From positions 1,741,001-1,805,000 of the forward strand of contig NZ_JMKS01000003.1 in NCBI RefSeq assembly GCF_000685865.1: a stretch of DNA of 64,000 bases, written 5' to 3'. Within the stretch, counting starts at the first letter, position 1, and each line of letters begins with the position of its first letter. This document shows, one piece after another, positions 1 to 64,000 of the stretch. Position numbers and translations under genes: made by a program. A model generated the notes under the pieces. The model worked only from the letters and a program-made list of their open reading frames with translations, made no database searches and had not been told where the DNA came from. The DNA comes from Exiguobacterium antarcticum DSM 14480. Lineage in GTDB: Bacteria > Bacillota > Bacilli > Exiguobacteriales > Exiguobacteriaceae.

Positions 1-25
1 CACTACCTTTTTGTATAGTTTTTAT

Positions 26-910
26 TTATGAGAAAGAACATACACAAGGAATAGTATCGTCTTTTTCACTTAAATATTTTTCAATTCCATCTCTATCCAT
101 CAGTTCTCTGTATTCACGCAATGTGAATGGTCCACCATTTCTTTTTAAAATAGAAACATCTTTCTCAAACTTACTACGGAAGCGTTCTTCCATAGCTTCT
201 TGCTCCGCGTATTGCTCGGGCCAGACATTATATAAAAGAGCATAATGACCTAGGCCTCCTCGGACACATCGACCAGCACAGTTTGCGTGAGAAAAACCTA
301 GACCATACATTCGCGGCAATGCAATTTTCCATTCGTCACGAATAATCTCTTTCGTATCAAAATCACCTTTAAAAGTTTCAATCATAGGAAAACGTGTTTC
401 GATCGGTTCAATTGGGTTGTGCTCGTAGAAATTTTGAAGGTTGATAGCTCGGTGTTGCTCATGAGGTCCAATACCGAAATAAAGTATTGGTTCAAGATTA
501 TGCTCATCTCGGAGTTCTTCTAAATAAATCATTGTTTGTCGAACCTTTAATTCCTCTGAGCATTTAGCCATACGTGAATTACCCAAGAATTTAACATCAT
601 GGAAAACTTCATCGGGCGTTCTTCCATCTATTCGAGTAGTAATTTCCATACCGATATACTCTGCTACTTCATCCATGAATCGATAGTTATCGATATCTTC
701 CCAAAGTGTATCAGTGAAAAAGAGTACACAGTTCTCTTTTCCATATTTCTGAACGATATGATAAGCAACATATGCTGACGATGCACCGCCACTAAACATT
801 GCTACGTGCACTGGCTTTCTACCAGATAATGAAGGAGTAGTACCTGCTTTTAATACACCTAGTGCTGATCGATCAGAGGTTTTTTGAGTTTTTACGTTAT
901 TCATATTCAT
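26..910 (-). CDS. PAPS reductase-like PP-loop protein (phage/accessory type)
   Basis: A 294-residue protein of the adenine-nucleotide alpha-hydrolase (PP-loop) superfamily, of the type annotated as phosphoadenosine phosphosulfate reductase family in phages and islands. The ATP/PP-binding loop FSGGASSAY lies about 40 residues from the N-terminus. The protein is rich in cysteine in its second half (NCAGRC, then PCVCSFS at the extreme C-terminus), which could bind a metal or Fe-S cluster; that is inference. The start at 910 is chosen because a GAGAGAGGTG Shine-Dalgarno lies just upstream; a longer frame begins at 946 but has no ribosome site. No cysteine-biosynthesis genes are adjacent, so assimilatory sulfate reduction is unlikely; a nucleic-acid or nucleotide modification role is possible. 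The exact substrate is unknown. Confidence 0.7.
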   Translation of the reverse strand: MNMNNVKTQKTSDRSALGVLKAGTTPSLSGRKPVHVAMFSGGASSAYVAYHIVQKYGKENCVLFFTDTLWEDIDNYRFMDEVAEYIGMEITTRIDGRTPDEVFHDVKFLGNSRMAKCSEELKVRQTMIYLEELRDEHNLEPILYFGIGPHEQHRAINLQNFYEHNPIEPIETRFPMIETFKGDFDTKEIIRDEWKIALPRMYGLGFSHANCAGRCVRGGLGHYALLYNVWPEQYAEQEAMEERFRSKFEKDVSILKRNGGPFTLREYRELMDRDGIEKYLSEKDDTIPCVCSFS

Positions 911-996
911 TTTAAAACACCTCTCTCTCGAAAACAAAATATCCATTTATTTTCTAATTATAAGTATAAAGCTCATTTCTAATGACGAATTGTAAT

Positions 997-2023
997 ATTA
1001 AGTGCAACACCTGACGGAAAACACAAAAAGCCCATAACGGCCTCGTGTAGAATGGAGTTACCACACCACATTCAACGGAGGATTTGTTATGAGCTATATT
1101 CATCTTACCACATCAGAAAGAGTCAAAATAGAAACGTATCTCGATTTAGGTTTATCCGTCCGAAAGATTGCGGGACGCCTGGGGCGTCAACCTTCTACGA
1201 TTTCACGAGAATTAAAACGAAACCCTTACTATGATGCTTCTTGTGCTGACCAGCGTTATGTTGAGCGCAAAAAGAAGTGCGGTGCACGGACGAAGTTCAC
1301 GCTAGAAAAAGGAGTTCGTATCCTCGAAAAGTTACGCGAGACATGGTCGCCTGAACAGATTGCCGGACGTTTATTCCAAGAAGAAGGACTATCCTTCAAG
1401 ACAATTTATCGCTGGATCTATACGGGCCTCGTCGAGACCAATTCTAGTTTTCTTCGCCAAAAGGGAAAGCGTCAGAAACCACGTGAGACGCGTGGACGCT
1501 TCAATGTCGGATTACCAATCAGTAAACGTCCAGCCGACGTCAAAGGGCGCCAAACGTTTGGACATTGGGAGCTGGATACTGTCGTCTCAGCCAGAGGGAA
1601 ATCCAAGGCATGTGTCGCAACGTTCGTCGAGCGAAAGAGCCGTTTCTATCTCGCTGTGCCGATGGAGGATCGGTCCGCTGCCTCGATGGAGTCAGCGATT
1701 AAAGCATTGCATCTCTACTTCCCGTCGGGAACGTTTCAAACCGCGACGACAGATCGTGGAAAAGAGTTTAGCTGTCATGAACGAATTCGTGAAACGTTAG
1801 GCGTACCGATGTATTTTGCGGATCCGTATTCTTCTTGGCAACGTGGAAGTAACGAGAACGCCAATGGTCTTCTCCGTGAATTTTTCCCGAAGGGGACGGA
1901 TTTCGGAAAGGTCAGTCGTTCTGAACTCGCTCAAGCGCTCGCCTGGATCAATGGGAGACCACGGAAATGTCTCAACTGGAAAACTGCATACGAGGTCTTC
2001 TCGGAAGAAGTGTTGCACTTAAT
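997..2023 (+). mobile_element. IS30-family insertion sequence
   Basis: A single-ORF element bounded by perfect 14-bp inverted repeats ATTAAGTGCAACAC (997-1010) and its complement (2010-2023). The right repeat overlaps the last codons of the transposase, and the stop codon at 2025-2027 lies just outside the perfect repeat. I see no target duplication at these boundaries, so they could be off by a few bases or the element may have lost its original flank. Confidence 0.75.
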
Positions 2024-2027
2024 TTGA
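1089..2027 (+). CDS. IS30-family transposase
   Basis: A 312-residue DDE transposase. The N-terminus has the IS30-type helix-turn-helix (TTSERVKIETYLDLGLSVRK), and GRLGRQPSTISRELKRN is a second recognition helix. The catalytic core includes GHWELDTV (first Asp), TTDRGKEF (second Asp) and a region around GSNENANGLLREFFPKGTD that carries the Glu of the family signature. The start is preceded by an ACGGAGG ribosome site. Length is close to the usual 310-340 residues and the frame is intact, so it is potentially active. It separates the PAPS-reductase-like gene from the MazG/DUF2075 pair. Confidence 0.92.
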   Translation: MSYIHLTTSERVKIETYLDLGLSVRKIAGRLGRQPSTISRELKRNPYYDASCADQRYVERKKKCGARTKFTLEKGVRILEKLRETWSPEQIAGRLFQEEGLSFKTIYRWIYTGLVETNSSFLRQKGKRQKPRETRGRFNVGLPISKRPADVKGRQTFGHWELDTVVSARGKSKACVATFVERKSRFYLAVPMEDRSAASMESAIKALHLYFPSGTFQTATTDRGKEFSCHERIRETLGVPMYFADPYSSWQRGSNENANGLLREFFPKGTDFGKVSRSELAQALAWINGRPRKCLNWKTAYEVFSEEVLHLI

Positions 2028-2066
2028 CAAACCGTCTAATAAAAAACAATGATATGTTTTGTGGCT

Positions 2067-2372
2067 TCAATTATCTAGTAGATACTTCTCTCCATTCTTC
2101 CTAATCTTATCTACCACAATCTCCTCCACGTCTACATTCAACTCACTACACAACGTCAATGCATAAATCAACACATCGGCAATTTCCTCTTTAATATTTT
2201 CTTGATTTTCTTCCCAAGCTTCTTCGCTGGTCCGCCACTGGAAGGCTTCAAGTAACTCGGATGCTTCGATGGACAAAGAAATCGCTAAGTCTTTTGGGTT
2301 GTGGTGTGGTCGCCAGTTTCGTTCGTCACGGAAGTCATCGATTTTTTGTACTAATGCTTTGATTTCGTTCAT
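2067..2372 (-). CDS. MazG-like nucleotide pyrophosphohydrolase
   Basis: A 101-residue all-helical NTP pyrophosphohydrolase of the MazG-like/dCTP-pyrophosphatase superfamily, which hydrolyses (d)NTPs to the monophosphate and PPi. The metal-binding pairs are visible: EASELLEAFQW (ExxE) near residue 37 and EEIADVLIYAL (ExxD) near residue 63. The start codon overlaps the stop of the upstream DUF2075 gene by 4 bp, so the two are translationally coupled. Roles could be house-cleaning of modified nucleotides or, given the partner, nucleotide depletion or signalling during phage attack; the latter is inference. Confidence 0.85.
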   Translation of the reverse strand: MNEIKALVQKIDDFRDERNWRPHHNPKDLAISLSIEASELLEAFQWRTSEEAWEENQENIKEEIADVLIYALTLCSELNVDVEEIVVDKIRKNGEKYLLDN

Positions 2373-4003
2373 AGTTGTGTCTCCTTTAGTTGTAATAATC
2401 GTGCGCGTAATTGAGGATTTGTTGCATAAAGATAAAGCCCTTTGACGCCACGCTTCAGCAGGACGTTTAGGGAGTTCAAAATGATTTCTTCCTTGGCACG
2501 TTCGTTTTCTGATTGACTCAAGTCTTGTCGGGAAACAAATGCTCCAGTGTCTCTATATAACGTTGGATTGAGCTTCAATTGTTGAGTTGTTTCATCATAC
2601 TGAATCGACGGACCGAGGACGACACCGACGTAGTTTAAATCAAATCCTTGAATGGTATAGATCGATCCAACTTCTCGAATCGTTTCCGGTTGTTCTGCCC
2701 ATGTTGTATGGGGGTAAGTGCGGTTCCATGGAAGGTTAATTCCGCCTTCGTCAACAAAGTAGTCGGCCCCATCTTTTTTATGCAGGTAGTCAAACGTCGA
2801 GACGATTCGGGATAGTCCGTGCTGTTCGTTTTTCGAGAAAATCGCCTGCTTAAAGACTTCCGAGTCCTCGAAGATTTGTAAATCATAATTTGAATCACTC
2901 GGGATCGGTAAGAGCTCGCGTTCCACAAAACGATTGATCCAGTGCAATGTCTGCGGACTCGCTTGCATCCGGAATTGATTGGATAATTGCAGCGTCTTTG
3001 TCGAAAAGGGACCGACGATGTCCTGCAAGGTCGTACGTCCCCAGTGACTTTTAATTTTGAGGACTTGTTTCGGATCAAAGATAAGAATCGTGATTTTACT
3101 GCGTGTAATGATTTCATACAGTTGATTTTGTTGGTGGAAATTGTTGTAGGCATCTTCTTTTGTGAGTAACAGATGGGCTTCGTCCACGAGCACGATGTCA
3201 GCAGTCCGCTTTTGTTTATCCAACGTATTTAAGAAGGAGGTTGGCTTTTGAAACTGCTTTTTCTTTAAGTTCGGTAGGCTGCTGGCAATCGATTTATACG
3301 TCTTGAGCATTTCACCATGGTTAACGAGCAGGTAGTTATCTGTCTGATACAGTGCAGAATCTGCTTCTTTCGTTAAATCCTGAATTGTATTGAACAATGA
3401 GCTGAGTAAGACACTTTTTCCTGTTCCGGCGTCACCTTTGACAATGAAGACATGGTGACCGGTTTCGGTGATTTTTGTTTTACAAAATTTTAAGATTTCC
3501 TCTTTGACTTCCAGTTGCTGCTCAGACAATTCACGAAACGGAGAGAGTTTGTAGACGTCTTTGTTTCGCAACTGATCGAGTGTTCCTTCCGCAATCTGCT
3601 CCTCGCGTAACTGTTGCCAAATATTTTCAAAAACCGTCTCATTGAAAAAATCTTTTCGGAAATAGTTGTGCATCTGGCGGGAGACGGTTTGGCTTACATT
3701 TTGCAGTGTATAGCGACCATCTGCAATTAAAAAGTTAATCAAATTGGATTCGATATTGTAAGTAGCGGATTGGTTAAACTGTTCATGCCCAATTAAAATT
3801 GATTCGTCGAGCTGCTTCCGACGTGGATCTTTTAAATGGGCTTTTAACCGTTGATTTTTTTGAACCGTTTGTCCGACGTAAGCTTGTGCTTTTGACCGAT
3901 TATACAGCAGATAAACGATTGGATAATTATCTATGTAGAGCGTTCGACTACGCGTTACATCAGCGTAGTTAAACCGGTACTTTTCAAAATAAAGTTTCTC
4001 CAA
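2369..4003 (-). CDS. GIY-YIG + DUF2075 (P-loop helicase-like) protein
   Basis: A 544-residue protein with two parts. Residues about 25-120 are a GIY-YIG-type nuclease-like domain: the YLLY and AYVGQT strands and a downstream Glu in NIESNLINFL. Residues about 180-540 are a DUF2075 P-loop ATPase: Walker A GDAGTGKS, Walker B IVLVDEAHLL, an SNQFRMQ motif, and GSIYTIQGFDLNYVG near the C-terminus as in superfamily 1 helicases. The start is TTG at 4003, with a GGAAGGA site about 12 bases upstream; no in-frame ATG fits better. It overlaps the MazG-like gene by 4 bp. Proteins of this architecture are known only as helicase/nuclease-like; a role in defence against foreign nucleic acid is inference. Confidence 0.85.
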   Translation of the reverse strand: MEKLYFEKYRFNYADVTRSRTLYIDNYPIVYLLYNRSKAQAYVGQTVQKNQRLKAHLKDPRRKQLDESILIGHEQFNQSATYNIESNLINFLIADGRYTLQNVSQTVSRQMHNYFRKDFFNETVFENIWQQLREEQIAEGTLDQLRNKDVYKLSPFRELSEQQLEVKEEILKFCKTKITETGHHVFIVKGDAGTGKSVLLSSLFNTIQDLTKEADSALYQTDNYLLVNHGEMLKTYKSIASSLPNLKKKQFQKPTSFLNTLDKQKRTADIVLVDEAHLLLTKEDAYNNFHQQNQLYEIITRSKITILIFDPKQVLKIKSHWGRTTLQDIVGPFSTKTLQLSNQFRMQASPQTLHWINRFVERELLPIPSDSNYDLQIFEDSEVFKQAIFSKNEQHGLSRIVSTFDYLHKKDGADYFVDEGGINLPWNRTYPHTTWAEQPETIREVGSIYTIQGFDLNYVGVVLGPSIQYDETTQQLKLNPTLYRDTGAFVSRQDLSQSENERAKEEIILNSLNVLLKRGVKGLYLYATNPQLRARLLQLKETQL

Positions 4004-4181
4004 AACATGTGTCCATCCTTCCAGTGATGTTACAAGGTATGTAAAAAGTAGTTCTTGTTAAATATAGCATGACACATGAATAATTGTTATTTAAAGGGAA
4101 TTTGATTGGGTTATCCTGAATATGCTAGGTTATTTACTTTAAAATATTTATTTGAGGAGGGGGATGAAGCATGAAAATCTG

Positions 4182-4284
4182 TCAGTCTTCCAACTGGATA
4201 ACAATCTGTGCAAATGTTAAGAAATCATCTATGTGCTTCTCTAAAATAGCTTGAAGAATATTTAAATCAAGTGATTGGTAGTCA
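4182..4284 (-). pseudogene. 3' part of HepT-like toxin gene split by IS21
   Basis: The minus strand reads DYQSLDLNILQAILEKH and then IDDFLTFAQIVIQLED before a stop at 4182. This is the C-terminus of a HepT/DUF86 HEPN protein. It joins in frame, with a single copy of the GTCA target duplication, to the upstream fragment at 6653-6961. The intact gene would encode 135 residues, the normal HepT size. The break falls between the codons for the His-Asp and Tyr of the active-site HxY motif. Confidence 0.85.
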
Positions 4285-4351
4285 TGTGTATTTTGCAATA
4301 GGTTTGTGCAGTGAATTGCAGAAAAAAGTACAGAACTTTGCCAGTAAATAT

Positions 4352-5068
4352 TTAATTTCTTGATAATGCATGTGTGACACGATAACTATCGCCTGTGAAG
4401 GTCAGAATGTGCGCATGATGAATCACACGATCAACGAGTGCTGACGTTAATCTAGGATCTGCGAAAACACGATTCCATTGACTGAATTCTAGATTCGATG
4501 TGATGATGATACTTTTCTTTTCGTACCAGTCTGTAATGAGATGGAACAGGAGCTCTGCTGACTCTTTGGATAATGGAAGATAGCCCATTTCATCCAAGAC
4601 GATAAGATCCGCAGAATCGAGGCGTGTATGGAAGCTACTCAGCTTCCCATCACGCCATGCTTTGGTGAGTTGCTCTACGAGCTCCGAAACACGAAAGAAA
4701 CGTACTTCTTTTCCTTTACGACAAGCTTCCCGTCCTAAACCAATCGCAAGATGTGTCTTACCAGTGCCGGGGGCACCTGTGAGCACTACGTTTTGCTGAT
4801 GATCGATGAAAGAGAGCGACATCAATTCTTCTTTCTTGAGATGACGAGGAAAGTAGATGTTGTCATGCCAGCGATAGTCTTCAAGTGATTTATTGTTGAT
4901 GAATTTTGCTTTTTTTATGAGCCTCTCTGCCTTCGCTTCTTCACGAAGTCTCATCTCCATTTCAAAAAGTGTCGTGAGAAACGTCTCGGACGATTCCATC
5001 GGAATCGATTCGTAAATTTCAGCGACGTAAGCGAGCCGAAGGGATTTGCACATCTCTTTTAGATTCAC
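4352..5068 (-). CDS. istB: IS21-family helper ATPase IstB
   Basis: A 238-residue AAA+ ATPase of the DnaC/IstB family, the regulatory partner of the IstA transposase. Walker A GAPGTGKTHLA lies about residue 98 and Walker B LIVLDEMGYLPL about residue 158. The N-terminal helical region with VAEIYESIPMESSETFL is typical of IstB. It overlaps the end of istA by 4 bp, the usual coupled arrangement. The frame is intact and full length. Confidence 0.95.
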   Translation of the reverse strand: MNLKEMCKSLRLAYVAEIYESIPMESSETFLTTLFEMEMRLREEAKAERLIKKAKFINNKSLEDYRWHDNIYFPRHLKKEELMSLSFIDHQQNVVLTGAPGTGKTHLAIGLGREACRKGKEVRFFRVSELVEQLTKAWRDGKLSSFHTRLDSADLIVLDEMGYLPLSKESAELLFHLITDWYEKKSIIITSNLEFSQWNRVFADPRLTSALVDRVIHHAHILTFTGDSYRVTHALSRN

Positions 5069-6501
5069 GGCTGCACCTCACTCTGCCATGGTCGATTCAA
5101 ACTGTCATACTTACTCCAGTCGACATCGTAGGGATGCTCTTCGATGTCAGAATAGGCATCGCTCTGGCTCAGTAGCTCATACAATCGTTCATCGATTTCA
5201 GTGATTGAATGCAGGACTAATCTAGATCGTAGCCATCCCAGTCTTTCTCTCCGTATCATCAGATTCTGGATGTTCAGATACTCTCGAATTCGTCCAGGGA
5301 GGTACTCTGCGTGGCGTGAATGACCATAACTACGCGGCTTTTTGTACCATTCGTTGAGAATGCTTTCCCAAGGTAACGCCCGTTTCGTCATCATATAAGG
5401 TCGCTTTTCTTCGTACAGGATTTCTCCGTGACGAGAAATGATTTTCATATCGTCCCATTTTAGGATTGCTCTCACTTGTCCATGTCGAGAACCAGATGGA
5501 ACGAGAATCTTCGTTTGATCGATGGTCACTTCTCCATATTTGTTTACCTTCAACAGTTCCTCCTTGAACACCGGAAAGTCTTCTTCCGGCAGTCGAAGGA
5601 GATGCTTTTTCTCTTCCACAACGAGATCCTTGATACGTACTTTCTTTTCATAATGTATACGTTCCATGTCATCCCTGAGGGATGATGCGAGGCGTCTGTT
5701 CAATGATTCGAAGTCATTCATGACGGGAGAAGGAACCAGGAAGTTGTAACGGACATATCCAACCTTGTTTTCGACGCTTCCTTTCTCATTCCCACTATAC
5801 GGATTACAGCTTTGAACTTGGAAACCATAGTGCGTTACGAATTGCTGAAAAGCGTCCGTATAAATGGCATCTTCCTTTGTTGTCCGTACTTTAGCGACGG
5901 CTGCTGGGAGATTGTCGATTCGTAATTGTTGCGGCACGCCTCCGATTTCTTCGAACAGTCTCTTCAATCCGGTCAGGAAACATTCTTGGTTCTCTGCTGG
6001 TAATGCAACCGCAGCTGTTCGATTGCTATACGGCATGGATAGGATCAAGCAATGCACATCGACCGCATGACTGTCCTTCACGACTTCCATGACGCCAAAA
6101 TCTACCTGTGCTTCTCCGGGCGGGTGGGCCAACCGCTCGAATCGACTATCGTTTTCTACATCGCGACCTAGGCGCCATTCTTTGATGAATTGACAGACGG
6201 TCCGGTAGGACCCTTCAAATCCATATGTACATAATGTCTCATATAGTTTTTTATTGGTTCGTCGTTGTTTCTTTTTCATCATCGCATCTTCCTGTAGCCA
6301 GTCCTCGATCATTTCGCCCCAACGGGTGCCATACATCATGCCACGCTTTGAAGAATGACTTTCTTTTGGTAGAAAAGACTCATCGGCATATTTTTTAGCA
6401 GTTCGCCAGTTCAGGTTAAGATCTTTCGCAATCTTATTGATGGAATAGGATTTATGGTTCCTTAAAAATTTGATACAATTGATTTCAGACATTGTTAGCA
6501 T
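5065..6501 (-). CDS. istA: IS21-family transposase IstA
   Basis: A DDE transposase with an N-terminal helix-turn-helix (SINKIAKDLNLNWRTAKKYA) and an integrase core containing VDFGVMEV (Asp), RIDNLPAAV (Asp) and GNEKGSVENKVGY (Glu). The start is taken at 6501, 8-9 bases after a GAAGGAG site; a second ATG at 6492 follows AAAGGA and is equally plausible. The frame stays open to 6633, but that extension lies in the terminal-repeat region and is not likely translated. About 478 residues, within the IstA range. It overlaps istB by 4 bp. Confidence 0.92.
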   Translation of the reverse strand: MLTMSEINCIKFLRNHKSYSINKIAKDLNLNWRTAKKYADESFLPKESHSSKRGMMYGTRWGEMIEDWLQEDAMMKKKQRRTNKKLYETLCTYGFEGSYRTVCQFIKEWRLGRDVENDSRFERLAHPPGEAQVDFGVMEVVKDSHAVDVHCLILSMPYSNRTAAVALPAENQECFLTGLKRLFEEIGGVPQQLRIDNLPAAVAKVRTTKEDAIYTDAFQQFVTHYGFQVQSCNPYSGNEKGSVENKVGYVRYNFLVPSPVMNDFESLNRRLASSLRDDMERIHYEKKVRIKDLVVEEKKHLLRLPEEDFPVFKEELLKVNKYGEVTIDQTKILVPSGSRHGQVRAILKWDDMKIISRHGEILYEEKRPYMMTKRALPWESILNEWYKKPRSYGHSRHAEYLPGRIREYLNIQNLMIRRERLGWLRSRLVLHSITEIDERLYELLSQSDAYSDIEEHPYDVDWSKYDSLNRPWQSEVQP

Positions 6502-6652
6502 TCCTTTCATCTCCTTCACGTTCTTGTTTCGCAACTTAAACGTTAGGATGAATTTGTGGGTGCTGGCAAGTCTTTTTCTTTTTTCGCAAAAGGAGTGCAG
6601 AACTGTGTACGTTTCCGTCGCACAAGTCTGCACTCCTATTTTGCATTACACA

Positions 6653-6961
6653 GTCATGGATTGCGATAGTACAATATCTCATCATATTCATTAGACTGGT
6701 AGATAAAGAAGAGTTGATAAAGTGTACTTTCTCTAATAGTTTAATTCCATCCTGACTCGTTTTAGGTAATCCCAGTTTTCGTGTACTTACGACATACATC
6801 GCCATATCGATAGAAGCTTGGCAGATCCGTTGCAAATTTAAAATGATGCTATCTTGTCTGGTTAAATCACTTAAATTTTTGGAGTCATTATTATAGACTT
6901 CGTTCATTCTAATGATGCAACGTTTGATCGTCGCTTGTTTTTGTAAAAGGATCTCGTTCAT
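6653..6961 (-). pseudogene. 5' part of HepT-like HEPN toxin gene
   Basis: The start ATG is at 6961 (MNEILLQKQATIKR), with AGAAAGGA about 13 bases upstream. The fragment includes LTRQDSIILNLQRICQAS, characteristic of the DUF86/HepT fold, and ends at CTIAIHD where IS21 begins. HepT proteins are minimal HEPN ribonucleases with an RX4HXY motif, paired with an MntA nucleotidyltransferase antitoxin that AMPylates the Tyr. In this sequence the residue aligned with the motif Arg is Cys (codon TGT), although an Arg two residues earlier would give the looser HEPN Rx6H spacing. As it stands the gene is broken and would give a truncated product read into the IS. Confidence 0.85.
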
Positions 6962-6981
6962 TTCTTGCGACACGTCCTTTC

Positions 6982-7050
6982 TTACAAAATAGATAATGGT
7001 ACATCTGATTTTAACCATTCTATAACACCTTGAAAAAAATCGGTATGATC
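6982..7050 (-). pseudogene. Possible 3' tail of the HepT partner gene
   Basis: Immediately upstream of the HepT ribosome site the minus strand reads HTDFFQGVIEWLKSDVPLSIL followed by a stop at 6982-6984, then the HepT Shine-Dalgarno. This is the arrangement expected of an upstream antitoxin gene, but the frame runs into a terminator-like hairpin at 7053-7094, so only about 23 codons remain. It may be the last trace of an MntA-type antitoxin deleted with the flank. The fragment is too short for a family call. Confidence 0.35.
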
Positions 7051-7052
7051 TA

Positions 7053-7094
7053 AAAAAAGTAAGACCCGACGAAATCCGTCAGATCTTACTTTTT
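7053..7094. terminator. Bidirectional terminator-like hairpin
   Basis: Stem AAAAGTAAGA / TCTTACTTTT with an inner GACG / CGTC pairing around AAAT. A-tract and T-tract flanks allow function in both directions. It marks the junction between the toxin remnant and the following dispersed repeat. Confidence 0.65.
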
Positions 7095-7114
7095 ATCAGG
7101 AATGCATTCCCGTC

Positions 7115-7214
7115 ACTCGACTCCTACAGGGAAAAGCGCAGGGATTTGCGCTGTCACAGGCAAACAAGACCCGAGTCCATGTCCGGAGGACAAAGGAGGC
7201 GCGGCTTGTGCCTC
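7115..7214 (+). repeat. Dispersed palindromic repeat, copy A (split by IS4)
   Basis: Begins ACTCGACTCCTACAGGGAA, then a GCGCA...TGCGC palindrome and a CTGTCACAGGCAAAC block. Related copies, in the opposite orientation, are at 33868-33945 and 50775-50906. The copy continues on the other side of the IS4 element (GCCTCGCCTGAGGAAAGCG at 8823-8841), matching the order in copy C. Function unknown; the core palindromes resemble terminators. Confidence 0.7.
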
Positions 7215-7295
7215 CATAGATGTCAACTTAAGAAAATGACTAACTTCTTTTGAAAGATGGTATGGAATACTAACCCTACGAGAGGAGTTTTTTAT

Positions 7296-8669
7296 ATGCC
7301 AGTCCGAGAGAAATTCGATTTCCTCGACCAATTATTTACGTTTTTAGAACCAACTAAGATCAATCAGTTGGCGAAAGAGACCGGATTTATACAACGGAAA
7401 CGGAAATTGGATGCGAATGACTTCTTATCACTGCTCTTCGGGATTCACGGAAATCTCGTCGATCACAGCCTTCAAGAATTGAGCACGAAGTGCGCCGTGA
7501 ATCAAGAAATCGAGATTAGTCGTGCCGCACTTGACAAAAAATTCACCAAGGCTGCCGTATTATTTCTCCAACGACTGGTGAGCGAGTTACTCGATACAGA
7601 ACGAATACTTTCACTCACACGTCATCCGCTCAGTGAAGACTGGCCGTTCACCACCCTTCGGGTATTAGATGGTACGCATGATGCGGTTCCTGATTTGATG
7701 CTGAAAAAAGTACAAAAGACTCGGCAGACTTCGGTCAAAATCCAACATGAATACGATCTATTGACTGGACGCGCTACATTTTTACGTATTGATCTTCAGA
7801 ACGTCAATGACACTATCAGCGGTGCGCAACGAATCCCATTTTTGAGTGCGAACGAGTTGTGTCTTCAGGATCTTGGATATTTTCATTTAAAATCGTTCGA
7901 AAGTATTCGAGAAAAAGAGAGTTACTTTCTGACACGCTTTCGGAGTGACGCCTATTTAGCTGTCGTCAATCCTTCTCCAAAGTATCACCCGAATGGTAAG
8001 AAAGTGGAAAGTAGTCGATATCTACGCGTTGATCTTGTCGCACTCAGTCGCGCGATGGATCCGAATGAAATCATAGAACTAGAGGAAGTTTATTTCGGAA
8101 GGGATTCACATTTTCAGGCACGTTGTATCCTGTTCCATCAGGACCAGGATCAGAAAGAAAAACGGCTCCTCAAAATTGAGCGACGAGCTAGTCGAAGTCG
8201 AACGCCAATGAGACCGATTGTCCGTGATTTAGCAGGGACTACTGGGTACATGACCAACCTACCGGATTCTATTTCACCAAAACAGCTCGTCGAGCTGTAT
8301 CGATTACGTTGGCAAATCGAATGGGAGTTCCGTACGCTGAAGTCCTTTCTAGGACTGGATCACTTTCGACTGATGAAACAAGAGCGATGGCTCTGTCATG
8401 TATATGGAACGTTATTAATTTTTCTCCTCAGTCAACTCATGGCTTGCCAGCTTCGTAACGCTATTTGGGAAGAAGAGAAAAAAGAAATCAGTGAAGCAAT
8501 TGCAATCCGGTGCTTCGCTTGTCACTTCATTCCAAAAATGTATGAGGCACTTCGACAAAAAAAGACGCCACAGGCGTTCATCCCATTGATCACTCGTCTA
8601 TTGACAAGGACTGCGCGAAAGCCGAATTCCGCTATGGGGACCGCCATGAAGCGTCTTCAATTCAAGTAG
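7296..8669 (+). CDS. IS4-family transposase
   Basis: A 457-residue DDE transposase. RVLDGTHDAVP holds the first catalytic Asp and YRLRWQIEWEFRTLKS is the IS4 Y-(2)-R-(3)-E-(6)-K signature with the Glu. The start at 7296 follows GAGAGGAG by 8 bases; the frame is open from 7257 but the upstream ATG has no ribosome site. Intact and framed by perfect ends and target duplication, so it is a recent and probably active copy. Confidence 0.95.
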   Translation: MPVREKFDFLDQLFTFLEPTKINQLAKETGFIQRKRKLDANDFLSLLFGIHGNLVDHSLQELSTKCAVNQEIEISRAALDKKFTKAAVLFLQRLVSELLDTERILSLTRHPLSEDWPFTTLRVLDGTHDAVPDLMLKKVQKTRQTSVKIQHEYDLLTGRATFLRIDLQNVNDTISGAQRIPFLSANELCLQDLGYFHLKSFESIREKESYFLTRFRSDAYLAVVNPSPKYHPNGKKVESSRYLRVDLVALSRAMDPNEIIELEEVYFGRDSHFQARCILFHQDQDQKEKRLLKIERRASRSRTPMRPIVRDLAGTTGYMTNLPDSISPKQLVELYRLRWQIEWEFRTLKSFLGLDHFRLMKQERWLCHVYGTLLIFLLSQLMACQLRNAIWEEEKKEISEAIAIRCFACHFIPKMYEALRQKKTPQAFIPLITRLLTRTARKPNSAMGTAMKRLQFK

Positions 8670-8687
8670 CACATGGATCAGTTAAAT

Positions 8688-8714
8688 CCCCAAAAAAGAG
8701 AGGCTTTTTTGGGG
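8688..8714 (+). terminator. Terminator of IS4 transposase
   Basis: Hairpin CCCCAAAAAAG / CTTTTTTGGGG with a short loop, 18 bases after the transposase stop codon and inside the element. Confidence 0.7.
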
Positions 8715-8815
8715 TGCTTACAATTATCTTTTCCGCTAATCATCCGAATGAAACGCATCAGGAATAAAAAATGAGAGCTTTCTCAACTCATCTTTTGGCT
8801 AAGTTGACATCTATG

Positions 8816-8850
8816 GGCTTGTGCCTCGCCTGAGGAAAGCGAGTGAAAGG
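8816..8850 (+). repeat. Distal part of dispersed repeat copy A
   Basis: Resumes after the IS4 element with its 12-bp target duplication and continues GCCTGAGGAAAGCGAGTGAAAG, corresponding to the outer part of copy C (50785-50812, complement). Shows that the repeat existed before IS4 entered it. Confidence 0.65.
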
Positions 8851-8873
8851 GAAAGCATGACGCAGCGAGCAAC

Positions 8874-9302
8874 TTACGCCTTTACTTCACTTATCTCATG
8901 ATTAAGTTGCCACTGCACGCCAAACGGATCTTCGACGATGCCGTAGGCTTCACTCCAAAACGTTTTTTGAATCGGCATGATGACATTACCGTCTTGCGCG
9001 AGCTTGTCGAATGTCTCGTGAATGAGTGGAACGTCTGACAGATGCAGAGCCAGCGTGACGTTTTGTCCGGTCGCCACCGGATCGTGCGGCATCGCGTCCG
9101 AAAACATGACGCGTGTGCCGTGAACAATTAATTGCGAATGCAGGACAAGCGACTGGACGTCTGGTGCGAACGGTTGACCGTCCGGACCATTGCCGGGACC
9201 AAACTCCATGATCTCGGGAATGTCCTGGCCGAAGACTTTGGCATAATAATGAATCGCCTCACGGGTGTTGCCGTTAAAGACCAGGTAAGGGGTAATCGGC
9301 AT
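8874..9302 (-). CDS. VOC-family (PhnB/glyoxalase-like) protein
   Basis: A 142-residue vicinal-oxygen-chelate fold protein of the PhnB / 3-demethylubiquinone methyltransferase-like group. MPITPYLVFNGNTREAIHYY at the start and FWSEAYGIVEDPFGVQWQLN near the end are typical of the group. The start at 9302 follows GAGAGGAG by 7 bases; an upstream in-frame ATG at 9356 lacks a site. Substrate unknown; relatives act in detoxification or have no assigned reaction. It is transcribed away from the LacI locus and has no obvious partner. Confidence 0.85.
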   Translation of the reverse strand: MPITPYLVFNGNTREAIHYYAKVFGQDIPEIMEFGPGNGPDGQPFAPDVQSLVLHSQLIVHGTRVMFSDAMPHDPVATGQNVTLALHLSDVPLIHETFDKLAQDGNVIMPIQKTFWSEAYGIVEDPFGVQWQLNHEISEVKA

Positions 9303-9445
9303 GATGATGCTCCTCTCCATGTTAGGCACGGCGTACTGATATCTATAGTATACCAAACGTTTGTTCTTGTTTAAAGATTTATCAAGTGGAAAATGAAAGC
9401 GATATCATTTATTTTTTAAAATCCAAATAAATTCGCAAATAATGG

Positions 9446-9474
9446 TTGCGTCTTTCCAGATTCCGACCTATACT
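9446..9474 (+). promoter_or_regulatory. Promoter of the LacI regulator gene
   Basis: TTGCGT (9446-9451) and TATACT (9469-9474) with 17-base spacing, a good sigma-A promoter. The operator at 9483-9496 lies just downstream, near the start of transcription. Confidence 0.7.
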
Positions 9475-9482
9475 AAATTTAT

Positions 9483-9496
9483 CGAAAGCGCTTTCG
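9483..9496. promoter_or_regulatory. LacI-family operator (autoregulatory)
   Basis: Perfect palindrome CGAAAGCGCTTTCG between the promoter and the regulator start. Identical to the site at 10649-10662, upstream of the transport operon. Confidence 0.8.
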
Positions 9497-9514
9497 GTGA
9501 AATGGAGTGGTTAC

Positions 9515-10528
9515 ATGGGTACAATTTATGATTTAGCGAAAATAACCGGTTTTTCGATCACGACGGTCTCAAAAGCCTTAAATAACTATTCCGATGTCAG
9601 TGAAAAGACAAAAGCGAAAATCGTTCAGGCAGCAGCCGATATGGGCTACTTGCCGAACGCCCACGCTCAGTCGCTCTCGACGAAACGATCCTGGACGATC
9701 GGGGTCATGTTCTCGGAAGCAAACGAAGTCGGGATGATGCATCCATTCTTCAACGCAATCATCGAAAGTTTCCGGAAAGCAACGGAGCAGCAAGGTTATG
9801 ATTTAATCTTCGCCTCGCGGAATCTCCGCAATCGGGACATGAGTTACCTCGAGCATTTCCAGCATCGGGCGGTCGACGGCATCGTCGTCATCTGTTCCGA
9901 TCAAATGGACAAGCATGTCCAGCAACTGATTCAAAGTTCGATTCCAATCGTTGTCGTCGACATGGACAGCACCGATTGCAGTGTCGTCTTCTCGGATAAC
10001 CTCTCCGGCGGTACACTCGCCGTCAATCATCTCTACGAACTGGGACATCGTTTGATTGCCCACATTGCTGGAGATATGACGATTGATGCGGGATTGGCAC
10101 GAATCGAAGGGTACAAACAAGCGATGGATCGACTCGCGTTACCGATTCCAGACGGCTATCTGATCAACGGCGGATTTTTCTCGGTCGAAGAAGGAAAACA
10201 AGCGATGCAGACGTTGCTTGCTTTACCGAAACGTCCGACTGCGGTCTTCGTCGCAGGTGACCAAATGGCGATCGGGGCAATGGAAGCGATTCATGAAGCG
10301 GGCCTTCGGGTTCCGCAAGACATTTCCGTCGTCGGTTACGATGATATCGAGATGTCGAAATACGTCACACCGAAGCTGACGACGGTCCGGCAAGATACGG
10401 AGCAGATCGGACAGCATGCAGCGAATCTCTTGATTGAACAAATCGTCAACAAACGACGTGTCATGACGACGGATATCATTCCAGTCGACTTGATCGTCCG
10501 CCAATCGACAGGACCTGTCACACCGTAA
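9515..10528 (+). CDS. LacI-family regulator of beta-glucan/laminarin use
   Basis: A 337-residue LacI/GalR regulator. The N-terminal helix-turn-helix reads TIYDLAKITGFSITTVSKAL, followed by the hinge helix region and a periplasmic-binding-protein-like sensor domain ending near GYDDIEMSKYVTPKLTTVRQ. The start at 9515 follows TGGAGTGG; the frame extends to 9446 without a site. Three CGAAAG-N-CTTTCG operators flank the gene and precede the downstream ABC/GH operon, so it most likely represses itself and that operon until a beta-glucoside oligosaccharide is bound. The ligand is inferred from the neighbouring GH1 and GH16 genes. Confidence 0.9.
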   Translation: MGTIYDLAKITGFSITTVSKALNNYSDVSEKTKAKIVQAAADMGYLPNAHAQSLSTKRSWTIGVMFSEANEVGMMHPFFNAIIESFRKATEQQGYDLIFASRNLRNRDMSYLEHFQHRAVDGIVVICSDQMDKHVQQLIQSSIPIVVVDMDSTDCSVVFSDNLSGGTLAVNHLYELGHRLIAHIAGDMTIDAGLARIEGYKQAMDRLALPIPDGYLINGGFFSVEEGKQAMQTLLALPKRPTAVFVAGDQMAIGAMEAIHEAGLRVPQDISVVGYDDIEMSKYVTPKLTTVRQDTEQIGQHAANLLIEQIVNKRRVMTTDIIPVDLIVRQSTGPVTP

Positions 10529-10542
10529 CATCTTTTCGGAAT

Positions 10543-10579
10543 CGCTCTCGCAGGTTGTCTTCGAGAAAACGCGAGAGCG
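10543..10579 (+). terminator. Hairpin after lacI-type gene
   Basis: Stem CGCTCTCGC / GCGAGAGCG with a 19-base loop, 15 bases after the stop. The U-tract is weak (GTTTCG), so it may only attenuate. Confidence 0.4.
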
Positions 10580-10612
10580 GTTTCGAAATCCACTATATTT
10601 TTTTGTACGTTT

Positions 10613-10628
10613 CCGAAAGGGCTTTCGG
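10613..10628. promoter_or_regulatory. LacI-family operator 1 of the transport operon
   Basis: CCGAAAGGGCTTTCGG, a near-perfect version of the operator, 36 bases upstream of the second site. Paired sites suggest looping or cooperative repression. Confidence 0.75.
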
Positions 10629-10648
10629 AACTTTTTTCAGACCATTTA

Positions 10649-10662
10649 CGAAAGCGCTTTCG
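10649..10662. promoter_or_regulatory. LacI-family operator 2 of the transport operon
   Basis: CGAAAGCGCTTTCG, identical to the site at 9483-9496, about 70 bases before the binding-protein start. Confidence 0.8.
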
Positions 10663-10730
10663 ATATTTTTGAATAATAAATGAGACCGCTTACTTAGGGG
10701 ACTACCAACAGACGAGAAGGATGGGATGAC

Positions 10731-12038
10731 ATGAAGAAGAAGTTAGTCAGCGTATTAACAGTCGGCGCATTAACAGCAAGCGTTTTAGCAGGATGTTCAG
10801 GTGGCGAAGAGGAAAAAACGAGCGGTGGCAAGGAAGTCCTGAAAATCTGGTCGTTTACAGATGAATTAAAAGAACCAATCAAAAAGTTTGAAGAGCAAAA
10901 CGACGTGAAAGTCGAATTGACGATCGTTCCAATCGCGGATTACCCGACGAAATTAAAACCAGCGCTTGAGAGTGGCGTCGGCGCACCGGATATCTTCACA
11001 GGTGAGATCGCCTTCCTCAAACAATGGGTCGACGCTGGCTACTGGGCGAACCTGTCGGAAAAACCATTTAACGCAGGTGAAGTCAAAGACGACTATATCC
11101 CGTACGTCTATGACATGGGGAAAGACAAAGACGGTAACGTTCGTGCTCTTTCATGGCAAACGACACCAGGTGGCGTCTACTACAAACGAAGCATCGCGAA
11201 AAAAGTTCTCGGCACAGATGATCCAAAAGAAATCGGTGCGATGATGAACTCGATGGACGGCGTCTTCGAAATCGCTGAGAAGATGAAAGGCAAAGGCTAC
11301 AAAATGTTCCCGGATGAAGGATCGATCCGTTGGTTCGCACAAGGGAATGAGCCGCAAGCTTGGGTGAACGACAAACAGGAACTCGTCGTGACGGAAGACA
11401 AGAAAAACTACATGGATTACGCAAAAGAATTACGGACAAAACAATACACGGCACTTGCGCCGGAATGGTCACCATCATGGTTCGCCGGAATGGATAAGCC
11501 GGTCAAAGTCAAAGAAAACGGCAAAGAAACCGAAACAGAAATCTTCTCATATGTCCTTCCGACATGGGGCTTACACAGTGTCTTGAAAGAAAACGCGAAG
11601 AAATCAGCCGGTGACTGGGCTGTTACAAGCGGACCGAGCCCATACTTCTGGGGCGGTACATGGTTAGGTGTCTACAAAGATTCGAAGAAACAAAAACTTG
11701 CGTATGATTTCGTTAAAATGATGACACAAGACGAAGAGTTCTTGACAGACTGGGCGAAAGAAACAGGGGACGTTCTCGCTTACAAACCGGTTACGGACAA
11801 AATCAAAACCGACTTCAAAGATGAGTTCCTCGGCGGACAGAACAACTACGAGTTCTTCCTTGATCAAGCAGACAAAATCACACCGGGAATCGTGACGAAG
11901 TACGACCAACAGCTCGATACGTTATACGGTGCATCTGTCATGGAATATGTCCAAGGCAAAAAATCAAAAGACGAAGCACTTGCTGAATTCTACAAAAAAG
12001 TCAAAAATGCGTATCCGGACGTAAAAGTACCGGAATAA
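10731..12038 (+). CDS. Sugar ABC transporter substrate-binding lipoprotein
   Basis: A 435-residue extracellular solute-binding protein family 1. Signal peptide with lipobox LAGC at residues 19-22, so it is a membrane-anchored lipoprotein. The mature domain starts LKIWSFTDELKEPIKKFEEQ. The ribosome site (GGATGG) precedes the ATG closely. First gene of the operon, with two permease genes and two glycosidases downstream; no ATPase is encoded here, so a shared MsmX-type ATPase elsewhere probably energises the transporter. A beta-glucan oligosaccharide is the likely substrate (inference from GH1/GH16). Confidence 0.92.
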   Translation: MKKKLVSVLTVGALTASVLAGCSGGEEEKTSGGKEVLKIWSFTDELKEPIKKFEEQNDVKVELTIVPIADYPTKLKPALESGVGAPDIFTGEIAFLKQWVDAGYWANLSEKPFNAGEVKDDYIPYVYDMGKDKDGNVRALSWQTTPGGVYYKRSIAKKVLGTDDPKEIGAMMNSMDGVFEIAEKMKGKGYKMFPDEGSIRWFAQGNEPQAWVNDKQELVVTEDKKNYMDYAKELRTKQYTALAPEWSPSWFAGMDKPVKVKENGKETETEIFSYVLPTWGLHSVLKENAKKSAGDWAVTSGPSPYFWGGTWLGVYKDSKKQKLAYDFVKMMTQDEEFLTDWAKETGDVLAYKPVTDKIKTDFKDEFLGGQNNYEFFLDQADKITPGIVTKYDQQLDTLYGASVMEYVQGKKSKDEALAEFYKKVKNAYPDVKVPE

Positions 12039-12098
12039 GGAGTCTAGGTGGGGCGGTCCTCGCTTCACCTCTTCTTGTTTAAGAAAGGGGTTTGACCT

Positions 12099-12995
12099 GT
12101 GAAAAAACTCGATCGCCATGGTTATCTGTTCATCGCACCGTTTTGGATCGTCTTCTTGATCTTCAGCATCTATCCGGTTGCCTTGACGTTCTATTACAGT
12201 TTCACCAACTACACAGGCGCAGAAGGCGAACAACTCGTCGGACTCGCGAACTATACGCGTTTGCTCGGAGATACGTACTTCATTGAAGCGTTCTTCAACA
12301 CACTGAAGATTTGGGGACTGAACTTCATCCTGCAAATCGGGGGAGCTTTGATGCTCGCCTTACTGTTCTCGGATTTACAGCTCAAGATGAAAGGTCTCGC
12401 GTTTTTCCGCGCGACGTTCTATCTGCCGAACTTGATCACGATCAGCTCGGTTGCCTTGTTGTTCGGTATCCTGCTCGACTGGCAGCACGGTTCACTCAAC
12501 ATGATGCTGCTGAAAATCGGCATCATCTCAGAGCCGATCAACTGGTTGACACAACCGGTCACAGCCCAGATTTCCGTCTCACTCATCCTGACCTGGATGT
12601 GGCTTGGCCACTCGTTCATCGTCGTCATGGCCGGCGTATCCGGCATCTCGAAGGATTATTTCGAAGCGGCACTGATTGACGGTGCAACACGCTGGCAGAT
12701 CTTCTCGCGGATCACGTTACCGCTCTTAAAACCGATCTTGCTCTACATCATGATCACATCATTGATCGGCGGACTGCAATTGTTCGACCTGCCGATGTTG
12801 ATCACGGATGGTGTCGGTGCGCCGGATGGTGCCCTGAACACGATGGTGCTTTATCTCTACAACCAAGCCTTTAAATACAACAACTATGGCTACGCCGCTG
12901 CTGTCGCATACGGATTGTTTGCCATCACGCTCGTCTTTTCAATCATCGTCTTCAAAGGGATGTTCCGAAAAGAACGTTCACCGAAAGGAGCCTGA
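12099..12995 (+). CDS. Sugar ABC transporter permease (MalF-type)
   Basis: A 298-residue membrane protein with six predicted transmembrane segments and the EAA loop of binding-protein-dependent permeases (YFEAALIDGATRWQIFSRIT). The start is GTG at 12099, 8 bases after GAAAGGGG. It lies 60 bases after the binding protein and 3 bases before the second permease, so all are in one operon. Confidence 0.93.
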   Translation: MKKLDRHGYLFIAPFWIVFLIFSIYPVALTFYYSFTNYTGAEGEQLVGLANYTRLLGDTYFIEAFFNTLKIWGLNFILQIGGALMLALLFSDLQLKMKGLAFFRATFYLPNLITISSVALLFGILLDWQHGSLNMMLLKIGIISEPINWLTQPVTAQISVSLILTWMWLGHSFIVVMAGVSGISKDYFEAALIDGATRWQIFSRITLPLLKPILLYIMITSLIGGLQLFDLPMLITDGVGAPDGALNTMVLYLYNQAFKYNNYGYAAAVAYGLFAITLVFSIIVFKGMFRKERSPKGA

Positions 12996-12998
12996 CCG

Positions 12999-13922
12999 AT
13001 GGAACGAAATGCAGAAGCACGTCGGATCGTGCCACAAACGGGGGATCAACCGGATCGTTCAGAACGTCCGCTCAAGTTGACACCACCTCCGAAACAGAAA
13101 AAAGCCTGGTTCGGGAAAAGTCTCATCTACGTCGGACTGATTGCCTTGACGATCGCCTGTCTCATCCCGTTTTTGATGATGATCATCAACGCGACCCGCT
13201 CGAACGAAGAAGTGTTATCTGGTTTCTCATTGATTCCAGGGAACTCGCTCGCTGAAAACTACGCGGCACTCAGCTCGTACGTCAACATCTGGTCCGGCTT
13301 CAAGAACAGTCTGATCATCGCCGTACTCGTCACCGTCTTATCGGGTTACTTCTCGGCGATGACAGCGTTCGGATTTGCTTTCTACCAGTTCAAAGGAAAA
13401 AACGTCCTGTTCGTCTTCATGCTCGTCATGATGATGATTCCGGGACAACTCGGTTTGATCGGGTTCTACGAGCTCAGTAAGAACTTAGGTCTGCTCGACA
13501 GTTTCATCCCGCTGATCGTTCCGGCGATCGCCAGTCCGTTCACGGTGTTCTTCGTCCGTCAGTACCTGCAGACGGTCATGCACCCAAGTTTGCTGGAAGC
13601 AGCACGGATGGATGGCGCCAGTGAATGGCGGATCTTCCATACGATTGCTTTACCGATGATGATGCCGGCGATCGCCACGATGTCGATCTTTACGTTCATC
13701 GGTTCATGGAACAACTACATCATGCCGCTCGTCCTGCTCTTCTCACCAGAAAAGTATACGTTGCCGGTCTTGATGGGCTTCTTAAAAGGATCACAAGTCG
13801 CAGAAAACTTAGGTTCGCTGTATCTCGGAATCGCGATTTCCGTCGTACCGATCATGATCGCCTTCTTGTTCCTCTCGAAATACATCGTCAGCAGCATCTC
13901 AGCTGGTGCCGTCAAAGAATAA
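12999..13922 (+). CDS. Sugar ABC transporter permease (MalG-type)
   Basis: A 307-residue permease with a charged cytosolic N-terminal extension of about 40 residues before the first membrane segment. The EAA motif reads LLEAARMDGASEWRIFHTIA. GAAAGGAG overlaps the end of the preceding gene. Pairs with the previous permease to form the membrane channel. Confidence 0.93.
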   Translation: MERNAEARRIVPQTGDQPDRSERPLKLTPPPKQKKAWFGKSLIYVGLIALTIACLIPFLMMIINATRSNEEVLSGFSLIPGNSLAENYAALSSYVNIWSGFKNSLIIAVLVTVLSGYFSAMTAFGFAFYQFKGKNVLFVFMLVMMMIPGQLGLIGFYELSKNLGLLDSFIPLIVPAIASPFTVFFVRQYLQTVMHPSLLEAARMDGASEWRIFHTIALPMMMPAIATMSIFTFIGSWNNYIMPLVLLFSPEKYTLPVLMGFLKGSQVAENLGSLYLGIAISVVPIMIAFLFLSKYIVSSISAGAVKE

Positions 13923-13944
13923 ACTGTTAAAGGGGCTTACATCT

Positions 13945-15291
13945 ATGAAATTTACACCGAACTTCGTCTTCGGGACGGCAACGTCCTCGTACCAAATCGA
14001 AGGCGCACACGACGAAGGTGGTCGTACGCCGTCGATCTGGGATACGTTCTGCGATACGGACGGAAAAGTTTTTGAAAAACACAACGGCGATGTCGCCTGT
14101 GACCATTACAACCGCTTCGAAGAAGACATTCAACACATTAAAAAGTTAGGCGTCGACACGTACCGCTTCTCGATTGCCTGGCCACGGATTTTCCCGAGTA
14201 AAGGGCAGTTCAATCCGGAAGGGATGGCCTTCTATAAGACACTGGCCACACGTCTGCAGGAAGAAGGCATCAAACCGGCCGTCACACTCTACCACTGGGA
14301 TCTCCCGATGTGGGCGCACGAAGAAGGCGGTTGGGTCAACCGCGACTCGGTCGACTGGTTCCTCGACTTCGCCCGCGTCTGTTTCGAAGAGCTCGACGGA
14401 ATCGTCGACTCGTGGATCACGCACAACGAACCATGGTGTGCCGGCTTCTTGAGCTACCACCTCGGTCAGCATGCACCGGGCCACACGGACATGAACGAAG
14501 CCGTCCGTGCCGTTCACCACATGCTGTTGTCGCACGGAAAAGCGGTCGAACTGCTGAAAGGCGAATTCAACTCAGCGACGCCGATCGGCATCACGTTGAA
14601 CTTGGCACCGAAGTACGCGAAGACGGATTCCGTCAACGATCAGATTGCAATGAACAATGCGGATGGCTATGCCAATCGCTGGTTCCTTGATCCGATCTTC
14701 AAAGGACAATATCCGATCGACATGATGAACCTGTTCTCGAAATATGTCCATACGTACGATTTCATCCACGCGGGAGACCTCGCGACGATTTCGACGCCAT
14801 GTGATTTCTTCGGCATCAATTTCTACAGCCGCAACCTGGTCGAGTTCAGTGCGGCGAGTGATTTCTTACACAAAGACGCCTACTCGGACTACGACAAGAC
14901 CGGCATGGGCTGGGATATCGCTCCAAGTGAGTTCAAAGACTTGATCCGTCGCCTGCGTGCCGAGTACACGGATTTGCCAATCTTTATCACGGAAAACGGC
15001 GCTGCCTTTGACGATCAGCTCGTCGACGGCAAGATTCACGATCAAAACCGGATCGATTACGTCTCCCAGCATCTGCAAGCCGTGTCTGATCTGAATGACG
15101 AAGGGATGAACATCGCCGGGTATTACCTCTGGTCGCTGCTCGATAACTTCGAGTGGAGCTTCGGGTACGACAAACGATTCGGGATCATCTATGTCGATTT
15201 CGATACACAGGAACGAATCTGGAAAGACAGCGCGCATTGGTATGCGAATGTCATCCAGACGCATAAGGCAGCACTTCCGCAAGAAGCGTAA
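13945..15291 (+). CDS. GH1 beta-glucosidase
   Basis: A 448-residue cytosolic glycoside hydrolase family 1 enzyme. The acid/base Glu is in ITHNEPWCAGF and the nucleophile Glu in FITENGAAF; the N-terminus FVFGTATSSYQIEGA is the GH1 signature. Start chosen at 13945 after AAAGGGGC; an in-frame ATG at 13906 lies inside the preceding permease gene. It would cleave imported beta-linked glucose oligomers to glucose. No phospho-specific context (no PTS gene) is seen, consistent with unphosphorylated substrate. Confidence 0.95.
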   Translation: MKFTPNFVFGTATSSYQIEGAHDEGGRTPSIWDTFCDTDGKVFEKHNGDVACDHYNRFEEDIQHIKKLGVDTYRFSIAWPRIFPSKGQFNPEGMAFYKTLATRLQEEGIKPAVTLYHWDLPMWAHEEGGWVNRDSVDWFLDFARVCFEELDGIVDSWITHNEPWCAGFLSYHLGQHAPGHTDMNEAVRAVHHMLLSHGKAVELLKGEFNSATPIGITLNLAPKYAKTDSVNDQIAMNNADGYANRWFLDPIFKGQYPIDMMNLFSKYVHTYDFIHAGDLATISTPCDFFGINFYSRNLVEFSAASDFLHKDAYSDYDKTGMGWDIAPSEFKDLIRRLRAEYTDLPIFITENGAAFDDQLVDGKIHDQNRIDYVSQHLQAVSDLNDEGMNIAGYYLWSLLDNFEWSFGYDKRFGIIYVDFDTQERIWKDSAHWYANVIQTHKAALPQEA

Positions 15292-15299
15292 CGTCGTCG

Positions 15300-15334
15300 A
15301 ACAGGCAAGGTCGAATTCATCGCCCTTGCCTGTT
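15300..15334 (+). terminator. Intercistronic hairpin between GH1 and GH16 genes
   Basis: Stem AACAGGCAAGG / CCTTGCCTGTT (11 bp) with no strong U-tract. May be a partial terminator or processing site that tunes GH16 expression relative to the transporter. Confidence 0.5.
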
Positions 15335-15358
15335 GTTCATTCAAAGGAGGAATTACAG

Positions 15359-17752
15359 ATGAAGAAATGGCTCGCAGTTGCCCTCGGAACGGGACTGGTC
15401 CTGTCATACGCCGGGACCGGCCATGCCGAGAAAGCCGACAAAAAAGACAACACGAAATGGAAGATGGTCTGGTCGGATGAATTTACGAAACAACAGCTCG
15501 ACCGGACGAAGTGGACATATGATACCGGGAACTGGATTGTTGATCAAAATGGAAGCGCTATCAGTCCGGGCTGGGGGAATAACGAAAAACAATACTACAC
15601 GGACAACAAAGATAATTCCTTTATTCGGGACGGCAAACTCGTCATCCGGGCGAAAGAAGAAAAAACGACCGATTCGCTCGGTTCGTACGACTATACATCA
15701 GCTAAATTGAAAACCAAAGGCTTATTCAGCAAGACATACGGCCGTTATGAAATCAAAGCGAAACTGCCGACCGGTAAAGGCTTATGGCCGGCATTCTGGA
15801 TGTTGCCGGAGCAGGACAAATATGGCGCCTGGGCATCATCCGGTGAGATTGATGTCATGGAAGCGTGGGGCAGTCAACCGGACAAAGTCGCCGGGACGAT
15901 CCACTACGGTGAGAACTGGCCGAACAATAAATATACCGGCAAGGACTATCATTTCCCGGACGGCGGACGGATTGACCAGTGGCATACGTATGCCGTCGAG
16001 TGGGAGCCGGGCGAACTGCGCTGGTACGTCGACGGCAACCTCTATCAAACACAAAACGACTGGTACAGCAAAGGCAAAAACACGGCAACGAACTACAGTT
16101 ATCCGGCACCTTTCGACCAAAACTTTTATCTCGTGATGAATTTGGCTGTCGGCGGCTGGTTTGACGGCGAAGTCGACGAAACGACGAAGTTCCCGGCTGA
16201 GATGGAAGTCGATTATGTCCGGGTCTATGATTTGAAGAACCGTGACTACCGCGAACCGGTCGAGCCGGTTTATGAAGATGTGACGTTACCGGACGGGGCA
16301 AAACAACCTTTAGAAGACGGCAATCTCGTGTATGACCAAGCGTACGAAAAAGCAATTAAGACGATCACAGACGGCGCGCAGACACTTGACCCGACATACT
16401 GGAACTATGTGACGTTGCCTGACTTCGGCGGCAAGGGATCGGTCGACGTGACAGAGCAGGACGGAACCCGTTTCGCCAGCGTCACGATCGACCAACCGGG
16501 GGTGCAAAACTATGCCCACCAGTTGATTCAAAAGATTTCCCTCGCCCAAGGCGGACGCTACGAAGTCAGCTTTGACGCAAGCAGTGAAGAAGCACGGACG
16601 ATCGTCGCGAAAGTCGGTGGCGGGGCAGAACGGGGCTACACCAAATATTCGAATGAAGAAGTCATCGATTTGACGCCAACCGTCAAACGACATACGTTCA
16701 CATTCGATATGGCAGCAGAAACGGATCTCGCGGCACGACTTGAGTTCAACCTCGGTCTGGCTAAAGCAGGGGTCAAAATTGGTAACGTCCGCGTCGAACA
16801 AGTGCCACGCGGCGAAATCGATGAAACGGCAACCAAACCTGCTTTACCGGACGGCAATCAGATCTACAACGGCACGTTTGACCAAGGCGCGATGGACCGC
16901 CTGACGTACTGGCAGTTTGATGCCGGTCAGACAAAAGGAACCGGATCGGTCGACCCGGTGACACGTGACTTTACATTCAAAACAAAAGCACAAATGAAAA
17001 AGGGACAATCGGCGACGCTGACGCAACGTGGTGTCCAGTTGCAGGAAAACCATCAGTATGTGCTTCGCTTCAAGGCGGACAGCAAGCGAATCAAACAGAT
17101 TCAAGTCAAGGCGACAAATGCGGATGGAACAACAGCCTACTTGCCGACGCATGACGTGCCGTTGACAAAACAGACAACGACCGTTGAAATTCCGTTCACG
17201 ATGACGCAAGCGACGGATTTGAACAGTCAACTCCAGTTCAACTTCGGATTGGCAAAAGGTGAAGTGACACTGGATGATGTCGAGTTGATCGACATCACAC
17301 CGGTCGAAGTCGATCGGTCACCGCTCAAAAACGGTTCGTTCGCGGACGGACTGAACTTCTGGAGTTCGTACGTCCATTATGACGCGCAAGCGGTCGTCTC
17401 AACGGTCAATGACGCCGCGAAACTCGCCATCGCATCAGAAGGACAGGAACCATGGAGCGTCCTGCTGGAGCAAGGAAACTTACAGTTAGTCAAAGGGCAG
17501 ACATATCAGCTGACGTTTAAGGCATCGTCAACAGTCGCGCGACCACTCGAAGTCACCGTCGAAAACGCTTCATATACACGTTACTTCAGTCAGATCGTCG
17601 AACTTGGCACAGAAGCGAAAACGTATCAGTTTGACTTTACGCTCGGACAAGACGATACGGCCGGGTTGAAGTTCTTACTCGGCAAGGCAGCCGGTTCCCC
17701 GTTTGCCGCGCATAACGTAACGATTGATGATGTGAAGCTAGAAGTGAAATAA
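15359..17752 (+). CDS. Secreted GH16 endo-beta-1,3(4)-glucanase with CBM repeats
   Basis: A 797-residue extracellular laminarinase-type enzyme. A signal peptide of about 29 residues ends GHA. Residues about 35-290 are the GH16 domain with catalytic motif GEIDVMEAW. It is followed by three carbohydrate-binding (CBM4/9-like) modules, each opening with a similar motif: GNLVYDQAYE, GNQIYNGTFD and PLKNGSFADG. AAAGGAGG precedes the ATG at 15359. Extended frame upstream overlaps GH1 and is not used. The role is to cut laminarin or similar glucans outside the cell, feeding the ABC transporter and GH1 enzyme of the same operon. Confidence 0.93.
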   Translation: MKKWLAVALGTGLVLSYAGTGHAEKADKKDNTKWKMVWSDEFTKQQLDRTKWTYDTGNWIVDQNGSAISPGWGNNEKQYYTDNKDNSFIRDGKLVIRAKEEKTTDSLGSYDYTSAKLKTKGLFSKTYGRYEIKAKLPTGKGLWPAFWMLPEQDKYGAWASSGEIDVMEAWGSQPDKVAGTIHYGENWPNNKYTGKDYHFPDGGRIDQWHTYAVEWEPGELRWYVDGNLYQTQNDWYSKGKNTATNYSYPAPFDQNFYLVMNLAVGGWFDGEVDETTKFPAEMEVDYVRVYDLKNRDYREPVEPVYEDVTLPDGAKQPLEDGNLVYDQAYEKAIKTITDGAQTLDPTYWNYVTLPDFGGKGSVDVTEQDGTRFASVTIDQPGVQNYAHQLIQKISLAQGGRYEVSFDASSEEARTIVAKVGGGAERGYTKYSNEEVIDLTPTVKRHTFTFDMAAETDLAARLEFNLGLAKAGVKIGNVRVEQVPRGEIDETATKPALPDGNQIYNGTFDQGAMDRLTYWQFDAGQTKGTGSVDPVTRDFTFKTKAQMKKGQSATLTQRGVQLQENHQYVLRFKADSKRIKQIQVKATNADGTTAYLPTHDVPLTKQTTTVEIPFTMTQATDLNSQLQFNFGLAKGEVTLDDVELIDITPVEVDRSPLKNGSFADGLNFWSSYVHYDAQAVVSTVNDAAKLAIASEGQEPWSVLLEQGNLQLVKGQTYQLTFKASSTVARPLEVTVENASYTRYFSQIVELGTEAKTYQFDFTLGQDDTAGLKFLLGKAAGSPFAAHNVTIDDVKLEVK

Positions 17753-17774
17753 CACGAATTAAATTGTTTTATAC

Positions 17775-17838
17775 AAAACGTCCAGAATGACTTCTTCGCT
17801 TGTTGAAGGGGAAGAGAATTCTGGACGTTTTTATTTTT
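17775..17838 (+). terminator. Terminator of the beta-glucan operon
   Basis: Stem AAAACGTCCAGAAT / ATTCTGGACGTTTT followed by TTATTTTT, shortly after the GH16 stop. Confidence 0.8.
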
Positions 17839-17910
17839 CATGTAAAAAAGGAATTTAAATCCAATTCGCAGAAAGGGTATACCATGAAATTTTAGAGGAG
17901 GAACACCATC

Positions 17911-18384
17911 ATGGTTCGTTCGACGAAACAGTATGTCGCGTTGTTTGCCGTGCTTTTGCTCGCGACGATCAGTATCAATGCCTGGCCGGCGAGTCTTTAT
18001 CCGGACGGTTCGATTGGTCTGCTTCAAATCACGGCCTCATTCATCTGGTTGGTCTTTTTGACGGCTTCCGTGGTTCTTGTTCGGGAAGAAAAGACGCTTT
18101 TGTTTGTCTTCTACTATCTAAGCTTTGGGTTTGTTGCCGGCACCGTGGTCTATTTAGTGACATTTTTTGAGCGGTATTGGTTAGGAGAACTTTGGTTTGA
18201 TATCGTATCAGCTATTCAATATCCGTTTTATTATCTGTTTGCGGTCCCGCTGTTTGGCTTTAATACATGGTTTGATGCTCCATACGGACAGTTTGCGATG
18301 TTTGCCGGGTTTGCTTACATCCTGCTGGCGATTGGTATAAGTGTCCGGTATAAAAAACTCGAAGCAAAGCGACTGCGGTACTGA
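17911..18384 (+). CDS. Hypothetical four-helix membrane protein
   Basis: A 157-residue protein not assigned to a family. Four hydrophobic segments of about 20 residues each (near residues 8-27, 37-58, 63-85 and 105-150) predict an integral membrane protein with short loops. GAGGAGGAAC precedes the ATG. It has its own terminator and no partner gene, so no function is suggested. Confidence 0.75.
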   Translation: MVRSTKQYVALFAVLLLATISINAWPASLYPDGSIGLLQITASFIWLVFLTASVVLVREEKTLLFVFYYLSFGFVAGTVVYLVTFFERYWLGELWFDIVSAIQYPFYYLFAVPLFGFNTWFDAPYGQFAMFAGFAYILLAIGISVRYKKLEAKRLRY

Positions 18385-18420
18385 CAAGTGGATTTTCCTA
18401 AACCATCGTTTTCTTCTGAC

Positions 18421-18443
18421 AGCGCGCCTTGGCGCGCTTTTTC
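18421..18443. terminator. Convergent terminator
   Basis: AGCGCGCC / GGCGCGCT hairpin with T-tract, between the membrane protein and the convergent peptidase. The preceding CTGACAGCGC matches the core of the dispersed repeat family. Confidence 0.75.
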
Positions 18444-18465
18444 ATGCCGAAGCGGTGTATGAAGT

Positions 18466-19722
18466 TTAAGAACGAAGCGGAATGAGCTGATGGTGGAGAA
18501 CCGATTCAATCAAGGCGACAGTCTCGAACGTCGCTGCGTAATCGACTGTTTCGTGCTCCGTATGTTCGTGTCTATAGCCGACCGACAGATTGACGGAAGG
18601 AATTCCGAAGCCGGCAAATACGTTCGTGTCGCTTGATCCGCCGTTTGTCGTCGTCTGCCAATCGGGCATTCCGGCGAGACGTCCTGCTTCCTCGAACAGC
18701 TGACCAAACTCTGATGTACAGAACGGTATTTGATTCCGACAGGCCGTGACAATATCGCGTGTTCCGCGGCGGTCGACAACGATGGCGGCATCCACATCCT
18801 TGAGGAAAGCGGAATCGATCCCCTCGGCACCCCGGCACCCGATCTCTTCTTGTACCGTGAAGGCGAGTTTCAGCGTACCGGAGAAGTTTGTGTTCCGGAC
18901 GCGGTCAAGCACTTCCAGAATGGTTGTGATCCCGGCACGATCGTCAGCTCCAAGGATGCCGCTGGAACTGCGGAGGGTCGTGCCGTTTTCGAGAATGACC
19001 CGACCTTCCTCAATCAGTTCGACCGTATCCATATGAGCGGACAGCAGGATGGTCGGACCGACGCCACATGTAATGGTCGCCAGGACATTTCCCCGTTTGT
19101 CGGTATAGAGGAAATCCGTGCTTGATCTCAAATGATTGCGGAGATGCATTGCGACTAATCGCTCCCGTTTGCTGACACCCGGGATATCGAGCCATGTCAG
19201 CAAACGATGTTTAAACCGTTCCAGTCGTAAAGTCTTAAGGTAGTGTTGATCTGCGGTCAACCGGTAGAGACGTTCCGCAAACAGCAAGAGGGAGGCGAAT
19301 CCGCTTCTGCGGTAGTTCAGCTGCAACGTCAGATGAATCAGTTGCATCGTCATCTGGTGTGGCAAGGCAAGTTGAAGCAGTTGCCATTGCTCCAAAGAAG
19401 GTGCTTGCTGGAGGACGATTGAAGCTTGACCGCGGGCATGTCCGTCACAACAAGACAATGTCAGGATACCAAGGGTGTTCAGCCAACGGACGGGATCAAA
19501 GGAGTGATACGGCAAGTCATCCGTCAATGGATTTACCATCGCTTCTTGCCCGGGCAGATCCTTAAAAGGAACCTGCTGGATCCACTCAATCAGCCGGCGA
19601 TCGCTCCAGTCCTTAATCGGATATTGTAAAATGGATTGAGTCAAACGGGCCACATGTGTTTTGCTGAACCGGTCGTCCTGGCTCAGACCGTGTCGCGCTA
19701 AGAGAATCGCTGCGTTTGTCAT
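18466..19722 (-). CDS. M20/M42-like metallopeptidase with N-terminal extension
   Basis: A 418-residue putative zinc peptidase. The catalytic domain occupies roughly residues 165-418 with metal ligands in LLSAHMDTV (His, Asp), GADDRAG (Asp), QEEIGCRG (Glu pair), AAIVVDRRG (Asp) and YRHEHTEHE (His). The first 160 residues are an unusual helical extension not typical of M20/M42 enzymes. The start at 19722 follows AAGGAGC by 8 bases. Substrate unknown; probably an aminopeptidase-like enzyme. Divergent from the TPR gene, 88 bases apart. Confidence 0.8.
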   Translation of the reverse strand: MTNAAILLARHGLSQDDRFSKTHVARLTQSILQYPIKDWSDRRLIEWIQQVPFKDLPGQEAMVNPLTDDLPYHSFDPVRWLNTLGILTLSCCDGHARGQASIVLQQAPSLEQWQLLQLALPHQMTMQLIHLTLQLNYRRSGFASLLLFAERLYRLTADQHYLKTLRLERFKHRLLTWLDIPGVSKRERLVAMHLRNHLRSSTDFLYTDKRGNVLATITCGVGPTILLSAHMDTVELIEEGRVILENGTTLRSSSGILGADDRAGITTILEVLDRVRNTNFSGTLKLAFTVQEEIGCRGAEGIDSAFLKDVDAAIVVDRRGTRDIVTACRNQIPFCTSEFGQLFEEAGRLAGMPDWQTTTNGGSSDTNVFAGFGIPSVNLSVGYRHEHTEHETVDYAATFETVALIESVLHHQLIPLRS

Positions 19723-19810
19723 AAAAAACAGCTCCTTGTTGAATAAGTTGTTTTCAGTGTAGCAAGGGAGCTGTGACAGGCTGTCACACGTCAAAAATAG
19801 GAGGAAAAGC

Positions 19811-20746
19811 ATGGAACAATCCGAACATCTCAAAGAAAAACGAACTGGGCGTAGATTTCCGAGAAGGACAGCTGAAGAATTGGAACTCCAACGTAAGATG
19901 AAACTTAACCATTTTGTTCGGCAAGCTGAGTTTTTTAAGCTATCGGAAAAACCGGACTTTGTTCAAGCCAAGAAGTGGCTGTTACAGGCACTACATATAG
20001 AAAAGAATCATCCGATTGCCAATTATCGACTGGGATATCTTCTTTACCGTGAGCACCAGTATGAAATGGCGGTTTATCATTTTAAGACTGCGCTTGACGG
20101 CACGGAGAACGATGTCTTGAGTGAGACACAGTTGATTTTAGCGAATACATTTCTCGTTAATTGCGGAATGGCGATTACACGGGAGGCCTTGCGTGAGTTA
20201 GAGGATTTGGGACTTCGAATCGAAGGGGAGATAGATCAAGAACGCATCGAACGCTACCGCGCTGAAATGCTTGTCCAAGAAGAGAATATGCTAGATCGTC
20301 TGTATTATCGGAAAATCACGGCAGGACATGAAACGATCATCAATGAAGAACAGTTTTACGACATCCGTCCGGATAAAGGAGAGCTGTTACTCCGAAGTTC
20401 GGATGATGGGAAAACGTTGCAGGTAGATGGAAAACCAGCTGAATTATTAAATCTGCATATGTTCTTAACGCTCGTGTTACTGAATCAAAAAGCATTTCAA
20501 CCATATCCGGTTTTACAGGATGCTTTGTCTGAATTAGGGGGACAAAGGATTTCTTACAACTATATGCGACAGTTAATTCGGAGAATTCGTGATCAGTTTG
20601 TTACGTTGAATTTGATTGAATCGACATCTATTTCTTCTCCTGATTCTTCACGTCCTGTCCAAGGATTTCGCATTCACCCGAACTGGTCGGTGACGATTCT
20701 TTGTCGGGCAGATGATTTCATTGTATTGTCTTCGAGGACGGAATGA
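19811..20746 (+). CDS. TPR protein with C-terminal winged-helix-like domain
   Basis: A 311-residue protein. Residues about 50-110 contain TPR-like helices (AKKWLLQALHIEKNHPIANY and the following pair). Residues about 195-311 look like a transcriptional-regulator C-terminal winged helix: a strand-rich start, then QLIRRIRDQFVTLNLIES and a final hairpin. TAGGAGGAAA precedes the ATG. It could be a signal-responsive regulator of the divergent peptidase; this is inference from position. IS-A has inserted 62 bases after its stop. Confidence 0.65.
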   Translation: MEQSEHLKEKRTGRRFPRRTAEELELQRKMKLNHFVRQAEFFKLSEKPDFVQAKKWLLQALHIEKNHPIANYRLGYLLYREHQYEMAVYHFKTALDGTENDVLSETQLILANTFLVNCGMAITREALRELEDLGLRIEGEIDQERIERYRAEMLVQEENMLDRLYYRKITAGHETIINEEQFYDIRPDKGELLLRSSDDGKTLQVDGKPAELLNLHMFLTLVLLNQKAFQPYPVLQDALSELGGQRISYNYMRQLIRRIRDQFVTLNLIESTSISSPDSSRPVQGFRIHPNWSVTILCRADDFIVLSSRTE

Positions 20747-20876
20747 GAAATGGAATCCGTTTCGGTTGGCAAAACAGTAAATATAATGACTGAAGGAAGC
20801 GATCGTTTTGATATGCTCCCCAATAGGTAGACAGATGAAATAAACAATCTGTTTTTCTATTAGGGGGGTCTTTTTT

Positions 20877-21554
20877 ATGACAAGAACTAAGCATTCCGTT
20901 GAACAAAAATTAGAGGCGCTCCGAATGCTTGCATCCAATAAGTATACGGTCCAGGAAGTGTGTAAGACCCATCGGGTCTCTAGGAGTACGTTAGAGCGTT
21001 GGAAGGCACGGTTGCATTCAGGTGGAGTGGCTTCTTTCGAGGAATCTTCTTCATTGAAAATCTATACGAAAGAGCTAAAGCAAGCAGCTGTCCGTGATTA
21101 TCTCGAACACGGGTTTACAGCGCTTGAAGTCCTCTCAAAATATCAAATTAGTAGCACATCTGTTTTTTATGGATGGATCAAAAAGTATACTAGTCATAGC
21201 GAATTAAAAGACTCTAGAAAAGAGGCGGTTAAAGCTATGACAAAAGGCAGACAGACAACTTTAGAGGAACGGATTGAAATAATCGAATATTGTCTCCAAA
21301 ACGGACGAAACTACAAACAGACATCCGTGATATTTGATGTCGCCTATCATCAAGTCTATGGATGGATGAAAAAATATGATGTCGACGGTATGGAGGGGCT
21401 CGAAGATCGACGCGGGCGGACGAAGCAGGAGGAAGAGCTGACTGAGGCGGAACGATTAACGCGTCGTCTCCAGCAGATGGAACGGGAGATCGAACGTCTT
21501 CGTATTGAAAATCTGTTCCTAAAAAAGTTGAAGGAGATCGAGAGGAGGAATTAA
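20877..21554 (+). CDS. IS3-family OrfA (IS-A)
   Basis: A 225-residue DNA-binding subunit with two helix-turn-helix modules (KYTVQEVCKTHRVSRSTLER and YKQTSVIFDVAYHQVYGWM) and a C-terminal leucine-zipper-like segment. An AAAAAAG slippery site at 21521-21527 near the 3' end would allow -1 frameshifting into orfB. Intact, but its partner orfB is truncated, so IS-A cannot make a working OrfAB. Confidence 0.88.
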   Translation: MTRTKHSVEQKLEALRMLASNKYTVQEVCKTHRVSRSTLERWKARLHSGGVASFEESSSLKIYTKELKQAAVRDYLEHGFTALEVLSKYQISSTSVFYGWIKKYTSHSELKDSRKEAVKAMTKGRQTTLEERIEIIEYCLQNGRNYKQTSVIFDVAYHQVYGWMKKYDVDGMEGLEDRRGRTKQEEELTEAERLTRRLQQMEREIERLRIENLFLKKLKEIERRN

Positions 21555-22078
21555 TCAGTCAGATTCGGCTACAACGACGATATGTCGCCATCTACGAACT
21601 AGCGATAGAAGAAGCATCATCCATCGTGTTACTCTGTGAAATCGCACAGGTCTCACGTGCCGCTTATTATAAATGGTTGAACCGCACCGTGTCGGTGCGT
21701 GAACGAGAGAACCAGACCCTCCTAGAGGATATCCGAGTACTGTACGATCAAGTGAGAGGGATCTACGGATACCGTCGGATCACGATGACAATCAATCGCC
21801 GCCGCCGAGAAGATAATCTTCCTGTCTACAACGAAAAACGGATCCATCGTTTGATGCGTATTCATGACATCAAGTCGATCATCCGACAGAAGCGAAAGGG
21901 TCATAAGAAATCTACACCACAACATACAGCAGAGAACTTGATGAATCGTGATTTTAGTGCTTCTAGGCGAGATGAAAAATGGTGTACGGATATCACCGAG
22001 TTCAAATATGGAGTTGGAAAAAAGGCCTATTTGAGTGCCATTATGAACTGCTCCCCGTCAAGTAGACAGGCGAAATAA
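21521..22078 (+). pseudogene. IS3-family OrfB (IS-A), 3'-truncated
   Basis: Read in the -1 frame from the slippery site: open through LQRRYVAIYELAIEEA, then SRAAYYKWLNR and the start of the rve core KWCTDITEFKYG (first Asp). The reading frame passes into IS-B after KKAYLSAIM and stops at 22078. The second and third catalytic residues are missing, so it is inactive. Confidence 0.85.
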
Positions 22079-22088
22079 TAAAAATCTT

Positions 22089-23003
22089 TTAAACGGCTTG
22101 AGCCCTGAATTCCAGCGGACTCAAGCCGTTTAGTCGTTCTTGGTATCGTTCTTCGTTATAGAATCGAATGTATTGCTGAATCGCATGACAGAGTTCGTCG
22201 AACTCCTCAAACTTATGTAGATAATAACTCTCACACTTCAATGCGCCCCAGAACGATTCCATCGGACCATTATCGATGCATTTACCGACACGAGACATAC
22301 TTTGTGTAATGCCTGCTGCTTTCGTCATTCGACGGAAAGCATGCGACGTATATTGAAACCCACGATCGCTATGTAGAAGTGGTTGGCTTTCTGGTGCGCC
22401 CTGAAGGGCGCGTTCAAGCGTATCGAACACGAGTTGATTGTTATTCGAATGACCGATGACAAACGAACGAATGGATCCGTCGTACAGGTCTAGAATGGCA
22501 CTTAGATACGCCTTTTGGGATGCGCCATACTTCAGTTCCGTGACATCCGTTACCCATTTCTGATTCGGTCCCGCCGCATGGAAATCACGATTCAGGATAT
22601 TCTCTGTCGTCTGTTGAGGAAGGTGGCGCATATATTTGGGACGCTTTCGACGGATGACACAGTAGATTCGGGCAACGCCCATCAAGCGACGGATTCGCTT
22701 CGAGTTGACGTTTCTGCCAAAGCGACGTTTCAGGTTCAGTGTCATTCGGCGGTATCCGTAAATTCCGTTCACCGAATAGTGAATCTGGCACATCTCTTCG
22801 ATGATCCGTGTGTTCTCGGTCTCCCGTACCGTCGGTACACGATGTAACCATTTATAGTAAGCTGCACGCGAGATACCCGCAAGGTCACATAAGGCTACGA
22901 TGGGATAACCGAATTGCGCTGCGAATGACTGGATCGCCTCGTATTTATCTCGATTACGAACTTGGCTTAACGTGACCTCCTCTCGATCTCCTCTAACTTT
23001 TTT
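22089..23003 (-). CDS. IS3-family OrfB transposase (IS-B)
   Basis: The integrase-core protein of IS-B, in the -1 frame relative to orfA and open from the AAAAAAG slippery site at about 23003. It contains SRAAYYKWLHR, the Asp of WVTDVTELKYG, the Asp of HSDRGFQYTS and the Glu region of DNGPMESFWGALK, so the DDE triad is complete. No strong internal start with ribosome site is seen; translation as an OrfAB fusion by frameshifting is the family rule. Confidence 0.85.
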   Translation of the reverse strand, partial: KKVRGDREEVTLSQVRNRDKYEAIQSFAAQFGYPIVALCDLAGISRAAYYKWLHRVPTVRETENTRIIEEMCQIHYSVNGIYGYRRMTLNLKRRFGRNVNSKRIRRLMGVARIYCVIRRKRPKYMRHLPQQTTENILNRDFHAAGPNQKWVTDVTELKYGASQKAYLSAILDLYDGSIRSFVIGHSNNNQLVFDTLERALQGAPESQPLLHSDRGFQYTSHAFRRMTKAAGITQSMSRVGKCIDNGPMESFWGALKCESYYLHKFEEFDELCHAIQQYIRFYNEERYQERLNGLSPLEFRAQAV

Positions 23004-23644
23004 AGGAAAGCGTTCTCCATTCGCAGACGCTCATTTTCTTTCTCGAGTTGTTTCATTTCAATAGTGAAACGTTCTCCAGCGGTCAATTCTTCCTTCGGTT
23101 TCCGACGTCCCCGGCGGTCCAACAGTGCGTCTATCCCGTCTTTCTCGAACTTCCTTACCCAGCTGTAGATTTGTTGATACGAGACCCGATGGGTCTTCAT
23201 GGTGTGTTGATAGTCTTTCCCGTTCTGTATGCAGTCCATAACTGCCTCGACGCGCTCTTCGAATGTTGTTTTTCTTGCTTTGGTCATAGTGAATCGCTCC
23301 TTCAACGGTTTCCCTTGAGTACTATGACCAGTATACTGGCTAATCCATCTTTGAAGCACGCTCTTACTCGAGATGCCGAATCTTAGCGTGGCACTCCTGA
23401 GTGATTCCTCACGGTCTAGCACTGCGCGTACGGCCTGTGTTTTCAGTTCTTCTGAATAGCGTGTCCATCCCGTTCTATTACTTAGAGCTGAGGCACCACC
23501 GTGACGGTATCGTCTTCGCCAAGTATTCAACGTATCGAGTGAAAGCTCGAAGAGCGACGCAATCTCCTTTAACGTATATGTTCCGTTATCGTACATCTGT
23601 ATGATGTGTATTTTTTCATCAAGCAAAAATTTAGATGTGGCCAT
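22967..23644 (-). CDS. IS3-family OrfA (IS-B)
   Basis: A 225-residue helix-turn-helix protein similar in design to the IS-A copy but clearly diverged. YTLKEIASLFELSLDTLNTW and YQHTMKTHRVSYQQIYSWV are the two DNA-binding modules. The start at 23644 (MATSKFLLDEK) follows GAAGGGAG; an in-frame ATG at 23662 lies upstream of that site. Intact. Confidence 0.88.
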   Translation of the reverse strand: MATSKFLLDEKIHIIQMYDNGTYTLKEIASLFELSLDTLNTWRRRYRHGGASALSNRTGWTRYSEELKTQAVRAVLDREESLRSATLRFGISSKSVLQRWISQYTGHSTQGKPLKERFTMTKARKTTFEERVEAVMDCIQNGKDYQHTMKTHRVSYQQIYSWVRKFEKDGIDALLDRRGRRKPKEELTAGERFTIEMKQLEKENERLRMENAFLKKLEEIERRSR

Positions 23645-23752
23645 AGAAAAAGCTCCCTTCAAAAGTAGACAGTTTTGTTATTTCAACTGTCTACTTTTGT
23701 GGGAGCATATCAGGAGCAGTTCATTTAGATTGCTTCTTTTTTTGTATTCCGT

Positions 23753-23820
23753 AAAAAAATCTTTACCAAGAAGACAAAATGGTTTTAACTCACCGAGTTG
23801 TCTTCTCATAAAGATTTTTT
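23753..23820 (-). terminator. Terminator of the Excalibur repeat protein gene
   Basis: AAAAAATCTTTA plus AGAAGACAA on one arm and TTGTCTTCT plus AAAGATTTTTT on the other, a long imperfect stem ending in a T-tract on the minus strand, 24 bases beyond the stop. Confidence 0.75.
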
Positions 23821-23843
23821 GCGAAATACACATATAAAATCGG

Positions 23844-25322
23844 TTATCGTTCACAAGCGAAGTTATCTTTATCCCGATCCATCTTCGATTGATAAGCAGG
23901 ATGCGTTGAAGGAACACCGTTCGGATAGACCTGTGTCAATTCTGTACAGTTTGCAAAAGAAGCATCTTTCTTTGCTTTAGCATCAGCTTTCGCTTTGGCA
24001 TCAGCTTTCGCTTTGGCATCAGCTTTCGCTTTGGCATCAGCTTTCGCTTTGGCATCAGCTTTCGCTTTGGCATCAGCTTTCGCTTTGGCATCAGCTTTCG
24101 CTTTGGCATCAGCTTTCGCTTTGGCATCAGCTTTCGCTTTGGCATCAGCTTTCGCTTTGGCATCAGCTTTCGCTTTAGCATCAGCTTTCGCTTTAGCATC
24201 AGCTTTCGCTTTGGCATCAGCTTTCGCTTTGGCATCAGCTTTCGCTTTGGCATCAGCTTTCGCTTTGGCATCAGCTTTCGCTTTGGCATCAGCTTTCGCT
24301 TTGGCATCAGCTTTCGCTTTGGCATCAGCTTTCGCTTTGGCATCAGCTTTCGCTTTGGCATCAGCTTTCGCTTTAGCATCAGCTTTCGCTTTAGCATCAG
24401 CTTTCGCTTTGGCATCAGCTTTCGCTTTGGCATCAGCTTTCGCTTTGGCATCAGCTTTCGCTTTGGCATCAGCTTTCGCTTTGGCATCAGCTTTCGCTTT
24501 AGCATCAGCTTTCGCTTTAGCATCAGCTTTCGCTTTGGCATCAGCTTTCGCTTTGGCATCAGCTTTCGCTTTGGCATCAGCTTTCGCTTTGGCATCAGCT
24601 TTCGCTTTGGCATCAGCTTTCGCTTTGGCATCAGCTTTCGCTTTGGCATCAGCTTTCGCTTTGGCATCAGCTTTCGCTTTGGCATCAGCTTTCGCTTTAG
24701 CATCAGCTTTCGCTTTAGCATCAGCTTTCGCTTTGGCATCAGCTTTCGCTTTGGCATCAGCTTTCGCTTTGGCATCAGCTTTCGCTTTGGCATCAGCTTT
24801 CGCTTTGGCATCAGCTTTCGCTTTGGCATCAGCTTTCGCTTTGGCATCAGCTTTCGCTTTGGCATCAGCTTTCGCTTTGGCATCAGCTTTCGCTTTATCA
24901 TCGGCTTTTGATTTAGCATCGGCTTTTGCTTTAGCATCGGTCTTCGCCTTATCCTCGTCTTCTTGCTCAGTCGTTACTTTATCTACATCTTGGTCCGGTT
25001 CATCGGTTTTTTGAATTTTCGCCGGAGCAACAGATTTTGACAAGGTATTCGGCGCATTAGTTTCAGCAAAATCCGTATCAGGTAATTCATATCCTAAAAC
25101 GAATATGGCAATTAGTGTAGTAAGTATCATCCAAAGTAATGGTCGTTTCACAACAAACTTTTTATTGCGTATTTTTTGAAAGAATTGATAAGCAAAAAAT
25201 AGGCTGACCAGAAATAAAATACCGGAGAAAACTGAAGTAGTGGCAATAGACCCTATTAACAGTAAGACAGTAAGAAGCATTGTTAATATTCCTATTATTA
25301 CGAGAAAAACTCTATTCTTCAT
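23844..25322 (-). CDS. Membrane-anchored repeat-stalk protein with Excalibur domain
   Basis: A 492-residue protein. Residues 1-85 form two or three membrane segments; residues about 90-140 are acidic and Glu/Thr rich; residues about 140-450 are a low-complexity stalk of six-residue AKADAK units; the C-terminus is an Excalibur calcium-binding domain (FANCTELTQVYPNG...DRDKDNFACER). The DxDxD-type loop and the two cysteines are intact. AAAGGAG precedes the ATG at 25322. Excalibur domains occur in extracellular nucleases and surface proteins; here the stalk would hold the domain away from the membrane, through the wall. No LPXTG motif or enzymatic domain is present. Confidence 0.85.
   Translation of the reverse strand: MKNRVFLVIIGILTMLLTVLLLIGSIATTSVFSGILFLVSLFFAYQFFQKIRNKKFVVKRPLLWMILTTLIAIFVLGYELPDTDFAETNAPNTLSKSVAPAKIQKTDEPDQDVDKVTTEQEDEDKAKTDAKAKADAKSKADDKAKADAKAKADAKAKADAKAKADAKAKADAKAKADAKAKADAKAKADAKAKADAKAKADAKAKADAKAKADAKAKADAKAKADAKAKADAKAKADAKAKADAKAKADAKAKADAKAKADAKAKADAKAKADAKAKADAKAKADAKAKADAKAKADAKAKADAKAKADAKAKADAKAKADAKAKADAKAKADAKAKADAKAKADAKAKADAKAKADAKAKADAKAKADAKAKADAKAKADAKAKADAKAKADAKAKADAKAKADAKAKADAKAKADAKAKADAKAKADAKAKADAKAKADAKAKADAKAKKDASFANCTELTQVYPNGVPSTHPAYQSKMDRDKDNFACER
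23976..24900 (-). repeat. 18-bp tandem repeat array, about 51 units
   Basis: The plus-strand unit is GCATCAGCTTTCGCTTTG. Phase is unbroken from about 23979 to 24897 (918 bases, 51 units). Most units are identical; a single G-to-A variant (TTTAGCA instead of TTTGGCA) occurs at 23979, 24177, 24195, 24375, 24393, 24501, 24519, 24699 and 24717, with a further A at 24897 in TTTATCA. Spacing between doublets is 198, 126 and 198 bases, showing block duplication. Confidence 0.95.
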
Positions 25323-25361
25323 TTTATTTCACTCCTTTTATATTTTATTATGTAAAATATA

Positions 25362-26671
25362 GGCTCATCACCATAACACGTGGTTGCTATTTTAACGACC
25401 AAGCTCAAGGCGCAATCTCAAAAAGAATCGTTCGAGGTTTCGGTAGCCATAACCACGACGTTTAATGAGCTTAATCTTATTGTTCGTCCCTTCCATTTTC
25501 CCATTCGATAGTGTCGATACAATGGTTTGACGCATCGCTTCTTCACGGCCACGAATCGCTTTCGCGATTTTCGCAAGAGGTCCGCATGGATGAAATTGAT
25601 AACGTTCCAGCCAGTCTTTCAGTCTTCGGCATGCCTGCCCGTCGCACGTTGCTTTCAACACATATCGAATATGTTGGAGTCCTTGATAAAGATCCCGGGT
25701 AAACGAGTCTTCTAGAATACAAGAATGGGCGACCTCTCGATCTTCAAGAGCCAATGCTTCCGGACGACAAGCGAGAGCACGATCAATCACACGAACATGA
25801 TGATGGCGTCTTGCCTCGTTCAAAAAACGACGCCGGCGGCGAAGAGCATCCGTAAAGAACTGGATGAGATGAAAACGATCCAGCACATGCGCTGCATTCG
25901 GGAAGACACGAGTAGTTGCCTTCGCCATCGCAGGTGCAAAATCACTGACGACAGAACGAACATCTCCCAGTACACCTTGAAGCGCAGCCGTAATCGCCGA
26001 TACGTCCCGGCCCGGGACGATAGACAGAAGACGTCCAGTCTTGGCATCAAGAACGATCGTCGCATAGTGGTGTCCTTTTCTCGTGGCGAACTCATCGACG
26101 AGGATGTGTGTCGCCTGTCCCACTGTATCCACTGAAGCGTACTGATAAAACCACCGTTCCACAGTCGTATAAGGAAGTTCATATTCATGCGCAACATCTG
26201 AAATTGTCCGGCCATGGCACCGTTCTGTGATGCCTTTTCGGAACACTTCGGTAGAAGTACGGACGAGTCCGAGACCGTAGTCATATACGAACGTCAAATC
26301 ACAAGAGAGGCATCTTTGACGTGGGACATCCAGTTCGATCCACAAGGCACCGACTCCCCACGCATGACCGTGTCGAAAACGACGACGTTTTTTCGAATGC
26401 AGGATGGTCTTTTTTTCGCATAGCGGACAAGGGATTTCATGTGTATCAGGAATGACAGGAAATACGTGCGGTTCTTCATCGGACGACATCTGGATTTGAA
26501 AAAGGGCTGGAAGCGGAAGAATTAATTTGATAAACTGTTGGGACAAGGCGAAAACTCCAATCGTGGTTTGTCTAGACAACAATTACGATACCGGGGTTTT
26601 CGCTTTTTTTCTATGTTCGATTTAAAATCCGATGGATTTTATGTGTCAACCACACCTTATGGTGATGAGCC
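25362..26671 (-). mobile_element. ISL3-family insertion sequence
   Basis: A 1310-bp element with inverted ends GGCTCATCACCATAA and a perfect 8-bp target duplication AAAATATA at 25354-25361 and 26672-26679, the size typical of ISL3. It separates two Excalibur-domain genes that are otherwise neighbours. Confidence 0.95.
25392..26582 (-). CDS. ISL3-family transposase
   Basis: A 396-residue transposase. The N-terminal zinc-binding region has CPLCEKK and CLSCDLTF pairs; a helix-turn-helix lies near GRTISDVAHEYELPYTTVER; the catalytic core starts ILVDEFATRKGHHYATIV and includes VVSDFAPAM and HVLDRFHL. The C-terminal NGKMEGTNNKIKLIKRRGYG is the family hallmark with the Glu. The frame begins with TTG at 26582 and no clear ribosome site, so the exact start is uncertain. 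Intact. Confidence 0.92.
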   Translation of the reverse strand: MLSRQTTIGVFALSQQFIKLILPLPALFQIQMSSDEEPHVFPVIPDTHEIPCPLCEKKTILHSKKRRRFRHGHAWGVGALWIELDVPRQRCLSCDLTFVYDYGLGLVRTSTEVFRKGITERCHGRTISDVAHEYELPYTTVERWFYQYASVDTVGQATHILVDEFATRKGHHYATIVLDAKTGRLLSIVPGRDVSAITAALQGVLGDVRSVVSDFAPAMAKATTRVFPNAAHVLDRFHLIQFFTDALRRRRRFLNEARRHHHVRVIDRALACRPEALALEDREVAHSCILEDSFTRDLYQGLQHIRYVLKATCDGQACRRLKDWLERYQFHPCGPLAKIAKAIRGREEAMRQTIVSTLSNGKMEGTNNKIKLIKRRGYGYRNLERFFLRLRLELGR

Positions 26672-26854
26672 AAAATATAACATATTATTAAAAAATGGGA
26701 ATGGAATTTTAAAAATAACAATAGGAAATATAAACAGGTAAGTAAGACAAAGTTAATAAATAAATGTCAAAAATAAAAAAGCATTTTCTAATAAAATACT
26801 CTATAATCAAATTATCACTAAAATTTGGAATTTCAGAATTGAGGAAGAATTGAC

Positions 26855-27154
26855 ATGAACAAAGCAGTAAAACTCATCATGACAGGTGTACTTAGTCTCT
26901 CATTGATCAGTGTGACATCAGCTGAAAGTCACGCGGCGACGAAAGCCAAGGCATTCAAAAACTGTACGGAGATGCAGAAAACGTACAAGGGTGGAGTTTC
27001 GAAGAAGGCGGGACTCAAAAACCGGACCGGCTACGACAAAAACGGCAAAGCCATCTACAAAGAGACAAAATACAAAGCTTATGTCAGCTTAGCGACGTAT
27101 AACCTTAATACAAAAAGTGACCGTGACAAAGACGGCATCGCCTGCGAACGTTAA
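26855..27154 (+). CDS. Small secreted Excalibur-domain protein
   Basis: A 99-residue protein with a signal peptide (cleavage likely after SHA near residue 28) and an Excalibur domain: FKNCTEMQKTYKGG at the start and DRDKDGIACER at the end. The Asp-rich loop suggests Ca2+ binding outside the cell. GAGGAAG precedes the ATG. It shares its domain with the large stalk protein at 23844-25322, and the two were adjacent and divergent before the ISL3 insertion. Confidence 0.88.
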   Translation: MNKAVKLIMTGVLSLSLISVTSAESHAATKAKAFKNCTEMQKTYKGGVSKKAGLKNRTGYDKNGKAIYKETKYKAYVSLATYNLNTKSDRDKDGIACER

Positions 27155-27192
27155 AAAAAGACCCGCTTCCGATTTTTCGGAAAGCGGGTCTT
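27154..27192. terminator. Bidirectional terminator
   Basis: AAGACCCGCTTCCGA / CGGAAAGCGGGTCTT hairpin between the convergent Excalibur and thioredoxin genes. Confidence 0.85.
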
Positions 27193-27199
27193 CGTCTGT

Positions 27200-27523
27200 T
27201 TAGTTGAAGTTTTTCTTGAGGAAGTCTGTGACTTCGTCCGGTGTTTTTGCGTTGGCACTGTGCAAGTGACCCAGTTTCTCGTTGTTTTGGAAGACGAGCA
27301 GGCTTGGAATCCCCATGACGACGTTGTCCGATGCGATTTCCGGGAATTCATCTTTGTCGATCGTATAGATCGGCAGTTCGCTGAATTGTGCTTCGACGTC
27401 CGGCATGAAGTAGTCCATCCGTTTGCAGTCCGGGCACCAGTCGGCTTCGAACTTGATGATGACCGGTGTGTCGCTTGCGATCAATTCTTTAAACGTATCT
27501 TCACTTTTAATGTAGTTACTCAT
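27200..27523 (-). CDS. Thioredoxin-family protein
   Basis: A 107-residue thioredoxin-fold protein with active site DWCPDCKRM instead of the classical WCGPC. MGIPSLLVFQN includes the cis-Pro region. GGGGGAAC precedes the ATG. This is the type annotated as thioredoxin family protein in Bacillales, likely a cytosolic thiol-disulfide reductase; its specific partner is unknown. Confidence 0.88.
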   Translation of the reverse strand: MSNYIKSEDTFKELIASDTPVIIKFEADWCPDCKRMDYFMPDVEAQFSELPIYTIDKDEFPEIASDNVVMGIPSLLVFQNNEKLGHLHSANAKTPDEVTDFLKKNFN

Positions 27524-27824
27524 GTGTTAGTTCCCCCTGTTAATGTGTGTAGTTTCAGTGTACTGATTCCAAGGGCAAGATGCACGAATTATGATTGAAG
27601 GATATCCAGTTTCTGCAAAAATGTTGTAGAGTGAAACAGCGTTCAGTATGCGCAAATTGCACAAGAAGCACCATGCAACAACAAAAGATGAATTGCCCTC
27701 AGGAAAAACTATTGGTCTTTTATTAATTAACTAGTTTTAAGCAAAATGATTTCTATAGACCCACTTGATTTCAACCTGTTACGATGAGGTTTGCTAATCG
27801 ACAGAGCGAGTGGGGGCGACAAAA
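27524..27824. other. Intergenic region without recognised gene
   Basis: 301 bases between the divergent thioredoxin and CDF genes. I see AT-rich promoter-like blocks around 27715-27760 but no convincing riboswitch, RNA gene or small coding frame with a ribosome site. Confidence 0.5.
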
Positions 27825-28694
27825 ATGGATCAACAAAAATATGATAATTTAAAGCTTGGTGAGCGTGGTGCGATTATTAGCATCATTGCCTATATTGTGT
27901 TATCAATTGTTAAATTAATTGTCGGCTACACGGCGGATTCAGCGGCTTTACGAGCGGATGGTTTGAACAATACGACAGACATCATTGCATCGATTGCCGT
28001 CTTAATCGGATTACGGATCTCAAGACGTCCGGCAGACGATGATCATAAATACGGGCACTGGAAAAGTGAGACGATTGCTTCGATGGTCGCTTCCTTCATT
28101 ATGATGGCAGTTGGTCTCCAAGTATTGATTGATACGATCTCGACGTTATTCGAAGGCAAACAGGAGTCGCCTGACATCGTCGCGGCCTATGTCGGGATTG
28201 GTTCTGCCATCGTGATGTACTTCGTCTACCGTTACAACCGGAACCTGTCACGGAAAATTGACAGCAAGGCGGTCATGGCGGCCGCTAAGGATAACTTGTC
28301 CGATGCCTGGGTCAGTATCGGGACGACAGTCGGAATCGTCGGTTCCCAGTTCGGGATGCCGTGGCTCGATATCGTGACGGCGATCATCGTCGGGTTCTTG
28401 ATCTGTAAGACCGCGTGGGATATCTTCTCGGAAGCGTCTCATGAACTGTCGGACGGCTTTGATGAACACAAACTCAAAATGTATGAAGATGTGATTTATG
28501 ATCTTGACGGCGTCAAAGGGATTAAATCGATCAAAGGCCGAAATTACGGCAACAATGAAGTCGTCGATGTCGTGATTCTCGTCAATTCGCAACTGAATGT
28601 CCATCAAGCGCACGATATCGCGACGAAGGTCGAGGATACGTTGACCGATGAGTACGGCGTCTACGACATTCATGTCCATGTCGAGCCGGAATGA
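27825..28694 (+). CDS. Cation diffusion facilitator (CDF) transporter
   Basis: A 289-residue divalent-cation exporter. Membrane segments with the CDF metal site DSAALRADGLNN in helix II (AD pair) and DAWVSIGTTV in helix V; a cytosolic C-terminal domain ends with VHVEPE. Start taken at 27825 with GTGGGGG upstream; a GTG at 27810 overlaps that site. Expected to export Mn, Fe or Zn; the metal cannot be decided from sequence alone. Confidence 0.92.
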   Translation: MDQQKYDNLKLGERGAIISIIAYIVLSIVKLIVGYTADSAALRADGLNNTTDIIASIAVLIGLRISRRPADDDHKYGHWKSETIASMVASFIMMAVGLQVLIDTISTLFEGKQESPDIVAAYVGIGSAIVMYFVYRYNRNLSRKIDSKAVMAAAKDNLSDAWVSIGTTVGIVGSQFGMPWLDIVTAIIVGFLICKTAWDIFSEASHELSDGFDEHKLKMYEDVIYDLDGVKGIKSIKGRNYGNNEVVDVVILVNSQLNVHQAHDIATKVEDTLTDEYGVYDIHVHVEPE

Positions 28695-28701
28695 AGCAGA
28701 T

Positions 28702-28738
28702 AAAAAGAACGATCGTCTTCTGACGATCGTTCTTTTTT
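28702..28738. terminator. Bidirectional terminator
   Basis: AAGAACGATCGTC / GACGATCGTTCTT hairpin with A- and T-tracts, overlapping the stop of the methyltransferase gene on the other strand. Confidence 0.85.
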
Positions 28739-29363
28739 AATTCAGGGGTTTATATCCCATCACTGCAACAGTATGGAATTGTCTTGAAACAGGACCTTCG
28801 ACAAAGATAACATCGGAAAATCCATGTTTTTTTGCCGCAGGAAGGAGTTCGACCTGGACTAAGTCTCTCACACCGGTCCAAATGACATCATTTTTACTGT
28901 CACAGAACGTGATGACAAAATGACCGCCCGGTTTTAAGGCATGGTAGAGAGTTGCTAAGGTACCGGAGATGTTTTCCCAAAAATAGAGCGTGTGTATAGT
29001 AAATACTTTGTCGAACTGCTCGTTTGGAAAAGCTAATTTGTTTAGGTCGCCGTATACGATATTGACTTGATTCGACCGAATGGCCTGTTTATTTCTGATT
29101 TGTGCGGAACGAATCATGGTTGAAGAAGAATCGACACCAACAATCTGTTTCGCTAATGATTGATGGACAAGTCGTTCGATGGCATAACCTGCCCCGCAGC
29201 CGAGTTCTAGAATGGTGTCCTCTTTTTGGACGTTCAGCAGATTTACGGTCCACTCAGTCTCCGGTTGATGTTGCCTCACCATTTTTTCCCCGATGTATGT
29301 GCCAAACCGTCCTGTAGGATGTGCATATTGCTGATCAATGAAACGTTTAATGGTTGCAATGAT
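28737..29363 (-). CDS. Class I SAM-dependent methyltransferase, non-ATG start
   Basis: About 208 residues. Motif I is DTILELGCGAGYAIERL, followed by QIVGVDSS and VNIVYGDLNKL, all typical of class I methyltransferases. The first ATG (29282) has no ribosome site and would cut off conserved sequence; upstream the frame reads IKRFIDQQYAHPTGRFGTYI, the usual N-terminus of this group. A GGAAGGAG site lies just before ATC (29363-29361) and ATT (29360-29358), so translation probably starts at one of these, or an original ATG has mutated to ATC. Substrate unknown. Confidence 0.75.
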   Translation of the reverse strand: MIATIKRFIDQQYAHPTGRFGTYIGEKMVRQHQPETEWTVNLLNVQKEDTILELGCGAGYAIERLVHQSLAKQIVGVDSSSTMIRSAQIRNKQAIRSNQVNIVYGDLNKLAFPNEQFDKVFTIHTLYFWENISGTLATLYHALKPGGHFVITFCDSKNDVIWTGVRDLVQVELLPAAKKHGFSDVIFVEGPVSRQFHTVAVMGYKPLN

Positions 29364-29689
29364 GGTGATCCGCTCCTTCCGTTTAAAAATTCCGTTCGAT
29401 CGTTAATGCCAGTGCGCCAACTTGTTTCTCTGATTCTCTTGAGTATATCGTATAGGTTGCCTTTCACAAGTCATGGACTTGGACAGCTTGTTGCTTTTGA
29501 TCATTCAAGCGGATTTCGACCACTTTTTTTGACAACGATTGACTGAAAAGGTTCTTCATATAATCCCATCCTATGTAGCAACTCAGTTTCTCCTTCCTGA
29601 CAATTCCCTTGATTTTGAAGATACTTCATGATACTTGAAACGACCAATCGCTCGATGATGAATATGTGCATTTTCACATTGTTTATTGA
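29364..29689. other. Intergenic region
   Basis: About 325 bases between the methyltransferase and the MarR promoter. Apart from the possible small frame at 29464-29559 I see no gene or RNA element. Confidence 0.4.
29464..29559 (-). CDS. Possible 31-residue small protein
   Basis: ATG at 29559 preceded by AGGATGGGA, reading MKNLFSQSLSKKVVEIRLND and ending VQVHDL at a stop. Lies upstream of, and in the same direction as, the methyltransferase. Composition looks coding but there is no family match and it could be chance. Confidence 0.3.
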   Translation of the reverse strand: MKNLFSQSLSKKVVEIRLNDQKQQAVQVHDL

Positions 29690-29718
29690 TTGACATTGGG
29701 AATTAATCGGCGTAATTT
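29690..29718 (+). promoter_or_regulatory. Promoter of the marR-ABC operon
   Basis: TTGACA (29690-29695) and TAATTT (29713-29718) with 17-base spacing. Confidence 0.65.
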
Positions 29719-29731
29719 AATTTATATAGAT

Positions 29732-29753
29732 AATCGTTCGATATGGAACGATT
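29732..29753. promoter_or_regulatory. MarR operator
   Basis: Palindrome AATCGTTC-gatatg-GAACGATT just downstream of the promoter -10. Placed to block transcription, hence probable autoregulation by the MarR protein encoded next. Confidence 0.7.
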
Positions 29754-29778
29754 CAAAATGGAACATGGAGGTGGAAGG

Positions 29779-30267
29779 ATGGAAACGGAACAACGTGAGC
29801 CGGTCCGTTCGACGGCAATGATGCAATCTTTTTGGAATGTCCAGCGGCATCTCGTTCGGGCAGCCCATCAGACGGCACAGGAAAATGGACTGAGTTTACC
29901 GCAATTTCACAGCTTGATGACGATTGCGCCAAGAAGCCCGATTACCCAAAAGGAACTTGCCGCACATACGCATTTACCGAAAAGTACGCTCAGTCAATCG
30001 ATTGAAGGGCTTGTTCAATCAGGCTGGGTGATCCGGGAAACGAATCCGGACAACCGGCGCGAGGTCGTCTTGAATTTAAGTGATCACGGACGGCAGTTCG
30101 TCGATGCGATCAAGCGGCAGGAGGCGGGGATGCAACAACGGCTCGAACAGGTCCTCGATCAGATTGACCCGGCTGCCTTTGAACAGATGCTCAAGACGCA
30201 CGAACAAATTGCAGACGGATTAAAAGACATCTTGTCACCAGGAAACGGAGGCTGTGCAGATGATTAA
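29779..30267 (+). CDS. MarR-family regulator of the ABC exporter
   Basis: A 162-residue winged-helix repressor. The recognition region is TQKELAAHTHLPKSTLSQSI and the wing follows in RETNPDNRREVVL. Start chosen at 29779, 4-10 bases after GGAGGTGG; earlier ATGs in frame at 29743 and 29758 lie in the operator. It overlaps the first ABC gene by 8 bp, so it is the first gene of that operon and most likely controls it in response to a drug-like ligand. Confidence 0.9.
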   Translation: METEQREPVRSTAMMQSFWNVQRHLVRAAHQTAQENGLSLPQFHSLMTIAPRSPITQKELAAHTHLPKSTLSQSIEGLVQSGWVIRETNPDNRREVVLNLSDHGRQFVDAIKRQEAGMQQRLEQVLDQIDPAAFEQMLKTHEQIADGLKDILSPGNGGCADD

Positions 30268-31984
30268 GTTACTCAAAAATCTGACGACCTATAAATGGGC
30301 CGTCTTCGCCGTCTTGATTCTCGTCTTCGCCCAATCGATGTCCGATTTGTATTTACCGACCTTGATGGCGGACATCATCGATAACGGTGTTGTGACGGGC
30401 GATACGGCGTACATTTGGAAAATCGGAGCGGTCATGCTGGGGATTACCGGGCTCGGTGCACTCGCCGCGATTACTGCCAGCTATTATTCCTCAAAGGCGG
30501 CGATGGGACTTGGGCGCGACATCCGCCGGAAAGTCTTTAACCACGTCGAACGGTTTACGTTACAAGAGTTTGATCAAGTCGGAACGGCGTCTTTGATTAC
30601 CCGGACGACGAACGATATCACGCAAGTCCAGCAAGTCGTCATCATGATGTTGCGTATGGTCGTCAGTGCGCCGATCATGTTCGTCGGGGGTTTGATCATG
30701 GCCGTCTCGAAAGACGCCAAACTGTCACTCGTCATCGTCGCCGCGATGCCAGTTTTGGTCGTATCGATCTTGTTGATCCTCTGGAAAGGGGTTCCGCTGT
30801 TCGGACAAGTCCAAAAACGACTCGACCGCTTGAATTTGGTTTTACGGGAAAATCTGACCGGGATTCGTGTCATCCGGGCTTTTAATCGTGAATCGGAAGA
30901 AAAGGTTCGGTTAACGAAAGCGAATGCCGACTTGACGGACGTCTCGATCAAAGTCAATAAAATCATGGCCTTTTTGATGCCGGTCATGATGCTTGTGATG
31001 AACTTGACGGTTGTTGGTGTCATTTGGTTCGGTGGAATCCGGATCAACAACGGCGGGATGCAGATCGGGGATTTGATGGCGTTCATTCAATATGTCATGC
31101 AAATCATGTTTGCCCTCGTCATGGCATCGGTCATGTTCGTCATGATTCCCCGTGCTGCCGTCTCGGCGAAACGGATCAATGAAGTGTTGGAGATGGAACC
31201 GACGATGGTCGATGCCGGAACAGCTTCTGCCGACCGCGAACGTGGAACCCTTGTCTTTGATCATGTGACGTTCAGTTATCCGGGCGCGGAAGCTCCGGTC
31301 TTATCCGATATCAGTTTTACGGCTCGACCGGGTGAAACGACGGCCGTGATTGGCGGAACCGGCTCCGGGAAATCGACGCTCGTCAACTTGATTCCCCGGT
31401 TTTATGACGTGACGAACGGCAGTATTCAAGTCAACGGTGTCGACAGCCAGGCTGTCCCGCAAGAGGAATTACGCTCAAAGATCGGCTTTGTGCCGCAAAA
31501 AGCGCTGTTGTTCACGGGAACGATCGCGGACAACATCCGCTTCGGGAAAGAGGATGCGACGGACGAAGAAATTCGACATGCAGCGCGTGTCGCCCAAGCG
31601 ACGGATTTCATTGAACGGATGCCAAATCAGTATGACTCGATCCTTGAACAAGGCGGATCCAACGTCTCCGGTGGTCAAAAACAACGGTTGTCAATCGCTC
31701 GGGCACTTGTCCGCAAACCCGACATCTATGTCTTTGACGACAGTTTCTCAGCACTTGATTTCAAGACGGACGCGACGTTACGCAAAGCCTTGAAGCAGGA
31801 AACGGGTGAGGCAACGGTCTTGATCGTTGCACAACGTGTCAGTACGGTCATGGATGCCGATCAAATCATCGTCCTTGAAGAAGGACGCATTGCCGGAATC
31901 GGAACGCATGACGAACTGTATGAAACAAACGACGTCTATCAAGAAATCGTCAAATCCCAACTGTCAGAGGAGGAGATCGCATGA
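30260..31984 (+). CDS. ABC exporter half-transporter (degenerate-site subunit)
   Basis: A 574-residue membrane-plus-ATPase half transporter. Six membrane segments in the first 300 residues; NBD with Walker A GGTGSGKSTL, signature VSGGQKQRLS and Walker B YVFDDSFSALD. The residue after the Walker B Asp is Asp rather than catalytic Glu, as in BmrC-type subunits of heterodimeric exporters. GGAGG precedes the ATG at 30260. It overlaps the second subunit by 4 bp. Confidence 0.92.
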   Translation: MIKLLKNLTTYKWAVFAVLILVFAQSMSDLYLPTLMADIIDNGVVTGDTAYIWKIGAVMLGITGLGALAAITASYYSSKAAMGLGRDIRRKVFNHVERFTLQEFDQVGTASLITRTTNDITQVQQVVIMMLRMVVSAPIMFVGGLIMAVSKDAKLSLVIVAAMPVLVVSILLILWKGVPLFGQVQKRLDRLNLVLRENLTGIRVIRAFNRESEEKVRLTKANADLTDVSIKVNKIMAFLMPVMMLVMNLTVVGVIWFGGIRINNGGMQIGDLMAFIQYVMQIMFALVMASVMFVMIPRAAVSAKRINEVLEMEPTMVDAGTASADRERGTLVFDHVTFSYPGAEAPVLSDISFTARPGETTAVIGGTGSGKSTLVNLIPRFYDVTNGSIQVNGVDSQAVPQEELRSKIGFVPQKALLFTGTIADNIRFGKEDATDEEIRHAARVAQATDFIERMPNQYDSILEQGGSNVSGGQKQRLSIARALVRKPDIYVFDDSFSALDFKTDATLRKALKQETGEATVLIVAQRVSTVMDADQIIVLEEGRIAGIGTHDELYETNDVYQEIVKSQLSEEEIA

Positions 31985-33852
31985 GTACAAGTACAACAAA
32001 ACGTCCTGCCGGCGGCCCTCCAGGTGGACCAGGTGGTGGTCCCGGCGGCGGGAACATGATGATGATGGGCGAAAAACCGAAAAACTTCAAAGCGACGTTC
32101 CGCCGGTTGCTCGGTTATCTGAAGCCACGCCGGACGGCCTTGATTGCTGTCTTCATCGCTGCGATTCTCAGTACGGTCTTCATGATTGCCGGACCGAAAA
32201 TCATGGGAACGGCCATCACGGAACTGTTCGAAGGGGCGTACGCGAAGTTCCAAGGAGTTCCGGGAGCAGAGATCGACTTTACGAAAATCGGGCAGATTCT
32301 GTTATTACTCGCCGGACTGTACGTCATCAGCAGCCTGTTCAGTTACATTCAGCAATACATCATGTCGAGTGTCGCCCAGAAAACGGTCTATGATTTACGC
32401 GAAGACGTCAATCAGAAACTCGAACGTTTACCGCTGAAGTATTATGACGGGCGTCCAAACGGCGAGACGCTCAGTCGTGTCACGAATGACATCGATACGA
32501 TCGGCAGTACGTTGCAACAAAGTGTGACATCCTTCATCACCTCGATCGTGACGATTGTCGGGATCTTGATCATGATGTTGACGATCAGTCCGATCTTGAC
32601 ATTGATCTCACTTGTCTCGTTACCGCTCTCGATTTTTGCCATTCGTCCGATCTTAAAACGGTCACAAAAGTACTTTGCCGATCAACAACGGACACTCGGA
32701 CAATTAAACGGGCACGTCGAAGAGATGTATACCGGTCATCCGGTCGTCAAAGCGTTTGGTCATGAACGAAAAGCGGTTGAACAATTTGATGCCGTCAATG
32801 ACGAATTATATGAAGCGGGGCGAAAAGCCCAGTTCATCTCCGGGATCATCATGCCGATGATGATGTTCATCGGGAATATCAGTTATGTCTTGATCAGTGT
32901 CGTCGGGGGGATTCTGGTCACCCAGCGCAGCATCTCGATTGGGGACATTCAAGCGTTCATCACCTATACCCGCCAGTTCACGCAACCGATCACCCAGACG
33001 GCAAACATCGCCAACATCGTCCAGTCGACGGTCGCGGCAGCAGAACGGGTTTTTGAACTGTTGGATGAAGAAGAGGAAATCAAAGAAGTCACGACCCATC
33101 AGTTGACGAAAGCCGACGGAGCGGTTGCCTTTGAACACGTCGACTTCGGTTACAGCGAACAGTTGTTGATCGAAGATATGAATATCGACGTCAAACCGGG
33201 TCAAACGGTGGCGATCGTTGGTCCGACCGGTGCCGGGAAAACGACGTTGATCAACCTGTTGATGCGGTTCTATGAACTCAATCGGGGTGTCATCCGGATT
33301 GACGGGATCGATACACGGAAGATGTCACGGGAAGATTTACGGACGACGTTCGGGATGGTGCTCCAAGATACGTGGCTCTTTAACGGAACGATTCGTGACA
33401 ATCTCGCCTACGGGAAAATCGGGGCGACGGAAGATGAAATCATTGAAGCGGCAAAAACGGCCCACGCCGACCACTTCATCCGGACGTTACCGGACGGATA
33501 CGATACGGTCTTGAACGAAGAAGCGTCGAATATCTCACAAGGACAAAAACAGTTGTTGACGATTGCCCGGGCGGTCCTCGCCGACCCACCGATCATGATT
33601 CTCGATGAAGCGACGTCAAGCGTCGATACGCGGACGGAAATCTTCATTCAAAAAGCGATGAAACGGTTGATGGAAGGACGGACAAGTTTTGTCATCGCCC
33701 ACCGTCTGTCGACGATCAAGGATGCGGATTTGATTTTGGTCATGGATCAAGGCCGTGTCATTGAACAAGGGACACATGAAGCATTACTCAAAGCAAACGG
33801 CTTTTATGCGGATCTCTACAACAGTCAGTTCTCAGAAAAAGAAGTGGTCTAA
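31981..33852 (+). CDS. ABC exporter half-transporter (consensus-Glu subunit)
   Basis: A 623-residue half transporter with an unusual N-terminal Pro/Gly stretch (GGPPGGPGGGPGGGN) before the first membrane segment. Walker A PTGAGKTTL, signature ISQGQKQLLT (non-consensus, Q for second G) and Walker B MILDEATSSVD with the catalytic Glu. The two subunits together thus form one consensus and one degenerate ATP site, like BmrCD/LmrCD multidrug exporters. Translation is coupled to the first subunit by 4-bp overlap. Confidence 0.92.
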   Translation: MSTSTTKRPAGGPPGGPGGGPGGGNMMMMGEKPKNFKATFRRLLGYLKPRRTALIAVFIAAILSTVFMIAGPKIMGTAITELFEGAYAKFQGVPGAEIDFTKIGQILLLLAGLYVISSLFSYIQQYIMSSVAQKTVYDLREDVNQKLERLPLKYYDGRPNGETLSRVTNDIDTIGSTLQQSVTSFITSIVTIVGILIMMLTISPILTLISLVSLPLSIFAIRPILKRSQKYFADQQRTLGQLNGHVEEMYTGHPVVKAFGHERKAVEQFDAVNDELYEAGRKAQFISGIIMPMMMFIGNISYVLISVVGGILVTQRSISIGDIQAFITYTRQFTQPITQTANIANIVQSTVAAAERVFELLDEEEEIKEVTTHQLTKADGAVAFEHVDFGYSEQLLIEDMNIDVKPGQTVAIVGPTGAGKTTLINLLMRFYELNRGVIRIDGIDTRKMSREDLRTTFGMVLQDTWLFNGTIRDNLAYGKIGATEDEIIEAAKTAHADHFIRTLPDGYDTVLNEEASNISQGQKQLLTIARAVLADPPIMILDEATSSVDTRTEIFIQKAMKRLMEGRTSFVIAHRLSTIKDADLILVMDQGRVIEQGTHEALLKANGFYADLYNSQFSEKEVV

Positions 33853-33867
33853 GGAAAACCGATTCAG

Positions 33868-33945
33868 GGGAAGTGGACGCGGAAATGGCTTGTCCGTCTC
33901 TGACAGCGCAGGTACCTGCGCTTTTCCCTGTAGGAGTCGAGTGAA
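33868..33945 (-). repeat. Dispersed palindromic repeat, copy B
   Basis: Contains CTCTGACAGCGCAGG and CCTGCGCTTTTCCC, a perfect GCGCAGGTACCTGCGC palindrome, then CTGTAGGAGTCGAGT. Opposite orientation to copy A. The palindrome followed by CTTTTCC may terminate the ABC operon. Confidence 0.7.
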
Positions 33946-33978
33946 TCAAAGAATTTAGATTGTAGATGAGCATTTAAG

Positions 33979-34021
33979 CGACAGCTTGTGGCAGTACCCA
34001 ACCAGGGTGCTGTCTTTTTTT
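33979..34021 (+). terminator. Terminator after ABC operon
   Basis: GACAGC / GCTGTC arms with an inner TACCC / GGGTG pairing, followed by seven T. Confidence 0.7.
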
Positions 34022-34045
34022 GTACAATCTTTTTTCTTGTCTTAG

Positions 34046-34063
34046 TATACCTGTAGGGGTATA
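34046..34063. promoter_or_regulatory. CstR/CsoR-type operator and promoter
   Basis: TATACCTGTAGGGGTATA, a pseudo-palindrome of the CsoR-family type, located in the spacer between TTGTCT (34037-34042) and TATATT (34060-34065). Repression by CstR encoded at 46362 is the natural inference; similar sites occur at 46281, 46644 and 47878. Confidence 0.75.
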
Positions 34064-34101
34064 TTGTTGGCAGGAACTTATTTAGCAAAGGAGCAAACAA
34101 G

Positions 34102-34401
34102 ATGAAAAATATTACGGCAAACGAGTTAGAACAAACATTAGAGCAAAATCCAACCACTCAATTAATCGATGTCCGCGAAACGGATGAATATGCAGCAGGT
34201 CATATCAAGCAGGCGAAAAATCTTCCGTTATCCGAACTGACAGAACGGACCCATGAATTGGAGGCAACACGACCGCTTCATGTCATCTGCTTATCCGGTG
34301 GACGGAGCATGAATGCATCAATGTATCTGGAGCAGGCCGGCTTCGATGTGACGAACGTGGATGGCGGCATGATGAGTTGGCAGGGCGACATCACTGAATA
34401 A
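34102..34401 (+). CDS. Rhodanese-like sulfurtransferase
   Basis: A 99-residue single-domain rhodanese. LIDVRETDEYAAGHI is the first signature and HVICLSGGRSMNAS carries the persulfide-forming Cys. AAAGGAGC precedes the ATG. It is the first gene of a two-gene operon with a CstB-like enzyme, 32 bases apart, under a CstR-type operator, which points to handling of persulfide sulfur. Confidence 0.9.
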   Translation: MKNITANELEQTLEQNPTTQLIDVRETDEYAAGHIKQAKNLPLSELTERTHELEATRPLHVICLSGGRSMNASMYLEQAGFDVTNVDGGMMSWQGDITE

Positions 34402-34433
34402 CACATTCTGATTACTTTTAAGGGGGAACTACC

Positions 34434-35840
34434 ATGTTATTACGTTATTTCTATGATGAAAAGTTAGCACAAGCTTCTTATATGGTCGGCTGTCAGATGA
34501 CGGGCGAGGCAATTGTCATTGATCCCTCCCGTAATATCGAAGGGTATCTCAAAGAAGCGGCAAAAGAAGGATTACACATCGTCGCGACGGCAGAAACACA
34601 TATCCATGCTGATTTCGTCTCCGGTTCCCGCGAGTTTGCCGAACGATTCGATACGACGGCCTATCTGTCTGACGAAGGGGACGCCGACTGGAAGTACGGA
34701 TTTGCTTCGGACATCGAAGCGAAACTCGTGACGGACGGCGACCGTTTTAAAATCGGAAACGTGACGTTTGAAGTCATGCATACACCGGGTCATACACCGG
34801 AACACATCTCATTTTTGTTATATGATCGCAGCCAGACGGTACCGATGGGGATCTTTACGGGAGATTTCGTTTTCGTCGGTGATATCGGACGTCCGGATTT
34901 ACTTGAAGAAGCAGCAGGTCTTCAAGGGACGACAGCCGTCGGAGCGAAGCAGATGTTCGAGTCGTTGAAACGATTCAAAGCGTTGCCGGATTTCGTCCAA
35001 GTCTGGCCGGGGCACGGTGCCGGCAGTGCTTGTGGGAAAGCACTTGGTGCGATTCCGACGACGACAGTCGGTTATGAAAAACGGACGAACTGGGCGTTGC
35101 AGATGGAGGACGAAGTCGCATTCGTTAAAGAATTAACGACGGATCAGCCTGAACCACCCAATTACTTTGCGACGATGAAACGCGTCAACAAAGAAGGGAT
35201 TGCCGTGACGACGACACTTTCTTCACCACGTGTCGCAGACGCTACAGAAGTAAACGAATTGGTCAAAACGATGCAAGTCGTCGATACACGTAACGGAAAA
35301 TCGTTTGCAGCGGGTCATATCCCGGGGACGATCAACATTCCTTACAACTCGAAGTTCGTCACGTGGGCGGGATGGTTACTCGATTTTGATCATGAGATTG
35401 CTGTGATTGCGGAACCGAATCAACTTCAGACGATCCAGACGGATCTCCAATCGGTTGGTCTCGATCGTTTTGTGACACTGATCGATGTCGCAGGTTTACC
35501 GAATGAACAATTGACGGAACGGTATCCGGACTGTAGTGCAGAAAAAGCAGTAGGAGCGGCAGAAGCAGGTGACGTCTTTGTCCTGGATGTCCGGAACAAA
35601 ACGGAATGGGACGGCGGACATTATGAAAAAGCCGAACGGATTCTGCTCGGGAAACTGGCATCACGTTACGAAGAGATTCCGACCGATCGTCCCGTCGCGG
35701 TGCATTGTGCGTCCGGTGTTCGTTCACGGATGGCAGTCAGTGTGCTGCAAGCACTTGGGATTAAGGATGTCATCAATATCGATGGTGGATATGCGGCGGT
35801 TCAAACGGTCCTCAACCAACAAGCCTTAACGGAATCGTGA
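34434..35840 (+). CDS. cstB: CstB-like persulfide dioxygenase / sulfurtransferase
   Basis: A 468-residue protein with an N-terminal metallo-beta-lactamase domain (ETHIHADFVSGSRE, HTPGHTPEH, PGHGAGS metal ligands) and two C-terminal rhodanese domains. The first rhodanese lacks an active Cys in its loop; the second has VAVHCASGVRSRMA with the Cys. This is the domain order of S. aureus CstB, an Fe(II) persulfide dioxygenase that converts persulfide to sulfite and then thiosulfate. AAGGGGGAAC precedes the ATG. Symbol by architecture; activity not shown. Confidence 0.87.
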   Translation: MLLRYFYDEKLAQASYMVGCQMTGEAIVIDPSRNIEGYLKEAAKEGLHIVATAETHIHADFVSGSREFAERFDTTAYLSDEGDADWKYGFASDIEAKLVTDGDRFKIGNVTFEVMHTPGHTPEHISFLLYDRSQTVPMGIFTGDFVFVGDIGRPDLLEEAAGLQGTTAVGAKQMFESLKRFKALPDFVQVWPGHGAGSACGKALGAIPTTTVGYEKRTNWALQMEDEVAFVKELTTDQPEPPNYFATMKRVNKEGIAVTTTLSSPRVADATEVNELVKTMQVVDTRNGKSFAAGHIPGTINIPYNSKFVTWAGWLLDFDHEIAVIAEPNQLQTIQTDLQSVGLDRFVTLIDVAGLPNEQLTERYPDCSAEKAVGAAEAGDVFVLDVRNKTEWDGGHYEKAERILLGKLASRYEEIPTDRPVAVHCASGVRSRMAVSVLQALGIKDVINIDGGYAAVQTVLNQQALTES

Positions 35841-35872
35841 CAGTGACATACTAAAAAGCATAATTTTTTTCC

Positions 35873-35907
35873 AATGGATGGTTCTTAATAGAATCATCCA
35901 TTTTTTT
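35873..35907 (+). terminator. Terminator of rhodanese-cstB operon
   Basis: AATGGATG / CATCCATT hairpin, with an additional TTCT / AGAA pairing, followed by a T-tract. Confidence 0.75.
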
Positions 35908-35946
35908 AAATACTATTCACAAAATCCCACTTTCAGGTTAAAAGTG

Positions 35947-35973
35947 GTTTAATAATTCCTTAAGCCGGGGAAA
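35947..35973 (+). promoter_or_regulatory. Possible sigma-B promoter of the MscS gene
   Basis: GTTTAA (35947-35952) and GGGAAA (35968-35973) with 15-base spacing, fitting the general-stress consensus GTTTaa-N13-15-GGGWAW. Osmotic stress control of a channel gene would make sense. Confidence 0.5.
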
Positions 35974-36028
35974 TTAAAGAAGTGTCGGAAATATATTAAT
36001 TTATTTAGAAATGAAGGAGCGTGGCAGG

Positions 36029-37831
36029 ATGAACAACTTTTGGAACAGTACGTCATTTGACGTAAACGGGATCCTTGGGACTCTCGGTAACATTTTAGGA
36101 GCACTTATCGTATTCCTTATCGGATGGCTGATTGCGAAACTGATCGCAAACGGCATTCAAAAGGCATTGGAAAAATCTGGTGTCGTCAACAAGTTGTCAC
36201 CACAAAAAGAAGGTACGCCACCACAAAAGAAAAAGTGGACACCGGAAAAAATTATCGGGACTGTCATCTTCTGGCTCTTGATGGTGTTCGTCTTAATCTT
36301 AGTCTTCAACATCTTGAACCTTAACATCATTGCAGGACCACTCGCGGCTACGATGAGCACCTTGCTCGCGGCAATCCCGAACATCTTGCAAGCAGCCTTG
36401 ATTCTTCTTCTTGCTTACGTCATCGCGGTTGTTCTCCGCATGGTCATCGTCAAAGGTGGAACGAAGTTGATGTCGAACGAAAAAATCCGTTCGAACAAAA
36501 TGCTTCAAGGTCAAACGGATCTGTCTAACTATCCGAAGATTGCAGGCGAAATCGTCTTCTATCTTGTGTTGTTACTGTTCTTGCCGGGTGTACTCGGTGC
36601 CCTTAACATCGAAAGTGTTTCGGAACCGTTCAGTCAGTTACTATCGTCGTTCCTTGGATTCATCCCACGTCTGATCGCTGCAGCAGCTATCTTCTTCGTC
36701 GGATTCCTTGTTGCGAAAATCGTTCGCGACATCGTGACGAACTTCCTGCATGCTGTCGGAACAGACAAATTTGCTTCACGCTTCAACATTGGTACAAACG
36801 AACCAAAAGACACAAAATCACTTTCTTCAATCCTTGGTACAGTCGTCTTCATCTTGATCTTAATTCCGATCACGATTTCGGCACTTGATCAGCTCAACAT
36901 CAAAGGAATCACAGGACCAGCCATCAATATGTTGAATGATGTCCTTGGTATGATTCCAAACATCATCATCGGTGTTGTCTTGATCCTTGTGGGTCTCTAT
37001 ATCGGTCGTTTTGTTAAAAAATTCGTTGCTGACCTCTTGTCGCGCCTCGGATTTAACAACTTGACGCGTCACTTGAAAGTCGGTAGCTGGGATGCAAACA
37101 ATGCATCGACATCACCATCATCAATCGTTGGATCACTTGTTGAGATCGTCATCGTCGTCTTGTTCGTCGTCGAAGCCTTCAACTTGATTGGTCTTGAGTT
37201 CATGGTTGACCTGGGTCGTGCTGTTCTTGCCTTCCTTCCGAGTGTCTTGACTGCGATCATCATCTTGGCCATCGGTATCATCATCAGTAACTTGGTGAAA
37301 CGTACGATGGACAGCCTGTTCGCCAACTCAGATTTAAAAGTTCTGTCGAGCGTCGCGAAATACGCCATTCTTGCTCTTGCTGTCTTCATGGCACTTGATC
37401 AACTTGGTGTGGCAGCTACAATCGTCAATTCAGCGTTCATCTTGATCCTTGGTGCGGTTGCACTGGCTTTCGGACTTGCATTTGGTTTAGGTGGTCGTGA
37501 TAACGCTTCACGTTACCTCAATCGTTTACAGAAAAAAGCCGAAAACACAGACATCGACACATCAAACCTGCCAACAAACAACACACCGTCTGCTTCGACG
37601 AAGCCAAGCTTAAAAGAAGCAGCTAAAGGTGCAGCGTCAAAAGCAGCAGATGATGTGACACCAGATCAAGCACCACAAGCTTCTAAATCATCATCAACGA
37701 ATGTGAACCCGACACATGGTACGCCAAAGGGTGCACTTCCTGAAAATGATTTAGCACAACAGGACGATTACCCGATCGATCCGGACACGAACCGTGGTCC
37801 GAATCTGGATCATCCGAACGACCGTCCGTAA
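36029..37831 (+). CDS. Mechanosensitive-channel-like membrane protein (TM-helix repeats)
   Basis: A 600-residue integral membrane protein of the MscS-associated conserved TM helix (PF05552-like/CmpX) type. The same hydrophobic module recurs at least four times: IPNILQAALILLLAYVIAVV, IPRLIAAAAIFFVGFLVAKI, IPNIIIGVVLILVGLYIGRF and LPSVLTAIIILAIGIIISNL. A Gly/Ala-rich pore-like helix, GAVALAFGLAFGLGGRD, follows, and the last 90 residues are a Pro/Ser/Ala/Lys-rich tail. Start at 36029 after AAGGAGCG. A role in osmotic response is likely from the family. Confidence 0.85.
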   Translation: MNNFWNSTSFDVNGILGTLGNILGALIVFLIGWLIAKLIANGIQKALEKSGVVNKLSPQKEGTPPQKKKWTPEKIIGTVIFWLLMVFVLILVFNILNLNIIAGPLAATMSTLLAAIPNILQAALILLLAYVIAVVLRMVIVKGGTKLMSNEKIRSNKMLQGQTDLSNYPKIAGEIVFYLVLLLFLPGVLGALNIESVSEPFSQLLSSFLGFIPRLIAAAAIFFVGFLVAKIVRDIVTNFLHAVGTDKFASRFNIGTNEPKDTKSLSSILGTVVFILILIPITISALDQLNIKGITGPAINMLNDVLGMIPNIIIGVVLILVGLYIGRFVKKFVADLLSRLGFNNLTRHLKVGSWDANNASTSPSSIVGSLVEIVIVVLFVVEAFNLIGLEFMVDLGRAVLAFLPSVLTAIIILAIGIIISNLVKRTMDSLFANSDLKVLSSVAKYAILALAVFMALDQLGVAATIVNSAFILILGAVALAFGLAFGLGGRDNASRYLNRLQKKAENTDIDTSNLPTNNTPSASTKPSLKEAAKGAASKAADDVTPDQAPQASKSSSTNVNPTHGTPKGALPENDLAQQDDYPIDPDTNRGPNLDHPNDRP

Positions 37832-37839
37832 ATCAACTG

Positions 37840-37872
37840 ACTCCTTCGCTGTTCCGGCGAAGGAGTTTTTTT
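37840..37872 (+). terminator. Terminator of the MscS-like gene
   Basis: ACTCCTTCGC / GCGAAGGAGT hairpin followed by TTTTTT. Confidence 0.85.
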
Positions 37873-38050
37873 GCTTATCTGCTGTGCCGCATAGCTGTAT
37901 TGTAGAAAAACGACAAAACTGGTTTGACCAATTTGTGAAAAAACACAGAAAGTTATGCTTATAAAAGCTGACATCGTTTGTTATGATAAGAAAGTCAACT
38001 GGAAAATGATTTGAATATTCAGAAAAAAGAGAAAGTTCGGAGGGTGTTTT

Positions 38051-39374
38051 ATGAGTTTGCTTCGCAAAAAAGATGTCAGTGTCATGATGGATCAAAAAAG
38101 TCATTCCAAGCTGGCACGGCATTTATCGGGTTTTGATCTGGTCTTACTCGGTATTGGTGCTATTATCGGGACGGGGATTTTCGTCTTAACTGGAACAGGG
38201 GCGTTGTATGCAGGACCTGCTTTACCGGTCGCCTTTATTATTTCTGCTATTGTCTGTGCATTAGCCGCCCTCTGTTATGCAGAATTTTCATCGATGATTC
38301 CTGTGTCAGGTAGTGTCTACACCTACACGTATGCGACAATCGGAGAACTCGTTGCCTGGATTATCGGTTGGTGTCTCATTTTGGAATATGGTTTAGCGTC
38401 GAGTGCGGTCGCAACAGGCTGGTCCGGTTACTTCCAATCGTTGTTATCCGGCTTCGGCATTGGGTTACCGACGATGTTGACGGCTGCACCGGGTGCTGTA
38501 CCCGGCAGTGAAACATTCTTTAACTTACCGGCCTTCTTGATTTTGATGGTCATCACGTTTTTACTGTCGATGGGAATCAAGGAAACAAAACGAGTCAACA
38601 ATATCATGGTCCTCGTCAAAGTCGCCGTCGTCATCTTATTCATCGTCGTCGGGATCTGGTACGTCGAACCTGGTAACTACACACCATTCGCACCGTTCGG
38701 TATCAGTGGTGTCTTGCAGGCGTCAGCAATCGCTTTCTTCGCCTACCTTGGTTTTGACGCCGTCACATCAGCAGCAGAAGAAGTGAAGGATCCAGGCCGT
38801 AACTTACCGATCGGGATCTTAGGATCGCTTGCAATCGTCACCGTTTTGTATGTCGTCGTATCGGCCATCATGGTCGGAATCGTCCCGTTCAAACAATTTG
38901 AAGGCGTCGACAGCCCGGTTTCACTCGCATTAAAAGTCGCTCGTCATGACGTTTGGTCTTGTTCGTCTGTTGTTCGCGATGAGTCGTGACGGGTTACTGC
39001 CAAAAATCTTCTCGGACGTAAATGAGAAATCCCATACACCTGTGAAAGCGACATGGATTCTTGGTACGACGTCTGGTTTGATCGCTGGATTCGTTCCGCT
39101 CGGTACGCTCGCGGAATTGATCAACATTGGGACACTCGCTGCCTTTGCGTTGATTTCGATTGCTGTCATCATCCTCCGGAGAACACGTCCGGATTTGAAA
39201 CGGGCGTTCAAAGTACCGTTCGTGCCGTTTTTACCGATTCTTTCTGTGCTTGCGTGTATCATGTTGATGGTGAACTTACAGCTGTTCACATGGATCGCGT
39301 TCTTTATCTGGACAGGAATTGGACTTGCTGTTTACTTCCTGTACGGAAGAACACGCTCAAAATTGCACCAATGA
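38051..39374 (+). pseudogene. APC-family amino acid permease with internal deletion and frameshift
   Basis: The first frame (38051-38989) encodes the N-terminal 300 residues of a cationic amino-acid transporter of the YfnA type, then goes out of frame after SPVSLALKVA. The second frame (to 39374) resumes at VMTFGLVRLLFAMSRDGLLP and runs to the normal C-terminus. Compared with the family, about 22 residues plus one or two bases are missing between the two, around the eighth membrane segment. So a deletion of roughly 67-68 bases near 38940 inactivated the gene. The rest is well preserved, so the loss is recent, unless it is an assembly error. Confidence 0.85.
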
Positions 39375-39379
39375 GATTT

Positions 39380-39412
39380 AGCCATCCAGGCACGTTTCTG
39401 GATGGCTTTTTT
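39380..39412 (+). terminator. Terminator of the permease pseudogene
   Basis: AGCCATCCAG / CTGGATGGCT hairpin followed by TTTTTT. Confidence 0.85.
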
Positions 39413-39479
39413 TGTTTGTTTTTTTGCAGGAATGAACAAGCAAAAAGGCGAACGATTGTAAAGAAAGGGGCGATCCGAA

Positions 39480-40259
39480 ATGATTCATATTAAACGGGCA
39501 CCTGATACAGAAACGGCATTTTTAGTGATGAAGGAAGGGTTCAGCGACTATATGATTCCACTGGGGCTTTCGCTCGAGGTGTTTCAAGAACGGATTTTAA
39601 AACGCGATGGCAATCAGCTCGAGCATTCCTTTATCGCCTACCACGGCGAACGACCGGTCGCGATTTGGTTAAACGGACTGAAGACAATCAAGAAAAAGAC
39701 AGTCATGCGTTGTGGGGGACTGGGAGTCGATCCGCAGTACCGGCGGCTTGGAATCGCCAAAGCCTTATATGAAGCGCAACTGAGTTATGCCAAGTCCTTG
39801 AACGTCGACTGTCTGATGCTTGAAGTCATTCAGGGAAATGAGCCGGCCATTTCGCTCTATCAGAAATTTGGTTACCGCACAGTCGACGAACTCGGCTATT
39901 TTCTTCGGGAAGAACCCGACCAGACGGAGCCGCTTATCGAGATTGATGCTGTTGCATTTGAGCGACGCTACATACAGCAAGGGGAATACATCTGGCAACA
40001 AGATCAGACGGTAATGAAGCAGGCGCAAGCACAGTATTTTGAACTCGACGGAGCGTTCATTGCGACCGCCCATGAGTCGATTTTTGCGATTGTAACGGAA
40101 GAAGAAGAAGTGGCACGAATCGCGACGGAAGCGACACGCCGTTTGACGGGAACCCGTTATCAGTTGCAGTCGACCAATCAACAAGTGTGGAAAGATTTGC
40201 GTCAAGCTGGTTGGAAGCAACGGGAGTTAAAACAATTCGTCATGAGTCAAACGATCTGA
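39480..40259 (+). CDS. GNAT-family N-acetyltransferase
   Basis: A 259-residue protein. The acetyl-CoA site is RCGGLGVDPQYRRLGIAKAL around residues 82-101, followed by VIQGNEPAISLYQKFGYRTV; the C-terminal 100 residues are a second, GNAT-like or non-catalytic domain. AAGAAAGGGG precedes the ATG. Substrate unknown. The TnpB element is inserted directly after its stop codon. Confidence 0.88.
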   Translation: MIHIKRAPDTETAFLVMKEGFSDYMIPLGLSLEVFQERILKRDGNQLEHSFIAYHGERPVAIWLNGLKTIKKKTVMRCGGLGVDPQYRRLGIAKALYEAQLSYAKSLNVDCLMLEVIQGNEPAISLYQKFGYRTVDELGYFLREEPDQTEPLIEIDAVAFERRYIQQGEYIWQQDQTVMKQAQAQYFELDGAFIATAHESIFAIVTEEEEVARIATEATRRLTGTRYQLQSTNQQVWKDLRQAGWKQRELKQFVMSQTI

Positions 40260-40261
40260 TT

Positions 40262-40420
40262 TGAACTACCTCCACCTACGCTTCACTTAGAGGTGGAGGA
40301 TTCCTGAGTTATCCGACCTGACGGTCGAAACCTGATCAGGCTAACCCCGTCGTTCCGACGGTCGAAGAAGCTAAAATGCGTTCTGCTTCTTGTTTGAGAT
40401 TCAGTCCTGCGTTCACATCA
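40262..40420 (-). ncRNA. Predicted omega (right-end) RNA of TnpB
   Basis: TnpB uses an RNA that spans the 3' end of its own gene to the element's right end, with the guide taken from the flanking DNA. Here that would run from within the tnpB 3' end, through the CGGTCG/CGACCG-containing region, to the right-end hairpin near 40270, and the guide would read into the 3' end of the GNAT gene (complement of bases just below 40260). Exact ends are not determinable from sequence. Confidence 0.5.
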
Positions 40421-41511
40421 CGGTCGTGATGGATGCCGCAACTCGGGCATGTCCATTCACGCAATCCAAGATGTTTCACGTCTTTGTGTTGATGTCCGCA
40501 ACTGGAGCACAGTTGACTGGAAGCAAAGGTCTTGCCGACCTTGACGACAGTCTTCCCGTACCATTCTGCCTTGTACTCCAGCATGCGGAAGAACTCCGAC
40601 CAGCTGACGTCCGAGATGGCCTTGCTCAACTTGCGATTCTTCTGCATGTTCTTCACCTGCAAGGTCTCGATCCCGATGACGTCGTGGTTTTTGACGATCT
40701 CGGTCGATACCTTGTGCAGGAAGTCGGTACGCTTGTTGGCGATCTTCTCGTGGATACGGGCAACCTTCCGCTTCTGCTTCTGATAGTTCCTCGCCTCGGA
40801 AAGCTTGACTTTCTTGTTCAGAGCGATGCGTTGACGGCGGGAGAGCTTGCGCTGTTCGCGCACCAGTTTCTTCTCAAGCAAACGGAAGTAACGGTCGTTC
40901 TTGTATACCGTGCAATCCGACAGGATGGCGAAGTTCTTGAGTCCTACGTCGACGCCGACGGATGAACCGGTCTTCGGCAGTTCGTTGATCTCCTGCTCGA
41001 CGAGCAGGGAAACGAAGTATTTGCCTGAAGCGTTACGTCGGATCGTGGCGTTCAAGATACGGCCTGTAACCTGTTTCGAGTGGGCGAAACGAACCCATTT
41101 CAGCTTCGGAAGTTTGAGCTGGTTGCATCCAATCGAGACTTCAGGAAGCTGGTTTTTGCCTTGGATGTTGGTCTTGTACGACTGGACGGGATGGCGCTTG
41201 GACTTGAATCGAGGGTGTTCGTTCTGCTTCTTGAAGAAGCGATCAAACGCATCAGCAAGATGTTTGACGCTGATCTGAACAGATGTGCTATCGACTTCCT
41301 TCAACCAGTCGAACTCCTGCTTCAACAAAGGAATTTCTTTGGAACAAGAACCGTAGGACAGTCCTTTTCCAGTGGTCTTGTACGTTTCATCCCACTTCGC
41401 CAAGAAGTGGTTGAAGATGAAGCGCGAACACCCGATCGTCTTCGCGATCAGGATTTCCTGCTCTTTTGTGGGGTAGATTCTGAATTTGTAGGCCTTGTGC
41501 TTCAACACCAT
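40336..41511 (-). CDS. tnpB: TnpB RNA-guided endonuclease
   Basis: A 391-residue RuvC-type nuclease. The three RuvC acidic residues are in [13 protein letters not shown] (Asp), [12 protein letters not shown] (Glu) and [11 protein letters not shown] (Asp). The zinc-finger cysteines are CSSCG and CPSCG. An N-terminal helical bundle ([20 protein letters not shown]) is typical. AAGGAGGTG precedes the ATG. All catalytic residues are present, so it may be an active nuclease that protects the element at its donor site. It lacks the TnpA transposase. Confidence 0.94.
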
Positions 41512-41613
41512 TTTTCACCTCCTTCAAAGGGAATATACCCGAAAGGCAGGCTGGCGATTCATCTCCCACTTTCACTTCGTTTAGAAGTGGGCGTATTCTC
41601 GCCAAATTTTGAT

Positions 41614-41670
41614 AAAAAAGCCATGATGTGCGGAAGTCCCACGGGGGAACGCCACACATCACGGCTTTTT
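41614..41670 (-). terminator. Terminator of the small membrane protein gene
   Basis: AAAAAGCC-TGATGTG...CACATCA-GGCTTTTT, a long stem with a T-tract in the minus direction, directly after the stop at 41672. Confidence 0.8.
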
Positions 41671-41671
41671 G

Positions 41672-41764
41672 TCAGGTCCATAAACTGATCATGACAAGAA
41701 TGGCAAAAATCACAAATAGGATTCCGGTACCACCGAGCATGATCAGCATGATTTTGTTCATCAT
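41672..41764 (-). CDS. 30-residue single-pass membrane peptide
   Basis: Reads MMNKIMLIMLGGTGILFVIF then AILVMISLWT and a stop. GAGGTCG precedes the ATG by 6 bases, and a strong terminator follows directly, so it has the form of a complete tiny gene. One hydrophobic helix over nearly its whole length. No family recognised; could be a small regulatory membrane protein. Confidence 0.65.
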   Translation of the reverse strand: MMNKIMLIMLGGTGILFVIFAILVMISLWT

Positions 41765-41846
41765 AAAACGACCTCGATTCTGTAGAGACTCAGATTCTTT
41801 ATATTCGTTTACTAAAAAGAACGCTTTACGTGATAATCAGTTGGCA

Positions 41847-42299
41847 TCATGTTTCATAACGGTTTAGATAATCTTCGATCATCACCCGGTGCGACCCGAC
41901 GATCTTGTCCGGTAAATCCGTTAACGGGACATACGTCAACGCAACACTTTCTTCACTGATCCGTAACGTTCCGGATGTCTCGGATGCGATGTAAGCGAGG
42001 GTGACGCTTTGAAAGACGTCACCGTTCGCAAGCGTCGTGACGTAATTTTTTCCGGAATAGACACCAAGCAATGTCAGCTGTTCCGCTACGAGACCCGTCT
42101 CTTCCAACAGCTCACGACGGGCTGTCTCTTCCGGGGACTCGGCCCATTCCATCAGACCACCGGGCAGTCCGAACCGCACCTGCGTTTCATTGCGTTGTTC
42201 AAGCAGGATTTGCCCATCAGTGATGACAAGCACAACGGCACCGACTAAAATTAACGGCGTATGGCCGACTTGATCCCGCAGCGTCTTGACGTAATTCAT
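41847..42299 (-). CDS. Nudix hydrolase
   Basis: A 150-residue Nudix protein. The Nudix box lies at GLMEWAESPEETARRELLEETGL-type spacing (Gly-x5-Glu-x7-REx2EE) about residues 54-76. The start at 42299 follows AGGAGGT; the start codon overlaps the stop of the upstream nitric oxide synthase gene by 4 bp, so the two are translationally coupled. Substrate cannot be told from sequence (nucleotide or nucleotide-sugar pyrophosphates). Confidence 0.9.
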   Translation of the reverse strand: MNYVKTLRDQVGHTPLILVGAVVLVITDGQILLEQRNETQVRFGLPGGLMEWAESPEETARRELLEETGLVAEQLTLLGVYSGKNYVTTLANGDVFQSVTLAYIASETSGTLRISEESVALTYVPLTDLPDKIVGSHRVMIEDYLNRYET

Positions 42300-43396
42300 C
42301 GGGAAACCTCCTGATGGAACGGACAACCGGTCGGAACGCTTGGTTCTTCCACCGGAGCAGTACTCGCAAAGAAGTTGGGTCGTTTGATGTCCGGATCAAA
42401 GTCTTTATGAAACAGGTGTGTCGTGGCGCCGCTCATCGGCGGAACGAGCCAAGACCAGTCCCCCGTGACATCCCGTGCACAGAGCGCTTCGTTTTTTTCG
42501 AATCGGGCAAATTGTTTGGCTGCCGTATGATGATCGACGATGGTCACGCCGGCTTGTTCAAATGAATCGAGAACAGCGAGGTTCAGTTCGACCAACGCAC
42601 GGTCCTTCCATAAGGAACGTTCCCGTGACGTATTGAGACCCAGCTGTTTTGCGACAAGCGGCAAGAGATTATAACGATCGGTATCCGCTAAATTACGGGC
42701 GCCGATTTCCGTTCCCATGTACCAGCCATTAAACGGCGCACACGGATAGGAGATGCCGCCGATTTCGAGCCGCATATCGGAGATCATCGGCACGGCGTAC
42801 CACTTGACCGTTTTGTCTCCGAATAAGTCGTAGTCGGGATGGGTGATCGTTACTTCGAGCACCAGGTCGTCCGGAAGCGGATGCAGGCTGATTTTCCCAT
42901 CGAGTTCAATCAACAACGGCAAAACATCAAAGGCGGTTCCTTGACCGGACCAACCGAGTGACTGGCACTGTTTGGTAAAGGCAACTGAGTTCGGGTCCCC
43001 GATGATGCCATCCGGGATCTCATATCCGGCATAACGAATCAACTGATGATTCAAGACGCGGACCCGGTCCGGGTGGAAAATCGTGATCGTCGAGCGGACC
43101 CGACCATCATTCGTCGCATAAGCGATATGTTCAAACAAGGCTTCGCGGACGGTCTCGATCGTCACGGCATCCCGTGCGTCGATGACATGGAGTTGATCCC
43201 AAAACAGACGTCCGATACAGCGATTGCTGTTGCGCCAGGCCAGTTTTGCCCCATACGCTAACTCTTGGGACGTTTGTTCATATGTCCCTGTCCGTAAAAT
43301 TTCTTCCTGGACTTGATGCAGGCGATGGCTGTCTTGCGGGTATTGTTCTATATAGTCATTTAAGAAGCGTTCTGCTTCGGCTAATAAAGTAGGCAC
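42296..43396 (-). CDS. nos: Bacterial nitric oxide synthase oxygenase
   Basis: A 366-residue oxygenase-only nitric oxide synthase that makes NO and citrulline from arginine using cellular reductases. The heme-ligand Cys is residue 60 in WRNSNRCIGRLFW; the substrate Glu is in FNGWYMGTEIGARN; the pterin-site region is DWSWLVPPMSG. The start is GTG at 43396, 9 bases after AAAGGA. Length matches the B. subtilis type. It overlaps the downstream Nudix gene by 4 bp, which is an unusual pairing. Typically protective against oxidative stress. Confidence 0.95.
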   Translation of the reverse strand: MPTLLAEAERFLNDYIEQYPQDSHRLHQVQEEILRTGTYEQTSQELAYGAKLAWRNSNRCIGRLFWDQLHVIDARDAVTIETVREALFEHIAYATNDGRVRSTITIFHPDRVRVLNHQLIRYAGYEIPDGIIGDPNSVAFTKQCQSLGWSGQGTAFDVLPLLIELDGKISLHPLPDDLVLEVTITHPDYDLFGDKTVKWYAVPMISDMRLEIGGISYPCAPFNGWYMGTEIGARNLADTDRYNLLPLVAKQLGLNTSRERSLWKDRALVELNLAVLDSFEQAGVTIVDHHTAAKQFARFEKNEALCARDVTGDWSWLVPPMSGATTHLFHKDFDPDIKRPNFFASTAPVEEPSVPTGCPFHQEVSR

Positions 43397-43581
43397 GGCG
43401 TAGAATCCTTTCTTTCCTCCAACACGGCAGTTGTTCTTGTATCAGTGTACCGTCTGTTTTCCGTTTCTGCCACTCGCTGACCGTTTTTCACTTTTTTACA
43501 AGTTCAAAAGACGTTGAAAGTTTAGAAATAGCATCAAAAGGGGGATAGAGGAAAGAATCATTCGAAAGTGAGGAAATCTGT

Positions 43582-44439
43582 ATGTCATTATTAAAACCTG
43601 TATTTGCGCGTTTCTTCGGCGAAGCCTTCTTTGATAAGTCGGCCCAACTCGCCTATTATCTGATGTTGTCCTTATTCCCATTTTTATTATTTGTGGTTGG
43701 TTTGGTCTCATTTTTACCATTTACTTCGGGTGACGTACTCGATTTGATCCGTCCGTTTGCTCCGGCAGAAACATATGATTTGATTCGAAAAAATGTCGTC
43801 GGCATCTTTGACGATGGCGGACTGAAGCTTGCATCGATCAGTTTCCTCGCTGCTTTTTGGCTGGCATCCATGTCCGTTCAATCACTTGTCCGTTCATTAA
43901 ATGATGCGTTGGAGGTGACACGGAAAGTCCCGTTTTGGAGAGGGTTGTTACAAGATTTTGGGTTTACGATTGGTATGATGGTCATCTTACCGACGTCTCT
44001 TCTTGTCCCGGTGGCTGAAAAGCTGACGAGACGCTTCATCAACCATTTTACGATCGTCGCTGATTTCGTGATGGACTATTCATGGATTTGGTTTTTATTC
44101 CGTTGGGGACTCGGGTCGTTATTCCTGTTGGTTTTCTTCATCTTGTTGTACCGGATGCTGCCGAGTGTCCGGCTGACTGTCCGCCAAGTCTTGCCCGGTT
44201 CGTTATTTGCGACGATTGCCTGGCAAGTCGTATCTGAATTCTTTTCGTATTACGCGGAATTTGGTAGTTATGACCGTCTGTACGGACAACTGGCCGGGAT
44301 CATCGTCTTGATGACATGGTTTTACCTGTCTGCCGTCGTCCTGATGTTAGGTGGATTGATGAATGCCGAACGGATGCGTCAAAAGAAAGAAGACAAAATC
44401 TTAAAACCCGAAAAAATCAAACAAGAGACTGTCCGTTAA
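43582..44439 (+). CDS. YihY/BrkB-family membrane protein
   Basis: A 285-residue protein with about six membrane segments and the family features QLAYYLMLSLFPFLLFVVG near the N-terminus and GQLAGIIVLMTWFYLSAVV near the C-terminus. GTGAGGA precedes the ATG. Function of the family is unsettled (putative transporter or envelope protein; it is not an RNase despite an old name). Confidence 0.9.
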   Translation: MSLLKPVFARFFGEAFFDKSAQLAYYLMLSLFPFLLFVVGLVSFLPFTSGDVLDLIRPFAPAETYDLIRKNVVGIFDDGGLKLASISFLAAFWLASMSVQSLVRSLNDALEVTRKVPFWRGLLQDFGFTIGMMVILPTSLLVPVAEKLTRRFINHFTIVADFVMDYSWIWFLFRWGLGSLFLLVFFILLYRMLPSVRLTVRQVLPGSLFATIAWQVVSEFFSYYAEFGSYDRLYGQLAGIIVLMTWFYLSAVVLMLGGLMNAERMRQKKEDKILKPEKIKQETVR

Positions 44440-44454
44440 GGGTAGTCTCTTGTT
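44421..44454. terminator. Shared convergent terminator overlapping stop codons
   Basis: AACAAGAGACT / AGTCTCTTGTT hairpin covering the 4-base overlap of the convergent YihY and TSUP genes. Confidence 0.7.
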
Positions 44455-45302
44455 TGACGTTGGATCATTTTTTGATAAAAGAACAGACTGATCAATCCGG
44501 TCGTAAACAAAGCGAGCAGGAGTAAAGAAAGTTGTTCATGGTGTGTCGTTTTCAAAAAGACACTCGTTGCGACAGCCGCATAGAAGCTTCCCAAACTCTT
44601 TTTGACAAAGTGAGTGCTGAAGAGATTAAGAAACGAAGCACCAAGGGGTGAACCGAGGAGCGCTCCGATAATCAAAACGATGCCTAAACCGAGCGGAGCC
44701 TGTGTACCCGAGATGAAATAACTCGTGACACCACCGAGTACAATCAACGTAGCCGCCGCGATACTCGTTCCAATGGCCTGTTTGAGCGGGAAACGCATCC
44801 ATCCCATCAGGAGCGGTGTGAGTAAAAAACCACCACTGACACCCATCAAGGATGAAAGAATTCCGGCAGCTCCGCCAATTACGACCAATTTATAAAAAGA
44901 GGCGTGCGGAACGGGCGTCTCTCGGATGATTTTTTTTGCGGGTTTTAAGAATTGAATCGCAAACAGAAGGAGCAGGACGATGTACAGGGTGGAAATCACT
45001 GTGTCTGCTCCGCTATGTCGTTCCATCCAAAAGACGACAGGCGTAACGGCAGCTGACCCGATGATACCAGAGAATCCAATCGTGACAGCATCCCGAAGAT
45101 GAAAGTTGTTTTGACGGAGATGCGCGAAGGTACCTGTCACCGTAGAACCAAGCGTCAACAGCAAACTTAAGACAATCGCTGTGCTGGGCGCGTAACCTAA
45201 AATCAATAAAAGGGGGGTGAGAATGATGCCTCCACCGATTCCGAAAAAGCCGGATAAAATGCCGATGGCGGTCCCAAGTAAAAGAAAAAGTAACAAATCC
45301 AA
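44436..45302 (-). CDS. TSUP (TauE/SafE) sulfite/sulfur-anion exporter
   Basis: A 288-residue transporter with about eight membrane segments and the two family repeats, GTAIGILSGFFGIGGGIILTP and GGAAGILSSLMGVSGGFLLTP. The start is TTG at 45302 after AAGGAAC; the open frame further upstream has no start with a ribosome site. Divergent from a LysR regulator gene; probably its target. The family exports sulfite, thiosulfate or organosulfonates; substrate not decidable. Confidence 0.87.
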   Translation of the reverse strand: MDLLLFLLLGTAIGILSGFFGIGGGIILTPLLLILGYAPSTAIVLSLLLTLGSTVTGTFAHLRQNNFHLRDAVTIGFSGIIGSAAVTPVVFWMERHSGADTVISTLYIVLLLLFAIQFLKPAKKIIRETPVPHASFYKLVVIGGAAGILSSLMGVSGGFLLTPLLMGWMRFPLKQAIGTSIAAATLIVLGGVTSYFISGTQAPLGLGIVLIIGALLGSPLGASFLNLFSTHFVKKSLGSFYAAVATSVFLKTTHHEQLSLLLLALFTTGLISLFFYQKMIQRQTRDYP

Positions 45303-45413
45303 TTGAGTTCCTTCTTTCTGTGAACTGATACAGATGACTCTACGGGTAAAGTAATGATTAGGAAAATGAATTATACTGATGCTAATGATCAGAAAAATAA
45401 ATGAGGTGAAGGA

Positions 45414-46262
45414 ATGAACTTTAATGAACTGAAGACCTTTGTCATGTTGGTCGAGACAAAACACTTTACGAAAACAGCTGAACAGCTGTATATTTCACAG
45501 CCGACGGTCAGCCTTCATTTAAAGCATCTAGAAGAACATTTTGGGCAAAGTTTGATTCATCGGCATACATTTAACAAAACGATTGAAATCTCGGAAGCAG
45601 GATGGATTGTTTATCGACATGCAAAAGAAATCCTGCACCAGACGATACGGCTGGAACAAGAAATGGATGATTTAGAAGGAATCACCCGAGGGACATTAAG
45701 AATCGCCGCGACACATACCATCTATGAAGCGATGTTAGAACAGATGATTCACGATTTTCTTCTTGCATACCCGGATGTTTCAGTCGATGCCCGCGTGATG
45801 AACCAAGAACAAGTAGAGCACGCATTACGCCATTACGAAATCGATTTAGGGATGGTGGAAGGACCACATCATTCACATCAAATCGATGCGATTCCTTTTG
45901 CGACCGACCGATTACGTATCATCGGTCACGAAAGCCTCGTTCCGGAGCAGGCCACTTGGATTTACCGGGAAGAAGGATCAGCTGCCCGTTTAGCACTGGA
46001 AACATGGTTAGCCACACAAGCGATTGTTCCAAAACGAATCATCACAGTGTATTCCAATCGGTTGATTAAACAATTGATCACAAACGGAACGGGGATCTCG
46101 ATTCTCTCGGAACGTTTGGCAGGCACCTTACTTGAGTCAGAAAGATTTAAGACGCATGATGATTCACGAATTGATCAACGGATGTTTCAATTCATTACGT
46201 TAAAAGGGGAGACGACCCGCCTGTCCCAAAAGTGGATGAATGAACATTCCATATCAAACTAA
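45414..46262 (+). CDS. LysR-family regulator (CysL-like)
   Basis: A 282-residue LysR-type regulator. Helix-turn-helix at residues about 18-40 (FTKTAEQLYISQPTVSLHLK), then a substrate-binding domain. GAGGTGAAGG precedes the ATG. Divergently placed 111 bases from the TSUP exporter gene and just upstream of the CstR cluster. Sequence character is like CysL/CysB-type regulators of sulfur genes; ligand unknown. Confidence 0.87.
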   Translation: MNFNELKTFVMLVETKHFTKTAEQLYISQPTVSLHLKHLEEHFGQSLIHRHTFNKTIEISEAGWIVYRHAKEILHQTIRLEQEMDDLEGITRGTLRIAATHTIYEAMLEQMIHDFLLAYPDVSVDARVMNQEQVEHALRHYEIDLGMVEGPHHSHQIDAIPFATDRLRIIGHESLVPEQATWIYREEGSAARLALETWLATQAIVPKRIITVYSNRLIKQLITNGTGISILSERLAGTLLESERFKTHDDSRIDQRMFQFITLKGETTRLSQKWMNEHSISN

Positions 46263-46280
46263 AATCTTTTTCATTGACTT

Positions 46281-46296
46281 ATACCCCTATAGGTAT
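46281..46296. promoter_or_regulatory. CstR operator in the cstR promoter
   Basis: ATACCCCTATAGGTAT within the spacer of TTGACT (46274-46279) and TATTGT (46297-46302, 17-base spacing). Implies CstR autoregulation. Confidence 0.75.
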
Positions 46297-46361
46297 TATT
46301 GTATGGAATGTAGCCAATGGATATGACACAGGTCACACGGAAAAAGGAGAGTGTTCTTCGC

Positions 46362-46625
46362 ATGGAAAAAGTATATGAAGACAAAATCATCCATCGGATG
46401 AACCGGATTGAAGGTCAGCTTCACGGCATTATCCGGATGATGAAAGAAGAAGCGTCCTGTAAAGATGTTGTCACTCAACTGAGTGCGACACGGAGCGCGA
46501 TTGATCGCGTCATTGGACTTGTCGTGAGTGAAAATCTCATCGACTGTGTCACGAATGACGAAACAGCCGATAATCACGAACAGTCTGTAGCAGAAGCTGT
46601 TCAACTGTTACTGAAGAGCAGATAA
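46362..46625 (+). CDS. cstR: CstR persulfide-sensing repressor (CsoR family)
   Basis: An 87-residue CsoR/RcnR-type repressor. Two cysteines, C33 (EEASCKDVVTQ) and C62 (NLIDCV), sit at the positions that form a di- or trisulfide in CstR; the His ligand of copper CsoR is absent from the HxxxC position (VSENLIDC). So persulfide rather than Cu sensing is expected. Start at 46362 follows AAAGGAG about 12 bases upstream; an earlier ATG (46317) has no site. Followed closely by the sulfur cluster it should control. Confidence 0.88.
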   Translation: MEKVYEDKIIHRMNRIEGQLHGIIRMMKEEASCKDVVTQLSATRSAIDRVIGLVVSENLIDCVTNDETADNHEQSVAEAVQLLLKSR

Positions 46626-46643
46626 AAAATTTTACAATGATTA

Positions 46644-46658
46644 ATACCCTGTAGGGTA
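46644..46658. promoter_or_regulatory. CstR operator before the DsrE gene
   Basis: ATACCCTGTAGGGTA, 23 bases before the DsrE2 gene start, directly after cstR. Confidence 0.7.
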
Positions 46659-46681
46659 AAATAGATGGAGGAATTTTTCAG

Positions 46682-47161
46682 ATGTCAGAGATTAAAAAAA
46701 CAACGATTGTATTGTTCAGTGGAGATTACGATAAGGTCATGGCAGCGTATATCATTGCCAACGGAGCAGCCGCCTACGACCATGAGGTCACGATTTTCCA
46801 TACGTTTTGGGGATTAAACGCGATGCGCAAGGATGAACCGATTCAACCGGATAAAACATTGCTTGAAAAAATGTTTGGCAAATTCATGCCACGTGGTGCC
46901 GACAAAATGCCGCTCTCAAAAATGAACTTCGGTGGTGCTGGTCAAAAGATGATCAAAAACGTCATGAAAAAACACAACGCAATGCCGCTTCCCGATTTAA
47001 TTGAACTGGCAAAAGAGCAAGACGTGAAGCTTGTTGCCTGTACGATGACGATGGATTTGCTGGGATTAAAACAAGAAGAATTGCATGACGGGATTGAATA
47101 TGCCGGTGTCGCTGCATACCTTGCCGACGCGGAAGACGGAAACGTCAACCTGTTCATCTAA
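46682..47161 (+). CDS. DsrE/DsrF-like sulfur carrier protein (DsrE2 type)
   Basis: A 159-residue DsrE2-family protein. ATTGVLFSGDYDKVM-like opening and a single conserved Cys in KLVACTMTMDLLG. The family transfers persulfide sulfur between TusA, rhodanese and downstream enzymes. ATGGAGGAA precedes the ATG. First gene after the CstR operator and 21 bases before a rhodanese. Confidence 0.9.
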   Translation: MSEIKKTTIVLFSGDYDKVMAAYIIANGAAAYDHEVTIFHTFWGLNAMRKDEPIQPDKTLLEKMFGKFMPRGADKMPLSKMNFGGAGQKMIKNVMKKHNAMPLPDLIELAKEQDVKLVACTMTMDLLGLKQEELHDGIEYAGVAAYLADAEDGNVNLFI

Positions 47162-47182
47162 TCTCGAGGAGGGATGATACAA

Positions 47183-47542
47183 ATGGATATCTTGACCATC
47201 ATATTTCTAATCATCGTCGCATTTCTTGCTTATCGGATGTTTGCACCGACGAAGGGTGTCAATAAATGGTCGACGTCCGACTTGAAGCAGCATTTAGGTG
47301 ACCGCAACCGATTTTATTTGGATGTCCGGACACCGGGCGAATTCAAAGGCAATCACATTAAAGGCTTTAAAAACATTCCGCTTCAAGTATTGCCGACACA
47401 ACTCGACAAAATTCCGAAAGACAAAGAAGTCATCGTGATCTGTCAGAGCGGCATGCGCAGTAAACAGGCGGTCAAACAATTAAAAAAAGCGGGTTATGCC
47501 CAGGTTACAGAAGTGTCGGGCGGAATGAACGTTTGGCGTTAA
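47183..47542 (+). CDS. Membrane-anchored rhodanese
   Basis: A 119-residue protein with an N-terminal membrane helix (ILTIIFLIIVAFLAYRMF) and a rhodanese domain with active Cys in VIVICQSGMRSKQAVK. Start at 47183, 9 bases after GAGGAGGG. Anchoring suggests it acts next to a membrane sulfur donor or quinone enzyme; inference. Confidence 0.88.
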   Translation: MDILTIIFLIIVAFLAYRMFAPTKGVNKWSTSDLKQHLGDRNRFYLDVRTPGEFKGNHIKGFKNIPLQVLPTQLDKIPKDKEVIVICQSGMRSKQAVKQLKKAGYAQVTEVSGGMNVWR

Positions 47543-47563
47543 AACTAGGAGGAGGAATGACAG

Positions 47564-47860
47564 ATGAAACGATTCACAGCAAAAGAAGTACAGGAAAAGC
47601 TTGAAAACGGGGAACAGTTGAACATTATTGACGTCCGGGAAGTGGATGAAGTCAAAGAAGGAAAAATTCCGGACGCGATTCATATTCCACTCGGTCTCGT
47701 AGAATTCAAAATGAATGAACTCGATAAGAAAAAACAATACGTCATGGTCTGTCGTTCGGGTGCCCGCAGTGGGCGTGCCGCAACGTATCTTGAAGGACAA
47801 GGCTTTGATGTCATCAATATGGATGGCGGGATGATGTCTTACGAAGGCGTAACTAAGTAA
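47564..47860 (+). CDS. Rhodanese-like sulfurtransferase
   Basis: A 98-residue soluble rhodanese; LNIIDVREVDEVKEGKIP and active-site loop MVCRSGARSGRAA with the Cys. TAGGAGGAGG precedes the ATG. Part of the same operon, between the anchored rhodanese and the TusA-rhodanese fusion. Confidence 0.9.
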   Translation: MKRFTAKEVQEKLENGEQLNIIDVREVDEVKEGKIPDAIHIPLGLVEFKMNELDKKKQYVMVCRSGARSGRAATYLEGQGFDVINMDGGMMSYEGVTK

Positions 47861-47877
47861 AAAATTTAATCTTGATT

Positions 47878-47892
47878 ATACCCCTATAGGTA
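47878..47892. promoter_or_regulatory. Internal CstR operator
   Basis: ATACCCCTATAGGTA between the rhodanese and the TusA-rhodanese gene, next to the AAAGGAGC ribosome site. TTGATT lies just upstream, so an internal regulated promoter is possible. Confidence 0.65.
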
Positions 47893-47907
47893 AAGGAGCG
47901 AATACTT

Positions 47908-48474
47908 TTGCAGACAATTAAAACAGATATCGTACTCGATGCACGCGGTTTAGCTTGTCCGATGCCGATCGTCCGGACAAAAAAGACGATGAAGACGCTG
48001 GAACCGGGTCAAGTCGTGGAAGTTCAAGCAACTGACAAAGGATCAACAGCGGATCTCCGGGCCTGGGCCAACAGTACAGGAAACCAATACCTCGGAACGA
48101 TTGAAGACGGTGACGTCTTACGCCACTACGTCCGCAAATCTTCAGGTAACGATCAGGAAGCACCAGCGTTTCAACAAGTCGTCAATAACGAGACCGTTGA
48201 AGCCGTCCGTGGCAATGCGGATACACTTATTCTGGATGTCCGGGAAACAGCCGAATATGCGTTTTCACATATCCCGAGTGCTGTCAACATTCCGCTCGGT
48301 GAACTGGAAGAACGCATGGAAGAACTCGATTCGTCGAAAACGATTTATGTCGTTTGCCGGACAGGCAGCCGGAGTGATCTAGCTTGCCAACAACTCGATG
48401 CCAAAGGATTCAACGTTCAAAACGTGATCCCCGGCATGAGTGACTGGAAGTACGATACGAATCAAACCGTTTAA
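47908..48474 (+). CDS. TusA-rhodanese fusion
   Basis: A 188-residue protein: TusA domain (residues 1-75, Cys in [11 protein letters not shown]) joined to a rhodanese domain (residues about 90-188, active loop [13 protein letters not shown]). The start is TTG at 47908, 8 bases after AAAGGAGC. S. aureus CstA is a TusA-rhodanese-DsrE fusion; here the DsrE part is encoded separately at 46682. Acts as an intracellular sulfur relay. Confidence 0.9.
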
Positions 48475-48506
48475 TCCGTAAATTACGATCAGGAGGAATC
48501 AAGCAG

Positions 48507-49643
48507 ATGGCACAAGCAATGACAACAAAAGAAGTCACGCAAAAAATCATTCACCGTGAAAAGTTATTTATCTTGGACGTCCGTAATGAAGAGGCGTTTC
48601 AAGATTGGAAAATTGAAGGCGAACAGTTTTCATATCTCAATGTTCCGTATTTTGATTTACTCGACGGTGTCGAAGATATTTTAGATCAACTGCCGACGGA
48701 CCAACCTGTTCTTGTCGTCTGTGCAAAAGAAGGGTCGTCGATTTTTGTAGCAGATTTATTGGAAGAAGCAGGACGGACCGTCTCGTATCTTTCAGGAGGC
48801 ATGAAAGCCTGGAGCGAACACTTGGAGCCGATTTCACTCGGATCATTAAATGAAACCGGAGCCGATCAAGGTGAAGTCGTTCAATTCGTCCGGATCGGGA
48901 AAGGCTGCTTGTCGTACATGATCATTTCAGAAGGTGAAGCCGTTCTTGTCGATGCAACGCGGATGACAGATGTTTATCTCGATTACGCACAAGCGCGTCA
49001 ACTTAACATCACACATGTCTTTGACACACATCTTCATGCCGATCATATTTCCGGTGGACGCGAGATTGCTGAAAAAACAGGAGCGACATACTGGTTGCCA
49101 CCAAAAGACGCAACAGACGTCACGTTTGACTATGCAGCGCTCGAAGATGGAAGCCACGTTCAGGTAGGCGATACACAAATTGATGTCCGGGCCCTTTATT
49201 CCCCGGGACATACGATCGGTTCGACTTCATTTGTCGTCGATAATCGGTATCTCTTAACGGGAGACATCTTGTTCATCGATTCAATTGGTCGTCCGGATTT
49301 AGCCGGACTTGCAGAAGACTGGGTCGGCGATTTACGGGATTCACTGTACAACACATACCGTGAACTTTCAAAAGATCTCGTCGTGTTACCTGCTCACTTC
49401 ATGTTAATCGAAGAATTGAATGAAGATGGCAGTGTCGCGGAAAAACTCGATGTGTTACTTGCGAACAATCATGGTTTGAATATCGAAGACGAAGAAACCT
49501 TCCGGAAAATGGTGACAGAAAACTTGCCACCGCAACCAAATGCGTATCAAGAAATTCGCGAGACGAACATGGGCAAACAGTCACCGGATCTCGAAGCACA
49601 ACGTGAGATGGAAGTTGGACCAAACCGTTGCGCCGTCCGCTAA
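48507..49643 (+). CDS. Rhodanese-MBL persulfide dioxygenase-like protein
   Basis: A 378-residue protein with a rhodanese domain first (residues about 1-112, Cys in [11 protein letters not shown]-type loop) and a metallo-beta-lactamase domain second ([31 protein letters not shown]). This is the reverse order of CstB. The ETHE1-like metal ligands are present, consistent with Fe(II) persulfide dioxygenase. AGGAGGAATC precedes the ATG. Co-transcribed with TusA proteins, so it probably oxidises TusA- or low-molecular-weight persulfide. Confidence 0.87.
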
Positions 49644-49679
49644 ACTAAAAAACAAACCAATTCAGGAGGAATTATCATT

Positions 49680-49907
49680 ATGAAATCAGAACTCGTACTC
49701 GACGCCAAAGGGCTTGCTTGCCCGATGCCAATCGTCAAAACAAAAAAAGCAATCGCTGGACTTGAATCAGGACAGATTCTTGAAATCCATGCAACAGACA
49801 AAGGTGCTAAAAACGATTTACAAGCTTGGGCAAAATCAGGTGGCCATGAGCTTGTGAAACATGAAGAAGACGCTAGTGTCTTAAAATTCTGGATCCAAAA
49901 AGGGTAA
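49680..49907 (+). CDS. TusA-family sulfur carrier
   Basis: A 75-residue stand-alone TusA protein with the carrier Cys in [25 protein letters not shown] precedes the ATG. Very similar in sequence to the N-terminal part of the TusA-rhodanese fusion upstream, likely a paralogous duplication. Last gene before the terminator at 49919. Confidence 0.92.
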   Translation: MKSELVLDAKGLACPMPIVKTKKAIAGLESGQILEIHATDKGAKNDLQAWAKSGGHELVKHEEDASVLKFWIQKG

Positions 49908-49918
49908 TTCAAGTTGAA

Positions 49919-49947
49919 GGAGGGCTGACGACAGCCCTCCTTTTTTC
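49919..49947 (+). terminator. Terminator after tusA-like gene
   Basis: GGAGGGCTG / CAGCCCTCC hairpin with TTTTTT. Confidence 0.85.
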
Positions 49948-49962
49948 AAAGGAGTGAATTGA

Positions 49963-50739
49963 ATGGAAATCGGTTTTATCATAACAATTTTTTTGATTGG
50001 ATTCGTCGGATCATATATTTCAGGAATGCTCGGAATTGGCGGCTCGATCATCAAATATCCGATGTTGTTATACATTCCGCCACTACTCGGATTTGCCGCA
50101 TTTTCTGCCCATGAAGTCGCCGGAATCAGTGCCATTCAAGTCTTTTTTGCGACCATCGGTGGCGTCTGGGCCTATCGAAAAGGTGGCTATCTCAATAAGT
50201 CACTGATTGTGAGTATGGGTGGTGCGATTTTAATTGGGAGTTTCCTTGGCGCCTATGGTTCAAACGTCTTAGCAGAAGATACCATCAACCTCGTCTACGG
50301 AATACTCGCTTTAACGGCAGCTGTCATGATGTTCGTACCGAAAAAAGGACTGGATGACATTCCACTGGATCAAGTCCGCTTTAATAAAGGCATTGCTGCC
50401 AGTACGGCGTTCGTCGTCGGAGTGGGGGCTGGAATCGTTGGTGCAGCGGGTGCTTTCTTACTCGTGCCCATCATGCTCGTCGTCTTGAAAATTCCGACCC
50501 GGATGACGATTGCTTCTTCGCTCGCCATCACGTTCATCTCGTCGATTGGCGCTACTGTCGGAAAGATTACGACGGGGCAAGTTGATTGGGGACCGGCAAC
50601 GATCATGGTCGTCGCCAGCCTGATTGCGGCACCACTCGGCGCAATTGCCGGAAAAAAGATGAATACAAAAGTCCTGCAAATCATTCTTGCGGTTTTAATC
50701 TTAGCGACAGCGATCAAAATTTGGATTGATATCTTGTAA
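49963..50739 (+). CDS. TSUP (TauE/SafE) sulfur-anion exporter
   Basis: A 258-residue membrane protein with about eight segments and repeats [12 protein letters not shown] and [22 protein letters not shown] precedes the ATG. It lies directly after the sulfur operon's terminator and probably carries away sulfite or thiosulfate produced by the dioxygenases; substrate is inference. It is not a close copy of the TSUP protein at 44436-45302. Confidence 0.87.
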
Positions 50740-50774
50740 AAGAACATCAAAGGGCTGACTCAAAAAAGAATCAC

Positions 50775-50906
50775 TCGTTCTTTCACGCCCTTTCCTCAGG
50801 CGAGACACAAGCCAGTTTTCCTGCCTCGTTCAGGCAGGAAAGCGGATCTCGTTTGTCTCTGACAGCGCAAGTCGTCTTGCGCTTTTTGCTGTAGGAGTAG
50901 CATAAA
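50775..50906 (-). repeat. Dispersed palindromic repeat, copy C (longest)
   Basis: Contains CGTTCTTTCACGCCC, CCTCAGGCGAGACACAAGCC, a TTTCCTGCCT/AGGCAGGAAA hairpin, CTCTGACAGCGCAAG and CTTGCGC. Outer arms GAATCACTC (50768) and GAGTGATTC (50909) are inverted, so the whole unit can fold on itself. Lies between the TSUP and DUF302 genes. Confidence 0.7.
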
Positions 50907-50926
50907 AAGAGTGATTCTTTTCTTTA

Positions 50927-50959
50927 GAGAGACTGACTTTTGAGTCAGGCTCTTTTTTT
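50927..50959 (+). terminator. Terminator downstream of copy C
   Basis: GAGACTGACT / TGAGTCAGGCTC imperfect hairpin followed by TTTTTTT. The upstream sequence GGGCTGACTC at 50750 is related, so copy C may have entered an older terminator. Confidence 0.6.
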
Positions 50960-50965
50960 GAGGAG

Positions 50966-51352
50966 TTACAAACGACTCTTTTCAATGACGTCGACGAGTT
51001 GCCGTTCGACATCCTGTGCGACTTGTTTTAACTCGTCTTCTTCAACTAGACCAATCAGTGCCGTTGGACGCGGCATACCGATCTTCGTTTGTCCATCTTC
51101 CGTATACACAGCAAGCTTACACGGTAAAAAGTAACCGGCACGCCGTTCAGCCGACAGGACACGGTGGGCTTCTTTCGGATTACACACTTCAAGAATATGA
51201 TACAAATCGTCAAACGGTAACTCTTTTTCGGCAAACTTCTTCGCTAAATCAAACTCCCACAAGACGCCAAATGACACCTGACCGAGTTCTTCTTTTAAGC
51301 GTTCGATTGTTTCTTCTGTTGAGTAGTTAGACGTGACGGTATAATCAAACAT
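50966..51352 (-). CDS. DUF302-domain protein
   Basis: A 128-residue protein of the DUF302 family: MFDYTVTSNYSTEETIERLK opening and FGVLWEFDLAKKFAEK, then CNPKEAHRVL. AGGAGGGG precedes the ATG. Family function unsettled; often linked to sulfur or metal stress loci, which fits its place beside the CstR cluster. Confidence 0.88.
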   Translation of the reverse strand: MFDYTVTSNYSTEETIERLKEELGQVSFGVLWEFDLAKKFAEKELPFDDLYHILEVCNPKEAHRVLSAERRAGYFLPCKLAVYTEDGQTKIGMPRPTALIGLVEEDELKQVAQDVERQLVDVIEKSRL

Positions 51353-51538
51353 AAATACCCCTCCTGGTTTTTTAGTGTCTTAGATGTATTTCCCTCTTTC
51401 AATAGGATGAATCGTATTTTTTGAATGTGCCAAATGAAAGCAGACTTGGCGACAAACTGTGGGAAATCAAGGTACATTAGAAAAAAGACATCCGTCCGGT
51501 TGTGGGTGACGTAAGCTTAAAAAAGGAGGCGGAGGGAG

Positions 51539-52639
51539 ATGAGGAAACGGATGTTGACGATTCTTTCGGTCGTAGCATTGATTGCGATTATGATTGGCGG
51601 CTACTTTATCTTTCAGCAGCAACAGGCAAAATCGAGCGGAAGCAAAGAGTTGTCTTATACAAAAGAAGAAACAGCGATTTTAGCGGGCGGTTGTTTCTGG
51701 TGTATGGAACCGCCGTTTGAAGAGTTAAAAGGGGTCAAATCGGTCATTTCCGGTTATACCGGTGGAAATCTTGAAAATCCGACATACAACCAGGTATCGG
51801 CGGAGACGACCGGTCACCGGGAAGCAGTCTTAATCACGTTTGATCCATCGGTCATCTCATATAAACAATTACTGGATGTCTACTGGCGCCAAGTCGATCC
51901 GACTGATCCGAACGGTCAATTCGTCGATCAAGGCGAATCGTATACGACAGCGATTTTCTACACGAACGCAGAACAAAAACAAATCGCCGAACAATCGAAG
52001 AAAAACTTAGCCGAGAGCGGGATCTTTGATCAAAAAATCGTCACGCCGTTGATTGAAGCAGGACCGTTTTATGAGGCGGAAGACTACCATCAAGATTATT
52101 ACCTGAAAAGCGAAAAGAAGTATAAATTTTATCGTGCCGCTTCCGGACGGGACGAATTCATTAACAGATATTGGAACGATCAACCAAAACTTGATTTACC
52201 GAAATATACGAAGTTAACTGACGATCAGATTAAAGCGAAGTTAACAGATATTCAATATAAGGTCACCCAAGAAGATGGGACAGAACCAGCTTTTGATAAT
52301 CCGTACCATGATTTAAAGGCCGACGGAATCTACGTTGATCTGATTTCCGGTGAACCGTTATTTTCTTCAAATGATAAATTCGACTCGAAAACCGGATGGC
52401 CAAGCTTCATTCGACCGTTAGAAAAAGGAAACATCATTGAAAAAAGTGATTTTGTATTAGGGATGAAGCGGATGGAGGTCAGAAGCCGGCACGGGAATGC
52501 CCATCTTGGTCATGTCTTTAACGATGGTCCGGAACCAACCGGCTTACGTTATTGCATGAACTCGGCTGCTCTACGATTTATTCCAAAAGAGGAGTTAAAG
52601 CAAGAAGGGTACGAACAATATATTTCTGAATTTAAATAA
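51539..52639 (+). CDS. msrAB: Membrane-anchored methionine sulfoxide reductase MsrA-MsrB fusion
   Basis: A 366-residue protein. Residues 5-25 are a membrane anchor; residues about 45-200 the MsrA domain with [10 protein letters not shown] (C52, C55); residues about 220-366 the MsrB domain with [19 protein letters not shown] and active Cys in [12 protein letters not shown]. The fusion reduces both S- and R-methionine sulfoxide. The anchor predicts an extracytoplasmic location for repair of surface proteins. GGAGGGAG precedes the ATG. Confidence 0.93.
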
Positions 52640-52650
52640 TCAACCAAACA

Positions 52651-52683
52651 GACACTTTTCACTTTTGTGGAAGGTGTCTTTTC
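52651..52683 (+). terminator. Terminator of msrAB
   Basis: AGACACTTTTCAC / GTGGAAGGTGTCT imperfect hairpin followed by TTTCTTT. Confidence 0.65.
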
Positions 52684-52786
52684 TTTCGAAACTGTAAGGT
52701 GCATCTCTCGAGAAATAGCTATCCATTTTATCCAAATATTGTTTATACTATAAACAATGTATGATCATATCTTGAGGAGGAACGTT

Positions 52787-55699
52787 GTGAAAAAACTAAC
52801 GATTTGGCTCATGCTGAGCTGTTTGATTCTGACACTTGGAATTGGACCTTCAGCGACAAAAACGGCAGCAGCAAGTGAATTGTCGGAAGCGGTACTATTG
52901 AAAGCAGGACAGGAAACCGTCCTTGAGACAGGAACAGCAGAAAAGAATACATACTGGTACAAGGTCGAACATCAAGCAGGAATCGAAAAAACAGCGACTC
53001 ACTTCGAATTGTCGTTTGATACGGATCAGCCGATTGAAGTCACGGCCTATCCAAGTCAGGAAATGGCATCAAAAGACGAGACATTTGATCGTTACCGTGG
53101 ATACGCGGAACCAAACGACAAAGACGTGACAAAACTTGCCGTCCCGTATGCATGGGACGGTCCATACTATGTCAAAGTCGATTATTACCCGAACATCGAA
53201 GAAGATAAAGCAACGAAAGCGGCTCACGTCAAATTAACGTATAACGATGTTACATTGCCTGTCGAATATGAGCCGATCAGCGATATGAGCTGTATGGCGG
53301 AAGAAGCCCTCAAACAAACGACGGACGAGAAACCATTGCTTGCATTGATGCACGCGATTCAAAAACAAGTTTTAAGTCAGTCGGAAGAAGGACGAAGCTT
53401 GACGTCGTTGTACTATAAAGTCTCTCCATACGTCGTCAAAACACTTCTCTTCAATAAAGATAAGCGTACACAGACGTATGAAGATTTAAAAACGCTTAAA
53501 CCGGCGATGACAGCACTCGTCAACGGAACGGCATACACGTTAACGAAAACGGATCAAACGGCCATCAATCGATTGCATGCTTTGACGCGTGACGCGTCAC
53601 CAGAAGTCATCGCAACCGAAATCAATCAAGTCGCGAAAAAAGCGAGTATCGAAACCATCGGTGGTTCTGATTTGAGTGAAGCCTTCAAACCGTTTGGCAT
53701 CAGTGTCAAATCAGAGGCGAAAACACGTTTCATCGTTAAGTTGAAACCGGGTCAGACACAACGGACGATGAAAATCAACGGTACGCAAGCGGCAGATGTC
53801 GAGAAATTATCACTTGGTAGAACAGGTCAGTTTGTCATCGTCACAGAAGATCCGACGGTCAAAAACCAATCGGCAGCTGTGCTGAAACAAGCATTGAAGA
53901 AATCAAGTGCCGTTGAATATGTCGAGGAAATCCAGACATACCGGGCAACGGGCGACATCAACTACAACTACCAATGGTCGCTCAATCAAAAATCAAATGT
54001 CGAACAATTCCCGGACGCTGGCATCGGGTTTGAACAGTTCGTAAAGAACAATTCAGGTCAAACGCTAAAACCGGTCACGATTGCGGTCATCGATACAGGG
54101 GTCGATTATCGCCTTAAAGATCTGCAAGGAAAAGTCGATATTGCCCAGGAAAAGAACTATGTCGATGTCAATGGAAACGGAGATGCGTTGGATGACAACG
54201 GTCACGGAACACATGTCTCAGGTGTCATCGCGGCAGCGCTCGATAACGAGTATGGTATTCGCGGGATTCATCAATCAGCGAAGATCCTTCCAATCAAAGT
54301 GTTGAATGCCAACGGTGAAGGCGAGACCGACGCCATCGCACTCGGAATCAAATATGCGGTTGATCATGGCGCAAAAATCATCAATATGAGTCTAGGCGGC
54401 GGCGAGAGCCGGACGATGGCTTACATGATGAAATATGCAGCGGATCACGGCGTGACGGTCGTTGCAGCTTCAGGGAACGAATATGATATGTCTGTCGGTT
54501 TCCCCGCCAGTTCAGAATATGCAATTTCTGTCGGAGCGACAAACCCGCTCGGTATGGTTGCTGATTACTCGAACTACGGAATTGGACTGGATGTCGTCGC
54601 ACCTGGTTCGAAAATCGCGAGTCTCGTTCCGGACGGCAATACGGTCTACATGGACGGAACAAGTATGGCTTCCCCACACGTGGCGGCAGTCGCGGGAATC
54701 CTTGCGTCACTCAATGACAAGTTGACACCAAAACAAATCGAAACGATCCTACGGACAAGCGCGGAGCCACTCGCCTTTGAAAATCCGAATGATTGGTACG
54801 ATGAAGACGAAGATATGGAAGATGAGTATCCACCGGGATATGAAAAAGAAATGACACCGGACTTCCCGGCATTCGTCAGCCCGGTATCCGGATACGGAAA
54901 AGTGAACATCACGCGTGCCATCTCTCAATTGCACTTAAACGGTAAAGTCAATCCGGTTTATGACAATCAGCTTGTTGTCAGTGGACAAGTCAAAACCGGT
55001 ACAACAGTGGAAGTGTGGTCGACGAAGAAGTTGACAGATACAAAAGATACGGCAAAAATGTTGGCAAAAACAACAGCAAAATCAGGTAAGTACAGTGTGA
55101 CGATTCCACGTCAGGAAAAAACATCGGTCTTGACGATCCGTTACGCAAACGGACTTGATGTCACGTCAGAACGGACGGAAGTCTTACCAGGAAAAGCACC
55201 GGCTGCTCCAAAAGTCGATCGTGTCCTTGCCGGCGCAACAAAAGTGACGGGAACAGCGATCGTTAATGGTAAAATCACAATCAAAGACGCAAAAAACAAG
55301 ATTGTTGGAACAGCGGTTGTCGACAGTAAAGGGAAATTCACTGTCAAAGTCAAAGAACTGGCACCGAATACCCGTCTCGCAGTCACGGTCAAAGACATCG
55401 CGAACCGTTCGAGTAAAGCGACCGTCATCACGGTTCTTGCTCCGCCAACGGCACCAAAAGTCAATCCGGTGACAGCCGGTGCGACAAAGGTAACCGGAAC
55501 GGGCGAAAAGAAAGCACGGATCTCTATCCAAAATGCAAAAAAAACAGTCATTGCCAAAGGAACAGTCACCTCTAAAGGAACGTTTTCTGTGAAAATCGCT
55601 AAACAAAAAGCAGGAGCGAAACTATATGTGTATGCTGAAAACAATCTCAAGCAAACAAGTACAAAAACAACAGTTGTCGTTAAAAAAGCTAAAAAATAA
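52787..55699 (+). CDS. Large secreted subtilisin-like serine protease with Ig-like repeats
   Basis: A 970-residue S8 peptidase. Signal peptide of about 35 residues, then a beta-rich N-terminal region and an I9-type propeptide-like segment before the catalytic domain. The triad is D436 (AVIDTGVDYR), H473 (NGHGTHVSGV) and S626 (GTSMASPHVAAV). The last 250 residues contain bacterial Ig-like modules; two near the end begin alike (PAAPKVDRVLAGATKVTGT and PTAPKVNPVTAGATKVTGT). The start is GTG at 52787 after TTGAGGAGG; an upstream ATG at 52757 lies before that site. Cell-surface or secreted proteolysis. Confidence 0.92.
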   Translation: MKKLTIWLMLSCLILTLGIGPSATKTAAASELSEAVLLKAGQETVLETGTAEKNTYWYKVEHQAGIEKTATHFELSFDTDQPIEVTAYPSQEMASKDETFDRYRGYAEPNDKDVTKLAVPYAWDGPYYVKVDYYPNIEEDKATKAAHVKLTYNDVTLPVEYEPISDMSCMAEEALKQTTDEKPLLALMHAIQKQVLSQSEEGRSLTSLYYKVSPYVVKTLLFNKDKRTQTYEDLKTLKPAMTALVNGTAYTLTKTDQTAINRLHALTRDASPEVIATEINQVAKKASIETIGGSDLSEAFKPFGISVKSEAKTRFIVKLKPGQTQRTMKINGTQAADVEKLSLGRTGQFVIVTEDPTVKNQSAAVLKQALKKSSAVEYVEEIQTYRATGDINYNYQWSLNQKSNVEQFPDAGIGFEQFVKNNSGQTLKPVTIAVIDTGVDYRLKDLQGKVDIAQEKNYVDVNGNGDALDDNGHGTHVSGVIAAALDNEYGIRGIHQSAKILPIKVLNANGEGETDAIALGIKYAVDHGAKIINMSLGGGESRTMAYMMKYAADHGVTVVAASGNEYDMSVGFPASSEYAISVGATNPLGMVADYSNYGIGLDVVAPGSKIASLVPDGNTVYMDGTSMASPHVAAVAGILASLNDKLTPKQIETILRTSAEPLAFENPNDWYDEDEDMEDEYPPGYEKEMTPDFPAFVSPVSGYGKVNITRAISQLHLNGKVNPVYDNQLVVSGQVKTGTTVEVWSTKKLTDTKDTAKMLAKTTAKSGKYSVTIPRQEKTSVLTIRYANGLDVTSERTEVLPGKAPAAPKVDRVLAGATKVTGTAIVNGKITIKDAKNKIVGTAVVDSKGKFTVKVKELAPNTRLAVTVKDIANRSSKATVITVLAPPTAPKVNPVTAGATKVTGTGEKKARISIQNAKKTVIAKGTVTSKGTFSVKIAKQKAGAKLYVYAENNLKQTSTKTTVVVKKAKK

Positions 55700-55706
55700 G
55701 TCTTCG

Positions 55707-55750
55707 AACAAGCCTTTTTCGGGTAAAACGAAAAAGGCTTGTTTTTTTAG
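55707..55750 (+). terminator. Terminator of the subtilisin gene
   Basis: AACAAGCCTTTTTCG / CGAAAAAGGCTTGTT hairpin with T-tract. Confidence 0.85.
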
Positions 55751-55859
55751 TCAGTTATCTTGCTTTTAAAGTATTTTTTTTGAAAATATGGTATTTTTAA
55801 TTGATTAGACTAATTTTAAGGCAAGCATCATTCGAATCGAATGATGAGGAGGATATTTG

Positions 55860-57095
55860 ATGATGAATTGGATTCGGAGACGAATCGGGCGGCAACTATT
55901 GGCAGTGTTTTATGTAGTATTGTTTTTGGTCTCGATTACTTCCTTTTTTGTCTATGATTACATGGAAGAGCGGATCGAATCGTCACGGGGGGATCTAGAA
56001 GTCATCAGTGAACAAAATCGACGGGCAGATACATTATGGGACAACTGGCAAACGGTCCAATTTGGTCTGCGGGGATTCGTCATCTTTGGTGATCAGGAAC
56101 GTTTTGATGAAATCCAGGAACTTCGAACCGAAATCAAAAGTGAGACGGATTGGTTTGTACGTAATGGGAAAACCGATGAAGAAGAAGAATTCGCAGCTCA
56201 GATGACGAATTTGTATGACTTGTACTACAGTGCGTTATTCCCGCTGACTCAGTCGTATGTCAATGAAAAAAAGGCAGGGGCGATCCGGGAAGACTTTTTA
56301 GAAGGCGATAGCTTATTTTCATTGCCCATCGCTGAACGATTAGTCGAGCAGGGACAGCTTAAACAAACGGCAGATGGTTCAATCGACATCACACCTGACA
56401 TCGAGAAGGCTTCTTCGGCACTCAATGAGTACCGGAATAATCTGCAACAACAACAAAATGATGCCGTCATGAATCTGCGGAGTGAAGTCGCCAAGACACA
56501 ATGGATTTGGATTTCGAGTATTCTTGTTTTGATTGCGTTCATTTTATTGTTTGTCCATCCGTTTTTGAAGCGAATGACCAAACAGTTGTTACGTTTGATC
56601 GACGATAATCAAAAACTCTCGCGCAATGAACCGATTGAGATGGATTTGACGGAACAGCGGACAGATGAGATAGGCATGTTACGTTCGTCCTTTAATCAGA
56701 TGGCCGTCACGACGAATGCCCATAAAGAAGAGATGCAAGGGAAAAACGAAGAGTTGCAGGCGCAAAGCGAGGAACTACTTGCCCAGCAGGAAGAATTACA
56801 ATCACAACAGGTAGAATTGGAAGAAGCCTATCAGGCAACCAAACAAAATGAAGAAAAGTTGAAGATGCGCAGTGAACTGACGAAAGCACTTGCTGTCCGA
56901 GAAACGGTCGAGTCCTATCCGGCAATCGTCCAAAAGATGTTGGATATCACGTCATCTGAATATGGGGCGTTGCTATTGTATGATGACGGTACGTACATCG
57001 GGGCGACGACGAATGGGATGAAAATTCAACAGATTCAAGCGTTTTTAGAAGATCATACTTCTTTATTAAGTCGTATGCACTCGAATGTGCATTAA
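55860..57095 (+). pseudogene. Sensor protein (CHASE3-HAMP-GAF), 3' truncated
   Basis: About 411 residues remain. Membrane helix at residues 10-32, a CHASE3-like extracytoplasmic helical domain to about residue 205, a second membrane helix, a HAMP linker, a Gln/Glu-rich coiled coil (residues about 285-330) and the first part of a GAF domain (AIVQKMLDITSSEYGALLLY). The GAF domain stops after about 75 residues and no HisKA/HATPase or phosphatase output module follows. The gene end overlaps the convergent 67-codon gene at 57066. So the output half has been deleted. GAGGAGG precedes the ATG. It may still make a receptor-only protein. Confidence 0.75.
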
Positions 57096-57269
57096 AAGTT
57101 CTTCTTGTTCAGCCGTCAAAACAGGGAGTAAATCAAAGATTTTTTGAGCGGCACTATAGATGACAGCTTCTAATACATCGGCGTCATGAACGGTGGTTAA
57201 TTGCTGGGTCAGCAAATCGACTTGCCCCCGAATGAAATTGTAGTGAAAAGGTTTGATGAAAGGTTCCAT
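57066..57269 (-). CDS. Hypothetical 67-residue helical protein
   Basis: A mostly helical, soluble peptide (MEPFIKPFHYNFIRGQVDLL ... AAQKIFDLLPVLTAEQEELL) of no recognised family. AAAGGAGC is well placed before the ATG at 57269. Its 3' end overlaps the truncated sensor gene by 30 bases on the opposite strand, which suggests the deletion endpoint lies there. Confidence 0.7.
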   Translation of the reverse strand: MEPFIKPFHYNFIRGQVDLLTQQLTTVHDADVLEAVIYSAAQKIFDLLPVLTAEQEELLMHIRVHTT

Positions 57270-57383
57270 ATCGAATCGCTCCTTTGTAGTCCTCTATTCA
57301 CTAAAACACTTTTCTTAAAACGGTATTTTTTTGTTTTCGTCATCTGTCCTGCGGGAAATAAATACCTGAGGAGGTGTACAGGA

Positions 57384-58127
57384 ATGCAACCGTTAACCGG
57401 ACTACGCTTTTTGAATCTGGTCAGTTTTTTATTTGTTCTCTTAGCACGTGTCGTCTGGTATGAAACACCAACCGGAGATTCACTCGCAATCATGCCTGCG
57501 TCATTCATTGATGCGATTTTCGGTGTCGTCTACACGACTTTGTTGATTTGGTGTATCCGACCGGTTCAAGCCTATCCGGCCGATCGGACATTGATTTTTG
57601 ATATTAGCGGATGGTTTATGCTGACGATGCTTGGATTCGGAGCGAGTAGCATCATCGGTCCACCATGGGAACTCGTATCGACGACGATCTCTTTTATTAG
57701 TTTATGCATCATTTATATAAAAATTCAACATCATCCGAACCGTTCACCTTGGATGCGTTCACCGTTTTCTGTATTCCTTGCCTGGTCGAGTGTCCAGGTT
57801 CTGATTCTGCCGTTTCGTATTTTGCAAGATTTTCGTTTTGATGATTTATTTGGTCTGACGGCCACCCAATGGGTCAGTCTGATGTTGCTCGTTTTTGCTG
57901 GTGGCGCTCTCTGCTTTGTTTTGATTCATGCCGACTGGGTTTTTGGGCTTGTCATCATTTGGTATTACATCGGTTTGTTTTTTAACGAACGATTAAACAG
58001 TCTCCAGCAAGGACTGACGATCGGAATTATAATTGTGCTGATGATTGCAATCATTCTTGTGTTCCGCAAACGGGATCAATTATTTTCAAAAGAAAAAAGA
58101 CCGATTTCTCAAGAAAGCGACAGTTGA
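57384..58127 (+). CDS. Hypothetical seven-helix membrane protein
   Basis: A 247-residue integral membrane protein with about seven hydrophobic segments and a short charged C-terminal tail. Start at 57384 after AGGAGGTG; the frame extends upstream to 57201 without a site. Overall layout recalls sensor-like membrane domains but no family was recognised. No neighbour suggests a function. Confidence 0.72.
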   Translation: MQPLTGLRFLNLVSFLFVLLARVVWYETPTGDSLAIMPASFIDAIFGVVYTTLLIWCIRPVQAYPADRTLIFDISGWFMLTMLGFGASSIIGPPWELVSTTISFISLCIIYIKIQHHPNRSPWMRSPFSVFLAWSSVQVLILPFRILQDFRFDDLFGLTATQWVSLMLLVFAGGALCFVLIHADWVFGLVIIWYYIGLFFNERLNSLQQGLTIGIIIVLMIAIILVFRKRDQLFSKEKRPISQESDS

Positions 58128-58131
58128 TGTC

Positions 58132-58155
58132 GTTGCTTTTCAGTTTTTGGGGTAT
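58132..58155 (+). promoter_or_regulatory. Probable sigma-B promoter of the stress pair
   Basis: GTTGCT (58132-58137) and GGGTAT (58150-58155) with 12-base spacing, upstream of a YflT-like stress gene. Confidence 0.5.
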
Positions 58156-58190
58156 ATCCCTTATAGAAGTATAAAAGGGGGAAATGACCA

Positions 58191-58640
58191 ATGGGGAAAA
58201 AACAGTTGATCGGTACGTACGAAAATGAGACGGATTTGATTCGTCAGATTGAAGATTTACATTTCGCTGGTTATCTGGAAGAAGACCTATATGTCGTCTT
58301 ACAAGATAAAACCGACATGGCGATGTTGCGTGGGCAATCAGCCGCACAACTCGTTTCCGGGAAACAGACGTTGTTTGAACGGTTTACAGGAAAAGGAGTC
58401 ACGGATGAAGAGACACGTGACGCATTTCATTCACTCGGGCTCAAAGAAGGTGAAGTGGAACGACATGTCGCGAGTGTGAGAAGTGGTGCTTACGTACTGC
58501 TTGCCGACGAAGAAGGAGCAACTCGTCCGGCACCAGAACAAAAAAGTATTTTAGAGAGTGAACCGGAAGGCATCGAGGCCGAGCGGAAGCTTGATCATGA
58601 GAACCGCGCGCTCGAAAATGAAAACGATCGGATGTTGTAA
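58191..58640 (+). CDS. General stress protein (YflT domain)
   Basis: A 149-residue protein with an N-terminal YflT/general-stress-17M-like domain (LIGTYENETDLIRQIEDLHF) and a charged, helical C-terminal tail. AAAGGGGGAA precedes the ATG. A sigma-B-like promoter sits upstream and a universal stress protein gene follows 29 bases downstream, consistent with a general stress role. Biochemistry unknown. Confidence 0.85.
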   Translation: MGKKQLIGTYENETDLIRQIEDLHFAGYLEEDLYVVLQDKTDMAMLRGQSAAQLVSGKQTLFERFTGKGVTDEETRDAFHSLGLKEGEVERHVASVRSGAYVLLADEEGATRPAPEQKSILESEPEGIEAERKLDHENRALENENDRML

Positions 58641-58669
58641 TCGTGCCTGAGTGGAAAGGGTGAACAACG

Positions 58670-59119
58670 ATGGATAGCCATTATCATACGATTTTAGTAG
58701 CGGTCGATGGATCAAAGACGGCGGATTTAGCTTTTGAAAAAGCCGTCCAGTTCGCGAAACTTGATCAAGCCAAGTTGGTCATCGCACATGTCATCGATAT
58801 TCAAACCTTTGCGAACGTCCGGGCCAATCAACGGTTCATTGATCAAAACGTAACTGAGTATGCGCAGGAGTTACTCGACAAGTATGAGAAACGGGCGAAG
58901 GAAGCCGGTTTGGAAGCGGTCGAACTCGTCATCGAAACAGGATCACCCAAAACGTTGATTCCGAAAGTCATCGCTCCACGGGTCGGAGCCGGATTAATCG
59001 TCTGTGGTGCCGTCGGGATGAACGCGATGGAACGGATCATGATCGGAAGTGTCTCGGAAAACATCTCGCGGTATGCGAAGTGTGACATCTATATCGTTCG
59101 CCCTAAAACACTCAAATAA
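58670..59119 (+). CDS. Universal stress protein (UspA family)
   Basis: A 149-residue UspA-fold protein. TILVAVDGSKTADLAFEKAV opens the fold, and the ATP-type loop is CGAVGMNAMERIMIGSVSEN near the C-terminus, so it probably binds ATP. AAAGGGTG precedes the ATG. Same transcript as the YflT-like gene. Confidence 0.93.
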   Translation: MDSHYHTILVAVDGSKTADLAFEKAVQFAKLDQAKLVIAHVIDIQTFANVRANQRFIDQNVTEYAQELLDKYEKRAKEAGLEAVELVIETGSPKTLIPKVIAPRVGAGLIVCGAVGMNAMERIMIGSVSENISRYAKCDIYIVRPKTLK

Positions 59120-59130
59120 CAGAAGATACA

Positions 59131-59167
59131 AAAAAAGCTGCTTCGATCTCATCGAAGCAGCTTTTTT
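59131..59167. terminator. Bidirectional terminator
   Basis: AAGCTGCTTCGAT / ATCGAAGCAGCTT hairpin with A- and T-tracts. Confidence 0.88.
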
Positions 59168-59182
59168 GTCGGCTGATCTAAG

Positions 59183-59374
59183 TCAGGTCAATAAATAATA
59201 AAAGATTCCGAGAATGATCAAGATGACGGGTAATAAGACCAAATACATCCAAGACATGTTTTTCGCCGTTTGACTATTGCTGTAGGTTTCTTCATTCCGA
59301 CTCTGTCCGACCATCACTGTAAAAATAAGTCCAAGTACACAGATCACTAATGCAATCCAGAATAATGCGGTCAT
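59183..59374 (-). CDS. Hypothetical 63-residue two-helix membrane protein
   Basis: Two membrane helices (ALFWIALVICVLGLIFTVMV and MYLVLLPVILIILGIFYYLL) joined by a polar loop with Asn/Ser/Thr. Start at 59374 with AAAGGAGG; an earlier ATG at 59416 has no site. No family recognised. Confidence 0.7.
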   Translation of the reverse strand: MTALFWIALVICVLGLIFTVMVGQSRNEETYSNSQTAKNMSWMYLVLLPVILIILGIFYYLLT

Positions 59375-59475
59375 TTGTAGTCCTCCTTTACCTATGATGA
59401 TGCTCACTCTCATCATAACGAAAATTGGATTTACATGTCAGGATAATTGTGACAGTTTGGAGTTGACGCTATCTG

Positions 59476-59490
59476 GTTTAGGGGCTAAAC
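59476..59490. promoter_or_regulatory. MarR operator 1 (distal)
   Basis: GTTTAGGGGCTAAAC, palindromic and nearly identical to the site at 59502-59516, 26 bases apart (centre to centre). Confidence 0.65.
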
Positions 59491-59501
59491 TACTTATATG
59501 A

Positions 59502-59516
59502 GTTTAGGGGGTAAAC
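59502..59516. promoter_or_regulatory. MarR operator 2 overlapping the ribosome site
   Basis: GTTTAGGGGGTAAAC contains the AGGGGG Shine-Dalgarno 10 bases before the MarR start codon. The repressor would sit over the transcript start region. Confidence 0.65.
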
Positions 59517-59520
59517 TATC

Positions 59521-59964
59521 ATGAAAGAGAATCTTCGAGAAGCCGTACTGCTGTTTGAAGAGGTGATGATTCACGGGACAGAACGGGTCCTGAAATCTGT
59601 TGATTCGCCAGTCTGGCGTCTCTACTCACCGGAGCAACTCCATTTGTTGAAGCTGGTCGATAAATACGGTCCGGTCGCGTCCGGTCGGATTGCGGTCATG
59701 CAAGGAGTGCATAAAAGTGCGATTTCGAATCGGTTAAAAAAACTGAACGAACATGGTTTAGTCGAGGTCGAACGTTCAGAAGATGATCATCGGACAAAGC
59801 GAATCGTCTTGACGGAAGCAGGACGAGAAGTCGTCGAGGCTTCGAATCAAGCGATTTACAGTTATTTGGAACAATTGATTGACGGCAAAGTCGATGATAA
59901 GGAAATCAAACAATTCATCGAAACGTTCCGGAAAGTCAAAGCGATTTTGAAGATTGAAGATTAA
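59521..59964 (+). CDS. MarR-family regulator (YdgG-like)
   Basis: A 147-residue winged-helix regulator; recognition part ASGRIAVMQGVHKSAISNRL, wing EVERSEDDHRTKRIVL. Directly upstream of an MMPL exporter gene (35 bases), the same order as B. subtilis ydgG-ydgH. Two palindromes overlapping its start region indicate autoregulation. Confidence 0.9.
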   Translation: MKENLREAVLLFEEVMIHGTERVLKSVDSPVWRLYSPEQLHLLKLVDKYGPVASGRIAVMQGVHKSAISNRLKKLNEHGLVEVERSEDDHRTKRIVLTEAGREVVEASNQAIYSYLEQLIDGKVDDKEIKQFIETFRKVKAILKIED

Positions 59965-59999
59965 TTCAGAAAAATAGAGACAGAAGAGGTGGAACAGGA

Positions 60000-62669
60000 A
60001 TGCGACAAATCGTCAAATGGCGTTGGCCGATCGTAATCGTCTTGTTGCTTGCGACAGTCGGATTATTTTTAGCCGCACCGAACTTATCGAAACAAGCAGA
60101 AGAGGCTGGTGCGATCCAGTTAGCAAGTGATACAGATTCACAACGGGCAGCCGATATTTTAAAGGCGGCCGGAGCAAGTGAAGAAACCATTTCACTTGTC
60201 ATCCCCTTAAAAGAAGCGGTCACAAAAGAAGACCGGTCAGAGATTGGTCAAATCGTCAAGGATTTAGAACAATTGGATGAGCCGGTCACAGGTGTCTTGA
60301 ACCCATTCGAAAGCAAGGAAACGGAAGGACAGTTGATCTCAAAAGATAAAAAAACGGTCCTCGTTCCGATCACGGTCGATGGTTCACAAGACGAAATCAC
60401 GACACTCGCCGAGCAGATTCGGACGGATCTCTTACCGGACGACCGGACAATTTATCTGACGGGTGAGTCGCTCATCAATGCAGATGTCAATACGAGTTCG
60501 CAAGAAGGGTTGAAACGAACGGAATTGATTACCGTCGGATTGATTTTTGGTCTGTTGCTGATCGTCTTCCGGTCAATCGTTACGCCGTTTGTTCCGCTAT
60601 TCGCAGTCGGCGTGACGTATTTGATGAGCCAGTCGTTTGTCGCCTTTTTCGTCGATTGGTTCGGATTCCCCGTCTCGAACTTTACGCAAATTTTCCTTGT
60701 TGCGATTCTGTTTGGGATTGGGACGGATTACTGTATCTTACTCCTCAGTCGGTATAAAGAGGAATTAACGGCAGGGCACGATGTGGAAACGGCAATCGTC
60801 AACACGTACCAAACAGCAGGGCGGACGTTACTGATCAGTGGTCTGGCCGTTCTCGTCGGCTTCTCGGCGATTGGGTTTGCCGATTTCCCGATCTTTAAAT
60901 CATCCGTCGCCGTTGCGGTCGGAATCGCTGTACTCTTACTTGTTCTGTTCACACTCGTTCCGTTCTTCATGGCGACATTAAAAGAGAAGCTATTCTGGCC
61001 ATCGAAAAATGCCGCGAGTCATAAAGACAGCCGATTATGGGCACGGTATGGCGGATTATCGATTCGCCGTCCGCTCCTTGCGATGGCAATCGTCGCCGTC
61101 ATCACGATTCCGACACTGTTTACGTATGACGACGATCTTTCGTTTAATACCGTCGATGAGATTGGTGAAAAATACGAAACCGTCAAAGGGTTAAATGCGA
61201 TTTCTGACGGCTTTGGTGCCGGTGAGTCATTGCCGGTCAATATCATTCTAAAAGACGATCAAAAACTCGTGACGGAAGAAACAGTCCCGTATGCGGAGCA
61301 ATTGAGTCGTGAACTCGTTAAACTCGACGGGGTCAAAGCCGTTCGTTCGATTTCACGTCCGACCGGTGACGTCATCGATGATCTGTATGTCGACCAACAA
61401 CTGAAACAAGTCGCAGATGGTCTGACGGACGCAAAAGACGGACTCGGTGAAGTTGGTCAAGGACTTCAGACGGTCGAAGAAAACCTGAACACGATCAGTG
61501 GTCAGATTCCGGCAGGTGATCAGGCGACAGCCGGGGCCGCACAGTTGCAGCAAGCGGCGACTGGTCTCGGTCAAATCAATCAGCAGATAGCACTTGTCGG
61601 ACAAGGGTTACAATCTGCCGAAAATATCCCCCAAACGGTTGGGACATTGACAGCGTTATCCGGTCAACTGTCACAAATTCAGACGGGTATCGCGCAAGCG
61701 GCAGCGGGGATTGAAACGCAAGGGGCACAAGCCGGTCAACTCGGAGGCGGATTAACGCAACTTGCGGATGGTGTCGGTTCTGCGAATGAAGGGCTTGGAA
61801 AGATTGAAGCCGGATTGACTGACGCCGCCGATTTCCTCAAAGAGATGGGCGATTCAGAAACGATTCGTGGTACAGGAATGTTCATTCCGAAAGATACCTT
61901 GTCGAGCAAAGACTTTGAGCCGGTCATCGAACGCTATACGATTGATGACGAAACCGGATTGAAGTTCGAAGTCATCTTAAACGACGATCCGTATTCACCG
62001 GAAGCGATTGAAACGGTTGCTGCCATCAAGAAAACAACAGCCAGCACGTTAAAAGATACACCACTCGAGCAGGCACAAGTGGCTTACGGTGGTATTTCGA
62101 GTATCAACAGTGATTTAAATGATACGTCAAAAGCTGACTTTACCCGGACGGTCGTCATCATGATCGTCAGCTTGTTCGTCATCCTTGCAGTCATGTTCCG
62201 TTCGTTGATCATGCCACTGTTTATGATCGGTTCATTGTTATTGACGTACTATACGTCGGTCTCGATTACTGAATTGATTTTCGTCAATGGACTTGGTTAC
62301 GATGGAATCAGCTGGGCCGTTCCATTCTTCGGATTCGTCATGCTGGTTGCCCTTGGGATTGACTATTCCATCTTCCTCCTTGATCGTTTCCGGGAAGAAA
62401 CGATCAACGGATTGGATACAAAAGAAGCCATGTATGTCTCGATGAAGAAAATGGGCTCGGTCATCATTACGGCGGCCATCATTTTGGCCGGAACGTTTGG
62501 TGCCATGATGCCATCTGGTGTTCTCAGTCTTGTCCAGATTGCGACGATTGTCATAACGGGTCTCCTGTTATACGGATTGATTGTCCTACCACTTCTGATT
62601 CCAGCGATTACAGTTTCGTTTGGACCAGGTGTCTGGTGGCCATTCCGTCAAAAACAGAATAAAAAATAA
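60000..62669 (+). CDS. MMPL/RND-family transporter (YdgH-like)
   Basis: An 889-residue membrane exporter with two MMPL domains (GIGTDYCILLLSRYKEEL and ALGIDYSIFLLDRFREET) and about 12 membrane segments. Residues about 470-620 form a long extracytoplasmic Gln/Gly/Ala-rich helical region with repeating QLQQA/GLGQI-like heptads. AGAGGTGG precedes the ATG. Probably expels lipophilic compounds or lipids; substrate unknown. Controlled by the upstream MarR gene. Confidence 0.92.
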   Translation: MRQIVKWRWPIVIVLLLATVGLFLAAPNLSKQAEEAGAIQLASDTDSQRAADILKAAGASEETISLVIPLKEAVTKEDRSEIGQIVKDLEQLDEPVTGVLNPFESKETEGQLISKDKKTVLVPITVDGSQDEITTLAEQIRTDLLPDDRTIYLTGESLINADVNTSSQEGLKRTELITVGLIFGLLLIVFRSIVTPFVPLFAVGVTYLMSQSFVAFFVDWFGFPVSNFTQIFLVAILFGIGTDYCILLLSRYKEELTAGHDVETAIVNTYQTAGRTLLISGLAVLVGFSAIGFADFPIFKSSVAVAVGIAVLLLVLFTLVPFFMATLKEKLFWPSKNAASHKDSRLWARYGGLSIRRPLLAMAIVAVITIPTLFTYDDDLSFNTVDEIGEKYETVKGLNAISDGFGAGESLPVNIILKDDQKLVTEETVPYAEQLSRELVKLDGVKAVRSISRPTGDVIDDLYVDQQLKQVADGLTDAKDGLGEVGQGLQTVEENLNTISGQIPAGDQATAGAAQLQQAATGLGQINQQIALVGQGLQSAENIPQTVGTLTALSGQLSQIQTGIAQAAAGIETQGAQAGQLGGGLTQLADGVGSANEGLGKIEAGLTDAADFLKEMGDSETIRGTGMFIPKDTLSSKDFEPVIERYTIDDETGLKFEVILNDDPYSPEAIETVAAIKKTTASTLKDTPLEQAQVAYGGISSINSDLNDTSKADFTRTVVIMIVSLFVILAVMFRSLIMPLFMIGSLLLTYYTSVSITELIFVNGLGYDGISWAVPFFGFVMLVALGIDYSIFLLDRFREETINGLDTKEAMYVSMKKMGSVIITAAIILAGTFGAMMPSGVLSLVQIATIVITGLLLYGLIVLPLLIPAITVSFGPGVWWPFRQKQNKK

Positions 62670-62681
62670 GAAATTCCAGTC

Positions 62682-62713
62682 GTCCATCCGGGCATCCCCC
62701 GGATGGACTTTTT
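62682..62713 (+). terminator. Terminator of the MMPL gene
   Basis: GTCCATCCGGG / CCCGGATGGAC hairpin followed by TTTTT. It contains the in-frame ATG at 62703, which is therefore unlikely to be the start of the next gene. Confidence 0.85.
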
Positions 62714-62741
62714 CGGTATACTGAACAAGGAGGCGATCATC

Positions 62742-63593
62742 ATACAACAATTTAAACAGTTAACCCACCGGATTTGGTACCAGACACCGGTCAGTGAGAC
62801 GGATCGACCCATCGTCGCGGTGATTACGGGGGACGACCGGAGTCTCGTCATCGATGCCGGAAATTCGAGCCAACACGCCGCTCTATTTTTAGAGGAGATG
62901 AAAAAACAAGGGCTGAAACAACCGGACCTCGTTGCATTGACGCATTGGCACTGGGATCATATCTTCGGAATGAAACAGATGGCCGTGCCGACGATTGCGA
63001 CGAAACGGACGGTTGAAGAGATGCAAAAGATGATGGATTACGAATGGTCGGATGAGGCACTCGAGGAACGGATCCAACAAGAGATTGAAATTCCGTTTTG
63101 TGCCGATGCGATCAAACTGGAGTTCGGAGCAAACCGTGACATCGAGATCGTCTTGCCGACGATTCAATTCGAAGGGCAACTTGAAGTGGATCTTGGTGGA
63201 GTTCAGTGTCTCCTGCGGCAAGTCGAAAATGATCATTCGCCAGAGAGTGCATTGATCTATATTCCACAAGAACGGGTCCTGTTTTTAGGGGACGCGATGT
63301 ATGCGGATATCTTTTCTGCCAAGTGGAACTATACGACCGACCAAACAACCCGTTTACTGGATGTCATCGCGGAATATGACGCCGACTATTACGTCTGGTC
63401 ACATGGCGAAGCGATGCCAAAGGATGAATTTGAACAAGAAGTCATGGTGTTGCGTCGGGCGATTGAGGTGACGCAGCAAGCTTCAGGCCAGGTATCCGAC
63501 ATGCGCCGGTTGTATCGTGAGAGGGTCGAACGGGACTTGACGACGGGTGAGGAAGAAACACTCGTGTTTTTCGCAAACGGAACCAAAAAATAA
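62742..63593 (+). CDS. MBL-fold metallohydrolase, probable ATA/ATC start
   Basis: About 283 residues. Zinc motif ALTHWHWDHIFGMKQM near residue 65 and a downstream Asp in FLGDAMYADI. A canonical AAGGAGG lies at 62727-62733; 5-8 bases later come ATC (62739) and ATA (62742), but no ATG, GTG or TTG. The only upstream ATG (62703) is inside the terminator stem of the previous gene. So translation from ATA or ATC, or a mutated start, is likely. Substrate unknown. Confidence 0.72.
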   Translation: MQQFKQLTHRIWYQTPVSETDRPIVAVITGDDRSLVIDAGNSSQHAALFLEEMKKQGLKQPDLVALTHWHWDHIFGMKQMAVPTIATKRTVEEMQKMMDYEWSDEALEERIQQEIEIPFCADAIKLEFGANRDIEIVLPTIQFEGQLEVDLGGVQCLLRQVENDHSPESALIYIPQERVLFLGDAMYADIFSAKWNYTTDQTTRLLDVIAEYDADYYVWSHGEAMPKDEFEQEVMVLRRAIEVTQQASGQVSDMRRLYRERVERDLTTGEEETLVFFANGTKK

Positions 63594-63680
63594 TTGAAGC
63601 GAATCGGCAGGTTTGTGTGGTTCAAACGAGAATTCCTTATTATATAGAAAAATTTGGATTATAGTAAGGGAGTTCTACTG

Positions 63681-63809
63681 ATGGAGCACAAACCGAAAGA
63701 TCGGAATGAAGCGGCGAATCGTGTCTTTTTTGGAACGGGTAATATCTTTACCGTCATTTTAGTCATTGGATTTGCTTTGTATCTGTTGTATCAGTTTTAT
63801 ATACGATGA
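63681..63809 (+). CDS. 42-residue single-pass membrane protein
   Basis: Reads MEHKPKDRNEAANRVFFGTG, then a membrane helix (NIFTVILVIGFALYLLYQFY) and IR. AAGGGAG lies 6-12 bases before the ATG, and a terminator at 63813 follows the stop, so it is a complete gene. No family recognised. Confidence 0.7.
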   Translation: MEHKPKDRNEAANRVFFGTGNIFTVILVIGFALYLLYQFYIR

Positions 63810-63812
63810 CGT

Positions 63813-63845
63813 GATCACCCTGTACTTCAAGGGTGATTTTTTCGT
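63813..63845 (+). terminator. Terminator of the small membrane protein gene
   Basis: ATCACCCT / AGGGTGAT hairpin followed by TTTTTT. Confidence 0.8.
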
Positions 63846-63927
63846 TTTAGGGGAGTGCAAGCGAATCAGATATTGGGTAATCCTTAACGGAGGACAAAAA
63901 GAATGTTCATTAGAAGGAGGCACCCCC

Positions 63928-64000
63928 ATGAAACGCATCCAGATTGCCGACTTTGATCGTCGCATGCCACCACTTGAACTGCGGGAGATGGATGATTATT
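63928..64000 (+). CDS. Start of a gene running off the window
   Basis: AAGGAGGC precedes an ATG at 63928; the 24 visible codons read MKRIQIADFDRRMPPLELRE and so on, without a stop. Too short to assign; the rest lies beyond the window. Confidence 0.6.
   Translation, partial: MKRIQIADFDRRMPPLELREMDDY

Follow-up and report, generated by a model that had tools for sequence, protein, structure and literature searches.

A long six-residue-repeat stalk, probably lengthened by block duplication, in an Excalibur protein of Exiguobacterium antarcticum

The locus and the predicted protein

The window analysed here is a 64-kb stretch of the genome of Exiguobacterium antarcticum DSM 14480, and all coordinates refer to it. 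A gene on its minus strand (23844-25322) encodes a protein of 492 residues, in which the ORF list, Pfam and hydropathy together delineate hydrophobic N-terminal helices, an acidic linker, an Ala/Lys/Asp stalk and a C-terminal Excalibur domain. Pfam at E 0.01 gave no match within the stalk, and found in the protein only the Excalibur domain and a DUF2304 match that lies below the cut-off of that family. A comparison of the full protein with solved structures produced 13 matches (circumsporozoite protein, ribosomal eL29 and others), which were rejected, their best stretches lying in the repeat part at residues 136-453.

The N-terminal membrane part comprises approximately residues 1-80 (25083-25322, minus strand), as judged from hydropathy and a structural model. 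Hydropathy exceeds 1.6 (in 19-residue windows) within residues 1-49 and 56-81, and a low-confidence AlphaFold2 model has helices at residues 2-24, 29-52 and 61-77, so that this part is probably composed of three helices. The last helix is preceded by a basic loop, QKIRNKKFVVKRP. By the positive-inside rule for membrane protein topology, a basic loop between hydrophobic stretches predicts that the N-terminus is inside and the C-terminus outside, which would place the stalk outside the cell.

The stalk itself is 324 residues long, made up of 108 lysines, 55 aspartates, 159 alanines and 2 serines, with a net charge of +53. AlphaFold2, run on the single sequence, draws residues 117-465 as one helix (mean pLDDT 70, pTM 0.24), which counts as weak evidence; structure programs tend to draw charged low-complexity stretches in this way. 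Opposite charges four residues apart occur 106 times, against a mean of 36 in shuffled sequences, which favours a helix, but the argument from helix-bridging pairs is weakened by the opposite charges three apart (2, against 36 in shuffles) and by the like charges four apart (53, against 45). On balance the stalk is probably largely helical, and as a helix it would be 48.6 nm long.

The Excalibur domain occupies residues 456-491 (23850-23957, minus strand). It had been claimed in a first-pass annotation of this DNA, and Pfam bears it out: PF05901 matches with 49.4 bits against a cut-off of 22, over positions 1-36 of its 36. The match is strong, whereas the match to the solved domain 5J8T is a weak one in sequence (E 0.0026). 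Both conserved cysteines of the family are present, in NCT and ACE, and the putative calcium loop, DRDKDNFACE, compared with the consensus DxDxDGxxCE, keeps the four acidic ligands of the pneumococcal protein CbpL and has Asn in place of Gly.

The repeat array

The stalk is encoded by 54 in-register 18-bp units, which run from 24938 down to 23967 with the minus strand as the coding strand. Tandem Repeats Finder reports the array as 23970-24938, period 18, with 53.9 copies, 98% matches and a score of 1805. Two further arrays are reported for the window, with scores of 50 and 61. Units 1-3 and unit 54 are degenerate, and the units between them (4-53, 23985-24884) form a core array of 50 units and 900 bp that contains only two sequences, 42 copies of GATGCCAAAGCGAAAGCT and 8 of GATGCTAAAGCGAAAGCT, differing at one silent C/T site. 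The 8 T units form four doublets, and in coding order the core array reads C9 TT C9 TT C5 TT C9 TT C10. The doublets lie, all on the minus strand, at units 13-14 (24687-24722), 24-25 (24489-24524), 31-32 (24363-24398) and 42-43 (24165-24200), which gives steps of 11, 7 and 11 units (198, 126 and 198 bp); the third doublet is 324 bp, or 18 units, from the first, and the fourth is the same distance from the second.

The first-pass annotation had described fifty-one units at 23976-24900, with variants recurring every 198 bases apart from one step of 126. The count corresponds to the units encoding DAKAKA, of which there are 51 (the 50 core units and unit 1, or 42 + 8 + 1), and the steps are as described. 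The array is present, but its exact core is shifted to 23985-24884.

Two long ORFs in other frames over the array (333 residues on the minus strand and 339 on the plus strand) were rejected as genes, since a frame that meets no stop within a single 18-bp unit is open along the whole array.

The orthologue and its locus in other genomes

When the N-terminal part was searched as an alignment of two rows, matches appeared in 2 of the order's 38 genomes, the present one and one other (G025). The orthologue in G025 has 23 units, of which 12 are distinct, so that between the two species (with one genome for each) the number of units differs as 54 to 23. Five of the units in the orthologue are the canonical 18-mer, which was therefore probably already present before the two orthologues split. 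The orthologous stalk of 138 residues would be 20.7 nm long if helical. The N-terminal parts are 76% identical in amino acids and differ at 31 of 115 third codon positions. The Excalibur tails are identical in 37 of 37 amino acids, even though 16 of the 37 third codon positions have changed. Selection thus conserves the head, and leaves the membrane part freer.

In both genomes the gene has the same position, between a gene matching window 19811-20746, for which Pfam gives only TPR matches below cut-off, and a small Excalibur gene of 99 residues (26855-27154). The latter was matched in 18 of the 19 genomes of the genus, counting one (G026) in which it is found only as two overlapping pieces; one examined locus, in G008, was without a match. 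It is adjoined in 16 of 18 loci by a cation-efflux gene and by a gene with a WCPDC motif, which we take to be thioredoxin-like. In three genomes (G023, G007 and G011), the whole interval between these two flanking genes is covered (in loci L052, L048 and L056) and the stalk gene is absent, and another ORF of 60 residues with a hydrophobic stretch is found instead. This ORF, tested by its first 17 bases, is absent from the window and from locus L039. The stalk locus thus has the look of a site at which alternatives replace one another, an apparent swap locus. The upstream gene of G023 is 95% identical to that of the present genome, against 66% for the one in G025. Since G023, the nearest genome by the upstream gene, is without the stalk gene, the gain or loss of the gene is patchy.

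Beyond these genomes, a search for the N-terminal part in the genome_contigs collection, from which records of this genome or one very near it may have been excluded, gave 219 pattern matches, none of them confirmed, and a search of plasmids gave none.

How the array may have grown

The silent C/T site allows the history of the array to be followed. The 50 core units were coded as C or T and tandem duplications were undone stepwise, allowing for duplications only, with deletions and conversion left out. One undoing step reached 27 arrays, none with a single TT pair; two steps reached 320 arrays, exactly one of which has a single TT pair. In this sole two-step history, an array C9-TT-C10 of 21 units underwent an 11-unit duplication (198 bp) followed by an 18-unit duplication (324 bp), which reproduces all 50 core units. 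The 126-bp step is 324 minus 198, and hence needs no event of its own. The first-pass annotation had proposed growth by duplication of blocks, and this fits the result well; its description as a second-level 198-bp period with one exception still holds, but successive duplications of 11 and 18 units are the more economical account. Two steps would suffice for any arrangement of four pairs whose outer spacings are equal, so that the strength of the history rests on the equality of the two 11-unit steps and on the exact fit; moreover, single-unit changes within the runs of C are invisible to it. It is probable that the stalk gene was lengthened by the copying of whole blocks of repeats. The older array would have had about 25 units (21 core and 4 degenerate), and its closeness to the 23 of the orthologue is suggestive, but no more than that.

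Averaged per site, diversity is 0.015 within the core of 50 units and 0.042 across all 54, and among the 23 units of the orthologue it is 0.150, amino acid changes included. Set against the 16 of 37 third positions that differ in the Excalibur tail, the low diversity of the core supports the view that the array has turned over since the split from the orthologue. The near-identity of the units is taken to show recent turnover, as distinct from present instability.

Flanking elements and expression

An ISL3-type element (25354-26679, with its transposase at 25392-26582) separates the stalk gene from the small Excalibur gene. It is flanked by an 8-bp repeat, AAAATATA, at 25354-25361 and 26672-26679, and it begins about 40 bp upstream of the start codon of the stalk gene; the orthologous locus in G025 is without it. 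A sequence resembling a ribosome-binding site, AAAGGAG, is kept upstream of the stalk gene. A scan for consensus promoters, which found 8 sites over the whole stretch compared with 4.4 in shuffled sequences, gave no minus-strand site from the start codon to the element, and five beyond it. The insertion may thus have cut off the native promoter, and because promoter sites lie only beyond the element, the stalk gene may be silent in this strain, or driven from the element.

A terminator-like hairpin (23752-23830, minus strand; fold -26 kcal/mol, z -5.9) closely follows the stop codon, although a consensus terminator scan did not list it. The orthologue in G025 has a hairpin of different sequence in the same place (-28.3, z -8.0). 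Further downstream, at 20877-23700, are two IS3-type elements in opposite orientation, with matches to HTH_Tnp_1, HTH_21 and rve. For one of them, a 1.6-kb stretch (22089-23700) occurs in the genome as five full copies, and the other appears truncated.

Comparison with known systems

TolA is a periplasmic protein of Gram-negative bacteria, with an N-terminal membrane anchor, a charged Ala-rich helical stalk and a C-terminal functional domain other than Excalibur. The stalk protein is predicted to have the same order of parts, an N-terminal anchor, a charged Ala-rich stalk and a C-terminal domain, the helix in this case coming only from a single-sequence model; the TolA family model gave no match to it in Pfam at E 0.01. 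For the tolA gene of E. coli, contractions of several repeat units have been reported that are RecA-dependent and can occur at 6.9e-5, and its copy number affects stress tolerance (PMC3477136). Both genes carry short in-frame repeats, of a 15-bp class in tolA and of 18 bp here, and in both the changes appear to involve several units at once (PMC3477136). In the account given there, however, the units of tolA are each unique, whereas 42 of the 50 core units are identical here, and it is for tolA that variation was measured (PMC3477136).

In the Periscope Proteins, the repeats of the stalk have been proposed to set the distance of the functional domain from the cell (PMC8201768, PMC9704523). The resemblance lies in highly identical DNA repeats within a stalk (50 core units of 2 sequences), the surface location of the present protein being a predicted one. 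The definition requires individually folding tandem domains, with a search criterion of over 50 residues (PMC9704523), whereas the present units have six residues and fall outside it. As described in the same sources, Periscope Proteins typically have an N-terminal head and a C-terminal sortase anchor (PMC8201768, PMC9704523). The stalk protein is oriented differently, with N-terminal hydrophobic helices and a C-terminal head, and it ends in FACER. As to the variation between strains that characterises Periscope Proteins in those accounts, what we have here is 54 against 23 units between two species, with one genome each.

The Excalibur domain of CbpL is reported to be unfolded without calcium and to fold with it (PMC5137146). 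The present head shares with CbpL (5J8T) the family, the two cysteines and a loop with D, D, D and E, and by this analogy it should fold on calcium; it differs in that the Excalibur domain of CbpL is described as N-terminal and accompanied by a choline-binding module, whereas here it is C-terminal and the Gly of the loop is Asn (PMC5137146).

By analogy, the stalk protein probably works like the TolA repeats of E. coli or like the Periscope Proteins, and is a strict member of neither group. The locus clearly illustrates an established route by which surface proteins alter their length, and is not a new kind of system: the array is real and has a readable duplication history, and it provides a new example of a known principle. 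In the open-access papers searched we found none on calcium binding by Excalibur domains in Exiguobacterium, nothing related by title for 'AKADAK', and, among the papers listed for tandem-repeat surface proteins of Exiguobacterium, none on the stalk protein.

Possible function and alternative explanations

Taken together, the results are best explained, with a probability that we put at roughly 0.55, by a membrane-anchored protein whose outward-pointing stalk crosses the wall, carries a calcium-folded head at its end and changes length block by block. The hydrophobic N-terminal helices would hold the protein in the membrane, and the long, positively charged (AKADAK)n stalk, probably mostly helical, would cross the negatively charged wall and present the Excalibur domain, folded on calcium, at its far end. 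The length of the array would shift by recombination or slippage of whole blocks, recombination being presumed, and in this genome an older array of about 25 units would have gained first 11 units and then 18 more by duplication. Because a unit of 18 bp corresponds to six codons (0.9 nm if helical), the gain or loss of units keeps the frame and proceeds in steps of six residues; such changes would tune the protein instead of switching it off. Gram-positive walls are some 20-40 nm thick, and stalks of 48.6 and 20.7 nm could therefore fall on either side of a full crossing.

The alternative that survives best, and which we consider possible but distinctly less probable, is neutral turnover, in which the stalk is a passive, tolerant linker, served equally well by charged, Ala-rich sequence of any in-frame length, and its length drifts by unequal recombination and has no regulatory meaning. 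It is favoured by the absence of the stalk gene from most relatives (2 of the order's 38 genomes match the N-terminal part) and its replacement by an unrelated 60-residue ORF in three genomes, by the varied length of Ala/Lys/Asp-Glu tracts in other proteins of the genus (the tails of PBP1A-like proteins, and cysteine-rich membrane proteins), and by the IS element next to the start codon, which suggests relaxed constraint on expression in this strain. Against it, the head is conserved at 37 of 37 residues and the frame is intact through 54 units, which implies that the protein has been kept, but these observations do not separate a tuned length from a tolerated one. The single silent marker makes the order and size of two block duplications readable from one genome, with the 23-unit orthologue as an outside reference, and this provides a clean natural system for asking if a wall-crossing stalk has a tuned length or one that is simply tolerated. 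Should length matter, the principle of TolA and the Periscope Proteins would extend to a Gram-positive bacterium and to a stalk that is anchored in the membrane and built of six-residue units.

A stronger version of the wall-crossing stalk, which we regard as doubtful, is that the array acts as a heritable ruler whose length takes discrete states of about 25, 36 and 54 units, corresponding to hidden and exposed heads. If this were true, the calcium-folded head would move from within the wall (on a helix of ~21-23 nm) to beyond it (~49 nm), and a population would mix cells with hidden and with exposed heads, always in frame, unlike on/off phase variation.

A different objection concerns the duplications themselves, namely that the doublets arose by independent C-to-T changes, or by gene conversion without duplication. 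This view gains from the fact that the two-duplication history leans on the equal 11-unit steps and the exact fit, and from the omission of deletions and conversion from the search. However, of the 12 silent single-base changes that a hand count allows, a single one is seen in the 50 units, and always in adjacent pairs; with 8 T units placed at random among 50, exactly four isolated doublets would arise with a probability of 2.3e-4. We therefore think this objection improbable, and prefer block duplication.

It is worth adding that the array lies in a contig of 1.885 Mb in an assembly of 7 contigs. Repeats longer than the array are placed in this assembly: a 1191-bp transposase gene has 13 full copies in the genome (99-100% identical), four of them in the array contig, and a 1612-bp stretch is present five times at full length with near identity, including three times in the array contig. 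The copies next to the stalk gene are counted in both cases. An assembly artefact, collapsed or over-expanded, which the first-pass annotation had named as a possible undoing of its reading, is therefore highly improbable: near-identical arrays of 900 bp are hard for short reads, and the assembly is in 7 contigs, but collapse of a ~1-kb array is unlikely when near-identical IS stretches of 1.2-1.6 kb are placed in the same contig, and the T doublets and degenerate end units act as internal markers. The sequencing very probably included reads that exceed the array in length, and the exact number of units could still be off.

Other repeat and Excalibur proteins in the genus

Within the genus, the full stalk protein matched 13 of 19 genomes (counting the present one), and many of these hits reflect low-complexity similarity to unrelated proteins. 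Among those rejected as relatives are long ORFs of 787-1080 residues (L011-L015 and L025), low-complexity matches to (DA)n-repeat proteins of surface type that end in LPNTS, which we take to be an LPXTG-like motif. Ala/Lys/Asp-Glu tails of varied length are found at the C-terminus of eight ORFs (L017, L019, L020, L028, L029, L030, L036 and L037), named by eye as penicillin-binding-protein-like (PBP1A-like), and similar tracts occur in small cysteine-rich membrane proteins of the genus.

The 36-bp double unit gave no matches in viral contigs and one stretch in genome_contigs, in a different gene of Exiguobacterium sp. KRL4. There the canonical 18-mer occurs twice in a row in an unrelated small cysteine-rich membrane protein (L018, and also L069). 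This may be a shared module or chance, chance being a possible explanation because it is one case among 12 loci (the stalk gene accounts for two of these) and the codons are biased.

Four of the full-protein matches (L016, L021, L031 and L032) are to other Excalibur proteins. One of these, at L032:964-1881, is a second Excalibur protein of the present genome with a different N-terminal part, laid out as a hydrophobic stretch, a charged Glu/Lys/Ala stalk and an Excalibur domain at the end.
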